NCBI RefSeq assembly: GCF_003977755.1
Contig: NZ_RQWN01000003.1
Location: forward strand, 620,001 to 684,000
Length of the DNA: 64,000 bases
Direction: 5' to 3'
From: Haloterrigena salifodinae
GTDB taxonomy: Archaea; Halobacteriota; Halobacteria; Halobacteriales; Natrialbaceae
The notes beneath the pieces are model-generated. The model had not been told where the DNA came from, searched no databases, and saw only the letters and a list, made by a program, of their open reading frames with translations. Both the position numbers and the translations under genes were made by a program. Positions 1-64,000 of the stretch are shown here, one piece after another. Every line of letters begins with the position of its first letter. The stretch's first letter is position 1.

Positions 1-2877
1 TGGCCGTGGCTCCAGGACCTGATCGACGGCACCTACTACGACGACGCGGCCGACGAAGGGGACGGCGAGGACGACGCCGACGAGGATGAGGCCGCTGACG
101 ACGAGAGCGAGGGCGAGGACCCCGCGGACGGCGACGACGCCGACGAACCGCAGGGTCCCCCGCGCGTCGACGAGTCCACGAAGTTCCTCCGGGACCTGAT
201 CGCCGGCCGCCCCGTCTTCTCACACCCCTGCGCGGAAGGCGGGTTCCGACTGCGCTACGGTCGCGCACGCAATCACGGGTTCGCGACCGCCGGTGTCCAC
301 CCCGCCGCGATGCACCTCGTCGACGACTTCCTCGCGACCGGCACCCAGATCAAGACCGAGCGCCCCGGCAAGGCGGCGGGGGTCGTCCCCGTCGACTCCA
401 TCGAGGGGCCGACGGTCAAACTGGCCAACGGCGACGTCCGCCGGATCGACGACCCCGAGGACGCCCTCGAGATCAGAAACGGCGTCGAGAAGATTCTGGA
501 CCTGGGCGAGTACCTGGTCAACTACGGCGAGTTCGTCGAGAACAACCACCCGCTCGCGCCCGCCTCCTACACCTACGAGTGGTGGGTCCAGGACTTAGCG
601 GCCGCCGGCGCCGACGTGCAAGCCCTCGAGGACGACCCGCGGATCGATCTCGAGTTCCCCGACCCCGAGGAGGCAGTGGAGTGGGCCATCGAGTACGACG
701 CGCCGCTCCATCCCGAGTACACCTACCTCTGGCACGACATCTCCGTCGACGCCTTCTGCGACCTCGCGGCGGCGGTCGCCGACGGCCGGATCGAGCAGGA
801 CGGCGACGGCAGCGTGAACGGAAACGGGGACGACAGCATCCTCGTCCTCGAGCACGACAACGCCGTGGCCGACGCCCTCGAGACGATCGTCATCGAGCAC
901 CGCCAGCGCGACGGCGAGGACCGCATCGAAGTCGACGACTGGCGGCCGTTCGCCCGCACCGTCGGCTACGAACCGCGGCGGGCCGTCGCCGACGGCGCGG
1001 CGCTCGAACCCGACGTCGACCCGGACGAGCGAGCGGAGGAAGCGGAACCCAGCATCGAACTCGAGCGCACCTGGAGCGACGAGGACCTCTCCGACCGCGC
1101 CCGCAACTGGGGCCGCGAGGACGAACCCGACGGCGCCAACGCCATCGAGGCGGTCAACGAGGTCGCCCCCTTCCAGGTTCGGGAACGCGCCCCCACGCGG
1201 ATCGGCAACCGAATGGGACGCCCGGAGAAATCCGAGAGCCGCGACCTCAGCCCGCCCGTGCACACGCTGTTCCCGATCGGCGAGGCCGGCGGCGCACAGC
1301 GCAATGTCGCCGACGCCGCTAAACACGCCGAGACGATGTCCGACACCCCCGGCGTCGTCGAACTCCAGGTCGGCCGCCAGCGCTGTCCCGACTGTGCGAC
1401 GGAGACGTTCAAGAACCGCTGTCCGGAGTGCGACGCGCGGACCGAACCCGACTACCGCTGTCCCGACTGCGACGAGTCCCTCGAGCCCGACGACGCCGGC
1501 CGCGTGGAGTGCGACCGCTGTGAGCGCGAAGGCACCTGCGTCGAGGTCCGCGAGATCGACGTCAACGACGAGTTCCGCTCGGCCCTCGAGTCGGTCGGCG
1601 AACGCGAGAACGCCTTCGAGATCCTGAAAGGCGTCAAGGGGCTGTCCTCGACGAACAAGATCCCCGAACCCATCGAGAAGGGGATCCTGCGCGCGAAACA
1701 CGACGTCTCGGCGTTCAAGGACGGCACCGTCCGCTACGACATGACCGACCTCCCGGTCACGTCCGTCCGCGCCAGCGAACTCGATATCGACGTCGGCCAG
1801 CTGCAGGCGCTTGGCTACGAGGAGGATATCCACGGCGAGCCGCTGACCCACGAGGACCAGCTCGTGGAGCTGAAGGTCCAGGACATCGTCCTCTCGAACG
1901 GCGCCGCCGAGCACATGCTGCAAACGGCCGACTTTATCGACGACCTGCTGGAGCAGTACTACGGCCTCGAGCCGTTCTACGAGTTCGAGGATCGGCAGGA
2001 ACTGGTCGGAGAGCTGGTGTTCGGGATGGCTCCTCACACGAGCGCGGCAACTGTCGGGAGAGTTATCGGCTTCACGAGCGCGGCAGTCGGATACGCTCAT
2101 CCGTACTTCCACGCCGCGAAGCGGCGCAACTGCGACGGTGACGAGGACTGCGTGATGCTCCTCCTCGACGGACTTCTCAACTTCAGCAAGTCTTTCCTGC
2201 CCGACCAGCGCGGGGGGAAGATGGACGCCCCCCTCGTCATGTCCTCCCGCATCGATCCCTCCGAAATTGACGACGAGGCCCACAACATGGATGTCGTCTC
2301 GCAGTACCCCCGCGAGTTCTTCCTCGCGACCCGCGAGCAGGCCGACCCGGAGGACGTCGACGTCGAAATCGCCGAGGACACCCTGGGCACCGACACCGAG
2401 TATACCGGTTTCGAGCACACCCACGACACCACCGACATCGCGATGGGGCCCGACCTCTCGGCGTACAAGACGCTGGGCTCGATGATGGACAAGATGGACG
2501 CCCAGCTCGAGCTCTCGCGGAAACTCGAGGCCGTCGACGAGACCGACGTCGCCGAGCGGGTCATCGAATACCACTTCCTGCCGGACCTGATCGGGAACCT
2601 GCGAGCCTTCTCCCGACAGGAGACTCGCTGTCTCGACTGCGGCGAGAAGTTCCGTCGGATGCCCCTGACCGGCGACTGTCGCGAATGCGGCGGCCGCGTC
2701 AACCTCACCGTCCACAAGGGCTCCGTGAACAAGTACATGCAGACCGCGATTCAGGTCGCCGACGAGTACGATTGTCGCGACTACACGAAACAGCGGCTCG
2801 AAGTGCTCGAGCGCTCGCTCGAGAGCATCTTCGAGAACGACAAGAACAAGCAGAGCGGGATTGAAGATTTCATGTAG
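1..2877 (+). CDS. polC: DNA polymerase D large subunit (DP2), 3' part
   Basis: The reading frame is open from base 1, so the gene begins outside the window. DP2 is the catalytic subunit of archaeal replicative polymerase D. Visible hallmarks are HPCAEGGFRLRYGR near bases 226-270, CxxC zinc ribbons around 1384-1530 (CPDC, CPEC, CPDC, CDRC), the invariant RRNCDGDED block at about 2122-2148, and a C-terminal zinc ribbon (CLDCGEKF...CREC). An acidic low-complexity stretch at about 37-165 is a haloarchaeal insertion. The NCDGDED block, a classic intein insertion site, is uninterrupted here, so this copy has no intein there. Codon use between about 2030 and 2200 is unlike the rest of the gene (see findings). 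A structured non-coding element begins right after the TAG stop. Confidence 0.97.
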   Translation, partial: WPWLQDLIDGTYYDDAADEGDGEDDADEDEAADDESEGEDPADGDDADEPQGPPRVDESTKFLRDLIAGRPVFSHPCAEGGFRLRYGRARNHGFATAGVHPAAMHLVDDFLATGTQIKTERPGKAAGVVPVDSIEGPTVKLANGDVRRIDDPEDALEIRNGVEKILDLGEYLVNYGEFVENNHPLAPASYTYEWWVQDLAAAGADVQALEDDPRIDLEFPDPEEAVEWAIEYDAPLHPEYTYLWHDISVDAFCDLAAAVADGRIEQDGDGSVNGNGDDSILVLEHDNAVADALETIVIEHRQRDGEDRIEVDDWRPFARTVGYEPRRAVADGAALEPDVDPDERAEEAEPSIELERTWSDEDLSDRARNWGREDEPDGANAIEAVNEVAPFQVRERAPTRIGNRMGRPEKSESRDLSPPVHTLFPIGEAGGAQRNVADAAKHAETMSDTPGVVELQVGRQRCPDCATETFKNRCPECDARTEPDYRCPDCDESLEPDDAGRVECDRCEREGTCVEVREIDVNDEFRSALESVGERENAFEILKGVKGLSSTNKIPEPIEKGILRAKHDVSAFKDGTVRYDMTDLPVTSVRASELDIDVGQLQALGYEEDIHGEPLTHEDQLVELKVQDIVLSNGAAEHMLQTADFIDDLLEQYYGLEPFYEFEDRQELVGELVFGMAPHTSAATVGRVIGFTSAAVGYAHPYFHAAKRRNCDGDEDCVMLLLDGLLNFSKSFLPDQRGGKMDAPLVMSSRIDPSEIDDEAHNMDVVSQYPREFFLATREQADPEDVDVEIAEDTLGTDTEYTGFEHTHDTTDIAMGPDLSAYKTLGSMMDKMDAQLELSRKLEAVDETDVAERVIEYHFLPDLIGNLRAFSRQETRCLDCGEKFRRMPLTGDCRECGGRVNLTVHKGSVNKYMQTAIQVADEYDCRDYTKQRLEVLERSLESIFENDKNKQSGIEDFM

Positions 2878-3120
2878 CCCAAACTTTTGCTCTGCGTGCG
2901 GTCGCGGAGCGACCGCACTCGGCAAAACTTTGATGAAAAGCATTCCTCCCTCCCCTGGCTCGCGGCGATGCCGCTCGCCTCAACGCGGCGCGTAGCGCCG
3001 CGCTTTCCGGGTCGGTCGTCGGCCCGCTCGAGAGCGCCTGCGGCGCTCTCTCGCGGTCGGTGTCGGTGAATCGCCTGCCCTTCCCCGAGTCGTGGACTCC
3101 TCACGTTGTTCGGAGTCCAC
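2878..3120 (+). repeat. structured GC-rich repeat element, copy A, downstream of polC
   Basis: Non-coding stretch starting directly after the polC stop. It holds CTTTTGCTCTGCG, a 10-bp-arm hairpin (2896-2905 with 2909-2918), then TCGGCAAAACTTTGATGAAA, AAGCATTCCTCCCTCCC, and three more hairpins: arms 2984-2991/2995-3002, 3030-3038/3042-3050 and 3092-3100/3112-3120. The first part matches a second copy downstream of the thermosome gene (about 35750-35960, opposite strand) in the sequence flanking a different inner segment. It may be a 3' UTR or termination structure, or a small palindromic mobile element. Confidence 0.75.
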
Positions 3121-3153
3121 TCCCGGCCAACGGTAGTGAGTCGAAGGAACCGA

Positions 3154-4062
3154 TTAATCGCCGACTCGAGTAACCCCGGGCATCTCGGCCGGCGGATACT
3201 CGGGCGTCGGCGCACAGCGGCGGTCCGGGAGCCAGTTCAGGAGACTCTCGTTGAACCGCTCGGGGCGCTCTCGAGGCGCCCAGTGGCCGCAGTTCTCGAT
3301 GACGTCGAGTTTGGCGTCCGGAATGCGGTCCGCGGCCCGCACCGACCACTCGAGGGGCACCAGCGGATCGTCCTCGCCGTGGCTCAGCAGCGTCGGGACG
3401 GACAGCGACTCGAGGTCGTCGACGAAGTTCGTCGCGACGCGGCCGTCGTAGGAGAGTTCGTTCCCCTGAAACTCCGTGAACGCCTGGATCGAGCCCGGTT
3501 CCATCAGCTTCGCCCGGGCATCCTCGACGAACCCGTCGGAGAGGGCGCTGGAATCGGCGACGAGGCTATCGAGAACCAGTCTGACGCTATCGGTGGTAGC
3601 TCCGGCGGCGATCTTGCCGAACTCCGTCATTCCGGGAACCCGCGACAACAGCTTCCACGGGAGGGCGTTGGGCAGTCGTCCGCCCAGGCCGTAGCTGTCC
3701 ACGAGCGCCAGTCGCTCGATCCGGTCGGGTCGCTCGAGGGCGTAGCCGAGCGCCGCGCCCCCGCCCATCGAGATCCCGACCAGCGAGACCCGCTCGTAGG
3801 GGAGCGACTCGAGAAATCCGTCGAGGACGTCGACGTAGGTTTCGATCGTGTGGGTGACCGAGCCGGTACTGCGGCCGTACCCTGGCCAGTCGATCGCGTA
3901 GACGCGGTAGTCCTCGGAGAGGGCGTCGATGGCGTGGCGCCACGAGACCGTCGCGTCGTCGATCCCGGCGCCGTGACAGAGGACGACTGGGGGGCCGCTC
4001 GTCCCCGCGCGCCGGTAGGCGATCCGACAGTCACCGACGGTCGTAACGCCGGTCCCCGTCAT
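3154..4062 (-). CDS. alpha/beta hydrolase
   Basis: A 302-residue alpha/beta-hydrolase-fold enzyme. Features in order are an oxyanion-type HGAG loop at about residue 29, the nucleophile elbow GISMGG near residue 96 (Ser), a late acidic residue in HGEDDPLVP near 232, and the catalytic His in NCGHWAPRERPE near 260. The lid region is short. No signal peptide or membrane segment is visible, so it is probably cytosolic. Close relatives include meta-cleavage-product hydrolases and esterases; the substrate cannot be told from sequence. It is a single gene, transcribed towards polC across the hairpin block, with no evident operon partner. Confidence 0.88.
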   Translation of the reverse strand: MTGTGVTTVGDCRIAYRRAGTSGPPVVLCHGAGIDDATVSWRHAIDALSEDYRVYAIDWPGYGRSTGSVTHTIETYVDVLDGFLESLPYERVSLVGISMGGGAALGYALERPDRIERLALVDSYGLGGRLPNALPWKLLSRVPGMTEFGKIAAGATTDSVRLVLDSLVADSSALSDGFVEDARAKLMEPGSIQAFTEFQGNELSYDGRVATNFVDDLESLSVPTLLSHGEDDPLVPLEWSVRAADRIPDAKLDVIENCGHWAPRERPERFNESLLNWLPDRRCAPTPEYPPAEMPGVTRVGD

Positions 4063-4513
4063 ACTCTCCTCACCCTCGCGCTATCGTCGGCATGGCTTGT
4101 AGACGAGACGACGGTCAGACAGCGATCGAACTGATGACCGAACGCGGACGTCTGAAGCAACACGTCCGCCGAAGGTGCTCGACTGTTGTCCACCTTTTCC
4201 CTTGCAACGGTCAGTACCGCTCGGCCCCCCCCGCCGTCGGTACCGCACCGGCCGACCGATCGCCGACCGCCGGGCAGCTTTGGTGTGTGGTGGGTTACCA
4301 TACATCGGCTATCTATACGGGGGATGTATATTGTTTTCTATTACTGGGGGAATTACCTTCCATTGATTCCGTTTTCTCGCGTCTGGTTTACAGTTCCAGA
4401 TCGTCGTCCGTGCTGCTCGTCGAGCGGCTGTTCTCGGTCGGTACCGGCCCTCGAGTGGCCGCTTGCATAATGCGCGCTGTGACTTTATTCGCGTTGCCGA
4501 CGTCCGTTCGCCC
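4063..4513. other. 451-bp intergenic region
   Basis: Divergent space between the hydrolase and the first zinc-ribbon gene. GC falls around 4290-4390, with T-rich stretches. A TATA-like CATAAT at 4466-4471 and a second AT-rich stretch (GACTTTATTCG, about 4480-4490) lie upstream of the ATG at 4514. No convincing ORF, tRNA or repeat was seen. Confidence 0.5.
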
Positions 4514-4852
4514 ATGGTCGAAACTGGGGAAACTCCGGCGAAAGAAGGCGAGGAAGACGCCGTCGAGGAGGTTCTGGACCTCAACCTCGGGCAGGTCGTC
4601 TACGATGAGGACGGAAACAAACTCGGAAAGGTTCGAGGCTTCGAGCGGAGCGGTTTCTTCGTCACCACGCGCGAGGGCGCCGAGGCGCTGAGCGTCGAAC
4701 ACGCCCGCTCGGGCCATGAGTTCGGCGAGGCCGAACTGATGTGGCGCTGTATGGAGTGTGGCGAAATGGGCGACATCGACACGGGACTTCCCGACGAGTG
4801 CCCGAACTGCGGCACCGAGCGGGAGAACCTGATGTACTGGACCGAGGACTGA
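4514..4852 (+). CDS. PRC-barrel-like plus C-terminal zinc-ribbon protein, paralogue 1
   Basis: A 112-residue protein. The N-terminal half (about 22-75) resembles a small beta-barrel domain with the phrase QVVYDEDGNKLGKVRGFERSGFFV, and the C-terminal part is a rubredoxin-like zinc ribbon with CMEC and CPNC knuckles ending in MYWTED. This matches a haloarchaeal family I associate with DUF7130; the number is from memory. The function is unknown; RNA, DNA or protein binding through the ribbon is conceivable. The ATG at 4514 was chosen over the upstream ATG at 4463 because the family begins here and the upstream extension looks non-coding. A close paralogue follows 86 bp downstream in the same direction. 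Confidence 0.82.
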   Translation: MVETGETPAKEGEEDAVEEVLDLNLGQVVYDEDGNKLGKVRGFERSGFFVTTREGAEALSVEHARSGHEFGEAELMWRCMECGEMGDIDTGLPDECPNCGTERENLMYWTED

Positions 4853-4938
4853 ACTGCGCCAGGCCGTCCGCGGCCTATTCCATATCGCGTATTAGGGTTT
4901 ATCGCCTCGCACGACGTAGCTGTAGGCGGTGAGACGCC

Positions 4939-5232
4939 ATGGCCGAAAAACAGCCGCGACTGGGGTTCGGAACGACGGTTTACACCGAGGACGGCGAGAC
5001 GATCGGACGGATCCGCGGATTTGACGAGGACGGACTCTATGTCACCCTGCGTGACGGAATCGAAGGGATGAGCGTCGAACACGTCCGCTCGGGACAGCAG
5101 TTCGGCGAGGCCGAACTGATGTGGCGCTGCTGGGAGTGCGGCGAAATGGGCCGACTCGACCGCGACATCCCCGACGAGTGCCCGTCCTGTGGCACCGAGC
5201 GAGAGAACCTCTACTACTGGACCGAGGACTGA
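4939..5232 (+). CDS. PRC-barrel-like plus C-terminal zinc-ribbon protein, paralogue 2
   Basis: A 97-residue paralogue of the preceding gene. The segment FGEAELMWRC is identical in both, as are ECGEMG and the C-terminal TERENL..YWTED. Here the knuckles are CWEC and CPSC. It lacks the 20-residue acidic N-terminal extension of paralogue 1. The arrangement indicates tandem duplication with divergence at the N-terminus. An AT-rich stretch with TATTAGGGTTTAT at about 4889-4901 lies roughly 40 bp upstream, so it may have its own promoter. Function unknown. Confidence 0.84.
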   Translation: MAEKQPRLGFGTTVYTEDGETIGRIRGFDEDGLYVTLRDGIEGMSVEHVRSGQQFGEAELMWRCWECGEMGRLDRDIPDECPSCGTERENLYYWTED

Positions 5233-5283
5233 GCGGGCCCGCAGACGGCAACCGTTTTCAGCCCGCTCGTTCCACCTCGAGCC

Positions 5284-6192
5284 ATGGAGATCGTCGTCTT
5301 CGGGGCCGGAAGCCTCGGCAGTCTCGTCGGCGGGCTGCTCGCCCGCGAGCACGACGTGACGCTCGTCGCCCGAGAGACCAACGCTCGGGCCGTCCGCGAG
5401 TCGGGATTGACTCTCGAGGGAGAGGCGGCGGGCTTCCCGTGCAACGTGTCTCCAGCGGCGACGACCGACGAAACGGGGCTCGAGGCGGACTTGGCCGTCG
5501 TGACGGTCAAATCGTTCGACACCGCAGCCGCCGCCGACGCGCTCGCGACGGGTTCGTTCGACGTTGTCTGCTCCCTGCAAAACGGCATGGGAAACGAGGA
5601 GACGCTCGCCGCGCGGCTCGAGGCCCCGATACTCGCGGCAACGGCGACCTACGGCGCGATTTTGCGCGAACCGGGCGTCGTAGCGTGTACCGGTGTCGGC
5701 GAGGTCGTACTGGGGGCTCGAGACGGCGGCCCCGCGGCCGCCGCGGATCGAGCGGGCGAGGCGTTCACGGCCGCGGGGATCGAGACGACCGTCGCCGACG
5801 ACATGCCCCGTCGCCTCTGGGAGAAACTCGCCGTCAACGCCGGTATCAACCCCGTCACGGCACTGTCCCGGACCGAAAACGGGGCCATCCTCGAGGCCGA
5901 CGCGATTGACCTGTCCCGCGCCGCCGCCCGCGAGACGGCGCGGGTCGCACGGGCCTGCGACGTCGGGCTCTCGAACCGCGAGGCGCTCGCCGCACTCGAG
6001 TCTGTCGCGAGCGAGACGGCCGCGAACACGTCCTCGATGCACCAGGACGTCCGCGCCGAGCGGCACACCGAGATCGACGCCATCAACGGCTACGTGGTCG
6101 ACCGGGCGGCCGAGCGGGGCCTCGAGGTGCCGACGAACCGGGTCCTGACGTCGCTGGTCAGGACGTGGGAACGAGAACTCGATCTGCGGTGA
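5284..6192 (+). CDS. panE: ketopantoate reductase family protein (2-dehydropantoate 2-reductase)
   Basis: A 302-residue NADP-dependent reductase. The N-terminal Rossmann motif GAGSLGSLVG sits at residues 7-16, followed by TLVARE. The central phrase LQNGMGNEE and the C-terminal KLAVNAGINPVTAL (about 180-193, including the conserved Lys and Asn) are typical of PanE/ApbA. In pantothenate and CoA synthesis this enzyme reduces 2-dehydropantoate to pantoate. Related enzymes act on other 2-keto acids, and no other pantothenate gene is adjacent, so the exact substrate is inferred from family membership. It starts 51 bp after the zinc-ribbon gene. Confidence 0.85.
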   Translation: MEIVVFGAGSLGSLVGGLLAREHDVTLVARETNARAVRESGLTLEGEAAGFPCNVSPAATTDETGLEADLAVVTVKSFDTAAAADALATGSFDVVCSLQNGMGNEETLAARLEAPILAATATYGAILREPGVVACTGVGEVVLGARDGGPAAAADRAGEAFTAAGIETTVADDMPRRLWEKLAVNAGINPVTALSRTENGAILEADAIDLSRAAARETARVARACDVGLSNREALAALESVASETAANTSSMHQDVRAERHTEIDAINGYVVDRAAERGLEVPTNRVLTSLVRTWERELDLR

Positions 6193-6263
6193 CCGCCGTC
6201 GCGGCTACTCGCCTTAAATATCCTTGCATGAAATATATGATCGTGGACCGAAAAGTACGTCGT

Positions 6264-6419
6264 ATGCCTCACGACCAGGACGTCGAAGGCGAGAACGACC
6301 CCGAATCGGCGTCGACCTACGAGTGTCTCGAGTGTGGGACCGTCGTCGAAGCGAACACCCATCCCGGCGTATGTGAGTGCGGCGGCGAGTTTCAGAACCG
6401 GGCGAAGTCGCTCGAGTAG
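6264..6419 (+). CDS. small zinc-ribbon (rubrerythrin-like domain) protein
   Basis: A 51-residue acidic micro-protein with CLEC and CEC knuckles (residues about 19-22 and 37-39) framing a rubredoxin/rubrerythrin-like zinc ribbon and ending in FQNRAKSLE. The ATG at 6264 is preferred because a TATA-like TTAAATA at 6214-6220 predicts transcription starting near 6243, downstream of the other in-frame ATGs. Haloarchaea carry many such small two-CPxCG proteins, some linked genetically to motility or stress phenotypes; the specific role here is unknown. Confidence 0.72.
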   Translation: MPHDQDVEGENDPESASTYECLECGTVVEANTHPGVCECGGEFQNRAKSLE

Positions 6420-6620
6420 CGCCGATCGGGCTCGCTACAGTCTTCGTTTCGCGCCGCCGGAAGTCTCGGTGCGGCATCCGTCTACCGCGGCTCCCACAGC
6501 GGCGCCGCTGAGCGCTCCTCCGACTCCACGGCGGACTCCGGCGAAAGGGAGCCAAACCACCGCCTCTCGGCGAGTGAAATAGCGAAAAACTCGGTTGGAA
6601 CTACGCGGGACGACCGGCGG

Positions 6621-6992
6621 TTAGAACGGTGCTTCCGGCCCTTCGTCGGCGCCGCCGTCGTCGTCGACGGTCTCGCCGGGGAACGATGGGCTCATGCCGT
6701 CGCCACCGCCCATGTCGGCCTCGCCGCCGTCCATCCCGGTGTGGGCGTTGACCGTCTCGATTTCGGGGATCTCCTTGACCATCCGGCTCTTGATCGCCTG
6801 GATCGTCATCGGCGAGATGCCACAGCCGCTGCAGGCGCCGCCGAGGGCGATGCTGACTTCGCCGCTCTCGCGGTCGATGTCCTGAATCGCTGCGCTGCCG
6901 CCGTGCATCTGGATCTGCGGGAAGTTACGGCGGAGGAAGTTCGCGACGCGGTCTTCGAGGTCGTCCCCGTCGTTCTGGGATTCCGTGCTCAT
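6621..6992 (-). CDS. NifU-like iron-sulfur cluster scaffold domain protein
   Basis: A 123-residue protein with a NifU C-terminal (Nfu) domain at about 12-80. It includes the phrase HGGSAAIQDID and the cluster-binding motif CSGCGISPMT (CxxC at about 54-57), which in the family coordinates a 4Fe-4S cluster for transfer to apoproteins. A glycine/aspartate-rich tail (about 90-123) is probably disordered and fits halophilic composition. It is cytosolic and monocistronic as far as can be seen. Confidence 0.88.
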   Translation of the reverse strand: MSTESQNDGDDLEDRVANFLRRNFPQIQMHGGSAAIQDIDRESGEVSIALGGACSGCGISPMTIQAIKSRMVKEIPEIETVNAHTGMDGGEADMGGGDGMSPSFPGETVDDDGGADEGPEAPF

Positions 6993-7095
6993 GACCCACC
7001 CTTGGATGTGGGTGCCCCTAAACCTTCCGTCCTACCCGTTCGGCTGCCGACGCTCGCGACGCCCGAATCGCGGTCCTCGAGTCATCTGGTTCGGA

Positions 7096-7413
7096 TCAGG
7101 CGAACCCGAAAACTCGCTGCAGTTCGGTTTCGATCTCCTCGATGTGGCGCTCGAGGACCTCCTCGAATCGATCCCGCTCGACCAGCACGCCCGTGAGTCG
7201 ATCGTAGGGGTCGTCGGGGAGCTCGATGCGGAACTCGCCGTCGCCCTCGTAGAAGGGTTCGCTCTCGTTTAGCACCTGCTGGTCGATCGCGTGGACCAGC
7301 TCGGAGTCGTACTGGTCGTTCATCCGGTTGAACGCGTTCTTGTACGCCTGCTGGAGCTCCGGGAAGTAGTTGGCGTACTTGTCTTCGAATTTCTCGGGAT
7401 CGAAGTCGGCCAT
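7096..7413 (-). CDS. conserved haloarchaeal protein (DUF5783-like)
   Basis: A 105-residue protein beginning MADFDPEKFEDKYANYFPEL. It is predicted mostly helical, with an amphipathic C-terminal helix (RFEEVLERHIEEIETELQ). It matches a family I associate with DUF5783, found across Halobacteria near housekeeping genes. I know no biochemical function. The ATG at 7413 was chosen over a longer reading frame because the family starts with this sequence and the upstream residues look like read-through of intergenic DNA. Confidence 0.8.
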   Translation of the reverse strand: MADFDPEKFEDKYANYFPELQQAYKNAFNRMNDQYDSELVHAIDQQVLNESEPFYEGDGEFRIELPDDPYDRLTGVLVERDRFEEVLERHIEEIETELQRVFGFA

Positions 7414-7586
7414 ACCCGGAGGGACGGTGACCGGAGACAAAAGTCGGACGATCGGTCGGCCACCGCCGTCTCGCGGTCTCGAGATCGTTCGATAGTGACA
7501 ACGAAATAACACAGTAGAGGATGCGGTATACGAACGATGCGTACGCAAGCCGAACCGACACTCCCGTTCCCGGTTCAGGGAGGGAC

Positions 7587-7979
7587 ATGCCTCCCGATCA
7601 GCCCCCCATCCCACGCGAGGTATTACCACCGGGATGGGGACCCCTCGACTGCTGTGACGACCGGTTCGAATACCGTCACAGCCAGCCCCCGCTCGAACTC
7701 GTCGCGGATTGCACCGCCGCCGATCGTTCGCATCCGGGACTCGGCCTCTGTCGGTGCTGGGAGCTTCGGTACCGGTACTTCCTCACCGACCAGACGATCA
7801 CCGAGGTGATCGGCCGCGTGTCGACCCGCCGGGCCGCCGTCAAAGGCGCCCTCGCGTGTATGGAACGCGTCCACGACACCGTCTCGACGGGCGACGGTCT
7901 CCTCGAGGTTCGGGACGTCCTCGAGAGCGTCCCCCTTCCGGACCTCGTCCCGGACGGCCTCTCGCAGTCGTCGCCGTAG
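7587..7979 (+). CDS. hypothetical protein with cysteine pairs
   Basis: A 130-residue protein. Recognisable features are PLDCCDDRFEYRH near the N-terminus and LCRCWELRYRYF in the middle. The C-terminal half is helical and ends in an acidic or leucine-rich tail. The ATG at 7587 follows a GGAGGGA Shine-Dalgarno-like stretch at 7579-7585; an alternative in-frame ATG lies at 7521. It is convergent with the coiled-coil gene that ends at 7998. I do not recognise the family. Confidence 0.6.
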   Translation: MPPDQPPIPREVLPPGWGPLDCCDDRFEYRHSQPPLELVADCTAADRSHPGLGLCRCWELRYRYFLTDQTITEVIGRVSTRRAAVKGALACMERVHDTVSTGDGLLEVRDVLESVPLPDLVPDGLSQSSP

Positions 7980-7997
7980 TCCGCGCCCGGCGGTCGC

Positions 7998-8792
7998 CTA
8001 AGCGCGCCGCGACAGATGCGCGCGAACCGTCCGCTGGCAGTCGCCACAGATCCCGTACAGCCGCGCCGCGGTCGACAGCAGCGGGAACTGGACGGGGAGA
8101 TCCGCGTAGATCGCCGCGACGAGTTCTCGGTAGTCGGCGGTCCCGCGGGGATTTGTCTCCCCGGAGAACTGCCGCTGTCGCTCGTCGGTCAGCGTCTCGA
8201 GGCGGTCCCGATGGGTCTCGAGTCGGTCGTGTTTCTCGCGCAGGTCGTCGAACCCGCACTGGAGCAGCGATTCGTCGGCCGTCGCTCGAAGCCACCCCAC
8301 GATCTCGTCGATTTCGTCGATCGCCTCCTCGAGCGTCCGTCGCTCGCGCTGCAGCGTTTCCTCGAGCAGCACCGTCTTCCGGTGCTGGGTCTCGAGTTCC
8401 TCGAGAACGGCTCGTTTGAGCGCCGGCGTCCAGTCGGCGTCGGCGGCCAGCGAGACCGCGATCTCCTCCGAGAGTTCGGCCGCCATCGTCTCGACGAGCG
8501 AGTCGTCGTCGGCCGCGATCGTGTGCGGTTCGACGGTCTCGACGAACGCCTCCCTGACGGTCTCACAGCGGTCGTTGGACGGCTGCGGAGTCGCGGCCGC
8601 CGATCCGACCGCCGTCGCCATCGCCTTCGGCGTCGCCGGCACGGTACCGGCCGCCTGCGCGGGTCCTGACGCCGTTGGCACGTCTCGAATCTCTCGCGCG
8701 AACGTCTCGAGGGCCGACGCGCGGTCGGCGACGTCGTCCCGTTCGTCCTCGAGACAGGCCACCGCCCGGTGGACGACCGTCGAGTCCGTCAT
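7998..8792 (-). CDS. haloarchaeal coiled-coil protein (DUF7260-like)
   Basis: A 264-residue, mostly helical protein. Long amphipathic helices with heptad character run from about 100 to 225 (for example LEETLQRERRTLEEAIDEIDEIVGW in pieces). The C-terminal segment carries FPLLSTAARLYGICGDCQRTVRAHL, with a CxxC that recurs in this haloarchaeal family. It is the second gene of an operon: its start codon overlaps the stop of the upstream gene (ATGA, 8789-8792). Two DtxR-like palindromes lie upstream of that first gene. Function unknown; regulation by metal is inferred. Confidence 0.72.
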   Translation of the reverse strand: MTDSTVVHRAVACLEDERDDVADRASALETFAREIRDVPTASGPAQAAGTVPATPKAMATAVGSAAATPQPSNDRCETVREAFVETVEPHTIAADDDSLVETMAAELSEEIAVSLAADADWTPALKRAVLEELETQHRKTVLLEETLQRERRTLEEAIDEIDEIVGWLRATADESLLQCGFDDLREKHDRLETHRDRLETLTDERQRQFSGETNPRGTADYRELVAAIYADLPVQFPLLSTAARLYGICGDCQRTVRAHLSRRA

Positions 8793-9688
8793 AGCTCGTC
8801 CTCCGTGAGACAGACGAGGCCGCCCGCGGCCTCGACGTCGCTGGTCACGACGAGTTCCCAGTCGCCCTCGCCCAGCGCGGTCACGTCGGTCACGCCCAGC
8901 GCCGCGGTCGCCTCTGACGTCCGGCGCAGGATGTCGATCCCGATCGGTAGCGTCGGAAACCGTCGGCCGTCGCAGTCGATGGCGTACCCGCGCAGGGAGA
9001 CGCTCCAGGCGTCGATCTCCGGCCGCGGCTCGCGTACGACGTCGTACGCCCGTACCAGCGACAGCGAGTCGAGATACGCCAGACTCGCCTCGACGGGGTC
9101 GGCCGCTGACGCGACCGACGGGAGATTCGCCGCCGCGTCCCGCAGCAGTCGCGTCCGTTCGTCGACGGTCAAGTGTCGCTCGAGTTCGGCCGCCATCGCC
9201 TCGAGCAACACCAGACAGAGCGTGTTCCGGTCGGTCGTAGCTTCGGCGGCGGCCAGATAGGTCTCCATGATCGCCGTCTCGGCCTCGTCGTGCTCGCTCC
9301 CCGAGAGGGCCTCGAACACGGCGCCGGAGACGTCGTGACAGAAACTGATCAACGGATCGTCGGCCTCGCCGCCGCGATCGACGGGCTGCTGGGGGACGGG
9401 GTCCGTGCCCCCGTCGGGGTCGTCAGGCCCGTCGCCGACGTGCAGCGGCTGCTCTTGCCGGACGATGGGATCGTAGTAGGGCAACTGCGGATCGTACTGT
9501 CTGAGCGCCGCCCGGTACTGTTCGGTCGCTCGAGCCGCGTCGGCCGCGGCCGTACGGGTCGCGAACCGCTGGCCTGCGACGGGGACGGGCCGCTCGCCGG
9601 AGCGAGCGCAGACGACGTAGTAGTCGCCGTCGTCGCTGGCCAACCGTTCGATCTCGTGGCGAATCTCTCTGAGTGTCGTTCCGACCAT
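8789..9688 (-). CDS. haloarchaeal protein of unknown function (DUF7551-like)
   Basis: A 299-residue protein. The N-terminus reads MVGTTLREIRHEIERLASDD, followed by YYVVCARSGERPVPVAGQRF, which resembles a small beta-rich domain also seen in other haloarchaeal proteins. The C-terminal half is helical (LVLLEAMAAELERHLTVDERTRLL). It is the first gene of a two-gene operon with a 4-bp ATGA overlap. Two TTAGG-N4-CCTAA palindromes occur about 115-170 bp upstream of its start, pointing to control by a DtxR/SirR-type metal-dependent repressor. The molecular function cannot be deduced. Confidence 0.72.
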   Translation of the reverse strand: MVGTTLREIRHEIERLASDDGDYYVVCARSGERPVPVAGQRFATRTAAADAARATEQYRAALRQYDPQLPYYDPIVRQEQPLHVGDGPDDPDGGTDPVPQQPVDRGGEADDPLISFCHDVSGAVFEALSGSEHDEAETAIMETYLAAAEATTDRNTLCLVLLEAMAAELERHLTVDERTRLLRDAAANLPSVASAADPVEASLAYLDSLSLVRAYDVVREPRPEIDAWSVSLRGYAIDCDGRRFPTLPIGIDILRRTSEATAALGVTDVTALGEGDWELVVTSDVEAAGGLVCLTEDEL

Positions 9689-9803
9689 GGTTTTCCTCCA
9701 GTCTCTCGGCGGATAGCAGGGCGGTCGTGCGGCGCCACGGCCCCGTTCGGGGCGGAATCGCCTCGTCGCGCCGAATCGTGGTAGCGGGAACCGCCGTTCG
9801 TTC

Positions 9804-9819
9804 TTTAGGCTTACCTAAA
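9804..9819. promoter_or_regulatory. DtxR/SirR-type operator palindrome 1
   Basis: Perfect inverted repeat TTTAGG-CTTA-CCTAAA. The half-sites TTAGG/CCTAA match the general form of operators bound by iron-dependent DtxR-family repressors. It lies in the leader or promoter region of the minus-strand operon that starts at 9688. Confidence 0.6.
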
Positions 9820-9840
9820 CCAACATAAGTCCACCGAATT

Positions 9841-9854
9841 TTAGGGTGGCCTAA
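9841..9854. promoter_or_regulatory. DtxR/SirR-type operator palindrome 2
   Basis: Second copy, TTAGG-GTGG-CCTAA, centred 36 bp from the first. It overlaps a TATA-like TAAAAT on the minus strand, where a bound repressor would block transcription of the operon beginning at 9688. Between the two sites the sequence is AT-richer than its surroundings. Confidence 0.6.
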
Positions 9855-10028
9855 TCCTCTCGAGGCGAGTCGATCCGCCCGCCGAACTGCTGGAAACGAG
9901 TAATTGCCCGCCATCACCGGGTTTAGTCCCTGCCGTTGTATCGCTCTACACCGTTGCTTCGTCTGCAGGTCGTCGTTCGGCCCGTCACGGGACGGCTCTC
10001 GCCACGGTAAATCTGATAATGCTATATT

Positions 10029-10391
10029 GAATACGGACTTACCGGCTACCGCAACCGCCGGGCGCGGACGTTCGCCCGTCGCCACGGCTATCCCCAGATC
10101 GGCGCCAGCGACGCCCACTACCTGCCCAACGTCGGCAAGGCTTACATCGAGATTCTCGTCTCGCCCGATGCCGACGCCGCCACCAGGGCCGACATCGACG
10201 GCGACGAACTCGTCGCGGCCATCCTCAAGGGCCGGACTCAGATCCGCGGCAAGCGAACACCGATTCACAAGAGCTCGGTCCAGTACGGCAAGGGCGCGGC
10301 TCGAAAGGTATCGTACCTGCTGACCTCGCGGGCGCCGCTGGTACCGACAGTGCCGGCCTCGATGGACCGTTCACCTGATCGTACCGTGTGA
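10029..10391 (+). pseudogene. truncated PHP-domain phosphoesterase (C-terminal remnant)
   Basis: An open stretch of about 120 codons encoding GYRNRRARTFARRHGYPQIG, then ASDAHYLPNVGKAYIEILV, ending before the TGA at 10389-10391. GASDAHY is the late metal-binding motif of PHP-family phosphoesterases, and the rest matches the C-terminal half of haloarchaeal PHP proteins. The N-terminal half with the HxH motif is absent: a TAA lies in frame at 10017-10019, there is no plausible start, and upstream DNA does not resume the family in another frame. It is therefore a 5'-deleted remnant, probably inactive. Confidence 0.7.
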
Positions 10392-10418
10392 CTCGAGTCG
10401 GCCGGTACTCGACGTCCG

Positions 10419-11981
10419 TCAGGAGAGTTGCTCGCCGACGATTTCGTCAGCACGCTCGATGAACGCGTCCTCTGTTCCTTCGGGTACCGTCGCTCCCGCG
10501 GCGACGTCGTGCCCGCCGCCGTCGCCGCCGACGGCCCGCGAAGCTTCGCCCATGACGACCGAGAGGTCCAGTCCCTGTCGGACGAGGTTGTGGGTGCCCC
10601 GCGAGGAGACCTTGACCCCTGCCTCCTCCTCGGCGGCGTTACCCTCCGCGCTCTTTTCCGCGAACGCGAGGATCGGCTTCGAGCGGCTGATCCCCTCGTT
10701 GCCCATCGCCATGCCGGCGACGATGCCGACAATGGTCTCGCGAATCTCGTCGCCCGCGTGGAACCACTGGAGGTGCTCCTCGTGGGTGACGCCCTCGCGC
10801 GTGACGAGGTCGATCCCCTCCGAGAGGTTGCGCCGGTGGTTTCGCAGCAGTTTCCGGGCGCGTTCCAAGGCGCCCGTTCGATCCCCGAGACAGACCCCGA
10901 GGCCGACGTCAGCGCGCTCGTAGCGGGCGGTCGCGTTCAGCAGCGTCGAGAACTCGCTCGCGTCCCGGAGTTCGGTGCCGACCGGTTCCTCGGGGAGGAC
11001 GTACGCCGTACTCACGAGCTGGTCGATCTTCGACGCGGGGACGCCCGTCGAGACGGCTCGCTTGACGAGCGCGCTGGCGACGGTCTGCTTCTCATCGTTA
11101 GTCAGTCCCGACCAGCGGCGCCATTCGCCGTCGCGTTTCAACTCGAGGTCGAGACCGTCCAGAAACCGGAGCGCGCCGTTCTCGTCGTTCGAGATGCCGG
11201 GGATGTGGACGTCGGTGGCGTACTCGAGCAGTTTCGGCAGCGGACGGGTCTGTTTCCCGTAGAGCGCCAGATCCTTGCCGGTCTCGAGGACGCCGGCCTC
11301 GACGCCGTCTTCGACGATCGCCTCGTTGGCACCGTGGAGCTCCCCGCCGGAGGCCTGCATGTCGCCGACGGCGCCGACGACCGCGAGGGCGGCCAGATCC
11401 CGGTTGTCGGCGCGGGGGGCGGTGGCCGGCTTCGCGGCCGCGGCAGCGTCGCCGCCGTCGGAGCATAGCTCCGACGAGGATCGGCTCCCGCCGTTCGCCT
11501 CACCACCGTCGGCCGCCACGGACGGTTCGTTCCCTTCCGAAGCGTCCGCGAGCGCCCGCGAGAGAACGTAACTCGCGCCGGCGCCGGAGAGTTCGGAGGC
11601 GCCGTCGATCCCGAACAGCAGGGGGTTCAAGTGGAACTCGGTGTCGCGGTCGGCGGGCTGGTGGTGGTCGGCGATGACGGGCATGAAGGCGCCCGCGTCC
11701 TCGTGCTCGCCGATGATATCCAGCTGGCCGCTCCCGAAGTCGGTGAAGAGGACGACGTCGTAGTCGGTCGCCGCGATGTCGGCGATGGCGTCCTCGTCGA
11801 GTTGTTTCTCGAAAACCGTCTCGAAGGGGATCGCCGCGCGCTCTAAGGCCTGTGCGGCGATCGCGGCGCTGGTGAGTCCGTCGGCGTCGATGTGGGAGGC
11901 CAGCAGGACGCGATCGGCCTCGAGGAGTCGGTCGGCACAGGCGGCGGCGCGATCGGCGAGTTCGGGAACCGGACCGGTCAT
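10419..11981 (-). CDS. DHH-family phosphoesterase (archaeal RecJ/GAN-like nuclease)
   Basis: A 520-residue protein. Motifs are SHIDADGLTSAAI near residue 29 (the DxD of motif I), LFTDFGSGQLD near 80, and ADHHQPAD (DHH) near 105, followed by the DHHA1-type C-terminal half with GNEGISRSKPILAF and a glycine-rich GGDGGGHDVAAG RNA/DNA-binding motif near the end. Archaeal RecJ-like proteins (GAN) associate with the CMG helicase and GINS or act as 5'-3' exonucleases; the role here is inferred from the family. A low-complexity Ser/Gly/Ala insert at about 145-200 interrupts the DHH domain. Confidence 0.87.
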   Translation of the reverse strand: MTGPVPELADRAAACADRLLEADRVLLASHIDADGLTSAAIAAQALERAAIPFETVFEKQLDEDAIADIAATDYDVVLFTDFGSGQLDIIGEHEDAGAFMPVIADHHQPADRDTEFHLNPLLFGIDGASELSGAGASYVLSRALADASEGNEPSVAADGGEANGGSRSSSELCSDGGDAAAAAKPATAPRADNRDLAALAVVGAVGDMQASGGELHGANEAIVEDGVEAGVLETGKDLALYGKQTRPLPKLLEYATDVHIPGISNDENGALRFLDGLDLELKRDGEWRRWSGLTNDEKQTVASALVKRAVSTGVPASKIDQLVSTAYVLPEEPVGTELRDASEFSTLLNATARYERADVGLGVCLGDRTGALERARKLLRNHRRNLSEGIDLVTREGVTHEEHLQWFHAGDEIRETIVGIVAGMAMGNEGISRSKPILAFAEKSAEGNAAEEEAGVKVSSRGTHNLVRQGLDLSVVMGEASRAVGGDGGGHDVAAGATVPEGTEDAFIERADEIVGEQLS

Positions 11982-12061
11982 CGGTACATCGGTCGATGAT
12001 GGGTCGGCATTCGAGATAAACCTCCGGTCATCGGTCGGCGGCCGGCGTCACCGTTGGCGTC

Positions 12062-12424
12062 TCACCACAGCCCGAGTAGCTCCGGCAGCGGTTCGCGGTA
12101 CATGAGCAGGAGCACGTTGTTCGCCGCGAACAGGACGTACAGGCCGACGACGATGGCGACGAACCGGATATCCATCGGATCCGAGAGGACGTGGCCGATC
12201 AGTATCACGACCGCGGCGTAGCACGCCGCGGCGAGCAGGACTCCGGGGAGTCCGAACAGCTGATAGAAGAAGACGGTGACGGGATTGAGCTCGCTCGCGT
12301 AGGGGACGAGAAAGAACAGGGTCGCGGCGACCGCATCGATCCCCCAGAATACGAGAAACGTGAGGCGAACGCCGATCGAACCCGGCGGGTCGAGTCGCTT
12401 TCCGAGGGACGATTGTACTGACAC
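12062..12424 (-). CDS. small integral membrane protein
   Basis: About 120 residues with four hydrophobic segments (FLVFWGIDAVAATLFFLVPY; VFFYQLFGLPGVLLAAACYA; AVVILIGHVL; FVAIVVGLYVLFAANNVLLL). The proposed GTG start at 12424 (MSVQSSLGKRL) follows a TATA-like GATAAT about 40 bp upstream. A longer frame to 12514 exists, but its extra residues look non-coding. Probably in the cytoplasmic membrane; family and function not recognised. Confidence 0.62.
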   Translation of the reverse strand: MSVQSSLGKRLDPPGSIGVRLTFLVFWGIDAVAATLFFLVPYASELNPVTVFFYQLFGLPGVLLAAACYAAVVILIGHVLSDPMDIRFVAIVVGLYVLFAANNVLLLMYREPLPELLGLW

Positions 12425-12543
12425 AGTAGTCGAAACATGGGGACCATCAGGAGTAGGGATTATCCTTGCTAACGCGGGTTGTGACGGTCCTGCACGGCTT
12501 TTCTGCAGTCGCAATCTGCCCGACGGCGTCGAGTCGCGAGCCG

Positions 12544-13296
12544 TTACTCGCGACCGGGTCGGACGGCCGCGACCGTCTCCCGCGCGAGCGCGTCGAACGT
12601 GGCTTCCTCGGGCACGACGTCGACGTCGATTCCCCGCTCGGCGGCGGTCTCGGCCGTCGGCTCGCCGATGACGCCGACGGTGGCGTCGGCGAGCCCTTCG
12701 AGCGCCGCGTCCCGAACCCCTCGGTCGGCCGCGGCCTCGAGGAAGTGGTCGACGGTCAGTGACGAGGTGAAGCAGGCGGCGTTGAGGTCGCCTTCGGCGG
12801 CTAACGCGGCCGACTCGCCGCTGCCGTTGGGACGGACCAGTCGGTAGAGGATCGTCTCGTGGACGTACGCGCCCGCGTCCTCGAAGCCGTCGAGCAGGAC
12901 CGCGCTGCCGTGGTCGCTGCGGGCAACCTCGACGCGGGCGCCCGCGACGCGATCTTCCAGGGCGGCGACGAGGCCGCTCGAGGTGAACTCTTCGGGGACG
13001 AGATCGACTGCGTACCCCTCCGCGCGGAGCGCGTCGGCCGTCGCGGGGCCAATGGCACAGACGGTCTGGTCGCCGGGCTCCCAGCCCGCTTCAGAGACGA
13101 GTTCCGCGCCGGTCTTGCTCGTGAAGACGACGTAGTCGGCGTCGGTCCGCGGGACCGTGCCGGTCGCCTCGACGGCCAGCATCGGGTCCGGAACCGGCTC
13201 GGTGCCGAGTTCGGAGAGCAGGGCCACGGCCAACTCGAGGCGCTCGTCGTCGGGGCGGAAGACGGCGACGGTCGGCGCGTTGGGAGTGTCGCTCAT
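12544..13296 (-). CDS. hemD: uroporphyrinogen-III synthase
   Basis: A 250-residue HemD-family enzyme that closes and inverts ring D of hydroxymethylbilane to give uroporphyrinogen III. The two-domain HemD fold is suggested by ADYVVFTSKTGAELV (about 53-67), VCAIGPATADALRAEG (about 79-94), ACFTSSLTVDHFLEAA (about 166-181) and VGVIGEPTAETAAERG (about 197-212). It is the last gene of a minus-strand operon hemC-cobA-hemD: its ATG overlaps the cobA stop by 4 bp (ATGA). Confidence 0.9.
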   Translation of the reverse strand: MSDTPNAPTVAVFRPDDERLELAVALLSELGTEPVPDPMLAVEATGTVPRTDADYVVFTSKTGAELVSEAGWEPGDQTVCAIGPATADALRAEGYAVDLVPEEFTSSGLVAALEDRVAGARVEVARSDHGSAVLLDGFEDAGAYVHETILYRLVRPNGSGESAALAAEGDLNAACFTSSLTVDHFLEAAADRGVRDAALEGLADATVGVIGEPTAETAAERGIDVDVVPEEATFDALARETVAAVRPGRE

Positions 13297-14108
13297 CGGT
13301 TGTACCTCCCCTCCTCGTCGGCACCGATGGCGCCGTCGTCGTTCTGCAGGAAGTCGACAACCGACGCCCGGATGCCGGCGACGTCGCCGATCACCGTCAC
13401 CGCGGGGGGTTCGATCCCGACCTCGTCTCGGGCGTCGACGATGGTCTCGAGGGTCCCCGTCGCGACCTGCTGGTCGGGCCAGGTGCCTCGTTCGACGAGC
13501 GCGACGGGCGTCTCGGAGGCCATCCCGGACTCGAGCAGCGCCTTCGTGTAGTCAGGCAGACGGCCGACGCCCATCAGGACGACGATGGTGCCGCCGGTCG
13601 CCGCGAGGGCCTCCCAGTCGACCGCCGACTCTGCCTTGGTCGGGTCCTCGTGGCCCGTGACGAACGACACCGAGGAGGCGTGGTCGCGGTGGGTGACCGG
13701 GATGCCGGCGACCGCGGGCGCGGCGATAGCCGAGGTGACCGCAGGGACGACCTCGAAGGGAACGTCGTGGGTCGCGAGGTACTCGGCTTCCTCGCCGCCG
13801 CGGCCGAAGACGAAGGAGTCGCCGCCCTTCAGGCGGACGACGGCTTTGTCCTCGCGGGCGAGTTCGACCAGTCGCTCGTTGATCTCCGACTGGGGCGTGC
13901 GGTCGCCGTTCGCGCGCTTCCCGACGTCCTCGCGGCGGTCCTCGGGCAGGAGATCGATGATCTCCGGACCCGGCAGTTTGTCGTGGAGGACGACGTCGCT
14001 CTCCTCGAGCAGTCGCTTGGCCTTGACGGTCAGCAGATCGGGATCGCCGGGGCCGCTCCCGACGAGGTAGACCGTTCCCGGGTCGGCGCTGGTGGAGTCC
14101 GTTGACAT
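13293..14108 (-). CDS. cobA: uroporphyrinogen-III C-methyltransferase
   Basis: A 271-residue SUMT enzyme that methylates uroporphyrinogen III at C2 and C7 using SAM, giving precorrin-2 for sirohaem, cobalamin and the alternative haem pathway. Hallmarks are VYLVGSGPGDPDLLTVKA at the N-terminus, VRLKGGDSFVFGRGGEEAEY (about 95-114), PVTHRDHASSVSFVTGH and TIVVLMGVGRLPDY. The start at 14108 (MSTDSTSADPG) is preferred to the in-frame ATG six codons upstream. It sits between hemC (14 bp away) and hemD (4-bp overlap), so siroheme-branch genes are co-transcribed. Confidence 0.93.
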   Translation of the reverse strand: MSTDSTSADPGTVYLVGSGPGDPDLLTVKAKRLLEESDVVLHDKLPGPEIIDLLPEDRREDVGKRANGDRTPQSEINERLVELAREDKAVVRLKGGDSFVFGRGGEEAEYLATHDVPFEVVPAVTSAIAAPAVAGIPVTHRDHASSVSFVTGHEDPTKAESAVDWEALAATGGTIVVLMGVGRLPDYTKALLESGMASETPVALVERGTWPDQQVATGTLETIVDARDEVGIEPPAVTVIGDVAGIRASVVDFLQNDDGAIGADEEGRYNR

Positions 14109-14122
14109 CTCCGTACGTTCCC

Positions 14123-15262
14123 TCACTTCCCCTCCGGCTTATCTTCCGCGGAAACGTCGCCTTCGTCGCTCTCGACGTCCTCGCGGGCGGCCTCGATCAG
14201 GTCGGCCGCGCCGCGGTCCGCGAGATCTCGGGCGAACTCGCGGGCTGCCTCGGCGTGGGTCTCGACCGGCAGGTCGCGGCTCCCCTCGACCGACACCTCG
14301 CCGTCGCGGTCGAAGACGCTGACCGTCGCATGGACGTACTCGCCCTGGACGACCGCGTAGATGCCGACGGGCGCGATACAGCCGCCGCCGAGTTCGGCGA
14401 GGATCGTCCGCTCGACGGTCGTCTCGACGCGGCTCCGCGGGAAGTCGATCGCCGACTGGATGTCGCGGGCCGTCTCGCCGTCGCGCGCGGTCACCGCGAG
14501 CGCCCCCTGTCCCGGCGCGGGAACGAACGTCCCCGTCGGGAGTTCCCGATAGTCGACGTAGTGATCGAGGCCGCTGCGCTCGAGCCCCGACTGCGCGAGG
14601 ACGATCGCGTCGTACTCGGTTTCGACCTCGCGCTCCATCGCCTGTCGCTCGAGTTCCGAGAGGTCGTCGAACCACTCGTCGACGGTGCGGTCGTATTCCG
14701 GTTCGTAGTCGTCGTCGCCGGTGTTCCCCTTGCGCTCCTTGTCGGCCTCCGTCCGCTCCTGGTGTTCTTCCTGCAGCGACGGCGCCAGCAGCTTCTCGAG
14801 GCGCGTGTCCACGTTCCCGCGCAGGGGCTCGACCTCGAGGTCCGGGCGCTCCGAGAGGAGCTGGGCCCGCCGGCGCAGGCTCGAGGTGCCGACGGTCGCC
14901 CCGTCCGGAAGCTCCTCGAGGGTCGAGCCGTCGGGCGTGATGAGGACGTCCCCCGGCGGCCCGCGCTCGGGCACCGCCGCCGTGACGAGTTCCTGTGGCT
15001 GTTCGGTCGGCATGTCCTTCATCGAGTGGATGGCGCCGTCGAGGTCGCCCTCGAGGACGCGCTCATCGAGTTCGCGGACGAACGCGCCCGTCTTCCCCAG
15101 TCGATGAATCAGTTCGTCCCTGATCTGGTCGCCCGTCGTCTCGACGGTGACCAGTTCCACCTCGTAGCGACGGTCCTCTAAGGCCTCCTTGACCAGTGAG
15201 GCTTGTCGCCGGGCGAGTGTGGATCCCCGAGTCGCCAGTCGCAGCGTCCCGCGCGTTCTCAT
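14123..15262 (-). CDS. hemC: hydroxymethylbilane synthase (porphobilinogen deaminase)
   Basis: A 379-residue HemC that polymerises four porphobilinogens. Motifs are LATRGSTLARRQA (N-terminus), GDLDGAIHSMKDMPTEQP (about 73-90), TVGTSSLRRRAQL and LRGNVDTRLEKL (substrate/cofactor arginines), and LGGGCIAPVG, whose Cys carries the dipyrromethane cofactor. Residues of about 165-210 form an acidic insertion (EADKERKGNTGDDDYEPEY) absent from most bacterial HemC. A TATA-like sequence at about 15285-15292 places the transcript start next to the ATG, implying a leaderless operon. The haemoglobin gene is divergent. Confidence 0.95.
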   Translation of the reverse strand: MRTRGTLRLATRGSTLARRQASLVKEALEDRRYEVELVTVETTGDQIRDELIHRLGKTGAFVRELDERVLEGDLDGAIHSMKDMPTEQPQELVTAAVPERGPPGDVLITPDGSTLEELPDGATVGTSSLRRRAQLLSERPDLEVEPLRGNVDTRLEKLLAPSLQEEHQERTEADKERKGNTGDDDYEPEYDRTVDEWFDDLSELERQAMEREVETEYDAIVLAQSGLERSGLDHYVDYRELPTGTFVPAPGQGALAVTARDGETARDIQSAIDFPRSRVETTVERTILAELGGGCIAPVGIYAVVQGEYVHATVSVFDRDGEVSVEGSRDLPVETHAEAAREFARDLADRGAADLIEAAREDVESDEGDVSAEDKPEGK

Positions 15263-15432
15263 GGGAGAACAGTCAGCGCCTGGGGTATGAAAAGCGCACG
15301 CTTGTCGGGCGACGATCGGTGACCGTCGTCCGCGCGAGAAGTTGTGTGGTATTTGTGACCAGGAAACATGAATTTTCGCGCGAACATATTCGAGAGACCA
15401 TTTAACTCTCCGTCATTCGTAGGATCGGTCGG

Positions 15433-15798
15433 ATGAGCGAAACTCTGTACGAACGACTCGGCGGACAGGACGCGATCGGTGCGGTCGTCGACCAGTTCTA
15501 CGAACGCGTAGTGGAGGACGAACAGGTTGCCCACTACTTCGAGGACGTCGACATGCAGAAACAGCGGGCCCACCAGACCCAGTTCATCAGCGCGGTCGCG
15601 GGCGGCCCCGTCGACTACTCGGGCGAGAACATGGAGGCCGCACACGACGACCTCGGGATCACGAGACCCGACTTCTACGTCATCGTCGAGCACCTCGACG
15701 CGACGCTCCGGGAGTTCGACGTCGGCCCCGACGACCGCGAGGCCGTCCTGGACGCGATCGCCGAGTACGAAGGTGACATCGTCACGGCGACGGCCTGA
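15433..15798 (+). CDS. truncated haemoglobin, group I
   Basis: A 121-residue 2/2 globin. It opens with TLYERLGGQDAIGAVVDQFY and continues through VAHYFEDVDMQKQRAHQTQF to MEAAHDDLGIT, where the His is the expected proximal haem ligand, then FYVIVEHLDATLREF. Group I truncated globins bind O2 or NO and can act in NO detoxification. A TATA-like TTTAACT at about 15399-15405 precedes the ATG by about 30 bp. Divergence from the tetrapyrrole operon hemC-cobA-hemD is a suggestive context. Confidence 0.92.
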   Translation: MSETLYERLGGQDAIGAVVDQFYERVVEDEQVAHYFEDVDMQKQRAHQTQFISAVAGGPVDYSGENMEAAHDDLGITRPDFYVIVEHLDATLREFDVGPDDREAVLDAIAEYEGDIVTATA

Positions 15799-15904
15799 GT
15801 GCGATCCGGTGCGGTGCGATCGCTGACCGTACCAGGGGGAACCGACCGACAGCGCTCGAGACGGACCCGAGACCTTTTGATCCCGTCGGCGCTATCACCA
15901 GCCG

Positions 15905-16723
15905 ATGGTCGCAGTTACGCTGGGTCCCGAAGGAACCTACTCGCACCGGGCGGCGACGGCGGTCGCGGACGGCGACGAGATCGACTTCCGACAGTCGGTG
16001 ACGTCCATCGTCGACGCCGTCGCCGGCGTCGAGTACGATCGCGGCGTGATCCCGATCGAGAACAGCATCGAGGGCTCGGTCACGGAGAGCTTGGACGCGC
16101 TCGCGGAGTACGACGTCGCCGTCGTCCGCGAGATCGTCACCCCGATCCGCCACGCGCTGCTCGCTCAGGGGCCGGAGTTCGACACCATCGCCAGCCACTC
16201 CCAGGCGCTGGCGCAGTGTCGCACCTACCTCGAGCGCGAGTATCCCGACGCCACCCTCGAGGCGGTCGCCAGTACCGCCCAGGGCGTCGAGTTCGCCCGC
16301 GAGGATCCCTCCGTCGCGGGGATCGGACATCCGGCCAACGCCGACGACGAACCGACCCTCGAGGTGCTCGCCGAGGACATTCAGGACCAGGACTCGAACG
16401 CGACTCGTTTCTTCGCGCTGGCGCCCGCCGAGGAGCGCTCGAAGGGCGGCGGCAAGAGTTCGCTCGTCGTCTACCCCAACGCGAACTACCCCGGGCTTCT
16501 GCTCGAACTCCTCGAGCCCTTCGCCGACCGGGACATTAACCTCACGCGGGTCGAGTCCCGCCCCAGCGGACAGCGACTCGGCGACTACGTGTTCCACGTC
16601 GACTTCGAGGCCGGCCTCTACGAGGCCCGGACGAAGGAGGCGATCGAGGAACTCGAGGAACTGGCCGACAACGGCTGGGTCCGTCGACTGGGCTCGTACG
16701 ACACCGAACACGTCGTCGAGTAG
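15905..16723 (+). CDS. pheA: prephenate dehydratase
   Basis: A 272-residue enzyme converting prephenate to phenylpyruvate in phenylalanine synthesis. The catalytic domain begins VAVTLGPEGTYSHRAA, includes IPIENSIEGSVTESLD (about 57-72), and has the TRF catalytic motif in NATRFFAL near residue 165. A C-terminal ACT domain (about 185-260, NYPGLLLELLEPFADRDINL then ESRPS) normally mediates feedback inhibition by phenylalanine. It is monofunctional, without chorismate mutase. It is transcribed alone, from a TTTTGAT-type promoter near 15873. Confidence 0.94.
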   Translation: MVAVTLGPEGTYSHRAATAVADGDEIDFRQSVTSIVDAVAGVEYDRGVIPIENSIEGSVTESLDALAEYDVAVVREIVTPIRHALLAQGPEFDTIASHSQALAQCRTYLEREYPDATLEAVASTAQGVEFAREDPSVAGIGHPANADDEPTLEVLAEDIQDQDSNATRFFALAPAEERSKGGGKSSLVVYPNANYPGLLLELLEPFADRDINLTRVESRPSGQRLGDYVFHVDFEAGLYEARTKEAIEELEELADNGWVRRLGSYDTEHVVE

Positions 16724-16783
16724 TCACCCGCCGTCGAGACTCCGTTTTATTACCGGCGTTCGCTACCGGATACCGTAGAATCG

Positions 16784-17911
16784 TTAGAACGCCGTCGTCT
16801 CGCGCCGGAGCTCGAGCGCCGCGGCGAAGTCGGCCTGCGAGACCAGTCCGATAGGCTCGCCGTCGCGCACGACGAACCCGACGTCGGCCCGGCTTCGCTG
16901 TAACGTCTGGAGCGCGTCGAACGCGCTCGTCTCGGCGTCGATGCGCGGGAGGTCCGTCGTCGCGACGTCGCCGACGGTCGTCGTCTCGTACTCCGCCGGC
17001 CCGATGTCGCGCAGCGCGGCTGCGGTGATCGCGCCGACGATCGCGCCGCTCTCGTCGGCGACGGGGAGATCCGTTCGCCGAGCGGCGAGCAAGCGGGCGA
17101 ACACGGTTTCGACGGTCGCGCCGACCGGGACCGGCTCCCGGGGCGAGCGGAGGTCCGTCACGGTTAGTCCCGAGAGGAGGTCGCCGAGAACGACCGCGCG
17201 GGACTCGCTAGTTGCACCAATGTAGATGAAGAGCGCGACCAGCACGAGGACCGGGCTGAAGGTCACGACGACGCCCAGGAAGATGAACAGGATCGCGAAC
17301 AGCGTTCCGGCGCGAGCGGCCGTCCGGGTGGCGCTGACGTACGACCGATTGCGCGCGAGCACGGCTCGCAACACCCGCCCGCCGTCCATCGGAAACGCGG
17401 GGAGCATGTTGAACGCCACCAGTGAGACGTTCATGACGCCGAGCAGCCCGATCGCGAAGACGAGGACCGTCGCCGACTCGGGGACGACGAAGAGCGCGCC
17501 GATGCAGGCGGCCCCGACGAGGAGGCTCGCGACGGGACCGGCGACGGCGATCCAGAACTCGCGGTTCCACTCTCGCGGCATCTCGGCGAGGCTCGCCAGC
17601 CCGCCGAGGATCCAGAGCGTGATCGACTCGACTTCGATATCGTAGCGCATCGCGACCCACGCGTGGCCTAGTTCGTGGACAGTGACGCTCGCGAACAGTC
17701 CGACGGCCGCGAGGGTGGCGACGAGCCAGCGGTCGGCGGCGGAGAGGCTCGCCGCGTCGACCGTCGCCGGCGTCGCGGCGTTGATGACGACCTCGTACGC
17801 AGCGAGTTGTTCGCCGCTGCCGATGAGCCAGACGAGCACCGGAACGAAGACGAGCAGCGAGACGTTCACGCGGATCGGGATTCCCCAAACCCGGAGGACG
17901 GTGTAGTTCAC
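16784..17911 (-). CDS. site-2 protease family (M50) metalloprotease with CBS pair
   Basis: About 375 residues. The intramembrane zinc protease carries HELGH (VTVHELGHAWVAM) and the second metal motif NMLPAFPMDGGRVLRA, set among six or so hydrophobic segments. The C-terminal 130 residues hold two CBS repeats (VTDLRSPREPVPVGATVETV; VATTDLPRIDAETSAFDALQ) that may bind adenosyl nucleotides. The GTG at 17911 (MNYTVLRVWGIPIRVNVS) was chosen because it matches the usual N-terminus. The ATG at 18058 would add 49 residues of non-family sequence and overlap the divergent regulator gene. A role in regulated proteolysis of membrane-bound factors is family inference. Confidence 0.88.
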   Translation of the reverse strand: MNYTVLRVWGIPIRVNVSLLVFVPVLVWLIGSGEQLAAYEVVINAATPATVDAASLSAADRWLVATLAAVGLFASVTVHELGHAWVAMRYDIEVESITLWILGGLASLAEMPREWNREFWIAVAGPVASLLVGAACIGALFVVPESATVLVFAIGLLGVMNVSLVAFNMLPAFPMDGGRVLRAVLARNRSYVSATRTAARAGTLFAILFIFLGVVVTFSPVLVLVALFIYIGATSESRAVVLGDLLSGLTVTDLRSPREPVPVGATVETVFARLLAARRTDLPVADESGAIVGAITAAALRDIGPAEYETTTVGDVATTDLPRIDAETSAFDALQTLQRSRADVGFVVRDGEPIGLVSQADFAAALELRRETTAF

Positions 17912-18035
17912 GGCGTGTCCACTCGAGAGAACGCGGTTAGGTGTTGCTGAATACGTCCATCGCGCGCCGCCGCCGGTTCGCCCGCTCGAGTCGACCCCCT
18001 CGCGGCTTTTTCTCGCTGGAACCCCTCCGTTCCGT

Positions 18036-18695
18036 ATGTTACGCGCATCCATCGCCATTCCGGCGGAAGCGCTGGCGCTCGATCACGCGTCGAGCGCCGT
18101 TCCTGGGATCGAGGTCGAGGCCGAGCGGATCGCCGCGCACAGCACGGAGTGGGTTATGCCGTGTCTCTGGATCGCCAACGAGGAGTTTGACGCCGTCGAG
18201 AACGCGTTGGAGTCGGATCCGTCGATCGACGAGGTCGTCGCGAGCGTGCGGTTCGACGAGGCGGCGTTCTATCACGTCGAGTGGACCGAGGACGTAATCC
18301 GGCGGATCGATTCGTATATTGACAAGGAGGGGTCGCTGCTCGAGGCCCGACTCTCGGGGGGCGAGTGGCGGGTCGACTTCCGCTTTGCCGACCGCGAGCA
18401 GTTCGACGCGTTCCGGGATCAGTTCGCGGACCGGGACTACTCCTTTCGGCTCCTGAGCCTGACCGAAATGACCCGCTCGGACCACGAGTTGCAGGACCTC
18501 ACTGCGGCCCAACGGGACGCGCTCGTGGCCGCCGCGGAGCGCGGCTACTACCGCGTCCCGCGGGAGACGACGACGGCCGAACTCGCGGACGATCTCGGCA
18601 TCACCCACCAGGCGATCTCGGAACTCCTCCGGCGGGGGACCGAAAACCTCGTCTTCGCGACGCTGCCGGCGGAGCGGGAGTCCGAGTCGTCGTAG
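18036..18695 (+). CDS. bacterio-opsin-activator-like HTH regulator
   Basis: A 219-residue protein of the haloarchaeal HTH_10 class. An N-terminal ligand-binding-like domain (about 1-150) is followed by the signature LTAAQRDALVAAAERGYYRVPRETTTAELADDLGITHQAISELLRRGTENLV (about 152-205), a winged helix-turn-helix. Family members, including Bat, regulate metabolism or phototrophy genes. The target is unknown; the opsin operon lies 6 kb away but there is no direct evidence of a link. It is divergent from the protease gene. Confidence 0.86.
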   Translation: MLRASIAIPAEALALDHASSAVPGIEVEAERIAAHSTEWVMPCLWIANEEFDAVENALESDPSIDEVVASVRFDEAAFYHVEWTEDVIRRIDSYIDKEGSLLEARLSGGEWRVDFRFADREQFDAFRDQFADRDYSFRLLSLTEMTRSDHELQDLTAAQRDALVAAAERGYYRVPRETTTAELADDLGITHQAISELLRRGTENLVFATLPAERESESS

Positions 18696-18768
18696 CTGCG
18701 TGACACCTTTTAAAGTGTTGCGCTCGGCAGGTTCGTCGCTCTTCCGGCCAGATCGGCTAGTCTCCTCA

Positions 18769-19128
18769 ATGACAAATGAGACTATCTCGCAAGACGTCGC
18801 GTTCCGCCTGTTGAGCCACGTCTATCGCCGCGCGTTGCTCGAGTGTCTCGACCGACACGACGCGCCCGTCTCGCTGGCCGACGCGGCGGCGGACGTGGCG
18901 CGAGCGTGCAACGAAAAGCCAGCCCCCGACGTCTCAGACAGGGAGATCGAGCAGATCTATCTCTCCTTGCACCACTCGCACGTCCCGCGGTTGGCCGATC
19001 GCGAGGCGGTCAGCTACGACCGAGACCAGAAGGTCGTGACGCTCACCGAACGCGGGGAACGGATCATCACCGTCCACGACCGCGTGAGCGTCGACGAGCC
19101 GCTCGAGGTGACCGACGCCGGACGGTGA
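18769..19128 (+). CDS. DUF7344-type winged-helix protein
   Basis: A 119-residue protein with FRLLSHVYRRALLECLDRHD (first helices) and IYLSLHHSHVPRLADREAVSYDRDQKVVTLTERG (recognition helix and wing), a layout typical of haloarchaeal ArsR/DUF7344 regulators. The ATG at 18769 was chosen because a TATA-like TTTTAAAG at 18709-18716 would place the transcript start near 18740. The stop abuts the end of the convergent CBS gene with no gap. Probably a DNA-binding regulator; target unknown. Confidence 0.78.
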   Translation: MTNETISQDVAFRLLSHVYRRALLECLDRHDAPVSLADAAADVARACNEKPAPDVSDREIEQIYLSLHHSHVPRLADREAVSYDRDQKVVTLTERGERIITVHDRVSVDEPLEVTDAGR

Positions 19129-19554
19129 TTACGGACTATACGCCGGCGACTGGGCCTCGATCGTGTCGGCGACGTTATCCAGTTGCTCGCCGATGGTCGC
19201 GACGAGGTCGTCGAGTGTGACGATGCCCGTCAGTTCGCCGTTCTCGTCGACGACCGGGAAGCGGCGCGCGTTCTCCTCCTTGATCGCCCGCGAGATCTCG
19301 ATCGCGTCCGCGTCCGCCCGCAGCGTCGTCAGCCCCGCCGTCATCACGTCTTCCGCCGGCGTCCCGGCGACGTCGTCGCTTTGGGCCACCTCGAGGGCGA
19401 TGTCGCGGTCGGTGACGATCCCGACCGGCTCCTCGCCCTCGGTGACGACCGCGGCGCCGACGTTGTTCGACGCGAGCCGCTGTGCGACCGTTTCGAGTTC
19501 GGTGTCTGGACCGGCCGTTACGACGTTCTTCGGACCGAGTTCGCCGACTGACAT
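19129..19554 (-). CDS. tandem CBS-domain protein
   Basis: A 141-residue protein consisting of two CBS repeats: LGPKNVVTAGPDTELETVAQ...GIVTDRDIALEVA (about 6-65) and VMTAGLTTLRADADAIEISR...GIVTLDDLVATIGEQL (about 72-132). Such stand-alone pairs bind AMP, ATP or SAM and sense energy state. The start at 19554 (MSVGELG) is the family start; the longer frame to 19734 runs into the peroxiredoxin gene. It is divergent from that gene. Confidence 0.85.
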   Translation of the reverse strand: MSVGELGPKNVVTAGPDTELETVAQRLASNNVGAAVVTEGEEPVGIVTDRDIALEVAQSDDVAGTPAEDVMTAGLTTLRADADAIEISRAIKEENARRFPVVDENGELTGIVTLDDLVATIGEQLDNVADTIEAQSPAYSP

Positions 19555-19691
19555 AGCACGAAGAGAGACAGCCGGCTGGCTATTCAGCGCGGGGCTTTCA
19601 CCTGAACGCGACGCGGCCGCCGACTGCGGATCGCGCGACGACAGGTCCGGCACCGCAAACGGTTTTCCGCGTCCCCGCGGTAGCCCCGCAC

Positions 19692-20150
19692 ATGACGCTC
19701 GACGACGGCGACGACGCCCCGACCGTGACCGCACCGACTCAGGACGGCAAGGCGGTTTCCCTCGAATTCGAGGAGCCGACGGTGCTGTACTTCTATCCCA
19801 AGGACGACACGCCCGGCTGTACAGTCGAAGCGAACCAGTTCCAGCGCGAACGCGAGAGTTACCGAGAGGCCGGCGTGGACGTCTACGGCGTCTCGGTCGA
19901 CGACGTCGACTCCCACGCCTCGTTCTGCGAGTCGGAGGGCCTCGAGTTCGACCTGCTGGCCGACCCCGACGGCGAGGTCGCCGAGGCGTTCGACGTCGAC
20001 CGGCGGGACAGCGGTGTCACCGCGCGGACGACCTTTTTCCTCGCCGACGGCGAGGTGAAGGCGGTCTACGAGAACGTCGATCCTGACGGACACGCGCGCG
20101 AAGTGTTGTTCGACGCGCTCGACGACGGGCTAGTGACGTTACCCGAGTAG
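19692..20150 (+). CDS. bcp: peroxiredoxin (Bcp/PrxQ type)
   Basis: A 152-residue thiol peroxidase. The thioredoxin-fold motif YFYPKDDTPGCTVEANQFQR carries the peroxidatic Cys (about residue 41), which reduces peroxides. The adjacent position occupied by the PrxQ resolving Cys is Glu, while FCESEGLEFDLLADPDG supplies another Cys near 77. The C-terminus VTARTTFFLADGEVKAVYENV is typical. It is cytosolic. Confidence 0.9.
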   Translation: MTLDDGDDAPTVTAPTQDGKAVSLEFEEPTVLYFYPKDDTPGCTVEANQFQRERESYREAGVDVYGVSVDDVDSHASFCESEGLEFDLLADPDGEVAEAFDVDRRDSGVTARTTFFLADGEVKAVYENVDPDGHAREVLFDALDDGLVTLPE

Positions 20151-20209
20151 GATCTTTTGACCTCGAATCGCGGGCAGAATTTATCTCACTCGAGCCCCTA
20201 GCTGTGCGT

Positions 20210-20629
20210 ATGCGACGAAACCCGTTCGACGATATCGAAGAGTTGCTCGACCGCGTCAGCCGGCAGGTCGAGGAGGGTATGGGCGCCGGCGGGCTGCAGG
20301 TCCCGGGCTCGGTCCCGGTCGACGTCGTCGACGCCGGCGAGGAGTACCTCGTCACGGCCGATCTTCCCGGCTACGAAACCGACGACATCGAACTGACCCT
20401 CTCGGAGGGGACCCTGCGACTCGAGGCCAACCGCGAGGACGAGTCGGAGTACGCCGAGGGCCGCTACCTCCGTCGCGAACGGACGCGCACGTCGGCCAAC
20501 CGCCGGATCCGCCTTCCCGAACCGGTCGAGGAGGAGTCCGTCTCGGCCGGCTTCGAGGACGGCGTGTTGACCGTCCGGCTCCCGAAGGTCTCGGAAACCG
20601 ACGACTCGAAGCGGATCGATATCGAGTAA
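20210..20629 (+). CDS. Hsp20/alpha-crystallin small heat-shock protein
   Basis: A 139-residue ATP-independent holdase. After RNPFDDIEELLDRVSRQVEE it has the alpha-crystallin domain at about 38-135 (VVDAGEEYLVTADLPGYETDD, RLEANREDES, SAGFEDGVLTVRLPK) with the conserved G-V-L-T-V motif. A TATA-like TTTATCT at 20180-20186 sits about 27 bp before the ATG at 20210, implying a leaderless mRNA and favouring this start over the GTG two codons upstream. Confidence 0.92.
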   Translation: MRRNPFDDIEELLDRVSRQVEEGMGAGGLQVPGSVPVDVVDAGEEYLVTADLPGYETDDIELTLSEGTLRLEANREDESEYAEGRYLRRERTRTSANRRIRLPEPVEEESVSAGFEDGVLTVRLPKVSETDDSKRIDIE

Positions 20630-20815
20630 TCGGCGAGGCTCGAGCCCCGCCGTAGCGTGGCCGCTCGCCGACGGCCGGCGAATCTCGACCGAGACTCGCC
20701 GACCAAGCGTGATCCGCGAGTGCGACGAGAGACAGCGACTATCGCCGACCGTCCATCTAGGGCCCCATCGCGATTTTTCAGACGATTATTATACCTGGCT
20801 TACAAATCCCGCTGT

Positions 20816-21613
20816 ATGGTCCGGCTATTCGTCCTCGCTGTCGCAGCAGGGTTCATGCTGTTCGGGTGGATGGCGCTCTCCAGCGCTCGCGAACTGAGCG
20901 GTCGGCAGACGACGATCGACGAACTCGAATCGACGGACGAGGGTCGTCTCGAACCGGGCGGCGAGGCGACGATCAGCGGCCCGGTCTCCGTCGTCGAACC
21001 GGCGTCGCCGGAACGAACCGGTCCCGAGTCGAACGGGACCGACTCGGCCGCCCTCTGGGCGTGGCGGCACCGCCGAAAGGAGGGAGGAGAGAGCACCAAC
21101 GGATGGGAGACCGTCGAGAGTGAGCTCGCGGTCGGGGAGTTCACCGTCGACCACGGCTGGGACCGCGTTCGCGTCGACGCCGAGGCGCTCGCGGCCGAGG
21201 TGGACGATCCGTTCGACTCGTCGCAGTTGTTTCTCGACGAGCCGGAAACGGACGTCTATCTCGGCGAGCTCGATCCGGTCAACAAGTTCCTCGAGCGCCG
21301 CGGGTTCGCGGACGAGGGCGGTATCATCGGTGATGTAGAGGTCTCGATCAGCGCCGGCGGGAAGACCACCATGCCCGACAAGTATCAGGCCACGGTCGTC
21401 CGTGATGGCGACGAACTGATCGTCCGCGGCGACCTGACCGAGACGGCGGACGGGTACGTGCTCCGCGGGTCGGACGAGACGCCGCTGTCGATTGCAGCCG
21501 GCGATCTCCAGAGCCAGGAGGACCAACTGCGCTCGGAGGTCCGCATGCGAAAGGCGGTCAGCGGCGTGTTCTTCGGGCTCGGTGTGTTCGTCGCGATACT
21601 CGCCGTTCTCTAG
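20816..21613 (+). CDS. membrane protein with GIDE-like domain
   Basis: A 265-residue protein with an N-terminal membrane helix (LFVLAVAAGFMLFGWMALSS), a long extracytoplasmic or cytoplasmic domain, and a C-terminal helix (KAVSGVFFGLGVFVAILAVL). ELSGRQTTIDELESTDEGRL and DPVNKFLERRGF resemble the GIDE domain of Mulan-type proteins, a domain also common in archaea without any RING finger; no RING cysteines are present. The start at 20816 follows a TATTATACC box (about 20786-20794) by some 22 bp. Function unknown; the domain assignment is tentative. Confidence 0.68.
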   Translation: MVRLFVLAVAAGFMLFGWMALSSARELSGRQTTIDELESTDEGRLEPGGEATISGPVSVVEPASPERTGPESNGTDSAALWAWRHRRKEGGESTNGWETVESELAVGEFTVDHGWDRVRVDAEALAAEVDDPFDSSQLFLDEPETDVYLGELDPVNKFLERRGFADEGGIIGDVEVSISAGGKTTMPDKYQATVVRDGDELIVRGDLTETADGYVLRGSDETPLSIAAGDLQSQEDQLRSEVRMRKAVSGVFFGLGVFVAILAVL

Positions 21614-21832
21614 GGGCGGTCTCGGCGTCTCCCACCGTCGATACCACGCGCTACCTGAGGAGACGTTGACGCCCTGCCCCGCACTGTGTCTCGAGTCCGC
21701 ACGCTCGAGGCGGACAGCCAACTCAGCGACCGCCGCGGAATCGGTCACGTCGGTCGCGCGGGCGGTCGCCGGGCGCGGGCTAGTGTATGGAAAGGTATAG
21801 GGCGGCGTCCCCACCTATAGCTATATAAGCAA

Positions 21833-24481
21833 ATGAGCGACGCGGGATACGACCACGCAACGGTCGAACGGCGCTGGCAGGAGGCGTGGGACGAGGAAGA
21901 CGCCTATCGGACGCCCGACGACGTCGAGGATCCGACGTACGTGCTGGGCATGTATCCGTACCCGTCGGGCAAACTCCACATGGGCCACGTCCGAAACTAC
22001 ACGATTACGGACGCGTACGCCCGGTTCCGACGGATGCAGGGCGACGACGTCCTCCACCCGATGGGGTGGGACGCCTTCGGCCTCCCCGCGGAGAACGCGG
22101 CCAAAGAGCGCGATACCAACCCGCGGGACTGGACATTCGACTGCATCGAGACGATGACCGAGCAGATGGAGTCGATGGGCTTTGGCTACGACTGGGAGCG
22201 GGAGATCGCCACCTGCACGCCGGAGTACTACCAGTGGAACCAGTGGCTCTTCGGGCGGTTCCTCGAGGAGGGCTTAGTCGAGCGCCGCGACGCCGAGGTC
22301 AACTGGTGTCCCCACTGCGAGACCGTTCTGGCCGACGAGCAGGTCGAGGGCGAGGCCGAACTCTGCTGGCGCTGCGATACGCCGGTCGAACAGCGCGAAC
22401 TCGAGCAGTGGTTCCTGAAGATCACCGAGTACGCGGACGAACTGCTGGAATCGATCGACGACCTCGAGGGGTGGCCCAACTCGGTCCGGCAGATGCAGCG
22501 CAACTGGATCGGCCGCCAGTACGGGTCGGAAGTCGACTTCGACATTGAAGGACACGGCCCCGTCACGGCCTTCACGACCCGCATCGACACCATCCACGGC
22601 GCGACGTTCTTCGCGCTGGCGCCCGACCACCAGATCAGCGAGGCGCTCGCCGAGGAGGATGAGGACATCCGTCGGTTCATCGAGGAGGAGGCCGACCCCG
22701 ACGGCGACGAGCCGAACGGCATCGCGACCGGCCTCACGGCCACGAATCCCGTCACCGGCGAGGAGATTCCGGTCTACGTCGCGGACTTCGTCCTCTCGGA
22801 CGTCGGGACGGGCGCGCTGATGGCCGTTCCGGGCCACGACGAGCGCGACCACGTCTTCGCCGAGAAGAAGGGACTAGACATCGTCCCCGTCATCGCTCCC
22901 GAACCCGAAGAGGGCGGGGAGCCCGAAGCGCCCGACGTCGGGGAGGCGGCTTACACCGAGGACGGCGTGCTGATCAACTCCGGCGACTACTCGGGGCTGG
23001 ACAGCGAGACGGCTCGAGAGCGCCTGACCGAGGATACCGAGGGCGCCGAGGAGGCCACCCAGTACCAGCTGCGTGACTGGGGGATCTCCCGCCAGCGCTA
23101 CTGGGGAACGCCAATTCCGGTGATCCACTGCGAGGAGTGCGGTCCGGTCACGGTTCCCGAGGAGGAGCTGCCGGTCGAACTGCCGGAGTTCATCAACACG
23201 ACCGGGAATCCGTTAGACGCCGCCGAGGAGTGGAAGCAGACGACCTGTCCCGAGTGTGGCGGCCCGGCCGAACGGGAGACCGACACGATGGACACCTTCG
23301 TCGACTCCTCGTGGTACTTCCTGCGGTACGTCTCGCCGGGCCTCGAGGACGCCCCGTTCGACCTCGAGCGGGCCAACGACTGGATGCCCGTCGACCAGTA
23401 CGTCGGCGGCATCGAACACGCCGTGATGCACCTGCTGTACTCGCGGTTCTTCACCAAGGTGCTGGCCGACCACGAGGGGCTCGAGCACCGCGAGCCCTTC
23501 ACGAACCTGCTCGCCCAGGGAATGGTGCAACTCGAGGGCGAGAAGATGTCCAAGTCCAAGGGCAACGTCGTCTCGCCCCAGCGGATCGTCGAGGAGTACG
23601 GCGCGGACACGGCACGGCTGTTCATGATGCAGGCCGCCCAGCCCGAGCGCGACTTCGACTGGAGCGAAGAGGGCGTCCGATCGACCAACGCGTTCCTCGC
23701 GCGGCTGAAGGGGATGGTGGCGGACTACGTTTCCGACGAGCCCGCGGGCGACGATAACGCCGTCGCGAGTTACGTCGACAGCGAGATCGAGGCCACGATC
23801 GCGCTGGCGACCGACGAGTACGACGACCTGACGTTCAACAAGGCGCTGCGCGAGACGCAGGATCTGGTCCGAACGCTGCGCCAATACAGTGACTACGCGG
23901 AGCCCCACGCCGAGATCTACGAGCGCGGGCTGTCGGCGGTCGTCCGCCTGCTCGCGCCGGTCGCACCCCACCTCGCGGAGGAGCTGTGGAACGAACTGGG
24001 CAACGACGGCCTCGTCGCCGACGCCGCGTGGCCGACCGCCGAGGTCGACCGCGACCACGTCATGAAGCGCCGCCGACTGGTCGAGAACACCCGCGAGGAC
24101 ATCCGCGACATCGTCGAGGTCGCCGGCATCGAGGACCCGAACGCGATCGACGTCGTCGTCGCGCCCGACTGGAAGTACGACGCCCTCGAGATCGCGATCG
24201 AGAGCGACGCTGACAACCTGATCGGCGAACTCATGCAGGAGAGCCACATCCGCGAACAGGGCGACGCCGCGGCCGACTACGGCCAGGACCTGCAGGCCGA
24301 ACGCGAGGCGCTGTCGATGACCCTCTCGCCCGAGGCGGAGTACGCGGCCCTCGAGTCCGCCGCCTGGCTGATCGAACGCGAGTTCGAGGCGCCGGTAACC
24401 GTCGTTGGCGCCGACGAGGCCGACGAGGACGTGCTCGCGAACGCCGAACCCGGCCGCCCGGCGATCGAAATCGACGACTGA
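21833..24481 (+). CDS. leuS: leucyl-tRNA synthetase (bacterial type)
   Basis: An 882-residue class I synthetase charging tRNA-Leu. HMGH (HIGH motif) occurs in YPSGKLHMGHVRNYT near residue 46 and KMSKS in GEKMSKSKGNV near 575; zinc-ribbon cysteines are visible in NWCPHCETVL and LCWRCDT, and a CP1 editing domain lies between about 220 and 420. Length and motif spacing are those of the bacterial LeuRS, not the longer archaeal/eukaryal form, consistent with ancient transfer into haloarchaea. TATATAAG lies immediately before the ATG, so the promoter may overlap the start region. Confidence 0.97.
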   Translation: MSDAGYDHATVERRWQEAWDEEDAYRTPDDVEDPTYVLGMYPYPSGKLHMGHVRNYTITDAYARFRRMQGDDVLHPMGWDAFGLPAENAAKERDTNPRDWTFDCIETMTEQMESMGFGYDWEREIATCTPEYYQWNQWLFGRFLEEGLVERRDAEVNWCPHCETVLADEQVEGEAELCWRCDTPVEQRELEQWFLKITEYADELLESIDDLEGWPNSVRQMQRNWIGRQYGSEVDFDIEGHGPVTAFTTRIDTIHGATFFALAPDHQISEALAEEDEDIRRFIEEEADPDGDEPNGIATGLTATNPVTGEEIPVYVADFVLSDVGTGALMAVPGHDERDHVFAEKKGLDIVPVIAPEPEEGGEPEAPDVGEAAYTEDGVLINSGDYSGLDSETARERLTEDTEGAEEATQYQLRDWGISRQRYWGTPIPVIHCEECGPVTVPEEELPVELPEFINTTGNPLDAAEEWKQTTCPECGGPAERETDTMDTFVDSSWYFLRYVSPGLEDAPFDLERANDWMPVDQYVGGIEHAVMHLLYSRFFTKVLADHEGLEHREPFTNLLAQGMVQLEGEKMSKSKGNVVSPQRIVEEYGADTARLFMMQAAQPERDFDWSEEGVRSTNAFLARLKGMVADYVSDEPAGDDNAVASYVDSEIEATIALATDEYDDLTFNKALRETQDLVRTLRQYSDYAEPHAEIYERGLSAVVRLLAPVAPHLAEELWNELGNDGLVADAAWPTAEVDRDHVMKRRRLVENTREDIRDIVEVAGIEDPNAIDVVVAPDWKYDALEIAIESDADNLIGELMQESHIREQGDAAADYGQDLQAEREALSMTLSPEAEYAALESAAWLIEREFEAPVTVVGADEADEDVLANAEPGRPAIEIDD

Positions 24482-24937
24482 TCGACGCCGTCCGACGCCG
24501 TCGGACGCCATCGGCAATCGATTACCACTTTTCGCTCGGACATTCTGTCCTCGAGACTCGCCGCCCGTACGCGACGCTATCGAGGGGACCCCATCAATCG
24601 AGCGTCGTCCCGACTCATCGGTCGCGGTCGATGTCGCCGACCGATTCCGTTCGCTGTTATCTCTCCGTACTGGTATAACCGGGCCGAAATACGGCGCGAT
24701 CGCTCGAGCATACGGACCGGCTTTTCTCCCCGAAGGCTGCCTACGGCTATCAGCGACCACTTCTCGATCGAACCGTCCGCTCGCGCTCGCGGGTTCGGGG
24801 TAACTCCGAGAGATATAACGATGTGTACAAACCAGCTCGGAGTGTTCAATTGTGTCGATACATTCAATTAGTGTGAATTACCAGTATTACGGAGACACGT
24901 CGCAGCGCCACGCTGCCCGACACGTCCACGGTATACT
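24482..24937. promoter_or_regulatory. 456-bp region upstream of the transducer-opsin operon
   Basis: No convincing ORF. The first 300 bp are GC-rich. From about 24810 the DNA becomes AT-rich: AGATATAACG (24811-24820), near-direct repeats TTCAATTGTGT (24845-24855) and TTCAATTAGTGT (24864-24875), and an inverted repeat ATTCA...TGAAT within 24862-24878, followed by CAGTATTACG (about 24882-24891) that could serve as the TATA region. The repeats are candidate activator or repressor sites for the operon. Confidence 0.45.
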
Positions 24938-27196
24938 ATGGCATTCGAGGACTCACTCCCCGATCGGCTCAGAGAAACGTACAGTGTAAAGATCGGTTTG
25001 ATTTTCGTCACGATCGCGCTCGTGACGCTGCTCGTCTCGGGGCTCTTTTTCGCCCACGTCTCCGGAGCGGTCGGGCCGGAAGCGGAACAGCACTTCAGCG
25101 ACCGAACCGACGATCGAAGCGACGTCGCGGAGACGTGGCTCGAAACGAACGCGGAGACGACGAACGGTATAGCGGCGGACGCGACCGTCCGCGACGGCGA
25201 TACCGAGGCGATCGGCGACCGACTTGCCGACGCGCAGGCCGCCCGCGGCGATCGCGTCGCGGAAATTCACTACCTCGCCGCCGATGGCGAGGTGCTCGCG
25301 AGCAGTGACGACGCGGCGACGACCGAGAACTTCTTCGACGCTGCGGGCGTCGACGGCGAGACTAACGGGCCGACCGCGGCCCACCAGGCGCTCTCGAGCG
25401 ACGACGAGGTGCTCTCGTTCGTCGCGAGCGTCCCGGGCGAGGATCGCTACGTCGCCCTCTCGGCGCCGGTCGCCGCCTTCGCGTCGACGCTCGAGAGCGG
25501 CGACGACTACCGGACGGTCGTCACCGACGCCGACGGCGAACAGGTCGTCGGCGTCGGCGAACTGAGCGGGGACGTCGAGGTCGACGACGCGGCCGTCCTC
25601 GAGGCCGTCGGGACCGAGGCGTCGGGCGTCGTGACGGCGACTCCCGAGGGAACCGATCGGGAACTCGCTGCGACGACGGCGACGATCGACGTCGGCGAGT
25701 CGACGATGGCGGTTACGACCTACGGCGTCGCGGACGACGTCTTCGCGGCCCAGAACACCGCGACGGCCGCCATCGCGACGCTGGCGTTCATTTTCGTCAT
25801 CAACCTCGGCTTCGTCGCCATCGTCCTCGGCGGCAACCTCTCCCTGCAACTTCGCCGGCTCGCCCAGAAGGCCGAACGGATGGGCGACGGCGACCTCGAC
25901 GTCGACCTCGAGACCGATCGGATCGACGAGGTCGGCATCCTCTACGACTCCTTCGGATCGATGCGCGACGACCTCAGCACCACGCTGGCCGATCTCGAGA
26001 ACGAACGCGAACGCGCACAGGAGGCCCAGCGCCGCACCGAACAGCGCAACCGCGAACTCGAGGCGGAGGCCGAGCGCTTCGGCGAGGTGATGGCCGACTG
26101 CGCCGACGGCGATCTGCAGCGGCGCCTTGAGGCCGAGACCGACCACGAGGCGATGGTCGAGATCGCCGAGTCGTTCAACGAGATGATCGCCGACCTCGAG
26201 ACGACGGTGTCTCAGGTCAAGCGGATCTCGCGGGACGTCGCGCGGACGAGTACGGAGGTCCAGTCCAGTTCCGAGGAGATCAGCCGGGCCAGCGAGGAGG
26301 TCAGCGCCTCGGTTCAGGAGATCTCCGACGGCTCCTCGACGCAGGCCGAGGATCTGGAGATGGCGACGACGGAAGTCAAGGAGATGTCGGCGACCGTCGA
26401 GGAGGTCGCCGCCGCGACGAGTACGATCGCCGACCAGTCGACGCAGGTCGACGAGCTCGCGACCGCCGGACAGGAGGCGGCCGAGGAGACGACGGCGGAG
26501 ATGCACGTCGCCAGCGACCAGACGGAGACTGTCGCCGAGACGATCCACGAACTCGAGCAGGAGGCCGAACGGATTCAGGAGATCGTCGAGCTGATCGACG
26601 AGATCGCCGGCCAGACGAACATGCTGGCGCTGAACGCGGCGATCGAGTCGGCCCGGTCCCAGAGCGCCTCGAGCGAGGACGGCGGCTTCCAGGCCGTTGC
26701 CGACGAGGTCAAGGAACTGGCCGAGCAGACACAGACGGCAGTCGACGACGTCGAAGCCATGATCGAATCGATACAACGGCGCGCGACCGAGAGTGCGGCA
26801 CAGATCGAGGAGACCGAGGAGACGATCGGGTCGGCCACCGATCGCGTCGACTCCCTCGCGGACAACTTGGACCGGATCGCCCGGGAGATCGAGCAGGTCG
26901 CGAGCGGCGTCACGCAGATCGATCAGGCGACGAACGAGCAGTCCGAATCCGCCGAGGAGCTCGCGACGATCGTTCAGGACGTCGCCAGCGTGGCCAACGA
27001 AACGACCTCGCAGGCACAGCAGGTCGCGGCGGCCTCCGAGGAGACGACGGCGACGATCACCGACGTCTCCGCCGAGGCGACGCGGCTCGACCAGCGGGCG
27101 ACGGAGCTGGCCGACACCGTCGACGAGTTCGCCGTCTCGGAGGCGGAATCCGACTCACAGCTGCCGGCCGCCGAACACGGAGGTGAGAGCCGATGA
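24938..27196 (+). CDS. HtrII-like methyl-accepting transducer
   Basis: A 752-residue chemotaxis/phototaxis transducer closely resembling sensory rhodopsin II transducers. TM1 spans about 19-41 and TM2 about 277-299, with about 235 residues outside the membrane between them, so it resembles the long-loop HtrII type. TM2 contains INLG with Asn289, equivalent to HtrII Asn74 that contacts the receptor Tyr. HAMP domains follow (RMGDGDLDVDLET; ERFGEVMADCADGD), then a long coiled coil with QTNMLALNAAIESAR. The signalling tip has SQSASSEDG between AR and GF, three residues longer than in HtrII, and FQAVA instead of FAVVA. Its stop overlaps the opsin start (ATGA). Confidence 0.93.
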   Translation: MAFEDSLPDRLRETYSVKIGLIFVTIALVTLLVSGLFFAHVSGAVGPEAEQHFSDRTDDRSDVAETWLETNAETTNGIAADATVRDGDTEAIGDRLADAQAARGDRVAEIHYLAADGEVLASSDDAATTENFFDAAGVDGETNGPTAAHQALSSDDEVLSFVASVPGEDRYVALSAPVAAFASTLESGDDYRTVVTDADGEQVVGVGELSGDVEVDDAAVLEAVGTEASGVVTATPEGTDRELAATTATIDVGESTMAVTTYGVADDVFAAQNTATAAIATLAFIFVINLGFVAIVLGGNLSLQLRRLAQKAERMGDGDLDVDLETDRIDEVGILYDSFGSMRDDLSTTLADLENERERAQEAQRRTEQRNRELEAEAERFGEVMADCADGDLQRRLEAETDHEAMVEIAESFNEMIADLETTVSQVKRISRDVARTSTEVQSSSEEISRASEEVSASVQEISDGSSTQAEDLEMATTEVKEMSATVEEVAAATSTIADQSTQVDELATAGQEAAEETTAEMHVASDQTETVAETIHELEQEAERIQEIVELIDEIAGQTNMLALNAAIESARSQSASSEDGGFQAVADEVKELAEQTQTAVDDVEAMIESIQRRATESAAQIEETEETIGSATDRVDSLADNLDRIAREIEQVASGVTQIDQATNEQSESAEELATIVQDVASVANETTSQAQQVAAASEETTATITDVSAEATRLDQRATELADTVDEFAVSEAESDSQLPAAEHGGESR

Positions 27197-27972
27197 TTGG
27201 CGAGCTCGAGATGTACCGGTTCAGCTCCTACGTGACGGCCGTCGCGACGCTGGCGTTTCTTGGCTGGGTCGCGAAGAAACCGGCCGGGACGCGCCGGTAC
27301 TTCCTGCCGGCGCCGATCGTCTGCGGGACGCTCTCGCTCGCGTACTTCGGGATGTCGATCGAACTGCTCCGGGTGACGACGGCGAGCGGCCAGCCGCTTC
27401 CGATGAGCCGCTACATCGACTACTTCGTCGCGACGACGATCATGATCGCGGTCGCGGGGAAGGTTGCGGACGCGACCCGACGCCAGTTGGCCACGCTCGT
27501 CGCCCTGACGGTCGGTTGGATCGGCCTCAGCCTCGGCCGATACTTCCTCACTGGGACGGCAGTGCTCGCCGCGAACCTGGGTACGGCCGTCGTCCTCGGA
27601 GCGCTCCTCTACGTGATGATCTGGCCGGTGACGAAACGCTCCGGCGAGACCTCCGGTGAGCGGGTGTTGCTCTACGGCAAGCTCAGAAACTTGCTCATCC
27701 TGCTCTGGGTCGCGTACCTGGTTATCGGCGTCGTCTCCCGACAGGGGATCGGCCTGCTCGACGCCTTCGGCGGCATCTTCGCGGGCGCCTATCTCGACGT
27801 CGCCACCCGGATCGGCTTCGGACTGTTGCTTCTCCGGGGCTCCGATGCGATGGCGAACTTCATCGACGATACCGGGTCGAACGGCGGCTCGGACGAGTCC
27901 GACGGCGAAGTGACGTTCGCGGAGCCGTCCGGCGACTCCGACGCCGATCCCGATATCGAACCGGCCGACTAA
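27193..27972 (+). CDS. lysine-less sensory rhodopsin II-like opsin
   Basis: A 259-residue seven-helix type-1 opsin. The helix C signature SRYIDYFVATT keeps Arg73 and the counterion Asp76, and helix G keeps YLD (Tyr200, Asp202) and Thr205. The residue that should be the retinal-binding Lys is Arg206 (CGG, 27808-27810): the segment reads YLDVATRIGFG where SRII has YLDLVTKVGFG. Retinal-pocket positions are also altered relative to SRII: Trp to Tyr77, Pro to Leu176, Trp to Gly179; Trp172 and Tyr175 remain. It cannot form the usual Schiff base. Residues for transducer coupling (Tyr175-Thr205, Tyr200) are kept, and it is translationally coupled to an HtrII-like transducer. It probably acts as a non-canonical receptor or structural partner. 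Confidence 0.92.
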   Translation: MIGELEMYRFSSYVTAVATLAFLGWVAKKPAGTRRYFLPAPIVCGTLSLAYFGMSIELLRVTTASGQPLPMSRYIDYFVATTIMIAVAGKVADATRRQLATLVALTVGWIGLSLGRYFLTGTAVLAANLGTAVVLGALLYVMIWPVTKRSGETSGERVLLYGKLRNLLILLWVAYLVIGVVSRQGIGLLDAFGGIFAGAYLDVATRIGFGLLLLRGSDAMANFIDDTGSNGGSDESDGEVTFAEPSGDSDADPDIEPAD

Positions 27973-28108
27973 CCGGTCGCGATTCCGGTTCGAGCGGCCG
28001 ATCGACTGTCACCGTTCGAGACTTCAATCGAAGCTGACAGTCGACTGTCTCCTTTATCCGATCGCTCCTCGTATTCGGGACCACAGTCCGCAGGACTGGC
28101 TCTCGAGG

Positions 28109-28927
28109 ATGACGGATCACAACAACAGACAGACACGACGCCGAATACGACCGCGAACTGATCCCTTTCGGTGGGACTTCGCCGACGGCTCGACCCCGAC
28201 CGCGCCACACGTCGCCTCGATGACGTGGCGCGATGGGTCGTTCGTCAACTGGCCCGTCGACGCCGACGCCCTCCGTCCGCACGTTCCCGACCAACTGACG
28301 CTCGAGACGCGAGACGGCGACGCCTGGCTCAGCGTGTTGCCGTTCGTGCTCACGAAGGTTGGAATACGCGGCGCGCCGCCGTTTACCAGAACGGCCGTCG
28401 CCGAACTCAACGTCCGGACGTACGTCCGGTACCGCGGCGACCCGGGCCTGTTCTTCTTCAGTATCGACGTCGGGAGCCCGTTGATCGCCGCGATCGTCGG
28501 CCGAACGACGCGGCTTCCGGTCTATCACGCGCACATGCGAGTCAGCGCCGACAGCGGCGACGTCCTCTTCTCGAGTACGCGGAGCCAGACCGCGGCCGGC
28601 GCGCGGCCGCGGTTTGACGAGGACGCGCCGCGGGCTCGCTTCGACGCGACGTATCGCCCCGACGGCGACGTCTTTCGTCCCGAACCGGACACGCTCGCCC
28701 ACTGGCTCGTCGAACGCCGTCGATTGTACGCCGCCGAAGACAGGGGGGTCCTGACCGGCGAAATCGCCCACGAGCGGTGGCCCCTTCGGCCCGGCGAAGT
28801 GACGATCAACGAAAACACCATGTTCGAGGTCAACGACCTGCCGGAGCCGACCGGCGATCCGGTCGTCTACTACTGCGACGAACTCCCGATGACAGGGTCG
28901 ATTCCGCGGCGACTCCGTGAGGAGTGA
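28109..28927 (+). CDS. YqjF/DUF2071 family protein
   Basis: A 272-residue protein with the DUF2071 hallmarks MTWRDGSFVNWPVDADALRP near the N-terminus, FTRTAVAELNVRTYVRYRGDPGLFFFSID in the middle, and HWLVERRRLYAAEDRGVL towards the end. The fold is related to acetoacetate decarboxylase-like beta-barrels, but no enzymatic activity is established. It starts 136 bp after the opsin, with no obvious promoter conservation, so membership in that operon is uncertain. Confidence 0.86.
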   Translation: MTDHNNRQTRRRIRPRTDPFRWDFADGSTPTAPHVASMTWRDGSFVNWPVDADALRPHVPDQLTLETRDGDAWLSVLPFVLTKVGIRGAPPFTRTAVAELNVRTYVRYRGDPGLFFFSIDVGSPLIAAIVGRTTRLPVYHAHMRVSADSGDVLFSSTRSQTAAGARPRFDEDAPRARFDATYRPDGDVFRPEPDTLAHWLVERRRLYAAEDRGVLTGEIAHERWPLRPGEVTINENTMFEVNDLPEPTGDPVVYYCDELPMTGSIPRRLREE

Positions 28928-29093
28928 GGACAGTCGATCCGGCGGCGGCGGACCGTCCGCTGCCGACCGCAGCCGGCGGGCTCTCGACGTTGCTCGAGGG
29001 TTTGGGCTCTCCTGACTGTGGGTCAACACCTCCCGAAGAAGATCGGAGACTTTGTTAACTATGATCCGAGATAATTATATTGGCTAATCACCC

Positions 29094-30536
29094 ATGACTG
29101 CAACATCGACCGGCGGTTCGGTCGACGAACGAAATCCGTTCGTCTACGTCGTCGCGGCGCTGGCCGCGCTCAACGGCTTATTGTTCGGTTTCGATACGGG
29201 CGTCATTTCCGGTGCGATGCTCTACATCCGGGAGACGTTCGAACTGGCAACGATATTCGGCTACTCGATGAACCCCTCGCTCGTCGAAGGGGTCATCGTC
29301 AGCGGTGCGATGATCGGTGCGATCGTCGGCGCCGCGTTCGGCGGCCGACTAGCCGACCGACTCGGTCGTCGGCGCCTCATCCTGGTCGGCGCCGTCGTCT
29401 TCTTCGTCGGGTCGCTCATCATGGCCGTCGCGCCGACGGTCGAGGTGCTCATCCTCGGTCGCATCGTCGACGGGATCGGCGTCGGCTTTGCGTCCGTCGT
29501 CGGGCCGCTGTACATCTCGGAGATTTCGCCTCCGAAGATCCGCGGCTCGCTGGTTTCGCTGAACCAGTTGACGATCACGAGCGGGATCCTCATCGCCTAC
29601 CTCGTGAACTACGCGCTCTCCGAGGGCGGCCAGTGGCGCTGGATGCTCGGCCTCGGGATGGTCCCCGCGGCGATCCTGTTCGCCGGCATGCTCTTCATGC
29701 CCGAGAGTCCCAGATGGCTCTACGAGCGGGGTCGCGAAGACGACGCCCGCGACGTGCTCTCCCGCACGCGCACCGAGAGTCAGGTGGCTGGCGAACTTCG
29801 CGAGATCAAAAAGAACATCCAGACCGAGTCTGGAACCCTCCGCGACCTGCTTCAGGCGTGGGTACGCCCGATGCTCGTCGTGGGGATCGGACTGGCAGTG
29901 TTCCAGCAGGTCACCGGCATCAACACGGTGATGTACTACGCGCCGACGATCCTCGAGTCGACCGGCTTCACGGATAACGTCTCGATCCTCGCGACCGTCG
30001 GCATCGGCGCCGTCAACGTCGCGATGACCGTCGTCGCGGTCCTGTTGATGGACCGACTCGGTCGGCGACCGCTGTTGCTCTCGGGGCTGGGCGGCATGAC
30101 CGTCATGCTCGCGATCCTCGGTGCCGTGTTCTACTTACCCGGACTCTCCGGGGGACTCGGCTTGCTCGCGACCGGGAGCCTGATGCTGTACGTCGCCTTC
30201 TTCGCGATCGGGCTCGGTCCCGTGTTCTGGCTCATGATATCGGAGATCTACCCGATGGAGATCCGCGGGACGGCGATGGGCGTCGTCACGGTCTTAAACT
30301 GGGCCGCGAACCTGATCGTCTCGCTGACGTTCCTCCGACTCGTCGACGTCTTCGGCCAGTCCGGCACGTTCTGGCTGTACGGCGTGCTGACGCTGTTCGC
30401 GCTCGTCTTCTGCTACCAACTCGTCCCCGAAACGAAGGGACGGTCGCTCGAGGAGATCGAGGCCGACCTGCGGGAGACGGCGTTCGGAACCGACGTCGAG
30501 GACGCCGGGCCGCACCCCGCTGAGACGGACGACTGA
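29094..30536 (+). CDS. sugar-porter family MFS transporter
   Basis: A 480-residue transporter with 12 predicted membrane helices. Sugar-porter signatures are present: GFDTGVISGA in helix 1, GGRLADRLGRRRLI between helices 2 and 3, PESPRWLYERGR after helix 6, QQVTGINTVMYYAPTI in helix 7, MDRLGRRPLLL, and PETKGRSLEEIE after helix 12. These match GLUT/XylE-like proton- or sodium-linked sugar uptake; the sugar is unknown. An AT-rich ATAATTATATTGG stretch just upstream (about 29069-29081) gives a promoter with a short leader. Confidence 0.93.
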   Translation: MTATSTGGSVDERNPFVYVVAALAALNGLLFGFDTGVISGAMLYIRETFELATIFGYSMNPSLVEGVIVSGAMIGAIVGAAFGGRLADRLGRRRLILVGAVVFFVGSLIMAVAPTVEVLILGRIVDGIGVGFASVVGPLYISEISPPKIRGSLVSLNQLTITSGILIAYLVNYALSEGGQWRWMLGLGMVPAAILFAGMLFMPESPRWLYERGREDDARDVLSRTRTESQVAGELREIKKNIQTESGTLRDLLQAWVRPMLVVGIGLAVFQQVTGINTVMYYAPTILESTGFTDNVSILATVGIGAVNVAMTVVAVLLMDRLGRRPLLLSGLGGMTVMLAILGAVFYLPGLSGGLGLLATGSLMLYVAFFAIGLGPVFWLMISEIYPMEIRGTAMGVVTVLNWAANLIVSLTFLRLVDVFGQSGTFWLYGVLTLFALVFCYQLVPETKGRSLEEIEADLRETAFGTDVEDAGPHPAETDD

Positions 30537-30604
30537 CCGCTTCGAGCGGTTACGTACTTTTTCAGCCCGTATCCGTCGTGAGCGGTCCGCTCGAGCGGCG
30601 ACCG

Positions 30605-31606
30605 CTACTGCGCGGCGTCTCCGGCGCCGACGAGATCGAAGGACAGCCCCTTCCCCGCGTCGCTTGCGCGGTCGTAGACGACGTGGGCCGCCGCGACGTC
30701 CTGGATGGCCAGTCCCGTCGAATCGAAAACGGTGATCCCGGTCCCGTCGGTCCGCCCCTCCTTCGCGCCGACGACGACCTCGCCGATTTCGGCGTGAATG
30801 TCGTCGTCGGTCAGGGTGCCCTCGCCGTAGGGGACGTTGATTTCGCCGGAGTGGGTACACTGCTCGTGGTCGTCGATGACGATCGTCGCGTCGAGCAGGA
30901 GGTCGTCGCTCAGTTCGTGTTTCCCCGCGGCGTCGGCGCCGATGGCGTTAATGTGGGTGTCCTCGCCGACGTCCGCGAGGCCGACGATGGGACTCTCCAC
31001 GGGCGTCACCGTCGAGAGGATGTCGCAGTGGCCGGCCTCGGAAATCGAGCCAGCGCGGACGTCGAACTCGTCCTCGAAGGTCTCGACGAACCGCCGGACG
31101 CGGTCCTCGTCCTGATCCGCGATGACGACCTCTTCGATCGACCGCACTTCGCTGATCGCCCGCAGTTGCGTGTACGACTGGACGCCGGCGCCGACGATGC
31201 CGAGACTCGAGGCGTCCTCGACGGCGAGGTGGTCGGTCGCGACGGCCGCGGCGGCCCCCGTCCGCTTCATCGTGAGCGTCGTCCCGTCCATGATCGCCAA
31301 CGGGAAGGCGGTCTCGGGATCGGAGTAGATCATCGTTCCCAGGACCGTCGGCAGGTCGTGGTCCGCGGGGTTGTCGGGGTGGACGTTGACCCACTTCAGC
31401 CCGGCGGCGTCCCAGTCGCCCGTATCGAGATAGGCGGGCATCGACCGGAAGTCGCCGTTGTACCGTGGGAGGTCGATATAGGACTTCGCGGGCATCTGGG
31501 TGTCTCCGCGCTCGAAGGCCGCGAAGGCCTGCTCGACGGCGTCGATGACGTCGCCGAGCGCGGCGTATTCGTCGACGTCCTCGCTGTCCAACAGAAGCGT
31601 GTTCAT
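30605..31606 (-). CDS. ornithine cyclodeaminase / alanine dehydrogenase family protein
   Basis: A 333-residue NAD(P)-dependent enzyme of the OCD/mu-crystallin family. Substrate-binding residues sit in QMPAKSYIDLPRYNGDFRSMPAYL and GLKWVNVHPDN, and the Rossmann fold in LGIVGAGVQSYTQLRAI (GxGxxS) at about residues 135-150. Further landmarks are INAIGADAAGKHEL and GEINVPYGEG. Archaeal members include an alanine dehydrogenase; others act on ornithine, lysine or imino acids. The substrate cannot be fixed. Convergent with the sugar transporter. Confidence 0.87.
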   Translation of the reverse strand: MNTLLLDSEDVDEYAALGDVIDAVEQAFAAFERGDTQMPAKSYIDLPRYNGDFRSMPAYLDTGDWDAAGLKWVNVHPDNPADHDLPTVLGTMIYSDPETAFPLAIMDGTTLTMKRTGAAAAVATDHLAVEDASSLGIVGAGVQSYTQLRAISEVRSIEEVVIADQDEDRVRRFVETFEDEFDVRAGSISEAGHCDILSTVTPVESPIVGLADVGEDTHINAIGADAAGKHELSDDLLLDATIVIDDHEQCTHSGEINVPYGEGTLTDDDIHAEIGEVVVGAKEGRTDGTGITVFDSTGLAIQDVAAAHVVYDRASDAGKGLSFDLVGAGDAAQ

Positions 31607-31733
31607 GCTGGCAAATATCGCGGGAAGACACTTAGTTCGTCCTGAACCGACAGCCTGCGCGTAGTCCGGCGTCGGATGGCGACGTTCTCGCTACACGTAC
31701 CTTAATACGGGCAGGAGTGTCACGCTTCGGGTA

Positions 31734-32618
31734 ATGTTCGGAAACGAGAGAGTGGTTCGGACGTCTCGCCGGAGCGTGCTATCGACAGTCGCGGGAACCG
31801 GCGTCGCCGCGATCGGGGCGCTCGCGTCGAAATACGGCGTTTCCGACGCGGCCGCGCTCGACGCGATCGACGAGATTTCGTTCGGCACCTTCGAGTCGTC
31901 GCTCGAGGAGTGGCGCCCCGAGGGCGACCTCGTGCTGTCGCGGGTCGGCCGAGACGAGCGCCCGGTGGCGGTCACCGAGGGCGAGTACGCCCTCGAGGCC
32001 GCCGTCGACGGCGAGACAGAACCGGCAATCTCGCGGCCGGTCGCCGACCTCGACCTCGCGACGCATCCGTACTTCGTCGCCGACGTCACGCCGGGCCGAC
32101 TCGACGGGACCGACGCCCGCGTCGCCTTTCAGTGGAGACTCTATCGCTCGACCGATCTCCTCGCGGACGGCTCGACGGGGGAGCCGGTCGCCGCGTCCGA
32201 GCCGGTGACGGTCCCGCAGGCGACGCCGGGCCGTCTCTACTGGGACGCAAGCGACGTCGACCTCGGTCTCCTGGACGCGGTCTCCCGCCTCGAGATCGGC
32301 TGGTATCCGATCGACGGCGATCCGGCAGACGGAACGATCGCCGCCCGCGGCGACATCGTCGTCGACGACGTCCGCGCGACCGCCTCGGTCGATCCCGTGG
32401 GGAACGCCCGACTCGCGGCGACGATGCGGGACCTCCAGTTCGACCACGGCCCGTACGTCCGGACCGAGGTGACCGAGGCGTTCGACGGCGGAGAGACGGG
32501 CACGTTCGTCTTCGACGACGGCGAGACCGAGCCCTACCGGTTCGAGACGCTCGGCGCGGACCGGTATCTGCTCACCGTTGCGGATACCGAGATCGAGTTC
32601 GGCGAGGGGTGGTCCTGA
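31734..32618 (+). CDS. secreted protein of unknown function with TAT-like signal
   Basis: A 294-residue protein beginning with a twin-arginine signal (RTSRRSVLSTVAGTGVAAIG, residues about 9-28), so probably exported folded. The remainder looks like beta-sandwich sequence with alternating acidic and hydrophobic residues: ISFGTFESSLEEWRPEGDLV, YFVADVTPGRLDGTDARVAF and GDIVVDDVRATASVDP. This resembles carbohydrate-binding-like folds without a clear family. It overlaps the next gene by one base (TGATG), so the two are co-expressed. Function not recognised. Confidence 0.72.
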   Translation: MFGNERVVRTSRRSVLSTVAGTGVAAIGALASKYGVSDAAALDAIDEISFGTFESSLEEWRPEGDLVLSRVGRDERPVAVTEGEYALEAAVDGETEPAISRPVADLDLATHPYFVADVTPGRLDGTDARVAFQWRLYRSTDLLADGSTGEPVAASEPVTVPQATPGRLYWDASDVDLGLLDAVSRLEIGWYPIDGDPADGTIAARGDIVVDDVRATASVDPVGNARLAATMRDLQFDHGPYVRTEVTEAFDGGETGTFVFDDGETEPYRFETLGADRYLLTVADTEIEFGEGWS

Positions 32619-33637
32619 TGATCGAGCGCGCAACCTCGGCGGCGACGATCACGCTGCTGCCCGGCCACAGCGAGAACACCACGGAGGGCGGCGACGCGCT
32701 CGACAGCGCGATGCCCGACTACGACGGCAAGTGCCTCGACGCGTGGTTCGTCGCCGACGCCGCGACTGACCTCCCTGACGACCTCGAGACGGTCCGCGAG
32801 ATTCGAAAGCAGCTCCCGGAGTTCGACGAGGGGCTGCGCCAGTACCGTCTCGCGAACGAGCTCGAACTCTCCTTTTCGACCGAGGACGGCCGGACCGTCG
32901 TCGACTCGAGCGTCACCCGGACGACGAACGCGAACGAGAAGCCGTCGTACGTCGGCGTCGAGGGCGAGGTGGGCGAGGAGAACGTTGTCAGGGACATTAT
33001 CGAGCGCGATGACCTCGACTGGTTCGACGGGAAGGACAAGCTCCGGGCCGACGTGGCGGACAAGCGATTCGAGAGTGACGCCGTCCGCGAGGCGGTCGAC
33101 GGGATCGAGGGCGTGCGCGCGTCCGTCCTCTTCGGCGGGAGCGACACGTACATCGAGATCATGCGCGAGAAGTTCTACGAACTCGGGCCGGTCGAGTTCC
33201 TCGAGACGGCGGGGATGGAGACCGAAGCGGTCCCCGCGTTCATCGTCCAACCGCCGACGATGTACACGTTCCTCGAGCTCGCGGTGATGGCCGACGGGAC
33301 GAGTCTCGCCCGCGTCTGGGACGTCAGCCCGTACCCCAAACACTACCTCTACGTCGACGACCGGAAGCGCGGCGAAACCGAATTCGAGGAGGGGAGCCGC
33401 CTCGAGGGCGGCGAGTGGCGGCAGAACGAGAACGGCAACGAGCGGTTCGGCCAGTGGGCGCTCGAGGAGCAGGACCTCCGTTCGCCGTTCTCCCCGCACA
33501 CGCGGACGGGCTACGAACAGTATCTCGACCACGCCACCTCGATCGGCCGCTATCCCGCGATGGCCTACGGCGAGGACGGCGACGAACTGACAGCGTCGAC
33601 GGTGGCGGTCCATCTGCCGCCGCTGTTCCCGTGGTAG
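32618..33637 (+). CDS. protein of unknown function, operon partner of 31734-32618
   Basis: A 339-residue acidic protein, MIERATSAATITLLPGHSEN... No signal peptide or membrane helices are visible. The C-terminal half has a mixed alpha/beta pattern with aromatic-rich segments (SLARVWDVSPYPKHYLYVDD; GYEQYLDHATSIGRYPAMAY). The ATG overlaps the stop of the secreted-protein gene (TGATG), so translation is coupled. I do not recognise a family. Confidence 0.7.
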   Translation: MIERATSAATITLLPGHSENTTEGGDALDSAMPDYDGKCLDAWFVADAATDLPDDLETVREIRKQLPEFDEGLRQYRLANELELSFSTEDGRTVVDSSVTRTTNANEKPSYVGVEGEVGEENVVRDIIERDDLDWFDGKDKLRADVADKRFESDAVREAVDGIEGVRASVLFGGSDTYIEIMREKFYELGPVEFLETAGMETEAVPAFIVQPPTMYTFLELAVMADGTSLARVWDVSPYPKHYLYVDDRKRGETEFEEGSRLEGGEWRQNENGNERFGQWALEEQDLRSPFSPHTRTGYEQYLDHATSIGRYPAMAYGEDGDELTASTVAVHLPPLFPW

Positions 33638-33701
33638 ACGGTAGCCGTCCGTCGCGTCGTCTACCCGCACGTCTCATCGACACCGTCTCGACCGGGGGTC
33701 G

Positions 33702-34469
33702 TCAGGCCCGCGCCCGAAGCAGCACGACGCCGGTGCGGTACGATTCCAACCGCTCGCCGTCGTCGGCGCACCGGAAGTCGAACGTGTCCTCGAGTTCGGC
33801 CGGCACGTTCGACAGCAGCGACCTGATCTCCCGTCGACGGTCGTCGGGCACGTCCATCCGCTCGAGCCACGCGTCGACCTCGAGCCGTCGGCTCGTCTCG
33901 TGGGCCGCGTCGAGGGTCAGCCCCGCGGCCTCGAGCCAGTTGCGCCACTGCGCCGGGGAGTAGGTCTCGGCGTGGCCGGGATCGCGGAGTCGCTCGATCC
34001 GGTTGACGTAATCAGCGAGTTCCGAATCGTCAGGAACCGCGAGGTCCTCGAAGGCGAGGACGCCGTCCGGCGCCAGCACGCGCTTGACCTCCGCGAGGAA
34101 CGACTCGGGGTCCGGAAAGTGATGGGCGGCAAAGCGGCAGGTGACCGCGTCAAACGAATCCGTCGCGAAGGGGAGACGTTCGGCGTCGGTGACAGCCCCC
34201 TCGAGGCCGTCGTACTCGCTCGTCGCCGTCGCGACCATCTCGGGGGAGAGGTCCGCCGCGACGACCCGCGTGACGTCCCGTTCGGCGACGGCACTGGCGA
34301 CGTGGCCCGCACCAGTAGCTACGTCGAGTGCCCGCGTTGCGCCCGCTGTCCAGTCGACGAGTCGCTCGAGGTCGGCGCCCTCCTCGAAGACGGCGCTGTC
34401 TAGATAGCCGTCCGTTGCGTTCCCGAAGGTCGTCGCAACGTCGCGCTTTCTGTCGGCGTCGTTCGTCAC
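33702..34469 (-). CDS. class I SAM-dependent methyltransferase (UbiE-like)
   Basis: A 255-residue methyltransferase. SAM-binding motif I is ALDVATGAGHVA (about 46-57), with VVAADLSPEMVATA as motif post-I, LPFATDSFDAVTCRFAAHHF as motif II and RVLAPDGVLAFEDL as motif III. This is the UbiE/COQ5-type layout used on quinones or other small molecules, or proteins; the substrate is unknown. It is convergent with the unknown gene pair and its start borders the low-GC patch. Confidence 0.88.
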   Translation of the reverse strand: MTNDADRKRDVATTFGNATDGYLDSAVFEEGADLERLVDWTAGATRALDVATGAGHVASAVAERDVTRVVAADLSPEMVATATSEYDGLEGAVTDAERLPFATDSFDAVTCRFAAHHFPDPESFLAEVKRVLAPDGVLAFEDLAVPDDSELADYVNRIERLRDPGHAETYSPAQWRNWLEAAGLTLDAAHETSRRLEVDAWLERMDVPDDRRREIRSLLSNVPAELEDTFDFRCADDGERLESYRTGVVLLRARA

Positions 34470-34751
34470 GCCAGTAAATTGTGATCAGACCAACGTGAAT
34501 GTTGCGAGCAGACGGAGGATGAGCCTCGAGTGATAAATTTCGAAAAACCGAATCAAGAGTGGCGAATTCGTCTAAATGATCGGTCGGTCCGCATGTTGGT
34601 CCCACTGCAGGTCCACCCCGAATGAACTGAAGCCGGGTTCAAGGATGCACACCCGTCGATGACGTGCGCGAAACCAGAAAATGCGACCAGTCGAAACTAT
34701 CTTTCCCTAAGAAGGGAACCGAAAGAGGTCCAAACTAATCTTTGAGTCGCA
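34470..34751. other. 282-bp low-GC intergenic stretch
   Basis: No ORF of interest. Near the end of the lipoprotein gene is a small hairpin (TTCCCT at 34703-34708 with AGGGAA at 34713-34718) that could terminate its transcript. A GGTTCAAGG-like motif near 34637 resembles a T-loop, but no tRNA cloverleaf can be built around it. Confidence 0.4.
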
Positions 34752-35177
34752 CTACTCTGCGCGAACTGTCACGTTCACACTGTCGACGACCGTTGGGTCG
34801 GCACCCGTCTCGTTTCGGACGATTCGTAATTGATGTCGTTCGGCCTCCTGTTCGGAGGATGGAACGCCGATTCGCTCTGACACGGTATTTTCGTCCGGGT
34901 CGAGCGTGGTTGCCCACCGATACTCAGGCGTGCCGTTTATGACCATATAATGTTCGATCTCGTACGTACGATTTCGGCTATCGTTGATCTCATATTCGAC
35001 CGTCCAGAGTGCGCCTTCCATCGGATCATCGACTTCAACCGTTGCGTTCGTGATCACTGTACCGGTGGTTGGGTCACTGACCGATCCAGAGTAGTCCGTA
35101 AACATGCCACATCCGGCGAAACTCATCATCCCGACAACGAGGAAAGCGAGACCGACTGTCTGTAAGTCAGATTTCAT
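34752..35177 (-). CDS. putative lipoprotein of unknown function
   Basis: A 141-residue protein with a lipobox MSFAGC at about residues 18-23 after a hydrophobic segment (GLAFLVVGMM), so a membrane-anchored exported lipoprotein is likely. The mature part is beta-rich and acidic (TGTVITNATVEVDDPMEGALW; YMVINGTPEYRWATTLDP). Codon use and GC are lower than in neighbouring genes, in keeping with its low-GC surroundings and possible transfer. Promoter candidates on the minus strand are AATATC (about 35184-35189) and CATAAG (about 35216-35221). Function unknown. Confidence 0.7.
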   Translation of the reverse strand: MKSDLQTVGLAFLVVGMMSFAGCGMFTDYSGSVSDPTTGTVITNATVEVDDPMEGALWTVEYEINDSRNRTYEIEHYMVINGTPEYRWATTLDPDENTVSERIGVPSSEQEAERHQLRIVRNETGADPTVVDSVNVTVRAE

Positions 35178-35246
35178 TTTTTGATATTTGGTGGTAGTGA
35201 AGCTATTTCGCGATTCTTATGCCCGCTTAAACCATTTCCTTGATGA

Positions 35247-35462
35247 ATTCCTGCAGTATTTCTCGGTGAGATTGAACAGGTCCCCGGTGCACTCTTCGGG
35301 TTCCGAGTCCTGCTCAAATGGATCGTTTGGATTATCGCGGACCTTCACTATGACGTGCTGCTGAGCCAGTGGTGGCGAATGCAGAAGCGCCGGATACGGG
35401 CCCAACTGGCTGAAGTTTCGTCTATTCATCAACTCTCAATTTCATCTCGACTGGATTATTAG
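35247..35462 (+). pseudogene. possible membrane-protein gene remnant
   Basis: An open stretch without a credible start codon, encoding a hydrophobic segment and a basic end: LFGFRVLLKWIVWIIADLHY followed by DVLLSQWWRMQKRRIRAQLA. This looks like the C-terminal tail of a membrane protein cut off at its 5' end. The opposite strand has a competing 71-residue ORF (35217-35432). Both may be chance. Region GC is low. Confidence 0.25.
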
Positions 35463-35749
35463 CAAACAATATACTGTATGATTATGTCACTGGTATATAC
35501 GTTACTATCTAGTCATTAATAATAATTTTCACAGAGGTGTCTATGTGAGGGGTAGTATCAGCCGGAACTATCAGTCATTGCTCCTCGATCGGTCCGTCTG
35601 AACTACTGTTCAGCACGAACCGCAGAAATACGGATTCGGGAGCGACGACGAAAGAGAGATCGATGAAATGGGCCGGCTGCAGTGGGCGACTCGAGCGGCC
35701 TATCGCCCGTCAAACTTGCCCCGAGTCGAGCGTCGGCGAGTGAGCGGAG
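35463..35749. other. low-GC intergenic stretch
   Basis: AT-rich to about 35560 (TTAATAATAATTTTC and similar), then rising in GC. It includes a small inverted repeat TGAAC-TACT-GTTCA (35599-35612). No gene, tRNA or insertion-sequence end was recognised. Confidence 0.4.
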
Positions 35750-35960
35750 CGCGGCGCCACGCGCCGCGGAAAGGCGAACGAACGCTTCGCGTCCGTGAGC
35801 CGTTCGGAGAACCCGAACGATGCCATTCACCGAGCGCGGCGCACGGCGCCGCGCTCGGGCCGACGAGCGACCATCGGGAGCGAGGAGTGCTTTTGGTCCA
35901 GGTTTTACCGAGCGAACGAGCGAGCGGCGTGAGCGAGTGAGCGCAGCGTAAAAGCTGGGC
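35750..35960 (-). repeat. structured GC-rich repeat element, copy B, downstream of the thermosome gene
   Basis: Read on the minus strand from the thermosome TAA. GCCCAGCTTTTACGCTGCG is followed by a variable GC-rich segment, then TCGGTAAAACCTGGACCAAA, AGCACTCCTCGCTCCC, a hairpin AGCGCGGCGC/GCGCCGCGCT and another CGCGGCGC-GTG-GCGCCGCG at 35750-35768. Copy A downstream of polC shares CTTTT..CTGCG, TCGG-AAAAC, AAAAGCA-TCCTC-CTCCC and a near-identical CGCGGCGC-GTA-GCGCCGCG hairpin. The inner segments differ, which argues for a conserved element rather than simple duplication. Confidence 0.72.
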
Positions 35961-37637
35961 TTACATCATGCCGCCCATGCCGCCGCCCATACCGCCCATG
36001 CCGCCGCCCATGCCGCCGGGGCCGCCGGCGGGCATGTCTTCGTCATCGTCGTCGTCGGCGACCGCGAGGTCACCGGCGGCGATGACGTCGTCGATGCGCA
36101 GCAGCATGACGGCCGCCTCGGTGGCGGACTCGATGGCCTGGGTCTTCACGCGCAGCGGCTCGTAGACGCCTTCCTCGGCCATGTCGATGGTGTCGCCCGT
36201 GTAGGCGTCGAGACCGGAGCTGGTCTCGCCGCCGTCGTGGTCGGCGCGCAGCTCGACCAGCGAGTCGATGGGATCGAGGCCGGCGTTCTCGGCCAGCGTG
36301 CGCGGGATGACCTCGAGGGCGTCCGCGAAGGCTTCGACAGCGAGCTGCTCGCGGCCGCCGACGGAGTCGGCGTAGTCGCGCAGCGAGAGCGAGAGGTCGA
36401 CTTCGGGGGCGCCGCCGCCGGCGACGACCTTGCCGTCCTCGAGGGTCGTTCGCACGACGCCGAGGGAGTCCTCGATGGCGCGGTCGACCTCGTCGATGAC
36501 GTGGTCGGTGCCGCCGCGGAGGATGAGGGTGACGGCCTTGGCGTCGTCGACGTCCTCGACGAAGATGCGCTGGTCGCCGGCGATCTCCTTCTGGGCGACG
36601 CTCCCGGCGAAGCCGAGGTCGTCCTCGGAGAGGTCGTCGACGGAAGAGACGGGCGTGGCGCCGGTCGCGCGGGCGAGCTGGGACTGGTCGCTCGCTTTGA
36701 CGCGGCGGACGGCGATGATGCCTTCCTGGGCGAGGTAGTGCTGGGCCATGTCGTCGATGCCGCCGTCGACGAAGACGACGTCGGCGCCGGCCTCGGCGAC
36801 TTTCTCGGCCATCTCCTGAAGCTGGGCCTCCTCCTGCTCTAAGAACTGCTCGAGCTGGTCGGGGTCGGTGACGTTGACCTCGGCGTCGATCTCGGTCTCC
36901 TTGATCTCGAGGTCGCCGTCGATGATCGCGACATCGGCGTCCTCGGCGAAGTACGGCATGCTGTCGGAGACGCGCTCCTTGTCAATGATGACGCCTTCGA
37001 CGAGCTCGGACTCCTCGATGGAACCGCCGACGACTTTCTCGACTTTAATGTTGTCCGTGTCGACGCCGTCGTCGTCCGCGACGGCCTGGACGGCCTCGAC
37101 GACGAGTCGGGACAGCAGGTCGCGGGCGCTCTCTGCGCCCTTCCCGGTCATCGCCGTGGCGGCGATCTGCTCGAGAATTTCGTCGTCGTCCTCGGCGACG
37201 TCGATGGCGATCTCTTCGAGGGCTTCAGTGGCCTCTTCGGCGGCCTGTCGGTACCCCTGGGCGAGGGTGGTTGCGTGGATGTCCTGGTCGAGGAGCTCCT
37301 CGGCCTGGCTGAGGAGTTCGCCAGCGACGACGACGGCGGAGGTGGTACCGTCGCCGACCTCGTCCTCCTGCGTCTCGGCGACTTCGACGATCATGTCGGC
37401 CGCCGGGTGGTCGATCTCCATCTCCGACAGCAGGGTGACACCGTCGTTCGTGACGATGACGTTGCCCGTCGAGTCGACGAGCATCTTGTCCATCCCCTTC
37501 GGACCCAGCGTGGTCCGTACGGACTCGGCGACGGCTTTCCCGGCCTGAATGTTCATCGACTGCGCGTCTTTTCCGGAGGTACGCTGGCTTTCCTCCGAGA
37601 GAACGATAAGGGGCTGGTTACCCATCTGCTGAGCCAT
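35961..37637 (-). CDS. thermosome subunit (group II chaperonin)
   Basis: A 558-residue ATP-dependent chaperonin subunit. Hallmarks are [15 protein letters not shown] and [13 protein letters not shown] (nucleotide-binding), [17 protein letters not shown] (catalytic Asp region), [35 protein letters not shown] and the C-terminal DDVIAAGDL. It ends in the Gly-Met tail ([10 protein letters not shown]) that lies inside the folding cavity. The start at 37637 (MAQQMGNQ) fits a TATATAG box 30 bp upstream; the ATG two codons earlier would precede transcription. Expression is probably heat or salt induced, by family knowledge. A conserved repeat element follows its stop. Confidence 0.97.
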
Positions 37638-37663
37638 AGTCAAGGGAACGATTGATTGTTATT

Positions 37664-37670
37664 CTATATA
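37664..37670 (-). promoter_or_regulatory. TATA box of the thermosome gene
   Basis: TATATAG on the minus strand, centred 30 bp before the ATG at 37637. This predicts a transcript start within a few bases of the start codon, hence a leaderless mRNA. Confidence 0.65.
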
Positions 37671-37718
37671 GGTCTTTTGTTTATGCTGTGGTCGGTCCCC
37701 GTTCCGTACGGGGGTTTC

Positions 37719-39086
37719 TCACACCCCGTCGATCTCGAATCGGGCGCCGCCGGAATCGCTGTCAGTCACGGAGATGCTCCAGCGGTGGGCGTCGACGATC
37801 TCGCGGACGATATGAAGCCCGAAGCCGGTCCCGTCGTCGCTGTCGGTGTACCCCCGCTCGAAGATTCGGGACCGCTCCGAAGCCGGGATACCGGGACCGT
37901 CGTCGGCGACGAAAAACCCGTTTCCTTCCTCGAGCGTTCCGACGGTGACGACGAGTTCGTCGTCGGTCTCGCCGGGTTCGCTGTCGTCGTCCTGTGTGTC
38001 TGGGTCTGTGGAACCGTGTTCGACGGCATTTCGAAACAGGTTCTCGAACAGCTGTCGGAGCCGGTCCGGATCGGCGTCGAACGTCATCGAGTCGGCGACG
38101 TTGAGCGTCGCGTCCGGCGTTTCGACGGTTCTCCAGGCCCGTCGCGCAATCAACTCGAGATTGACGGGCTCGGCGTCGTCGATCCCCTGTCCCTGCCGGG
38201 CCAGCGTCAGCGTGTGTTCGATGATTCGATCGATGCGCTCGTGGGCGTCCTCGACCTCCTGGACGTACTCCTCGTCGCCGGTCTCGACGGCTAGATCGAG
38301 ATAGCCCTCGGCGACGGACAGCGGGTTCCGCAGGTCGTGGGAGACGATGTTCGCGAAGTCCTGGAGGTCCTCGTTCTTTCCCTTGAGTTCGGCGCGGTCG
38401 TCCTCGAGGGTCCGGATTCGGCGGCGGCGCTCGATTGCGCCGATGGCCGCCGTCGCGATCGGTCGGAACGTTCGGACGTCAATCTCGTCTACCGCGTCGG
38501 CGTTGAGACCGCCGAGGCGGACGATCCCCAGCGTCTCGGATGGGACGACGAGCTCGGTCGACGCCACGGCGGTCGGGTCGTCGGATCGGAACGCCGACCA
38601 CCACGGATCTCCCCCTTCGGCGATCGGTTCGGTCTCGAAGCGGGCGTCGGCCGCGGGCGTGACAATCTCGGGTACGAGTTCCGATCGGAGACCGTCGTAC
38701 CGGTAGACGGCGACCGCGGTCGTTCCGAAGAATTCGTTCGCGACGTCGGTCACCGGCTCCGTGATCCCGTCGATCGTTTCCGACTTGACCAACGATCGGA
38801 CGGCCGCGTCGACGACCTCGAACCGGGATCGACCGGCCCCACCGTCGTCACCGTCGTCACCGTCGCCACCGTCGTCCCTCTCCGCCGGCGGACCCTCGAC
38901 GTCGAGCGCCTCGACCCACTGCTCGACGGCGTCGCTCGAGAGTCCGGTAAGTGCGGCGATCTCCGCCGTCGAACGGCTCCGGTTCGACGCCAGCGCCACC
39001 AGCAACCCGTCGCGGGTCGTCGGCGACTCGTCGGCCAGTACGGCCTCGACGGCATCGATGTCCGACAGCGGATCGGGATCGGACAT
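37719..39086 (-). CDS. sensor histidine kinase with N-terminal HTH-like and GAF-like regions
   Basis: A 455-residue soluble kinase without membrane segments. The N-terminal 55 residues resemble a winged-helix motif (STAEIAALTGLSSDAVEQWV), followed by an acidic linker. A GAF-like domain covers about 90-215 (VYRYDGLRSELVPEIV; ETLGIVRLGGLNADAVDEID). HisKA has the phospho-acceptor in FANIVSHDLRNPLSVAEGYL (about 245-265); HATPase has ENLFRNAVEHG (N box), VADDGPGI (G1) and GTGFGLHIV (G2). It belongs to a two-component or phosphorelay system of unknown signal. Divergent from the FIST gene. Confidence 0.92.
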   Translation of the reverse strand: MSDPDPLSDIDAVEAVLADESPTTRDGLLVALASNRSRSTAEIAALTGLSSDAVEQWVEALDVEGPPAERDDGGDGDDGDDGGAGRSRFEVVDAAVRSLVKSETIDGITEPVTDVANEFFGTTAVAVYRYDGLRSELVPEIVTPAADARFETEPIAEGGDPWWSAFRSDDPTAVASTELVVPSETLGIVRLGGLNADAVDEIDVRTFRPIATAAIGAIERRRRIRTLEDDRAELKGKNEDLQDFANIVSHDLRNPLSVAEGYLDLAVETGDEEYVQEVEDAHERIDRIIEHTLTLARQGQGIDDAEPVNLELIARRAWRTVETPDATLNVADSMTFDADPDRLRQLFENLFRNAVEHGSTDPDTQDDDSEPGETDDELVVTVGTLEEGNGFFVADDGPGIPASERSRIFERGYTDSDDGTGFGLHIVREIVDAHRWSISVTDSDSGGARFEIDGV

Positions 39087-39270
39087 TGCGTTGCAGATAG
39101 TAACGAACCGGCATAGTCATTGTGGGGTTGACGACGGGAGCCCGCAGCCGGTCGCGTGCGGCTTTCACTGGCGCTTCGCCCGTCGCCGACTCGCGGCGCC
39201 GAAGACGTCTCAGCCGTTGTGACGGACAGTACGTTTATGTGAGTGTACTTCCATCCTTGCCTTAGCATCG

Positions 39271-40521
39271 ATGAGTGAGATTCTCGCCGGAGTCGGCCAC
39301 GCGACCGACGACGACTCGACGGCGGCCGGCCGCCGCGCAGCCCGTGCCGCACGAGACGACCTCGGCGGTGAGGAACGGATCGCGTACGCGTTCGGCTCGA
39401 GCGAGTATGACCAGACCGCGTTACTCAGCGGTATCGAGGCCCAACTCGACTGTCCGGTCGTCGGTTGTTCGACGGCCGGCGAAATCGCCCACGCGCAGTC
39501 GTACACCGAAAGCGTCGTCGTGCTCGCGCTCGCGGGCGACGGTATTCACCCCGGCGTCGGGTCCGCATCGGGGTTCGCCGAGTTCTCGAGAAAGGCGGGG
39601 ATGGAAGCGGCCTCGGCGGCCATGGACGACCTCGACGACGGTCCCGTCCCGACGTCGGTTTCGGTGTCCGAGTCGGGCCGGCGGCGGTGGTATCCGAAGC
39701 TGCTCGTGAACGCGTTCGGCCCGGGCCTGACCGGCAGCAAGGAGTGGGCCCTGATCGGCGTTCAGGACGCGCTGGGCTGGGCGCACGTCTCCGGCGGGTT
39801 CGCCGGGGACGACTGGAAGCTCGATTCGACGTGGATCTACCGGGACGGCGAACCGGTCGAGGACTCGATGGCCGTCGCTGCGATGGATGTCGACGTCAAG
39901 ACCGGCATCGGCGTCGCCAACGGCCTGCGCGAGACCGAGCACACGTTCACCGTGACGAGCGCCGAGGACAACCGCCTCTACGAACTCGACGACAGACCCG
40001 CACTGGAGGCCTACCGCGACCGCTACGGCGACCGGGTAACCCAGGAACACTTCCTGATGACCCACCCGCTCGGAACGGACGACGACGGCAAGGAGAGCCA
40101 CATCGCGATAATCACTGACGTCGACGAGGAAACGGGGTCGATGATCGTCGGCGAGAAACCGCTCGAGGAGGGTCAGGAACTGACCGTCATGGATACGTCG
40201 GCCGACGCGGTCCTCGACGGCGTCGAGACCGCCGTCGATCGGGCGCTGACGGCCGCCGGCGGGCCGGACGATATCGCGGCCGTGCTGGTGTTCGACTGCA
40301 ACTGCCGCTGGTACCACCTGTCAAACGAGGAGACGCGAAACGCCGAAATCGACATCGTCAGGGAGCGCGTCGGCCCGGACGTTCCCGTCGCCGGCTTCTA
40401 CAGCTACGGAGAGATCGCGACGCCGAACCCGCTGTGGAACGACGATCCGCGGTCGCTCATGCGCCAGGACGTCCACCACCAGAGCATCGCCATTGAGGTT
40501 ATCACCAATGAGTCACTGTAA
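39271..40521 (+). CDS. FIST-domain sensory protein
   Basis: A 416-residue protein with FIST_N (about 25-220; GCSTAGEIAH and LLVNAFGPGLTGSKEWAL) and FIST_C (about 235-395; FLMTHPLGTDDDGKESHI and GFYSYGEIATPNPLWNDDP). FIST domains are predicted small-ligand sensors, probably amino acids, and often sit next to signalling proteins, as here with the divergent kinase. A TATA-like GTTTATG at about 39233-39239 lies about 35 bp before the ATG. A 17-codon ORF and a 101-residue gene follow closely. Confidence 0.9.
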   Translation: MSEILAGVGHATDDDSTAAGRRAARAARDDLGGEERIAYAFGSSEYDQTALLSGIEAQLDCPVVGCSTAGEIAHAQSYTESVVVLALAGDGIHPGVGSASGFAEFSRKAGMEAASAAMDDLDDGPVPTSVSVSESGRRRWYPKLLVNAFGPGLTGSKEWALIGVQDALGWAHVSGGFAGDDWKLDSTWIYRDGEPVEDSMAVAAMDVDVKTGIGVANGLRETEHTFTVTSAEDNRLYELDDRPALEAYRDRYGDRVTQEHFLMTHPLGTDDDGKESHIAIITDVDEETGSMIVGEKPLEEGQELTVMDTSADAVLDGVETAVDRALTAAGGPDDIAAVLVFDCNCRWYHLSNEETRNAEIDIVRERVGPDVPVAGFYSYGEIATPNPLWNDDPRSLMRQDVHHQSIAIEVITNESL

Positions 40522-40561
40522 CTGCAACCCCGCGTCCGCCGCGACGGGCGAGAGCGCCTAA
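40508..40561 (+). CDS. 17-residue mini-ORF with CNC motif
   Basis: ATG at 40508 overlaps the end of the FIST gene in another frame and encodes MSHCNCNPASAATGESA. Its stop ends 3 bp before the next gene's ATG (40565). It could be a coupling ORF that carries ribosomes from the FIST gene to the downstream gene, or pure chance. No homologue is known to me. Confidence 0.3.
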   Translation: MSHCNCNPASAATGESA

Positions 40562-40564
40562 CCC

Positions 40565-40870
40565 ATGTCCATGACGGACGAAACTCCCGGATACACCGTG
40601 CTGATTCAGGCCGCGATCGACCGGGAGAAGGACATTCTGGGGCCGGCGGACGCGGTCGAGTGCGCCGACTCGGTCGACGGACTCGTCGTCGACGGCGACG
40701 GGACCGTCGTCGACGTCGAACGCGACGGCCGGGCTGTCCTCGGTGACCTCGTTGGTGCGTACGTGGCGACGGCCGGCGACGTGGCCGCGTTCCTCATCGC
40801 CCGTCGCCTCGAGAATATGTGCGACCGCGAAGAGGTCGACCTGCCGGAGAACCTCGCGAAACACATGTGA
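40565..40870 (+). CDS. small protein of unknown function, downstream of FIST gene
   Basis: A 101-residue acidic protein: MTDETPGYTVLIQAAIDREK, DILGPADAVECADSVDGLVV, AYVATAGDVAAFLIARRLEN. The pattern suggests a compact alpha/beta domain, and the early part recalls roadblock-like or other small signalling folds, but I do not recognise a family. It lies 43 bp after the FIST stop in the same direction, so an operon with FIST is likely. Confidence 0.65.
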   Translation: MSMTDETPGYTVLIQAAIDREKDILGPADAVECADSVDGLVVDGDGTVVDVERDGRAVLGDLVGAYVATAGDVAAFLIARRLENMCDREEVDLPENLAKHM

Positions 40871-40954
40871 CTCGCGGCGGGAACTCACGCCGTTCTATTC
40901 GGCGGCGAAAGAGACCGTTCGTAGAGAGCGGTCGATGAAATCGAGACCTCGAAA

Positions 40955-41512
40955 TTAGGACTGGCCGCCCGGGAACCGGTGGTACTCCATCCCCTGGTGT
41001 TTCATCTCGTTGTGTTTCTCTTCGAGGAAGGAGTACACCGCGCCGTGGGGCGCGCCGTCAAGGAGCATCTCGGCGGCGCTGCGGACGACGTCGACCTGTT
41101 CGGGCGTCCCAATGATGCCGAGCGTCGAGCCGTAGATGACGACGTCGGCGCCGGTGAGTTCCTCCATGAGTTCGCGGGTCCGACCGCCTTCACCGATGAG
41201 TCGGCCCTTCTTGCGTTTCATGTCGTTCTTGTTGCGGGCGGCGGCGTCGATGTCGACGACGTCAAACAGCATCATGTCGTCCTCGAGCAGGCGCAGCGCC
41301 GCGTCGGGCGCGAAGCCGCGGCCGACGGCGCGGACGATCTCGGGGCCCTTGAGCCCGCGGACGGGATCGCCGACGGTCTCGACGGCGACGGAGCCGTTCT
41401 CCGAATCGATGTCGAGTCGCACTTCCGCTTCCGCTTCGATCTCGCGCATCGTCTCGCCGCCCTCGCCGATGAGGACGCCGATGCGGTCCTGCGGAATCTT
41501 CACGTGTTGCAT
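40955..41512 (-). CDS. KH-domain RNA-binding protein (Pno1/Dim2-like)
   Basis: A 185-residue protein with two KH domains. KH1 carries IPQDRIGVLIGEGGETMREIEAE (GxxG loop at about 14-17); KH2 carries MKRKKGRLIGEGGRTRELMEEL (about 105-125). This is the archaeal Pno1/Dim2-like protein that acts in 40S/30S assembly at the 3' end of 16S rRNA, typically with Rio1; a rio1 gene is 7 kb away. The ATG at 41512 (MQHVKIPQDR) is the family start; the longer frame to 41821 overlaps the divergent PAC2 gene. Confidence 0.9.
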   Translation of the reverse strand: MQHVKIPQDRIGVLIGEGGETMREIEAEAEVRLDIDSENGSVAVETVGDPVRGLKGPEIVRAVGRGFAPDAALRLLEDDMMLFDVVDIDAAARNKNDMKRKKGRLIGEGGRTRELMEELTGADVVIYGSTLGIIGTPEQVDVVRSAAEMLLDGAPHGAVYSFLEEKHNEMKHQGMEYHRFPGGQS

Positions 41513-41720
41513 ACTGCCCGATACTGGCTGGGTGAGGTTAAGACCTTGGTCCGAGCGTTCAGGGTCTGCGGGAAGCGGTCCCACGACGCCCGGGATGCCC
41601 CCTCGCGGCGGCCGCGGCAGGGAGAGTGGTGACCGATCTCGAGGGCCACGGTCGAGTCCCGCTACCGTCGCCGGAAAATGGAGGTGCGACGTTGAAGCGT
41701 CGCCCCCACGTAGGGCTCTC

Positions 41721-42479
41721 ATGGCTTCCGATCCAGCGTACGAGGTCGCCGTCGAGAGTGACGAGGCGCTCGAGGGCCCCCTGCTCGTCGGCCTGTCGAA
41801 CGCGGGGCTGGCAGGACTCACGGCCGTCGATTACCTCGTCTCGCACCTCGAGTTCGAGCAGGTCGGTCACGTCCGGGCCCGCGGACTGCCCGATATCACG
41901 CCGGTCGAGGACGGCGTCCCGCGACACCCGATGCGCGTGTACGCCGCCCCGCGGGCCGACTACTGCGCGGTGCTCAGCGAACTGTTCGTCCCGGTGTGGG
42001 CGGCCGACGCGTTCGCCGACGGGCTGCTGGAGTGGCTCGATACCACTGAGATCGACGAGCTGGCCGTCTTGCACGGAATTCCGTACCCGCACGGTCCGGA
42101 CGAGCACGACGTCTGCTACGTCGCCACCCCGGCGTACGGGGACCGGCGACTCGACGGTGCGGACGTGTCGCCGGCCAGCGGCGGCGTTCTCGACGGCGTC
42201 GCCGGCGAACTGACAGCTCGCAGTCTCGACGGGGACGCCCCGCCGCTCGGCGCGTACGTCACCCCGACGCACCCGCCCGGTCCGGACCTCGAGGCGGCGC
42301 TGCGGTATCTGGACCTCCTGCGAACGGTCTACGACCTCGAGATCGACGACGATCAGCTCCGCGAACGCGCCGCGGAGCTGCAGCGACACTACGCCGAACT
42401 CGCGGATCGCATGGCGACGCTGGAGGCCCAAGAGGGCCCCGGGAGCCAGAACTTCCCGGAGGATCGAATGTTCATGTGA
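41721..42479 (+). CDS. PAC2 family (proteasome assembly chaperone-like) protein
   Basis: A 252-residue protein with PAC2 landmarks: LLVGLSNAGLAGLTAVDYLV near the N-terminus, FEQVGHVRARGLPDITPVED, ELAVLHGIPYPHGPDEHDV, and the C-terminal helical segment with LRERAAELQRHYAELADRM. In eukaryotes PAC2 proteins assist 20S proteasome assembly; the role of archaeal homologues is less clear. Divergent from the KH gene. A six-bp-arm hairpin GCGACG-TTGAAG-CGTCGC lies just upstream (about 41687-41704). Confidence 0.87.
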   Translation: MASDPAYEVAVESDEALEGPLLVGLSNAGLAGLTAVDYLVSHLEFEQVGHVRARGLPDITPVEDGVPRHPMRVYAAPRADYCAVLSELFVPVWAADAFADGLLEWLDTTEIDELAVLHGIPYPHGPDEHDVCYVATPAYGDRRLDGADVSPASGGVLDGVAGELTARSLDGDAPPLGAYVTPTHPPGPDLEAALRYLDLLRTVYDLEIDDDQLRERAAELQRHYAELADRMATLEAQEGPGSQNFPEDRMFM

Positions 42480-42560
42480 CGCACTCGAGCCATGACGAAC
42501 GTTTGGAAGGGGTCTCGGTTCCGACGAGCGTCGCGTTCCGATCCGCGACCGGACGTCTCC

Positions 42561-42926
42561 TCACTCCGGAATATCGCGGTCGGTGCAGAGATCAAGAAGC
42601 GCGCTGACGATGGCGGGCGGATCGCGATAGACGACGATCGAAGACTGTCGGTCGTACTCGACGAGGTTCACCTCGCGTAATTTCGGCAAGTGCGTGTGAA
42701 ACAGTTCGGTCTCGATTCGATCGACCAGGTTCTCGGAGTCGATCTCGGCCCGATACGCGCGCTCCCACGCCGCAATCTGTCGGGCGATGGCTCCGAGCGA
42801 TGCACACCGCTCCTCTCGTAGATGATGGAGCACGCACCGCCGCCGGTAGTTTGCGAAGACAGCGAAGAAATCGTCGAGGCACGGCCCTGTTCCGGATCCG
42901 TCGACGGGTGGTAGATCGTCAGTCAT
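42561..42926 (-). CDS. DUF7344-type winged-helix protein
   Basis: A 121-residue protein: DDFFAVFANYRRRCVLHHLR forms the first helices, and ETELFHTHLPKLREVNLVEY the recognition helix and wing, typical of haloarchaeal DUF7344 regulators. It is similar in layout to the gene at 18769 but not closely identical. Probably DNA-binding; its target is unknown. A low-GC stretch of about 150 bp precedes it. Confidence 0.8.
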   Translation of the reverse strand: MTDDLPPVDGSGTGPCLDDFFAVFANYRRRCVLHHLREERCASLGAIARQIAAWERAYRAEIDSENLVDRIETELFHTHLPKLREVNLVEYDRQSSIVVYRDPPAIVSALLDLCTDRDIPE

Positions 42927-43132
42927 TGCTAGTCCTTATTACCGGCATAATCGAAAGAGAACAGAGGTCGATAATACTTTTTCGGCCAGCAACGGTGGTT
43001 CGAGGTCGTAATCATCTAATTCAGCAATTTCTACTGGCTAATTATATAGTAATGGATTAATAAGATTTCGGCCCCCGTTCTCAAGTCGAACCGAATCGAG
43101 AGGTCGCGGTAACGAGCGCGCGGCGGCCCGAG

Positions 43133-43633
43133 TCACTCGTCGACCGACCGGAACCGGATCGACTCCGAACGAGTGTCGAGGATCGCGACCGTGTGATCCT
43201 CGTCTGGCGCCAGCACGTGCGCGCCGGGGTTGAGAACCGTCGTTCGGCCCTCCTCGGACAGTTCGCGCTCATGGTGGTGGCCGTAACAGACGAAATCGAA
43301 CGTCTCGCCGGCCGCGATCGCTTCGACCTCCTCGAGACTCTCGCCGTGGAGGACGGCAACGGAAAGCCCGTCGAACTCGAGGCTGGCGAACCGGCCGTGG
43401 AGTTCGCTCTCGGCGCCCAACGCGTCGAACGCCGACTGGAGGTTGGCGACGTCGCCGTCGTTGTTCCCCAGGACGCCGTGGAGTTCGAACTCCTCGAAGT
43501 AGTCGACCATCAGCGGCGCGACGAAGTCGCCGCAGTGAATGACGATCTCGACGCCTTCCTCGGCGAAGATCTCGGTCGCTCGCTCGATGGCTTCGACGTT
43601 GTCGTGGGTGTCCGAGATGATTCCGATGTTCAT
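43133..43633 (-). CDS. YfcE/MJ0936-type metallophosphoesterase
   Basis: A 166-residue calcineurin-like phosphodiesterase. Metal ligands are visible as SDTHDN (Asp8, His10), HCGDF (Asp), GNNDGD (Asn), LHGESL (His) and CYGHHHER (His pair). MJ0936 and YfcE cleave phosphodiesters such as bis-pNPP in a Mn- or Ni-dependent way; the physiological substrate is unknown. It is cytosolic and monocistronic. Confidence 0.9.
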   Translation of the reverse strand: MNIGIISDTHDNVEAIERATEIFAEEGVEIVIHCGDFVAPLMVDYFEEFELHGVLGNNDGDVANLQSAFDALGAESELHGRFASLEFDGLSVAVLHGESLEEVEAIAAGETFDFVCYGHHHERELSEEGRTTVLNPGAHVLAPDEDHTVAILDTRSESIRFRSVDE

Positions 43634-43763
43634 ACGGGAGTACGCGCGGGCGAGCCACTAATTCGTTGAGGAGTCGTCGCTCGTAACCGACCCGTCTTCT
43701 CCACGGCGTCGATCGTACGGCGATTGTTAGGATTAATATGTTCTGTCTCTGTCATCATCTGGT

Positions 43764-45407
43764 ATGGTGATGGTCCCTGGTTGGTTGGGTCGCAGCGTCC
43801 GAATCGCCTGGATCGAAGTAATGTGTGCACGGCGGAAACGCGGCCGCCCGAGAAGCCTTCGTCTCGTTCTCGGCATTGCACTGATCGCGCTCTCGATCGG
43901 CTGTGGCATCGGTGCGTACGGTCTCGGGGCAGCAATTTACCGGGACCTGTTCGCGTTCCCGCTCGAGACCATGCGGATGGGTGTGACCATGGGATTTCTC
44001 ACCGCGATCGTCGTCTTCGCACAGGCAATGTCGCGGCGACTCGAACGCGCTGAAACCGACCTGTTGCTCACGACGGTCACCGTCCGCGAGTTCGTGGTCG
44101 GGATCGGCCTCGCCGTTTATAGCCGAGTGGCGCTGCCGTGGTTACTCCCCGTCTGCGGCGGGGCCATTGGATTCGCCGCCGGCGTCCGATCGTCGGCGAC
44201 TGCCGTGGCTATCGCCGTCGCGGTCGGCGGTGGCGTCACGCTAGCGGCAGTGATCGGTGCCGTGATCGTATTCGCCAAGAACCTCGTTCCAGCCCGCATT
44301 ACCGGCGTCTTCCGCCAGGGATCCGTCCTGCGGTACGCGTTGATCGGCGTGATATGGCTGGTCGGGTCCGTCATTGTCGTCGTGCTCCCAGTCGATCGGG
44401 TGACGGAGCTCGCTCGCCGAGCGCCGAGCGCGTGGGTCGTCGATCTCGGATTGATCGCCGTTCCGGAGATCGACACGGAAGCGGTACGCGGACTCAGTGC
44501 ACTGGTGGTACTCGCCGTCGGTATTCCGAGCGGTGCGATCGCCGCGATTACCATTGCCGACCGCGTCCTCGGCGAGGAAGCAGACGCCGCCGAACTGACG
44601 TCCGGATCGCGGTCGCTCGTCGGTGACGGGCTCTCAAGGCGACTGTTCGGACGCTATGTCTCGCGCCCCGCCCTGACCGTCGCTCGGAAGCGGTGGGTCC
44701 AGGAGCGGCGGATATCGGTAGCGTTCTTCGGGGCGATCTGCTTCCCGTTGTTCGGTCTGACCGGAATCAGTCTCTACACGAGTACGGTGAGTGACATCCC
44801 TCCGATCGCGCTGGTATCTATCGCGTTCGTCTGTGCGACCGGCGTCGGACAGGGATTCGGAAGCGAAGTGCTCGGCGCCGAGTACCCCGTCTTACCGATG
44901 ACGCTCACATCGGCTTCCGGCCGGGAGTTCATCCGCGGGACCGTCCTCGCCGCCGTCGCCGTCGGCGCCCCGCCGACCGCGCTGCTCACGCTGGGCGCCG
45001 GACTGGTCGGTTCGGTTGGCGCCCTCGAGGCCGTACTGATAACCGTCGCGAGCGTCGTGTGGTGTTGCTGTAGCGTCGCCGTCGCGACGGCGCTCGGAAT
45101 GGATGTCCGGTATCGGGATATCTACCCGATGCCGTATCCGTTCACCAGCGCGATGATCTACGGGGAGATCGGTCGCGCGTCGTTCATTCGACTCGGGCTG
45201 ATCGGGGTCGCGCTCGCCGCCGTCTCTCTACCGGCGGCCGTCGCGTCCGTCCCGGCGGTCACCGAGGCGGCGACGGCGGTACTCGGCGTTCCGGCGCCGG
45301 TCGTTCGAAGCGCCGCCGTCCTCCTGACGATCGGTATCGCGCTGGCCGTCTCGAAGATCGCTGTCGACCGCGCCGTGGAGACGTACGCGGAGTACACGCT
45401 CCGATGA
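43764..45407 (+). CDS. large integral membrane protein (ABC-2 permease-like)
   Basis: A 547-residue protein with about 12 hydrophobic segments arranged as two similar halves. The central cytoplasmic stretch includes ALTVARKRWVQERRISVAFF. The phrase RRLERAETDLLLTTVTVREF near residue 95 resembles bacteriocin or ABC-2 exporter permeases that follow a DLLLTT-type loop. No ATPase gene is adjacent (its neighbours are phosphoesterase and trpS), so it may work with an ATPase elsewhere. The assignment rests on topology, not a motif. Confidence 0.65.
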   Translation: MVMVPGWLGRSVRIAWIEVMCARRKRGRPRSLRLVLGIALIALSIGCGIGAYGLGAAIYRDLFAFPLETMRMGVTMGFLTAIVVFAQAMSRRLERAETDLLLTTVTVREFVVGIGLAVYSRVALPWLLPVCGGAIGFAAGVRSSATAVAIAVAVGGGVTLAAVIGAVIVFAKNLVPARITGVFRQGSVLRYALIGVIWLVGSVIVVVLPVDRVTELARRAPSAWVVDLGLIAVPEIDTEAVRGLSALVVLAVGIPSGAIAAITIADRVLGEEADAAELTSGSRSLVGDGLSRRLFGRYVSRPALTVARKRWVQERRISVAFFGAICFPLFGLTGISLYTSTVSDIPPIALVSIAFVCATGVGQGFGSEVLGAEYPVLPMTLTSASGREFIRGTVLAAVAVGAPPTALLTLGAGLVGSVGALEAVLITVASVVWCCCSVAVATALGMDVRYRDIYPMPYPFTSAMIYGEIGRASFIRLGLIGVALAAVSLPAAVASVPAVTEAATAVLGVPAPVVRSAAVLLTIGIALAVSKIAVDRAVETYAEYTLR

Positions 45408-45430
45408 TACCGAGGACTTGACGAGCGTAC

Positions 45431-46669
45431 TTACCCCTCGAGTCCCGTCGGCACGCCGACCCGCTCGAGCGCTCGTCGCCGCTCTCGCTCGGTCAGCCGG
45501 TAGGGCTCCAATTCAGACTCGAGCGATCCCAGTCCCGCCCGGCGGCGCTGGTGGTCGGCGAGGAACTCCGTAATCCGCTCGATCGCGACCTCCTTCAGCT
45601 CGCCGCTGAGCAGGTCGCCCGACCGGTAGTCGGCGGCGATGCGCTCGAGTCGCTCGTCGTCCGGTTCGAAGAAGAACCGCAGGTACTGGAAGGGAACGTC
45701 GACGGTCGGGTCACCGCCCTTCTCGCGGTGGTCGGCGAGGGTCGCCCGGCCGCCGGTGTAGGCGTGGGTCCGAATCGTCTCGGCGACGGTCTCGGGGTCG
45801 TCCGTGAGTTCGATCGATGGCGCATCGCCGGAGGAACTCATTTTGCCGGGCCCCTCGAGGCTCGGGAGGAACCGCCCGAGCAGGGCGCCTGGTTTGTCGA
45901 CCGGCAGGGCCTCCTTTGCGGCGACGTCGCGACAGACCCGAACGTGCGGATCCTGATCCACGGCGATGGGGACGAGCGTCGGCTGCCGGCCGCCAACGAG
46001 TTGCGGCAACAGGAGGTGGGTCGCCTGCACAGCGGGGTAGAACTGCAAACCCACGGTGTCCTGCTCGCCGTAGACGGCCTCGACCGTCGCCGGCGTGAGG
46101 TGCTTCGCGAGGCGAACCGCGATCGGATAGACCACGTCCGCGTCGGCGGTGTCGACGATGATCCTGGTGCGGTCGGGATCGAAGCCGACGGCGAGGATAT
46201 CGCGCAGATTCTCGCGGGTGTGCTCACCGATCGAGTCGAACGACTGATCCTTCGCGAGGAACTTCTCGTCGTCAGAGAGCGGGATGTACACCGTCGCGCC
46301 GGTCTCTCTCTGAAAGCGCTTCGCGAGATACAGCGGGAGGACGTGGCCCAGATGCATCGGTCCCGAGGGCCCGCGACCGGTGACGATCGCGTGCGGATCG
46401 CCGGCCGCGGCGGCCTCGAGATAGTCGTCGACGTCCCGGCCCGCGTAGAACGTTCGCCGTCTGAGCAGCGGGTGGTCGGGGAAACGTGCGATCTGCTCGT
46501 CGGTGAGCGGATCCGCACCGAAGCGCTCGAGCAGTTTCTCGTAGTCAATTTCGCCGTCGACGGCGTAGGGCGTGACGGTGAACCCATCAGCGGCCGCGGT
46601 CTCCTCGGCGGGAGATTCGGCGTTCGTCTCGCTGTCGGTGCTGTTCGGCGTGTCGGATGGTGCTGGCAT
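45431..46669 (-). CDS. trpS: tryptophanyl-tRNA synthetase
   Basis: A 412-residue class I synthetase charging tRNA-Trp. The HIGH-type motif is PMHLGH in TGRGPSGPMHLGHVLPLYL (about residue 105) and the KMSKS-type motif is GKMSSS (about 284). YAGRDVDDYLEAAAAGDPHA and PLSDDEKFLAKDQ are typical of archaeal TrpRS. A low-complexity acidic N-terminus (about 1-28) precedes the family sequence. Upstream on the same strand is a 27-residue ORF with three Trp codons and competing hairpins, suggesting control by tryptophan attenuation. Confidence 0.95.
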   Translation of the reverse strand: MPAPSDTPNSTDSETNAESPAEETAAADGFTVTPYAVDGEIDYEKLLERFGADPLTDEQIARFPDHPLLRRRTFYAGRDVDDYLEAAAAGDPHAIVTGRGPSGPMHLGHVLPLYLAKRFQRETGATVYIPLSDDEKFLAKDQSFDSIGEHTRENLRDILAVGFDPDRTRIIVDTADADVVYPIAVRLAKHLTPATVEAVYGEQDTVGLQFYPAVQATHLLLPQLVGGRQPTLVPIAVDQDPHVRVCRDVAAKEALPVDKPGALLGRFLPSLEGPGKMSSSGDAPSIELTDDPETVAETIRTHAYTGGRATLADHREKGGDPTVDVPFQYLRFFFEPDDERLERIAADYRSGDLLSGELKEVAIERITEFLADHQRRRAGLGSLESELEPYRLTERERRRALERVGVPTGLEG

Positions 46670-46715
46670 TGGATTCGTAGGTGCGACTGCGGCGGTCGGA
46701 ACGCGATTCGAGTCG

Positions 46716-46835
46716 AAAAACGAGCGGAGGGAGCGCCCGCCGCCGCGGTCGCCGGGTTAGGCCGCGTCGCCCGCAGTGACGAAACTGTCCGCTCTCGAGG
46801 GGAACTGCCAGCGCCAGTGCCACTCGAGAGCGGAC
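46716..46835 (-). promoter_or_regulatory. candidate attenuator hairpins upstream of trpS
   Basis: On the minus strand, arm 1 (46835-46823, GTCCGCTCTCGAG) pairs perfectly over 13 bp with arm 2 (46799-46787, CTCGAGAGCGGAC). Arm 2 contains GAGCGGA, which can instead pair with a downstream copy of TCCGCTC (46728-46722), followed directly by G and a T5 run (46720-46716), the form of a terminator hairpin. Arm 1 contains the same TCCGCTC. The Trp codons of the leader ORF lie at the start of and within the loop of the 1:2 hairpin. The functional direction is unproven. Confidence 0.5.
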
Positions 46836-46840
46836 GCCAT
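46757..46840 (-). CDS. putative Trp-rich leader peptide of trpS
   Basis: ATG at 46840, TAA at 46759-46757, 27 residues: MASALEWHWRWQFPSRADSF followed by VTAGDAA. Trp codons occupy positions 7, 9 and 11. The density of Trp in so short an ORF, next to a tryptophanyl-tRNA synthetase gene and embedded in alternative hairpins, is the classic form of a leader peptide that senses charged tRNA-Trp. A BRE/TATA-like CGAAACCGTTAGAG lies about 25-40 bp upstream of the ATG (about 46868-46881), compatible with a leaderless start. The peptide ends 87 bp before the trpS ATG. Confidence 0.6.
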   Translation of the reverse strand: MASALEWHWRWQFPSRADSFVTAGDAA

Positions 46841-47060
46841 TACCGATCCGTAGTCTGTCGATGACTCTAACGGTTTCGGTTCTCGAGACCGGAAGCGACA
46901 GTCGTCTCTCGAGGCCCTTCATCGCGCTTCCCATCGACTATGGATATCAATAGAGGGGCCTATCGTGTCGCCCCGATACGCATCCCGCTACGTTTGCGTG
47001 TTGTTGTTTTAGTATAAATTTTCCGATAGGAATATCAGCGCTCCTCGAGAGGGTCCGCGT
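46841..47060. other. intergenic region between trpS leader and nucleotidase gene
   Basis: GC-rich next to the trpS leader, then AT-rich from about 46990. A TATA-like GTATAAATTTT at about 47012-47022 lies about 40 bp before the ATG at 47061 and should drive the nucleotidase gene. No ORF was recognised. Confidence 0.5.
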
Positions 47061-48713
47061 ATGACCGACCGGACGACCGATATCGAACGGCGGCGACTGC
47101 TGGGGTACGCCGGCGCGACGGGCGTCACCGCGCTGGCGGGATGCCTGTTCGGCGAGGAAACGACGGACGACGAGGGGGACGGAGACGAGAACGCCACCGA
47201 TTCGGACGAGTCCGATTCCGAAGAGACGGAGCCAGAGGAGTCGACCGACGACGGGTCGACGACGACCGTCCGACTGCTCCACGATACGCACTTGCACGGA
47301 TCGATGGGGAGTCCCGATGAGGCGCTCAACGTCGCGAATTACTTCGGGCTGATGGACGATCTCGCCGCCGACGCGCCCGACGGGAACGCGCTCGTCGTCG
47401 GGAACGGCGACGATCTGCACACGTCCGTCGAGTCCTCGGTCTTCGACGGCGGCCACATCGTCTCGCTGTTCAACGCGGCCCCCCTCGAGTACGACACGTA
47501 CGGCAACCACGAGTTCGACAACGGCCCGGCGAGCCTCCGCGAGAACGTGGCCGACAGCGAATTCACGTGGGTGAGCGCCAACGTCTGCGACGAGCGCACC
47601 GGCGACGTCTTCGCCGCTGAGGACGGCGCCGAGCGCTACGCCGTCGAGGAGATCGGCGGCGTCCGGTTCGGGATCACTGGACTCGCGCCGGCAGACACGC
47701 CCGAGGTCTCCTCCGTCGGCGACCACGTCGACGTCCTCGAGCCGGAGACTGCGGCCGCGGACGTCGTCGGCGAACTGCGCGACGAGGGGGCGGACGTGGT
47801 CGTCCTGCTCTCGCACCTCGCCAGTCCCGTCGCTGAGGATCTAGTCGCGGCCGTCGACGGCATCGACGTCGCCGTCGGCGACCACGCCGCCGTCGTGCGC
47901 GACGAGCCGATGGCGGTGAACGACACCGTCGTCTCCCTCGTCGGCGACGAGTTCGACTACGTCGGCCGCCTCGACCTCGAGGTCGGGAGCGACGGACTCG
48001 TCGATCACTCGTTCCGACGCTTCGACCTCGCCGAACTGGTCGAGAATGGCGACGTGACGCCCCACGAGGAGGTTCAGTCGCTGCTCGAGAGCTACGAGGC
48101 CGACCTTGAGGCGGAACTCGACGTCGTCATCGGGGAAACGACCGAACCCTTGGACGTACGGACCGAAACGGTTCGCAGGGAGGAGTCGAACTTCGGGAAC
48201 TGGCTGACCGACGTCGTGCGCGCGGACCTTGAGGCCGACGTCGCCCTCCAGAACGGCGGCGGCATCCGCAGCGACGAGCTGTACCCGGCCGGCGATATCT
48301 CCAGACGGACGATCGTCGACATTCTCCCGTTTCCGAATCGGACGGTGAAACTCGAGGTTTCGGGCGCGACGCTTCGCGAGGCGATCGAACTCGGCGTGAG
48401 TGCGGTTGCGGAGGGTCACGGTCGGTTCTCGCAGGTCAGCGGCATGGCCTACGCCTACGATCCGAACGCACCCGCCGGCGAGCGCGTCGCTGCGATCTCG
48501 GTCGGCGGCGAGCCCCTCGAGACCGACGCGACGTACGAACTCGCGACGAACGACTTCGTCGCGGGCGGCGGCGATGGCTACGAGATGTTCGCGGACAGCG
48601 ACGTGCTCGTCCCCGCCGACGAGGGGACGCTGCTCTCGGCGCTTGCGATCGAGGCCATCCAGGAGGCCGAGGTCATCGGACCCGAAACGGAGGGACGGAT
48701 CGAGATCGTCTGA
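47061..48713 (+). CDS. 5'-nucleotidase/UshA-type metallophosphatase lipoprotein
   Basis: A 550-residue exported enzyme. The N-terminus ERRRLLGYAGATGVTALAGC has a twin-arginine motif and lipobox (LAGC, about residue 30), so it is TAT-exported and lipid-anchored. An acidic linker follows. The metallophosphatase domain begins VRLLHDTHLHGSMG, with NGDDLHTSVESS, YGNHEFDNG and LLSHL motifs. The 5'-nucleotidase C-terminal domain spans about 355-520 (NFGNWLTDVVRADLEADVAL, NGGGIRSDE and LATNDFVAGGGDGYEMF). It hydrolyses extracellular nucleotides or related esters. Convergent with rio1. Confidence 0.92.
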   Translation: MTDRTTDIERRRLLGYAGATGVTALAGCLFGEETTDDEGDGDENATDSDESDSEETEPEESTDDGSTTTVRLLHDTHLHGSMGSPDEALNVANYFGLMDDLAADAPDGNALVVGNGDDLHTSVESSVFDGGHIVSLFNAAPLEYDTYGNHEFDNGPASLRENVADSEFTWVSANVCDERTGDVFAAEDGAERYAVEEIGGVRFGITGLAPADTPEVSSVGDHVDVLEPETAAADVVGELRDEGADVVVLLSHLASPVAEDLVAAVDGIDVAVGDHAAVVRDEPMAVNDTVVSLVGDEFDYVGRLDLEVGSDGLVDHSFRRFDLAELVENGDVTPHEEVQSLLESYEADLEAELDVVIGETTEPLDVRTETVRREESNFGNWLTDVVRADLEADVALQNGGGIRSDELYPAGDISRRTIVDILPFPNRTVKLEVSGATLREAIELGVSAVAEGHGRFSQVSGMAYAYDPNAPAGERVAAISVGGEPLETDATYELATNDFVAGGGDGYEMFADSDVLVPADEGTLLSALAIEAIQEAEVIGPETEGRIEIV

Positions 48714-48752
48714 GGCCGGGTTCGACTGCGTTCGGAGACGGTAGCCCGGCTC

Positions 48753-49628
48753 TCAGTTTCGAGAGGGATCCGGCTCCGGACTTGTGACGAACTCGAGTAA
48801 CTCGTCTTCGGTGACGTCCATCCCCTGCCGCGAGAAGAATCCGGCGACGTTCCGGCAGTCCCGCTCGAGGAACTCCCGGCTGTTGGGGTGGTGGACCGTG
48901 ACGGCCTGACCGAGGTCGATGAAGACGAGCTGGCCCTCGGTCTGGTCGAAGACGACGTTGTACTCGCTGAGGTCGCCGTGGATCAACCCCGCCGAGTAGA
49001 GGCGGCGCATGTACTCGCGCATGACCTCGTAGGCGGTCTGAGGGTTCTCGATGTGGACCTCGCCGAGGCGTTTCGCGCGGCCGTCGTCGGTACCGATGTA
49101 CTCCATGACCAACACGTTGCGCTCGGTGGCGATCGGTTCGGGCACGCGGACGCCGGCCGCCTTCGCCCGCTCTAAGTTCGCCAGTTCCTTCTTCGTCCAG
49201 GCGAGGACGACGTCCTTCTTCTTGCCGCCCAGCCCCTCGAAGCGCGGGTCGCCCTCGAGGTAGTCGCGCATCTGTCGGAAGTTCGAGGCGTTGATCCGGT
49301 AGATCTTGACCGCGACCTCGCGGTCATCGCCCAGCGCGTGATAGACGTTGGCCTCCTTGCCCGTCGACAGCGGTCCGCCGAAGGCCTCGACGTAGCCGTC
49401 CTGGACGAGTTTGTACAGCGCAGCGAGGGTCGCATCGTCGAACACCGACTGCTCGACCTTGAACTGGTCGGCGTCCTTGATGCGCTCCTCGAACTGCTCA
49501 AACTCCCGGTCGCGCTTGCGAGCGATCCGGTCGGCCTCGGTGTCCGAGACGTCGATCTCTTCCCACTCGTCGCCCGGCGTCTCGACTTCCTCGAGGTCGA
49601 CCAGCCCGTATTCCGTTCCCTCTCCCAT
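48753..49628 (-). CDS. rio1: RIO1-type serine/threonine kinase
   Basis: A 291-residue kinase or ATPase. The RIO1 signature STGKEANVYHALGDDREVAVKIYR gives the nucleotide loop and catalytic Lys; IHGDLSEYNVVFD is the catalytic loop and FIDLGQAV the metal-binding motif. A short N-terminal extension (about 1-80) supplies the winged-helix part. In archaea and eukaryotes Rio1 acts in final maturation and recycling of the small ribosomal subunit, with Pno1/Dim2-like KH proteins. It is convergent with the nucleotidase gene. Confidence 0.94.
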   Translation of the reverse strand: MGEGTEYGLVDLEEVETPGDEWEEIDVSDTEADRIARKRDREFEQFEERIKDADQFKVEQSVFDDATLAALYKLVQDGYVEAFGGPLSTGKEANVYHALGDDREVAVKIYRINASNFRQMRDYLEGDPRFEGLGGKKKDVVLAWTKKELANLERAKAAGVRVPEPIATERNVLVMEYIGTDDGRAKRLGEVHIENPQTAYEVMREYMRRLYSAGLIHGDLSEYNVVFDQTEGQLVFIDLGQAVTVHHPNSREFLERDCRNVAGFFSRQGMDVTEDELLEFVTSPEPDPSRN

Positions 49629-49733
49629 CTACTCGGTCGTAGGCGCCCCGACGGGTAAAGTACTGGGTCTGGTCGCCGGCCAGTTCCTGTCGCTGCGACG
49701 TCGGGAGTAAACGGCGAACGGGGAACGGCGATC

Positions 49734-49742
49734 TATTTATAT
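49734..49742 (+). promoter_or_regulatory. TATA box of nhaC
   Basis: TATTTATAT about 36 bp before the nhaC ATG, predicting a transcript start near 49763 and a leader of about 11 bases. Confidence 0.55.
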
Positions 49743-49773
49743 CCGCTGTAGAAAAAACGCGTGCGACCTGCTC

Positions 49774-51240
49774 ATGGCACTGGACTTCACACCGAAGACC
49801 TACGACGAAATTTCCGAGGACAAGCGGCCGTCCCTGGGGGAAGCGCTCATCCCTATCGCGGGAATGATCTTGTTCCTCTCGCTCGGAATGATCTGGCTCG
49901 AGATGGACCCGCAGATGCCGCTGTTGTGGGGGATCGCCTTCGCGGGACTGTTTGGCCGGTACTACTTCGGCTACGCCTGGAGCGACCTCTACGACGGGAT
50001 CGGTCGCAGTATTCTGACCGGTCTGCAGGCCATCCTCATCCTGTTCGTCATCTACATGGTCATCTCGGCGTGGATCGATTCCGGAACGATTCCCACGCTC
50101 ATGTACTACGGGCTGGAGTTCCTGTCGCCGGGGATCTTCCTCCCCTTTACCGTCGTCCTCTCGGCGATCGTCGCCTTCGCGATCGGCTCGTCGTGGACGA
50201 CGGCGGGGACGCTCGGCGTCGCGATGATCGGGGTCGGCTCCGGGCTCGGGATTCCGGAGGCGATGACGGCCGGCGCCGTCCTCTCGGGCGCCTACACCGG
50301 CGACAAGAACTCGCCGCTTTCGGACACCACGAACCTCGCCGCCGCGGTGACGAACACGGAACTGATGGATCACATCCGGGCGATGCGTCCTGGTACCGCG
50401 ATCTCGTTCGCGATCTCACTACTCCTGTTCGTCGTGTTGGGCCTGAGCGCGAGCGGGACGATCCCCGTCGATCGGATCGCCGAGATCCAGGGCGGTCTCG
50501 AGAGCAGTTACGCGATTTCGCCGCTGACGTTCATCCCGCTGGTCATCACGTTCGCGCTCGCGTTCTACGGCTTCCCCGCGCTACCGTCGCTCGGCGCCGG
50601 GATCTTCGCCGGCGTCGCGGTCAGCACTACGGTGCAGGGCGTCGGCTTCGCCGCCGCCTGGGAGACCGTCCACTTCGGGACCAGCCCCGAAACGGGCGTC
50701 GACCTCACAGACGAACTGCTCGCGAGCGGCGGCCTCGAGGGCTCCGTGTGGGTCGTTTCGATCGTCGTGGCCGCGCTGGCGCTGGGCGGTATCCTGCAGG
50801 AAACCGGCGTGCTGGCGGCGATCGCGTACCACATCGGACGGGCCGTCAGCAGCGTCGCAGGCCTGACGGCCGGCACGGCCGCGGGAACGATCGCGATGAA
50901 CTTCCTCGCCGCGGAACAGTACATGGCGATCGTCGTCCCCGGGATGACGCTGCAGAACCTGTACGACGAATACGACCTCGAGAGTCGGAACCTCTCGCGG
51001 GCAGTCGAGGCGTCCGGGACGACGACGTCGGCGTTCGTGCCCTGGGGATCCGGCGGAGTCTTCATGGCCTCGGCGCTAGGCGTGCCGGTGATCGAGTACG
51101 CCCCGTACTACTTCTTCGGCATCCTCTCGCCGCTGGTCCTGATCGCGATGGGCGCAACGGGTTGGGGAATCTTCTACAAGGACAGCCCCGAGCGAGAATC
51201 GCCGCCGGAAGCCGACGCGTCGACGCCCTCCGCCGAATAG
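49774..51240 (+). CDS. nhaC: Na+/H+ antiporter NhaC family protein
   Basis: A 488-residue transporter with about 11-12 membrane helices. The NhaC core motif GAYTGDKNSPLSDTTNLAAA (about 170-189) and the second-half VPWGSGGVFMASALGVPVIE are clear. NhaC antiporters exchange Na+ or organic ions for protons or each other; in a halophile, Na+ extrusion is the likely role. It has its own promoter and is not clearly linked to neighbours. Confidence 0.93.
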   Translation: MALDFTPKTYDEISEDKRPSLGEALIPIAGMILFLSLGMIWLEMDPQMPLLWGIAFAGLFGRYYFGYAWSDLYDGIGRSILTGLQAILILFVIYMVISAWIDSGTIPTLMYYGLEFLSPGIFLPFTVVLSAIVAFAIGSSWTTAGTLGVAMIGVGSGLGIPEAMTAGAVLSGAYTGDKNSPLSDTTNLAAAVTNTELMDHIRAMRPGTAISFAISLLLFVVLGLSASGTIPVDRIAEIQGGLESSYAISPLTFIPLVITFALAFYGFPALPSLGAGIFAGVAVSTTVQGVGFAAAWETVHFGTSPETGVDLTDELLASGGLEGSVWVVSIVVAALALGGILQETGVLAAIAYHIGRAVSSVAGLTAGTAAGTIAMNFLAAEQYMAIVVPGMTLQNLYDEYDLESRNLSRAVEASGTTTSAFVPWGSGGVFMASALGVPVIEYAPYYFFGILSPLVLIAMGATGWGIFYKDSPERESPPEADASTPSAE

Positions 51241-51435
51241 CGTCGTCGTTGTCATGGCCTTCCTCCTCGAAGCCGGATCACCGGACGGTACTGGCAGCGA
51301 CTCGAACCGCGAGCGGTACTGACAACGACTCGAGTGGGGTCGAGCGCACCCACGCGCGGACTTTTTCCCGTCGCCCGTCGTACCGTCGGCCATGGACGAA
51401 CTGCACGCAAACCGGATACCGACGGAACGGGGACG

Positions 51436-51834
51436 ATGACGAGCCACGACGTGACCCTCGAGTGGACAGACGGCTCGACGCAGACGATCGCGGTCGACGA
51501 GAACGAATCGATCCTCGACGCGGCCCAGCGGGCCGGCGCCCGACTGCCCTACGACTGCCGGAAGGGGACGTGTATCACCTGCGTCGGTCGATTGCTCGCC
51601 CTCGAGGGCGAGGAGGCCGCCGACGAGTCGGCCGAAGGCGGGACGGAACGGCCACCCGATGCCGATGCCGATGCCGCGGACGCGTTCACGTATCGGCGGG
51701 CACCGGCGGCACTGACCGACCAGGAGCAGGCGGACGGCTACGTCCTGCTCTGTATCGCGCACCCGCAGTCGGATTGTCGAATCGAAGTCGGACCGCGAGT
51801 GCGCGCCGAGGTTGGCGACAGTCCTTGGGCGTAA
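51436..51834 (+). CDS. plant-type 2Fe-2S ferredoxin, paralogue 1
   Basis: A 132-residue ferredoxin. DCRKGTCITCVG supplies the CxxxxCxxC ligands and LLCIAHPQSDC the fourth Cys, as in plant-type 2Fe-2S proteins. A long acidic insertion (LALEGEEAADESAEGGTERP and following) between the third and fourth ligands suits high salt. The ATG at 51436 was chosen because the longer frame to 51334 adds unrelated residues. It precedes SBP56 and has a paralogue on the other side of it. Confidence 0.92.
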   Translation: MTSHDVTLEWTDGSTQTIAVDENESILDAAQRAGARLPYDCRKGTCITCVGRLLALEGEEAADESAEGGTERPPDADADAADAFTYRRAPAALTDQEQADGYVLLCIAHPQSDCRIEVGPRVRAEVGDSPWA

Positions 51835-51900
51835 CGTTTCTCTCGCCACCCCCTGTCTCCCCCAAATAGACTTATCTCCGTGCTCGTGGTCGGAAGGGAT

Positions 51901-53352
51901 ATGAGTGATGCTAACACACCCAGCGACGTCGAACCGGAGCATGAGCACGACCACCACGACCACGAGGGCCCTGGCTACGCGACGCCCCAAGCCGCCATCG
52001 AGGAGGGCGACCGAGAGGAACTGGCCTACGTGATGAGCCTCTACGTCGGCACGGACGTTGACGCGCCGGACTTCGTCGCGGTCGTCGACCTCGATCCCGA
52101 CTCCGAGACCTACTGCGAGATCGTCGACCGCATCGAACTGCCCAACCGCGGCGACGAACTCCACCACTTCGGGTGGAACGCCTGCTCGTCGTCGTGTCAC
52201 ATGGAGGGCCTCGAACGGCGACACCTGATCGTTCCCGGTCAGCGCTCCTCGCGGATCCACGTAATCGACGCGAAGGATCGGCGCAATCCCGAACTCGTCG
52301 AGGTGATCGAACCCGAGGAGGTCTTCGAGTACGACCTCTCGGCGCCCCACACCGTCCACTGCATCCCGGACGGGGAGATCCTGATCAGTATGCTCGGCGA
52401 CGCCGACGGCGAACTGCCGGGCGGGTTCCTCGAACTGAACGACGACTTCGAGATCGAGGGCCGGTGGGAGCCGCCGGGCGAGATCGAGATGAACTACGAC
52501 TACTGGTACCAGCCCCGCCAGAACGTGATGGTCTCGAGCGAGTGGGCCGCCCCCAAAACGTACTATCCGGGCTTCGACCTCGAGGACGTCGAGGCCGGCA
52601 ACTACGGCCAGCGGCTCCACTTCTGGGACTGGGAGGACGGCACCGTCGAGCAGACCATCGACCTCGGCGAGGAGGGGCTGATCCCGCTCGAGGTGCGCTT
52701 TCTCCACACCCCCGAGTCGACCCACGGGTTCGTCGGCGCTGCGCTGTCGTCGAACGTGTTCCACTTCTGGCGGGACGAGAGCGCGGCGTCACGCGCCGCG
52801 GATGACGCGAGCGGTGATGAACCGCGAGCGACGGGCGAGTACCGCGCCGAGAAGGTGATCGACTTCGAGTCTCGCGAGCACGACGACTGGGACATGCCCG
52901 TCCCTGCGCTCCCGACGGACATTCTGATCTCGATGGACGACCGCTACCTGTTCGGTTCGAACTGGCTCCACGGCGAGGTCTGGATGTACGACATTTCGGA
53001 CCCGTCGAACCCGCGGCGGGCCGACTCGCTGTCGGTCGGGGGCACCTTCGGCGAGGTGCAAGAGGTCCAGGGCCGCGAACTGTCCGCGGGTCCCCAGATG
53101 ATCCAGCTCTCGCTGGACGGCGAACGGCTCTACTGGACTACCTCGCTGTTCTCCTCGTGGGACGAGCAGTTCTACCCCGAGGAGGGCGAACGCGGCTCGG
53201 TGATGCTGAAGGCCGACATCGACCCCCGCAAGGGGACGATGGAACTCGACGAGGACTTCCTCGTCGACTGGGGCGAGTGCCCGGCGGGACCGGCCCGCGC
53301 CCACGAAATTCGGTGGCCCGACGGCGACTGCACGAGCGACGTCTGGCAGTGA
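51901..53352 (+). CDS. selenium-binding protein 56 family (methanethiol oxidase-like)
   Basis: A 483-residue protein with the SBP56 hallmarks DELHHFGWNACSSSCHMEGL (conserved His/Cys, about 83-102), RHLIVPGQRSSRIHVID, YDLSAPHTVHCIPDGEILIS and VSSEWAAPKTYYPGFD. Bacterial MtoX and human SELENBP1 oxidise methanethiol to H2O2, formaldehyde and H2S; some members bind Se or Cu. A His-rich N-terminus (EPEHEHDHHDHEG, about 11-23) might bind metal. It sits between two paralogous 2Fe-2S ferredoxin genes in the same direction, with 66- and 4-bp gaps, so electron transfer partnership is plausible. Confidence 0.9.
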   Translation: MSDANTPSDVEPEHEHDHHDHEGPGYATPQAAIEEGDREELAYVMSLYVGTDVDAPDFVAVVDLDPDSETYCEIVDRIELPNRGDELHHFGWNACSSSCHMEGLERRHLIVPGQRSSRIHVIDAKDRRNPELVEVIEPEEVFEYDLSAPHTVHCIPDGEILISMLGDADGELPGGFLELNDDFEIEGRWEPPGEIEMNYDYWYQPRQNVMVSSEWAAPKTYYPGFDLEDVEAGNYGQRLHFWDWEDGTVEQTIDLGEEGLIPLEVRFLHTPESTHGFVGAALSSNVFHFWRDESAASRAADDASGDEPRATGEYRAEKVIDFESREHDDWDMPVPALPTDILISMDDRYLFGSNWLHGEVWMYDISDPSNPRRADSLSVGGTFGEVQEVQGRELSAGPQMIQLSLDGERLYWTTSLFSSWDEQFYPEEGERGSVMLKADIDPRKGTMELDEDFLVDWGECPAGPARAHEIRWPDGDCTSDVWQ

Positions 53353-53356
53353 CCGG

Positions 53357-53746
53357 ATGGTGAGACAGCACCACGACGTGACCCTCGAGTGGCCCGATGC
53401 CGACCGCGAGACGCGGACCATCGCGGTCAGCGAGGACGAGACGGTTCTCGAGGCCGCCAAGCGCGCCGACATCGCCCTTCCCTTTGGCTGTCGCACCGGC
53501 GCCTGCGGGACCTGTACGGGGCGGCTGCTCGAGGTCGACGGAGCGGAGCCGGCGGCCGGCGACGACGGACGCAGTACGGTCGGAATCGACGGCGCGTTCT
53601 CGTATCGTCGCTCGCCTCGAGCGCTGAAGGACCGACACCGTGACGCGGGCTACGTCCTGCTGTGCATCGCCTCGCCGCGAGCAGACTGTCGGATCGCCGT
53701 CGGTGCGAGCGTCCACACCGAACTGGTAGACAACCCGTGGAAGTGA
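53357..53746 (+). CDS. plant-type 2Fe-2S ferredoxin, paralogue 2
   Basis: A 129-residue ferredoxin with GCRTGACGTCTGRLL (three ligands) and LLCIASPRADCRI (fourth). HDVTLEW near the N-terminus and the YRR..A-L- pattern ahead of the fourth ligand match paralogue 1, so the pair flanking SBP56 arose by duplication. It starts only 4 bp after the SBP56 stop, so it is translationally close-coupled with SBP56. Confidence 0.92.
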   Translation: MVRQHHDVTLEWPDADRETRTIAVSEDETVLEAAKRADIALPFGCRTGACGTCTGRLLEVDGAEPAAGDDGRSTVGIDGAFSYRRSPRALKDRHRDAGYVLLCIASPRADCRIAVGASVHTELVDNPWK

Positions 53747-53840
53747 CCGATTCGGACGAACCGGTCGCGTCTCGAGCGGAGATCCCGCATTCGAGCGGCA
53801 GTCAGTAACGTTAACGGGCGCGAGCGGCAACCCTCGAGCA

Positions 53841-55919
53841 ATGTCTGTCGCCGACGAGGACGCGGAGAACCCGTACCTCCGGGATCCGCCGACCGACTTC
53901 GCCCCGGTCGAGGAGCTCTCGGAGGACGAGGCCCGCGAACAGGTCGAACTGCTCCGGGAGGCCGTCCGCGAACACGACCGCCGGTACTACGTCGAGAGCG
54001 AACCGCTGATCGCCGACCGGACCTACGACGCGCTGTTCGCCCGCCTGCGGGACCTCGAGGACGCCTTCGGGCTCGAACACCCCGACAGCCCGACGCGAAG
54101 CGTCGGCGGCGAGCCCATCGAGGAGTTCGACACGGTTGAGCACGTCGCGCCGATGCTCTCGATCGACCAGAGCGGCGAGGAGGAAGACGTTCGCGAGTTC
54201 GCGGACCGCGTGCGCCGCGAAGTGGGTGATGTCCAGTACGTCTGCGAACCCAAGTTCGACGGCGTCTCGATGGAGTTCGTCTACGAGGACGGCCGCCTCG
54301 AGCGCGCGGCGACCCGCGGGGACGGCCGCGAGGGCGACGACGTGACGCGCAACGCACGCACGATCGGCTCCGTTCCCCAGAAGCTCCACGGCGACTACCC
54401 CGATTTCCTCGCCGTTCGGGGCGAGGTCTACATGCCCAAGGACGCCTTTCAGAGGCACAACCGCACGCGCATCGAGCGCGGCGAGGAGCCCTTCGCCAAC
54501 CCGCGCAACGCCACCGCGGGGACGATCCGCCAGCTCGATCCCGCCGTCGTCGCCGACCGTCCCCTCGAGGTGTTCTTCTTCGACGTGCTCGAGGCCAGCG
54601 ACCTCGAGGACAGCCACAGCGCCGAACTCGAGCGCTTTCCCGAGTGGGGGCTGCGGGTCACTGAACACGTCGAACTCGTGGACGACATCGACGAGGCGAT
54701 CGACTATCGCGACCGGATGCTCGAGGCCCGCGACGACCTGAACTACGAGATCGACGGCACCGTCATCAAGGTCGACGCCCGCGACGCCCGCGAGGAGTTG
54801 GGCCGGACGGCGCGCCACGACCGCTACGCGTTCGCCTACAAGTTCCCCGCCCGCGCCGAGGTGACGCCCATCGTCGACGTGGCGGTGCAGGTGGGACGTA
54901 CCGGTCGGCTGACGCCGGTCGCCCTCTTGGAACCGGTGGACGTCGGCGGCGTGACGGTCTCGCGGGCGAGCCTGCACAACCCCGAGGAGATCGCCGAGAA
55001 GAACGTCGGGATCGGCGACACGGTCCGCGTCCAGCGGGCCGGCGACGTCATCCCATACGTCGAAGAGGTCGTCGAGAAGGACGGCGAGGGTCACTACGAG
55101 CTGCCCGACCACTGTCCCATCTGCGACAGCGCCGTCGAGCGCGACGGTCCGATGGCCTTCTGTACCGGCGGCCTCGCCTGCGACGCCCAGCTCCGGCGGT
55201 CGATCGAGTACTACGCCGGCGACGACGGGCTCGACCTCGAGGGGCTCGGCGAGAAGAGCGTCCGCCAACTGGTCGACGCCGGCCTCCTCGAGTCCGTCGC
55301 GGACCTCTACGAACTCGACCGCGAGGACCTCACGGCCCTCGAGGGCTGGGGTGAGACGAGCGCCGAGAACGTCCTCGACGAAATCGAGGCCAGCCGCGAG
55401 CCGCCGCTCGCCGACTTCCTCTCGGCGCTCGGCATCCCTCACGTCGGGCCGACGACGGCCCGCGAACTCGCCCGCGAGTTCGGCACGTTCGACGCGTTCC
55501 GCGAGGCCGCCGATGCCGAGCCCGAACGCCTCGAGGACGTGCCGGACGTCGGCGAGACCGTCGCCGAACAGCTCCACGAGTTCTTCACCAGCGAGGCCAA
55601 CGCCGCGGCGGTCGGCGACTTGCTCGAGCAAGTCTCGCCCCAGGAGTCAGACCTCGAGAGCGGCGGCGACGAACTCGAGGGCCTGACGTTCGTCTTCACG
55701 GGGTCGCTCGAGGGAGTCACCCGCAGCGAGGCCCAGGAGACCGTCGAAGCTCACGGCGCCAACGCGACGGGCAGCGTCTCGGGGAACACGGACTACCTCG
55801 TCGTCGGCGAGAATCCGGGACAGACCAAACGCGACGACGCCGAAGCGAACGACGTCCCAATTGTCGACGAGGGCGAGTTCCGCGAGCTGCTGGCGGAGTA
55901 CGGGATCGACCTCGAGTGA
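53841..55919 (+). CDS. ligA: NAD-dependent DNA ligase
   Basis: A 692-residue bacterial-type ligase. Ia region motifs RRYYVESEPLIADRTYDAL bind NAD; the adenylated Lys is in CEPKFDGVSMEF (KxDG, about residue 135). OB-fold motifs follow, then the tetracysteine zinc finger (CPIC, later FC and AC), helix-hairpin-helix repeats (LSALGIPHVGPTTARELA) and a C-terminal BRCT domain (LTFVFTGSLEG; DYLVVGENPGQTK). Haloarchaea acquired this gene from bacteria and use it beside the ATP-dependent ligase. An AACGTTAACGG sequence (about 53806-53816) may hold the promoter. Confidence 0.97.
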   Translation: MSVADEDAENPYLRDPPTDFAPVEELSEDEAREQVELLREAVREHDRRYYVESEPLIADRTYDALFARLRDLEDAFGLEHPDSPTRSVGGEPIEEFDTVEHVAPMLSIDQSGEEEDVREFADRVRREVGDVQYVCEPKFDGVSMEFVYEDGRLERAATRGDGREGDDVTRNARTIGSVPQKLHGDYPDFLAVRGEVYMPKDAFQRHNRTRIERGEEPFANPRNATAGTIRQLDPAVVADRPLEVFFFDVLEASDLEDSHSAELERFPEWGLRVTEHVELVDDIDEAIDYRDRMLEARDDLNYEIDGTVIKVDARDAREELGRTARHDRYAFAYKFPARAEVTPIVDVAVQVGRTGRLTPVALLEPVDVGGVTVSRASLHNPEEIAEKNVGIGDTVRVQRAGDVIPYVEEVVEKDGEGHYELPDHCPICDSAVERDGPMAFCTGGLACDAQLRRSIEYYAGDDGLDLEGLGEKSVRQLVDAGLLESVADLYELDREDLTALEGWGETSAENVLDEIEASREPPLADFLSALGIPHVGPTTARELAREFGTFDAFREAADAEPERLEDVPDVGETVAEQLHEFFTSEANAAAVGDLLEQVSPQESDLESGGDELEGLTFVFTGSLEGVTRSEAQETVEAHGANATGSVSGNTDYLVVGENPGQTKRDDAEANDVPIVDEGEFRELLAEYGIDLE

Positions 55920-55952
55920 GCGCTCGCCGCGTCCGGCGGCGACGGGCGGCGC

Positions 55953-56141
55953 TCAGTCACGCCGGCTGAGGACCGTGACGAGGGCAACCACGGCGGCGAC
56001 GACGCCGATGAGCGTGGGAACGAGTTGGCCGCTGCCCCACTCCCAGCCGAGGAACTGGGTGCCGACAATCGCGACGAGCGCGACGGCCAGTCCGGTCGCG
56101 GTGCCGATCGAGGACGAGCTTCGGCCGATGGAAAACGTCAT
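55953..56141 (-). CDS. small two-helix membrane protein
   Basis: A 62-residue protein with two hydrophobic helices (GTATGLAVALVAIVGTQFLG and LVPTLIGVVAAVVALVTVLS) and a short basic tail. The start at 56141 follows a TTTTACTT box by about 25 bp, and a perfect 12-bp palindrome lies between them. Function unknown; convergent with ligA. Confidence 0.62.
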   Translation of the reverse strand: MTFSIGRSSSSIGTATGLAVALVAIVGTQFLGWEWGSGQLVPTLIGVVAAVVALVTVLSRRD

Positions 56142-56150
56142 GTGCTACTA

Positions 56151-56162
56151 TTGGACGTCCAA
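56151..56162. promoter_or_regulatory. 12-bp palindrome upstream of small membrane protein
   Basis: TTGGACGTCCAA, a perfect inverted repeat between the predicted TATA box (about 56166-56172) and the start codon (56141). Its position would place a bound repressor over the transcription start site. Confidence 0.45.
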
Positions 56163-56271
56163 CAAGTAAAACGGCCGGGCCGCGCCGCCGTCTTGCGCGC
56201 CCGACTTCGGCGTCCCCTCGCACCGTTGCTGCCGCGCCGTCTCGTGCCACCGACGATCGCTCCGGTCGCTC

Positions 56272-57243
56272 TCACACCTCGGCGGGCAACCGCGCCGCGA
56301 TCTCCGCGACCGCCTCGAGGCCCTGCACCTCGCCCTCCCGTTCGGGCAGCGTGACGACCTCGAGGTCGGGAAACGTCTCCCGGACCTCTTCGACCCGCTT
56401 CAGATGACGCTGGTGGCGCGACTGACACCGCGAGCAGTCGTCCTCGGGATCCTCGAAGACCCGATTCACGACGAGGCGGTCGACCCGAACGTCGGCTTCC
56501 CGTAGCGTCCCCACCAGCCGTTCGGACTCGGCGATGGCCATCCCCTCCGGGAGGAGGACGACGCGAAACTCCGTCCGTTCGGGGTCGGTCAGCAGGTCGC
56601 GAGCGCGCTCGAGACGGGCGCGAAACGCTTCGAGACTTTCCTCCTCGTCGTCGCTACTGCTGCCCATCATCGACATCGGGCCGAGGACGGCCGTCCGGGC
56701 GGCGTTGCCGATCCGCTTGGCCTGCCCGCGCAGCGACTGGGCCGTCTCGAGGGCCAGCCCCATCACCTCGGGCATGTCGAATAGTCGAAGGGTGTGGCCC
56801 GTCGGCGCGGTGTCGAAGACGACCACGTCCCAGTCGCCCTCGTCGACGTATTCGACGAGCAGATCGAGGGCCGCAATTTCGTCGCTGCCGGCCGGCGCGC
56901 CCGAGGCGAACAGCCGTCGGACTTCCTCGTCGTCCAGCCGAATGCCGGCGCTGCGGAGGTCCTTCGCGAGCGCTCGCGCCAGTTTTTCGTACCGTTCCTT
57001 CTGGGTGTCGGGATCGATCTCGACGGCCCAGAGACTGCCGTCACCGCCGCTATCGCCGACGTCCTCGAGTTTGCGGGGTTCGGCTCCGAGATCGACCTCG
57101 AGGGAGTCCGACAGCGAGTGGGCCGGGTCGGTCGAGACGACCAGCGTCTCCCGGCCACCCTCGGCCAGTCGGACGGCGGTCGCCGCCGCGCAGGTCGTCT
57201 TGCCGACGCCGCCCTTGCCGCCGTAGAAGATGCAGTCGGTCAC
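56272..57243 (-). CDS. ArsA/Get3 (TRC40)-type ATPase
   Basis: A 323-residue ATPase. The deviant Walker A GGKGGVGKTTCAAA (about 8-21), switch I STDPAHSLSD and switch II VVFDTAPTGHTLRLF are those of Get3/ArsA. Single ArsA domain and CSRCQSRHQRH (CxxC) near residue 270 point to Get3-like homodimers that bind tail-anchored proteins, rather than two-domain arsenite pumps. No ArsB or ArsD is adjacent. Cytosolic. Confidence 0.9.
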   Translation of the reverse strand: MTDCIFYGGKGGVGKTTCAAATAVRLAEGGRETLVVSTDPAHSLSDSLEVDLGAEPRKLEDVGDSGGDGSLWAVEIDPDTQKERYEKLARALAKDLRSAGIRLDDEEVRRLFASGAPAGSDEIAALDLLVEYVDEGDWDVVVFDTAPTGHTLRLFDMPEVMGLALETAQSLRGQAKRIGNAARTAVLGPMSMMGSSSDDEEESLEAFRARLERARDLLTDPERTEFRVVLLPEGMAIAESERLVGTLREADVRVDRLVVNRVFEDPEDDCSRCQSRHQRHLKRVEEVRETFPDLEVVTLPEREGEVQGLEAVAEIAARLPAEV

Positions 57244-57393
57244 GGTCTCGCGTACGATCGACGGACACCTAAATCGATTGCCACGATCGTCGGAGTGTCA
57301 TCGCTGGCGATGGATGCAGGTCGATCGAGTCGGGGTGCGGACTCGAGCGCGAAGTGAGGCGAAAAGAACGAACGCGCGGCGAACGCCGTCAGT

Positions 57394-58368
57394 CTACAGG
57401 TCGACGCGGTCGAACCGCCAGAGCGCGACCGCGAGCGGGACGACGATCCACAGCAGCAGGATGATAAAGGAGAACCAGTCCTCGAGGAAGAACGGCATGC
57501 CGTCCGGGAAGTAGTAGCCCGGATACGTCGTTCCCGTGACGGTGTCGCTGATGATCGAGAGCGCGTTCGCGAAGGCGTTGCCCGGATCGAGCGAGTCGAT
57601 GAACAGCGCCCAGTCGGGCGCGCGTTGGGTGGTTATCTGTTCGGTCGCTCCGTTTGGCATCTCGAAGGTCCGCGTGTACTCGACGCCGTTGATCGTTCCC
57701 CTGGAGACCAGAAAATTAATAATCTGAAGTAGGAAGTTCCAAACTCCATAAAACAGCAGGAAGACGCCGAAGACCGCGGCGCCGGCGACCGTCGTCGACT
57801 TGGTCATCGAGGAGAGCGAGACGGCGATACTGGTGTAGGCGAGGCCGTAGAGGATCGCCATCGCGAGCAGTCCGGCGTACTCGACCACGTCGAAGCTCCC
57901 GAGGATCGCGGCGACGGCGACGGCCGCGAGGACGAACCCGACGATCAGCGACAGCGACAGCACGGCCGCTCGGCCGAGCAGTTTGCCCAGGAGCACGTCC
58001 TTTCGCGAGTGGGGCAGCGAGAGCAACACCTTGATGCTCCCGGTCTCTCGCTCGCCGGCGATGGCCTTCCAGCCAAGCACCAGCGCGATCAGCGGAATGA
58101 TGACCTTCGTCATCTGGCTGACCAGCGAGACGAGCGCCCCCGTCGTCTCCGCCTGCGTCGGCGAGACCTCGGCGCCGAAGTACGAGATCCCGCCCGTGAC
58201 GCCGACCAGCAACAGGAAGAAGAAGACGCTCAGTCCCCAGAACAGCCACGAGCGGACGGCGTCCTGAAAGTCCTTCTTCGCGACGGCGCGGACGCTCTCG
58301 AGATTCACGGAACTCGAGGCCGATCCCGATCCCGACCCCGATGATCCGGCTGCGGTCTCGGTACTCAT
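57394..58368 (-). CDS. ABC-2 type exporter permease
   Basis: A 324-residue protein with about six membrane helices. After a Ser/Gly-rich N-terminus, VAKKDFQDAVRSWLFWGLSV and KVIIPLIALVLGWKAIAGER, then SIKVLLSLPHSRKDVLLGKL, identify the NosY/ABC-2 subfamily. Its ATG overlaps the stop of the ATPase gene (ATGA), so the two form an exporter; the substrate is unknown. Confidence 0.9.
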   Translation of the reverse strand: MSTETAAGSSGSGSGSASSSVNLESVRAVAKKDFQDAVRSWLFWGLSVFFFLLLVGVTGGISYFGAEVSPTQAETTGALVSLVSQMTKVIIPLIALVLGWKAIAGERETGSIKVLLSLPHSRKDVLLGKLLGRAAVLSLSLIVGFVLAAVAVAAILGSFDVVEYAGLLAMAILYGLAYTSIAVSLSSMTKSTTVAGAAVFGVFLLFYGVWNFLLQIINFLVSRGTINGVEYTRTFEMPNGATEQITTQRAPDWALFIDSLDPGNAFANALSIISDTVTGTTYPGYYFPDGMPFFLEDWFSFIILLLWIVVPLAVALWRFDRVDL

Positions 58369-59291
58369 CGCGCGTGCACCTCCGTGCCGGTCGTGTACGA
58401 CTGGAAGACGTCCTCAAGGGAGGCCTCGCGGGTCGTGAAGTCCTTGACCTCGATGCCCCGATCCTCGAGTTCGCCGAGGACGGCCGTCTTGGAGCCCTGG
58501 ACCTGGACGACGAGCACGGGCGGATTCCGGTCCTCGACGGTGGCGTCGGAGACGTCGGGCAGCGAGCGGACGACCTGCAGCGTGTCGTCGTCGAGGCGGT
58601 CGACGGTAACCCGCAGAGTCGTCCCGCCGCCGACGGAGTCGCGCAGCCCCTCGACGGTGTCGACGGCGACCATCTCGCCGTCCCGGAGGATGCCGACGCG
58701 GTCACAGACCGCCTCGACCTGCTCCATGATGTGGCTCGAGAAGAAGACGGTCGCGCCGCGTTCGTTCTCCTCGCGGACGATCTGGCGCATCTCGCGGGCG
58801 CCGTTGGGGTCGAGCCCCGTCGACGGTTCGTCGAGAATGAGGAGGTCCGGCTGGCCCACGAGGGCCATCGCCAGCATGAGTCGCTGGGACATCCCCTTCG
58901 AGAAGCCGCCGGCCTTCTTGTCGATGGCGTCGACGAGGCCGACCCGTTCGAGGAGGGCTTCGGGGTCGTCGTCGGATCCCTTCGAGTCGATGGCGAACTC
59001 GAGGTGCTGGCGGGCCGTCAGGCGGTCGTAGGTCTCGACGCCCTCCGGGAGGACGCCGGTCTGCGAGCGGATCTCGCGGCTGTTGGCCTGGGCGTCCATG
59101 CCCAGCACTTCGACCCGGCCGGCGGTCGGCCGGATGAAGTCGAGGATGACGTTGATCGTCGTCGACTTGCCGGCGCCGTTCGGACCGAGAAAGCCGAATA
59201 CCTCACCCTCCTGGACCTGAAATGACAGATCCTCGAGCGCGAGGGTCTGACCGTAGGACTTGGTCAGGTTATCGACTGTAATAGCTGGCAT
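58365..59291 (-). CDS. ABC transporter ATP-binding protein
   Basis: A 308-residue ATPase with Walker A GPNGAGKST, Q-loop near GVLPEGV, signature FSKGMSQRLMLAMAL, Walker B LLILDEPSTGLDP and His switch FSSHIMEQVEAVCDR. A C-terminal region (about 215-308) carries the regulatory extension common in ABC-2 exporters. First gene of the two-gene operon with the permease. The close match to drug or antibiotic exporter ATPases is generic. Confidence 0.94.
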   Translation of the reverse strand: MPAITVDNLTKSYGQTLALEDLSFQVQEGEVFGFLGPNGAGKSTTINVILDFIRPTAGRVEVLGMDAQANSREIRSQTGVLPEGVETYDRLTARQHLEFAIDSKGSDDDPEALLERVGLVDAIDKKAGGFSKGMSQRLMLAMALVGQPDLLILDEPSTGLDPNGAREMRQIVREENERGATVFFSSHIMEQVEAVCDRVGILRDGEMVAVDTVEGLRDSVGGGTTLRVTVDRLDDDTLQVVRSLPDVSDATVEDRNPPVLVVQVQGSKTAVLGELEDRGIEVKDFTTREASLEDVFQSYTTGTEVHAR

Positions 59292-59372
59292 AGCTGTGTG
59301 GTCTCACCCGCGTCCGATAAGAGTTGTTACTCTCCCGTGATAATATTCGTCTCCTCGGGGAGGAAAAATGGG

Positions 59373-59642
59373 CTAGATCGGGTCGTCGGGACCGTACTGC
59401 TCGGCAGTACGTTCGGCCTCCGTGGCGTACCGGTCCCGGGTCACCTCGTCGTCGACCGGCTCGAGTTCGTCCTCGGGGACGTCGACCGCCGCGGTGACTT
59501 CGGCGCCGGTTTGCAGCGATTGGCCCGATCGCTCCCGCTGTTGATACTGCGATCCGTCGGGCGTCGCGTAGACGAGCGTCACGATGTTCCGGCTGTCGAA
59601 GTCGCGCTCGACGAGCCAGCACTGCGCCGTCGACTCACTCAT
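59373..59642 (-). CDS. small haloarchaeal protein of unknown function
   Basis: An 89-residue acidic protein: MSESTAQCWLVERDFDSRNI, VTLVYATPDGSQYQQRERSG, then an acidic tail. The opening WLVERDFDSRNIVTLVYATPDG looks like a single beta-rich domain. The start at 59642 was chosen over the ATG two codons upstream. Not recognised as a named family; it lies between the ABC operon and a membrane protein, on the opposite strand to the latter. Confidence 0.65.
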   Translation of the reverse strand: MSESTAQCWLVERDFDSRNIVTLVYATPDGSQYQQRERSGQSLQTGAEVTAAVDVPEDELEPVDDEVTRDRYATEAERTAEQYGPDDPI

Positions 59643-59772
59643 ACCCACCCCTTCGGCGTCGACGACCGAGAATGTACCGCGTCCCTCGTCGGGCGACGCC
59701 GGGCGGACGGTCTCACGCAGTGGCGGACTTCGCGAGGTACTTGCCCCTCGAGGTAAGATTTCATACTACTCC

Positions 59773-60435
59773 ATGCAGGAGACCTGGAGCGACCACGTCG
59801 ACCAGTTGCTGGACGAGCGCGAGCGAGAACAGCACCGCGTCGACCTCGAGCGGGCGATGGTCGTCGTCACGAACCGTCGCGTGCTGGCCTTTACGCCCGA
59901 CGAGGACGGGCCGAACTACCGATCCGCCGATCGGCCGAACGTCACGCGGGTCTCCGTCGAAACCAACAGCGCACTGGGACGGCTCCTCTGGGCGTCCCTC
60001 TTCTTGTTCCTCGGGCTCAGCCTCCTGATGATCAGCACGACGGTCGACCTCGCCGGCTTCGCCGACGACTACGCCGGCACAACCGGCGATCCGACCGGTA
60101 TCGTCGACGCCGCTCTCGAGGCGCTCGCGACGATTTTGACGGTGTTCGATCTCTCGATCCTCGTCGGCGGCGGCCTCCTGCTCGTGCTCGCCGTCCTGTC
60201 CTTCGCCGGCTACGTCCGGTCGCGGTGGCAGCGACTCGCCCTCCGGGTCAGCGGTGACGACGACATCCTGCTCCCGGTCACCGACGCCGACCTCGAGGCC
60301 GGGCGGGCGGTCGCCCTCGAGGAGGCGATCCACCCGAATACGTCGCCCGCGGACGGCGACGCCGGTGGCGACTCACCGACCGACGGCTTATCGACCGACG
60401 ATCCGTCAACTGCCGGGATCGATGAGTCAGGCTGA
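59773..60435 (+). CDS. membrane protein with possible PH-like N-terminal domain
   Basis: A 220-residue protein. The first 60 residues ([20 protein letters not shown]) resemble the small PH/bPH-like domain typical of haloarchaeal membrane proteins. Two hydrophobic helices follow (about 70-90 [20 protein letters not shown] and about 130-160 [20 protein letters not shown]), then an acidic tail. Cytoplasmic membrane; function unknown. uvrC follows 26 bp downstream. Confidence 0.7.
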
Positions 60436-60461
60436 AAGCCGCTGACGACCTAGCCCCGCCG

Positions 60462-62213
60462 ATGAACGCCGACGGGGTCCGCGAACGAGCAAAGTCGCTG
60501 CCGCGCGAGCCCGGCGTCTACCAGTTCCGGGCCGAGGGAACCACCCTCTACGTCGGGAAGGCCGTCGACCTCCGGAGTCGCGTCCGCTCCTACGCCGATC
60601 CGCGGACGGCGCGAATCCGCCGGATGGTCGACCGCGCCGACGAGATCGAGATCGCCGTCACCGACACCGAGACACAGGCGCTGTTGCTCGAGGCGAACCT
60701 GATCAAGCGCCACCAGCCCCGCTACAACGTCCGGCTGAAGGACGACAAGTCCTACCCGATGGTGCAGTTGACCGACCACGAGGCCCCGCGGATCGAGATC
60801 ACCCGCGATCCCGCCGAGTCCGCGACGGTCTTCGGTCCGTTCACCAACAAGGGCCAGGTCGAGACCGTCGTGAAGGCCCTACGGGAGACCTACGGCGTCC
60901 GCGGCTGTTCGGACCACAAATACAGCGGCCGCGAGCGCCCCTGTCTGGACTACGAGATGGGGCTTTGTACCGCGCCCTGCACCCGCGAGATCGACCTCGA
61001 GAGCTACGTGCAGGACGTGACCGCGGTCGAGCGCTTCTTCGAGGGCGAGACGGGGATCCTCGCGGACCCGTTGCGCCGGGAGATGGAAGCCGCCGCGGAG
61101 GACCAGAACTTCGAGCGCGCCGCCAATCTTCGGGACCGTCTCGAGACCGTCGAGGCCTTCCACGGCGAGGGCGGCGAGGCGGTCCAGTCGGTCGGCGACG
61201 AGCGCGCGGTCGACGTCCTCGGGGTCGCCATCGAGGGCGAGAACGCGACCGTCGCCCGCCTGCGCGCCGAGCGCGGGAAACTGGTCGACCGGGACCGACA
61301 CACCCTCGAGGCGCCCGCAGCCGAGGGCGCCGGAGACGAGGAGGGGGGCGTCCCCGCGGTGCTGGCCGCCTTCGTCGTCCAGTACTACGCCGAGCGCGAC
61401 CTGCCTGACGCCCTGCTGCTGCCCGAACGCCACGGCGACGGCGAGGTCGCGGTGTGGCTCGAGGCCGAGGGCGTCTCGGTGCGCGTCCCCGGCGCCGGTC
61501 GGGAGGCCAAACTGGTCGACCTCGCGCTGAAGAACGCCCGCCGGAACGTCGGCGGCCGCGACGAGTGCGGGATGCTCGCTGACGCCCTCGAGATCGACGC
61601 GGCCCGGCGGATCGAGGGGTTCGACGTGAGCCACGCCCAGGGGAAGTCGGCGGTCGGCAGCAACGTGACGTTCGTCGACGGCAGCGCCGAGAAGGCAGAC
61701 TACCGCCGGAAGAAACTCACCGACCAGAACGACGACTACGACAACATGCAGACCCTCCTCGAGTGGCGCGCCAGCCGCGCCGTCGAGGGGCGAGACGATC
61801 GCCCTGACCCTGATCTGCTCCTGATCGACGGCGGCGAAGGCCAACTTGAGGCCGCCCGCGACGCGTTGGCCGCCGTCGGCTGGGACGTGCCCGCGGTCGC
61901 GCTGGCGAAGGCCGAAGAGCGCGTGGTCACGCCCCGACGGACGTTCTCGTGGCCGAGCGACGCGCCCCACCTCCACCTCCTCCAGCGGGTGCGCGACGAG
62001 GCCCACCGCTTCGCGGTGCAGTACCACCAGACCGTCCGCGACGAGGTCAAGACGGTGCTGGACGACGTCCCCGGCGTCGGCCCTGAGACCAGAAAGCGAC
62101 TCCTCGGCCGGTTCGGCAGCGTCGAGAACGTCCGCGAGGCGAGCGTCGACGACCTCGAGAGCGTCGAGGGGATCGGCGAGAAGACAGCCGAGACGATCAA
62201 ATCGCGACTCTGA
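60462..62213 (+). CDS. uvrC: UvrC excinuclease subunit
   Basis: A 583-residue nucleotide-excision repair endonuclease. GIY-YIG domain at about 14-90 ([20 protein letters not shown]); UVR domain near 200 ([20 protein letters not shown]); UvrC RNase H-like catalytic domain with [22 protein letters not shown] and [14 protein letters not shown]-terminal helix-hairpin-helix pairs ([33 protein letters not shown]). It makes both incisions around UvrAB-recognised damage. No uvrA or uvrB is nearby. Confidence 0.96.
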
Positions 62214-62318
62214 CGCGCCCGCTTCCGGAACCGGTACCGGTGGCTGACACTCTCTGCCGATGATTACTTGCCGAAACTATGCAGAAGTAATTTATCCCGT
62301 ATCGTTGGAAGCACTGCT

Positions 62319-62912
62319 ATGAAAACCGAGCTGCGCCGCCGGACCCTGCTCGCCGTTTCCGGTGCGGTCGCGGTCGCCGGCTGTCTCGACGCAGGCGACT
62401 CGAGCGAGGCGAACGGCGAGACGCAGGCCGAATCGTCCGACGGAACGACTGACGACGACGACGAGACGGATGGATCAGAGGCGAACGCTACCGCGGAACC
62501 GGTTCACGAGGACTACGAAACGACCGAGGTCCGGATCGTTTCCGCCGATGGGGACGAACTCGGTGCGGTGACGGCGGCGATCGCTGACACGCAGGACCTC
62601 CAGAGTCTCGGACTCAGCGACACCGAGGAACTGCCGTCGGACCACGGCATGCTGTTCGTCTTCGAGTCGGTCGGGGAGCACACGTTCGTCATGCGGGAGA
62701 TGGACTTCGGCATCGACATCGTTTACGCCGACTCGGACGGGACGATCACCGACGTTCACCACGCGCCGGCGCCCGAACCGGGCGAGGACGGCGAGGAAGA
62801 ACACCACCAGTATCCCGGCCGGGGACAGTACGTCCTCGAGGTCAACTACGAGTGGACGACCGACCACGACGTTAGCGAAGGGGACGTCCTCGAGTTCGAT
62901 CTCGAGGCGTGA
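62319..62912 (+). CDS. DUF192 family lipoprotein
   Basis: A 197-residue exported protein. RRRTLLAVSGAVAVAGCLDA gives a twin-arginine-like signal and lipobox (VAGC, near residue 21). An acidic Ser/Thr/Glu linker (about 25-65) precedes the DUF192 domain (about 75-190; LSDTEELPSDHGMLFVFESV then FVMREMDFGIDIVYADSDG). TAT-exported, lipid-anchored; DUF192 function is unknown. A TATA-like TTTATCC at about 62291-62297 precedes the start. Confidence 0.87.
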   Translation: MKTELRRRTLLAVSGAVAVAGCLDAGDSSEANGETQAESSDGTTDDDDETDGSEANATAEPVHEDYETTEVRIVSADGDELGAVTAAIADTQDLQSLGLSDTEELPSDHGMLFVFESVGEHTFVMREMDFGIDIVYADSDGTITDVHHAPAPEPGEDGEEEHHQYPGRGQYVLEVNYEWTTDHDVSEGDVLEFDLEA

Positions 62913-62996
62913 CCGATACCGCCGCCGGGCCGCCGTCGTGTGACCGTTGCGAAAGCAAGGACAGGGCTATCCCCCGTACCGGTCCTATGATACGGC

Positions 62997-63293
62997 ATGT
63001 CAAACGACGACGAACTCGACGACCTGCTCGACGAACTCGACAGCCAGGGCGACCTCGAGACGTCACAGCAGGTGCTGTCGATCCGGACGGAGAGCCGTCG
63101 GTACGACAAGCCGGTGACGATCGTCGAGGGCTTCGACCTCGAGTCGGACGAGATCAAATCGATCGCGTCGGACCTCAAGAGTTCGATGGGGACGGGCGGG
63201 ACCGTCGACGACGGCCGGATCGAACTGCAGGGCGACCACCGGGACCGGGTGCCTGACCTGCTCCGCGAGCGGGGGTTCGACGTTCGCGAGTGA
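62997..63293 (+). CDS. translation initiation factor aIF1 / SUI1 family
   Basis: A 98-residue SUI1-fold protein: QQVLSIRTESRRYDKPVTIV and EGFDLESDEIKSIASDLKSS, then GTGGTVDDGRIELQGDHRDR, matching eIF1/YciH. aIF1 promotes start-codon scanning fidelity on the small subunit. An acidic N-terminus fits halophily. Confidence 0.93.
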   Translation: MSNDDELDDLLDELDSQGDLETSQQVLSIRTESRRYDKPVTIVEGFDLESDEIKSIASDLKSSMGTGGTVDDGRIELQGDHRDRVPDLLRERGFDVRE

Positions 63294-63392
63294 GCCGTCC
63301 CGAACGGCCGAACTAACGCTTTTCGCGTCGAACCGGCGCTCGAGCCGCTCCCGCGTCGAAGTCGCTTTATGTCCGTCCTAGCAAGTACGAGT

Positions 63393-63902
63393 ATGAGGAT
63401 TCGTCCGGCAGTGGACGACGATTTTCCGGACATACGAGCGATCGCTCGGAAAACGTGGCACGATACCCACGACGAACTCGACGAAGACCTGATCGACCGA
63501 ACCGTCGACGACTGGTACACCGACGACTCGATGCCCCTCGAGGCGCCGGGGACGGTCGTCCTCGTCGTGGAAGCGGCGGACGGAAGTCAGGCGGAGTTCG
63601 ACGACGATGACGGCGAAATCGTCGGCTTCACCCACGCGGTCGTCCAGGGCGACACGGCCGATATCCTCCGGATGTACGTCGATCCCGACCGGCAGGAAGC
63701 GGGCGTCGGGACCGATCTCCACGAACGGCTGGTCGAACAGCTCCGGGTCTACGACGTCGGGCGGATCCGCGCCTTCGACTTCGCGTTCAACGACGCCAGC
63801 CGGCGGTTCTACGAGGGGCTGGGCTTCGAGCGGACCGACGTCGGCGAGGTCGAGATCGACGGGGAGTTCTACGACGAGGCGGTCTACACGCTCAAGCTCT
63901 AG
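63393..63902 (+). CDS. GNAT family N-acetyltransferase
   Basis: A 169-residue acetyltransferase. MRIRPAVDDDFPDIRAIARK opens the fold, and DILRMYVDPDRQEAGVGTDLHERL carries motif A for acetyl-CoA (Q/R-x-x-G-x-G form, about 100-115). The end has FAFNDASRRFYEGLGFERT. Substrate unknown. The start at 63393 was chosen over the in-frame ATG eight codons upstream because the family starts here. Confidence 0.88.
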   Translation: MRIRPAVDDDFPDIRAIARKTWHDTHDELDEDLIDRTVDDWYTDDSMPLEAPGTVVLVVEAADGSQAEFDDDDGEIVGFTHAVVQGDTADILRMYVDPDRQEAGVGTDLHERLVEQLRVYDVGRIRAFDFAFNDASRRFYEGLGFERTDVGEVEIDGEFYDEAVYTLKL

Positions 63903-63981
63903 CAGTAGATAGTAATGAACGAGCAGTAATCAGTATAATATACTCAAGAATACATTTACGGATACTAATTAAATATAACGT

Positions 63982-64000
63982 ATGAATCGACGCTCGGTCC
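63982..64000 (+). CDS. start of a possible next gene (cut by the window end)
   Basis: ATG at 63982 opens M-N-R-R-S-V, which looks like the start of a twin-arginine signal peptide. The upstream 80 bp are AT-rich with TATA-like GTATAATATA (63933-63942). Too short to identify. Confidence 0.35.

Follow-up and report, generated by a model that had tools for sequence, protein, structure and literature searches.

In sensory rhodopsin II (SRII), signalling begins when the Schiff base passes its proton to the counterion Asp75 (PMC5292967), and a paper by Spudich et al. (1997) cited there refers in its title to constitutive signalling on disruption of the salt bridge. The receptor offers helices F and G as the binding surface for its transducer HtrII, its residue Y199 bonds N74 of the transducer, and a hydrogen bond between T204 and Y174 has been described as functionally important (PMC3274258).

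Type-1 opsins that lack the Schiff-base lysine are already known as a class, as the initial annotation of the present locus had stated. Becker et al. (2016, PLoS One e0156543; PMC4915679) described 48 haloarchaeal opsin-related proteins (ORPs), often encoded beside HAMP/MCP transducers. The ORPs are related to the sensory opsins, with Tyr199 universally conserved, and non-light taxis sensing was proposed for the whole class; we found no functional follow-up of this proposal in the open-access literature. In ORP group A, Arg stands at the lysine position, W76 is replaced by D, W178 by A and Y174 by L, and R72 is lost. In group B the lysine position holds Leu or a different hydrophobic residue, W178 is replaced by G and Y174 by L, and R72 is kept. 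Species that have ORPs but no canonical opsins lack both crtY and brp, and two ORPs other than the one analysed here showed no absorption at 480–580 nm with retinal (PMC4915679). The legend of the published ORP tree names Haloterrigena ('Htg'; PMC4915679), so orthologues of the protein described below may already be in that set.

The opsin–transducer locus and its orthologues

The window analysed here is the whole stretch of 64,000 nucleotides from Haloterrigena salifodinae, in which an opsin gene directly follows a transducer gene (Table 1). The opsin is a seven-helix protein whose nearest solved structures are deltarhodopsin and the SRII of Natronomonas pharaonis (NpSRII). Its reading frame begins with ATG at 27193 and ends with TAA; frame, coordinates and the ATGA overlap with the transducer all agree with the first annotation. 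AlphaFold models from two-sequence alignments reached a pLDDT of 43.7 for the opsin and 38.2 for the transducer N-terminus; they were unusable, and no pocket geometry is claimed.

We searched the taxonomic family (125 genomes) together with 392 genomes sampled from the order. Close orthologues (50–100% identity) occur in 23 genomes from three genera, including six of six genomes of the genus, and the best matches outside these 23 are at most 38% identical. Haloterrigena salina belongs to the genus. The gene order leuS–htr–opsin–DUF2071 is identical in every one of the 23 carriers. The DUF2071 gene, which lies directly 3' of the opsin throughout, has no evident tie to sensing. Pairwise dN/dS between the window and 10 orthologues is 0.30–0.49 for the opsin and 0.20–0.34 for the transducer. 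We conclude from these comparisons that the opsin is under purifying selection and is neither an error nor a decaying gene.

The transducer comprises TM1, an extracellular domain, TM2, HAMP and an MCP signalling domain. The two TM helices, HAMP and MCP are HtrII-type features, and the similarity to NpHtrII runs through TM2/HAMP. NpHtrII has no large extracellular domain, whereas 229–249 residues separate TM1 from TM2 in all 23 transducers of the clade; some transducers beside lysine-bearing opsins (L083, L088 and L115) do have such a domain. Homologues of the extracellular segment occur in the transducers beside His- and Thr-type ORPs (E 3e-54 to 9e-21), and a weakly similar one in the transducer beside one lysine-bearing SRII-type opsin (E 1e-7). 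Its dCache_1 match in the window scores 17.5 bits (E 0.003), below the curated cut-off of 45 bits; eight of the 23 orthologous transducers match dCache_1, with a best E of 3.8e-6, and a profile of the domain searched against the PDB returned KinD alone (E 0.41). The domain is thus probably Cache-like. The TM1–extracellular domain–TM2–HAMP–MCP layout is shared with dCache chemoreceptors and with the HtrII of Halobacterium salinarum, which responds to light and to serine. The present transducer differs in its pairing with a putatively retinal-free opsin, and its dCache_1 similarity is weak and below the cut-off.

The source genome also contains a che cluster and an archaellum-type ATPase gene (sequence reading plus a CheW search). 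Elsewhere in it lie three full-length paralogues of the transducer (36–37% identical). Since the genome has no second opsin, such transducers exist without one.

Table 1. Features of the locus (positions in the window) and transducer paralogues elsewhere in the source genome (contig:positions)
Feature	Position	Strand	Evidence or remark
Lysine-less type-1 opsin (opsin-related protein, ORP), 259 aa	27193..27972	+	PF01036 61 bits, E 1.5e-16
HtrII-like transducer, 752 aa	24938..27196	+	HAMP E 4.3e-12, MCPsignal E 4.2e-32; NpHtrII match E 2.1e-27
ATGA overlap, opsin start and transducer stop	27193..27196	+	Overlapping in 23/23 orthologue pairs
leuS, conserved upstream neighbour (context, not system)	21833..24481	+	Synteny in 22/22 other carriers
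DUF2071 protein, conserved downstream neighbour (context)	28109..28927	+	PF09844 E 3e-63; synteny in 22/22 other carriers
Extracellular domain, about residues 40–269, probably Cache-like	25055..25744	+	Hydropathy, 231-residue gap between TMs; weak dCache_1
Asn289, equivalent of NpHtrII N74	25802..25804	+	Aligned to NpHtrII chain in 4gyc
HAMP domain, residues 297–347	25826..25978	+	HAMP E 4.3e-12
MCP signalling domain, residues 514–685	26477..26992	+	Profile match
Asp76, equivalent of SRII counterion D75	27418..27420	+	D in 18/23, E in 5/23
Tyr200 (NpSRII Y199, transducer bond)	27790..27792	+	Invariant; role from PMC3274258
Asp202 (NpSRII D201)	27796..27798	+	Invariant
Arg206 codon CGG at NpSRII K205 position	27808..27810	+	Alignments; Arg in 23/23 orthologues
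Transducer paralogue L143	C1:1476093-1478300		Ala at Asn289 position
Transducer paralogue L144	C6:164053-166266		Ala at Asn289 position
Transducer paralogue L145	C1:1446175-1448457		Met at Asn289 position

Schiff-base position, pocket and relay residues

Arg206 had been proposed to replace the Schiff-base lysine, and both a pairwise alignment to the solved SRII and a multiple alignment place it at that position. At least two base changes separate a lysine codon from CGG (AAG differs at two positions, AAA at three). Sequencing error, previously called unlikely, is now excluded, given Arg at 206 in every one of the 23 orthologues; in the 11 codon-aligned ones the codon is CGG, CGA or CGC. The annotated pocket changes were likewise borne out: Tyr77 for W76, Leu176 for P175 and Gly179 for W178 are invariant in the 23 sequences, as is Trp109 at the position of SRII V108, a residue that may fill the ring pocket. 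The opsin of the window has lysines at 28, 29, 90, 148 and 163, none of them at a pocket position. The clade has 56 invariant core positions, and the pocket positions are more conserved within it, marginally (p 0.047).

Against this altered pocket, the residues through which SRII works are largely kept. R73, Y175, Y200 and D202 are present and invariant in all 23 sequences. D76 and T205, annotated as kept together with them, are present in the window but vary within the clade, in which Glu takes position 76 in five sequences and position 205 is Thr in 20 and Ala in three. When six relay and active-site residues are scored (R73, D/E76, Y175, T/S205, Y200 and D/E202), this lineage keeps 5.87 on average, compared with 2.05 for group A sequences and 3.07 for those of the hydrophobic class. 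The locus shares with SRII–HtrII the fold family, the equivalents of R72, D75, Y174, T204, Y199 and D201, adjacent genes and an HtrII-like transducer with an N74 equivalent. It differs from SRII in the missing lysine, in the changes W76Y, V108W, P175L and W178G, and in a genome without brp.

Conservation within the opsin peaks in helices F and G and the FG loop. Helix F is likewise conserved in lysine-bearing SRII-type opsins, so its conservation is not specific and is supportive only. In SRII, T189 also bonds HtrII, and its equivalent here, D190, is Asp in 22 of the 23 sequences. On the transducer side, Asn289 had been described as kept. It does align with NpHtrII position 74, but it is not fixed in the clade, being Asn in eight and His in 15 of the 23 orthologues; sampled transducers of other ORP classes also have Asn or His there, but the three paralogues of the source genome, which have no opsin partner, have Ala, Ala and Met. 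Given the gene overlap in 23 of 23 genomes and the conserved interface residues, a partnership between opsin and transducer is well supported.

An acidic residue at 76 or 77 was found in all 57 sequences with Lys or Arg at the Schiff-base position, in none of the 46 with a hydrophobic or small residue there, and in three of the five His-type opsins; it lies mostly at 77 in group A and at 76 in the present lineage. This pattern suggests that Arg206 substitutes for the protonated Schiff base. A phylogenetic test for coevolution of basic 206 with acidic 76/77 on the tree was not significant, with only one to three independent changes.

Relation to published ORP groups

The lineage shares with the ORP class the missing Schiff-base lysine and the universal Tyr (Tyr200 in 23 of 23). 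Like group A it has Arg at the lysine position, but it keeps R73, D76 and Y175 and has Tyr rather than Asp at 77 and Gly rather than Ala at 179. Like group B it has Gly179 and Arg73, the R72 equivalent, but it has Arg206 and keeps Tyr175. By residue signature it fits neither published group, as judged from the alignments. The partner transducers differ as well: in group A and the hydrophobic clade they have an outside loop of 11–20 residues (where two TMs were called), in contrast to the extracellular domain of about 230 residues here.

Our searches recovered sequences with the published group A signature and many hydrophobic ORPs. In a tree of 89 opsins from which column 206 had been removed, the 76 ORP rows split from the 13 lysine rows (100/100, with a program warning about long branches there). 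The window lineage forms its own clade (97/94), and group A (100/100) and the main hydrophobic clade (98/95) each lie outside it. The data did not reject a single clade uniting both Arg lineages (AU p 0.302) and are thus compatible with either one origin of Arg or two.

Several other arrangements were observed along the way. Haloarchaeal lysine-less opsins with His (L070, L071, L100, L102 and L106), Thr (L058) or Val (L103) at the lysine position occur; the descriptions of the published groups give only Arg and hydrophobic residues there (PMC4915679). The transducers near the Thr-type and, except for L100, the His-type opsins have an extracellular domain of 216–227 residues. At L060, L062, L065 and L067, a single MCP transducer has a lysine-less opsin gene on either side, the two opsins being different, and another MCP gene lies nearby on the opposite strand. 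Plasmid records yielded only a lysine-bearing opsin, on Haloplanus rallus plasmid pMBLA003601 (L142 2917-3675), beside HalOD1-domain and response-regulator genes.

Proposed mechanism and alternative readings

The retinal-forming family brp/blh (PF15461), which the initial annotation had singled out for a check together with a second, lysine-bearing opsin, is absent from six of six genomes of the genus, the source included. The same search detects the family in 64 of the 125 genomes of the taxonomic family, so its absence is informative. Nor does the source genome hold another opsin: a PF01036 search returned the Arg206 protein alone. The two properties go together across the clade, since the ORP is the only opsin match in all 16 carriers without brp, and all seven carriers with brp have one or more additional opsin matches. 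The ORP is thus retained in genomes that lack the known retinal-forming gene. Uptake of external retinal is possible in principle, yet there is no lysine at a pocket position. Taken with the altered pocket, these features make light independence of the opsin well supported at the level of sequence. Given the lost lysine and a genome without the known pigment-making gene, the opsin probably responds to, or passes on, a signal other than light.

On the best reading, the opsin would be a retinal-independent receptor or modulator subunit of the chemotaxis transducer. With moderate confidence, we regard the ORP as a former SRII-type receptor that would have lost retinal binding and remained bound to a dedicated taxis transducer. 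Of the earlier proposal of a light-independent receptor or structural partner, which in substance is the ORP hypothesis of 2016, light independence and the partnership stand, and the sequence favours neither role decisively. We thus propose a putative model in which the opsin and the transducer would form an SRII–HtrII-like complex. In the resting state, Arg206 would stand where SRII has its protonated Schiff base, and its pairing with Asp76/Asp202 would hold that state. A stimulus other than light, such as a ligand or a membrane or ionic state, would act on the opsin and alter the Arg–Asp pair, and TM2 of the transducer would be moved through the kept Thr205–Tyr175 and Tyr200–Asn/His289 contacts. 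This signal would come on top of whatever the transducer receives through its extracellular domain, and the output would reach CheA/CheW and the archaellum. It is the kept internal relay that argues for a stimulus of the opsin's own; a ligand site in the ring pocket is doubtful, because Trp109 may fill it. A bolder version, which we hold only tentatively, is that of a third retinal-free lineage in which a fixed Arg–Asp/Glu ion pair would stand in for both the protonated Schiff base and its counterion. A non-light stimulus would drive the otherwise intact SRII relay, and combined with a chemical signal taken up by the extracellular domain of the transducer this would amount to a dual-input, GPCR-like chemoreceptor derived from a rhodopsin.

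The alternative that survives best is that the opsin acts as a structural partner only, stabilising or assembling the transducer or setting its baseline, and that the transducer senses a chemical through its Cache-like domain. This is possible, if somewhat doubtful. The sensor-like domain of about 231 residues, with its weak dCache_1 similarity, and the opsin-less paralogues both argue for an opsin that is mere support, and a pocket possibly filled by Trp109 fits the same role. A precedent for chemical input is the HtrII of Halobacterium salinarum, which is also a serine chemoreceptor (PMC3274258). However, the lineage has kept not the interface alone but also the internal T205–Y175 and R73–D76 relay. 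In groups A and B, with partner loops of only 11–20 residues, the opsin is the likelier input. Because the transducer of the present lineage carries a putative sensor domain, a structural or dual-input role is more plausible here than in those groups.

That the opsin is an unusual photoreceptor, sensing light through non-covalently bound retinal, an apocarotenoid or a carotenoid, is improbable. The SRII relay core is kept, and according to work cited in PMC4915679, bacteriorhodopsin and bovine rhodopsin without the lysine function at reduced efficiency with aminated retinylidene compounds. Against this stand the absence of brp/blh from genome and genus, the loss of W76, W178 and Pro175 in all 23 sequences, the change of V108 to Trp, and the two other ORPs that did not absorb with retinal. 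Still less credible is the chance survival of a phototaxis system in decay: the missing retinal synthesis gene would fit it, but the open frame, fixed overlap and synteny across 23 genomes, the dN/dS well below 1, the invariant core positions and the retention in 16 genomes with neither brp nor another opsin all oppose it. A pseudogene reading was rejected given the conserved frame, overlap and synteny and the low dN/dS. A Schiff base at another lysine, leaving the protein a retinal protein still, is the least probable reading: nothing was found in its favour, and the only one conserved in the clade (23 of 23), K163, lies in the GKLRN motif at the start of helix F, outside the pocket.

In summary, what goes beyond the published ORP hypothesis is a distinct lineage with an intact relay, a transducer with an extracellular domain, and the match between brp and a second opsin across 23 genomes. 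Preferring a retinal-independent receptor or modulator subunit, we note that this lineage suits testing: the opsin is the sole one of its genome, the genome lacks the known retinal-forming gene, and almost all SRII relay residues are kept. Arg206 can be mutated together with Asp76, which opens the lineage to test. Among animal GPCRs, the light-sensing opsins are one branch among many. If microbial rhodopsins receive non-light signals too, their family would parallel that of the animal GPCRs.
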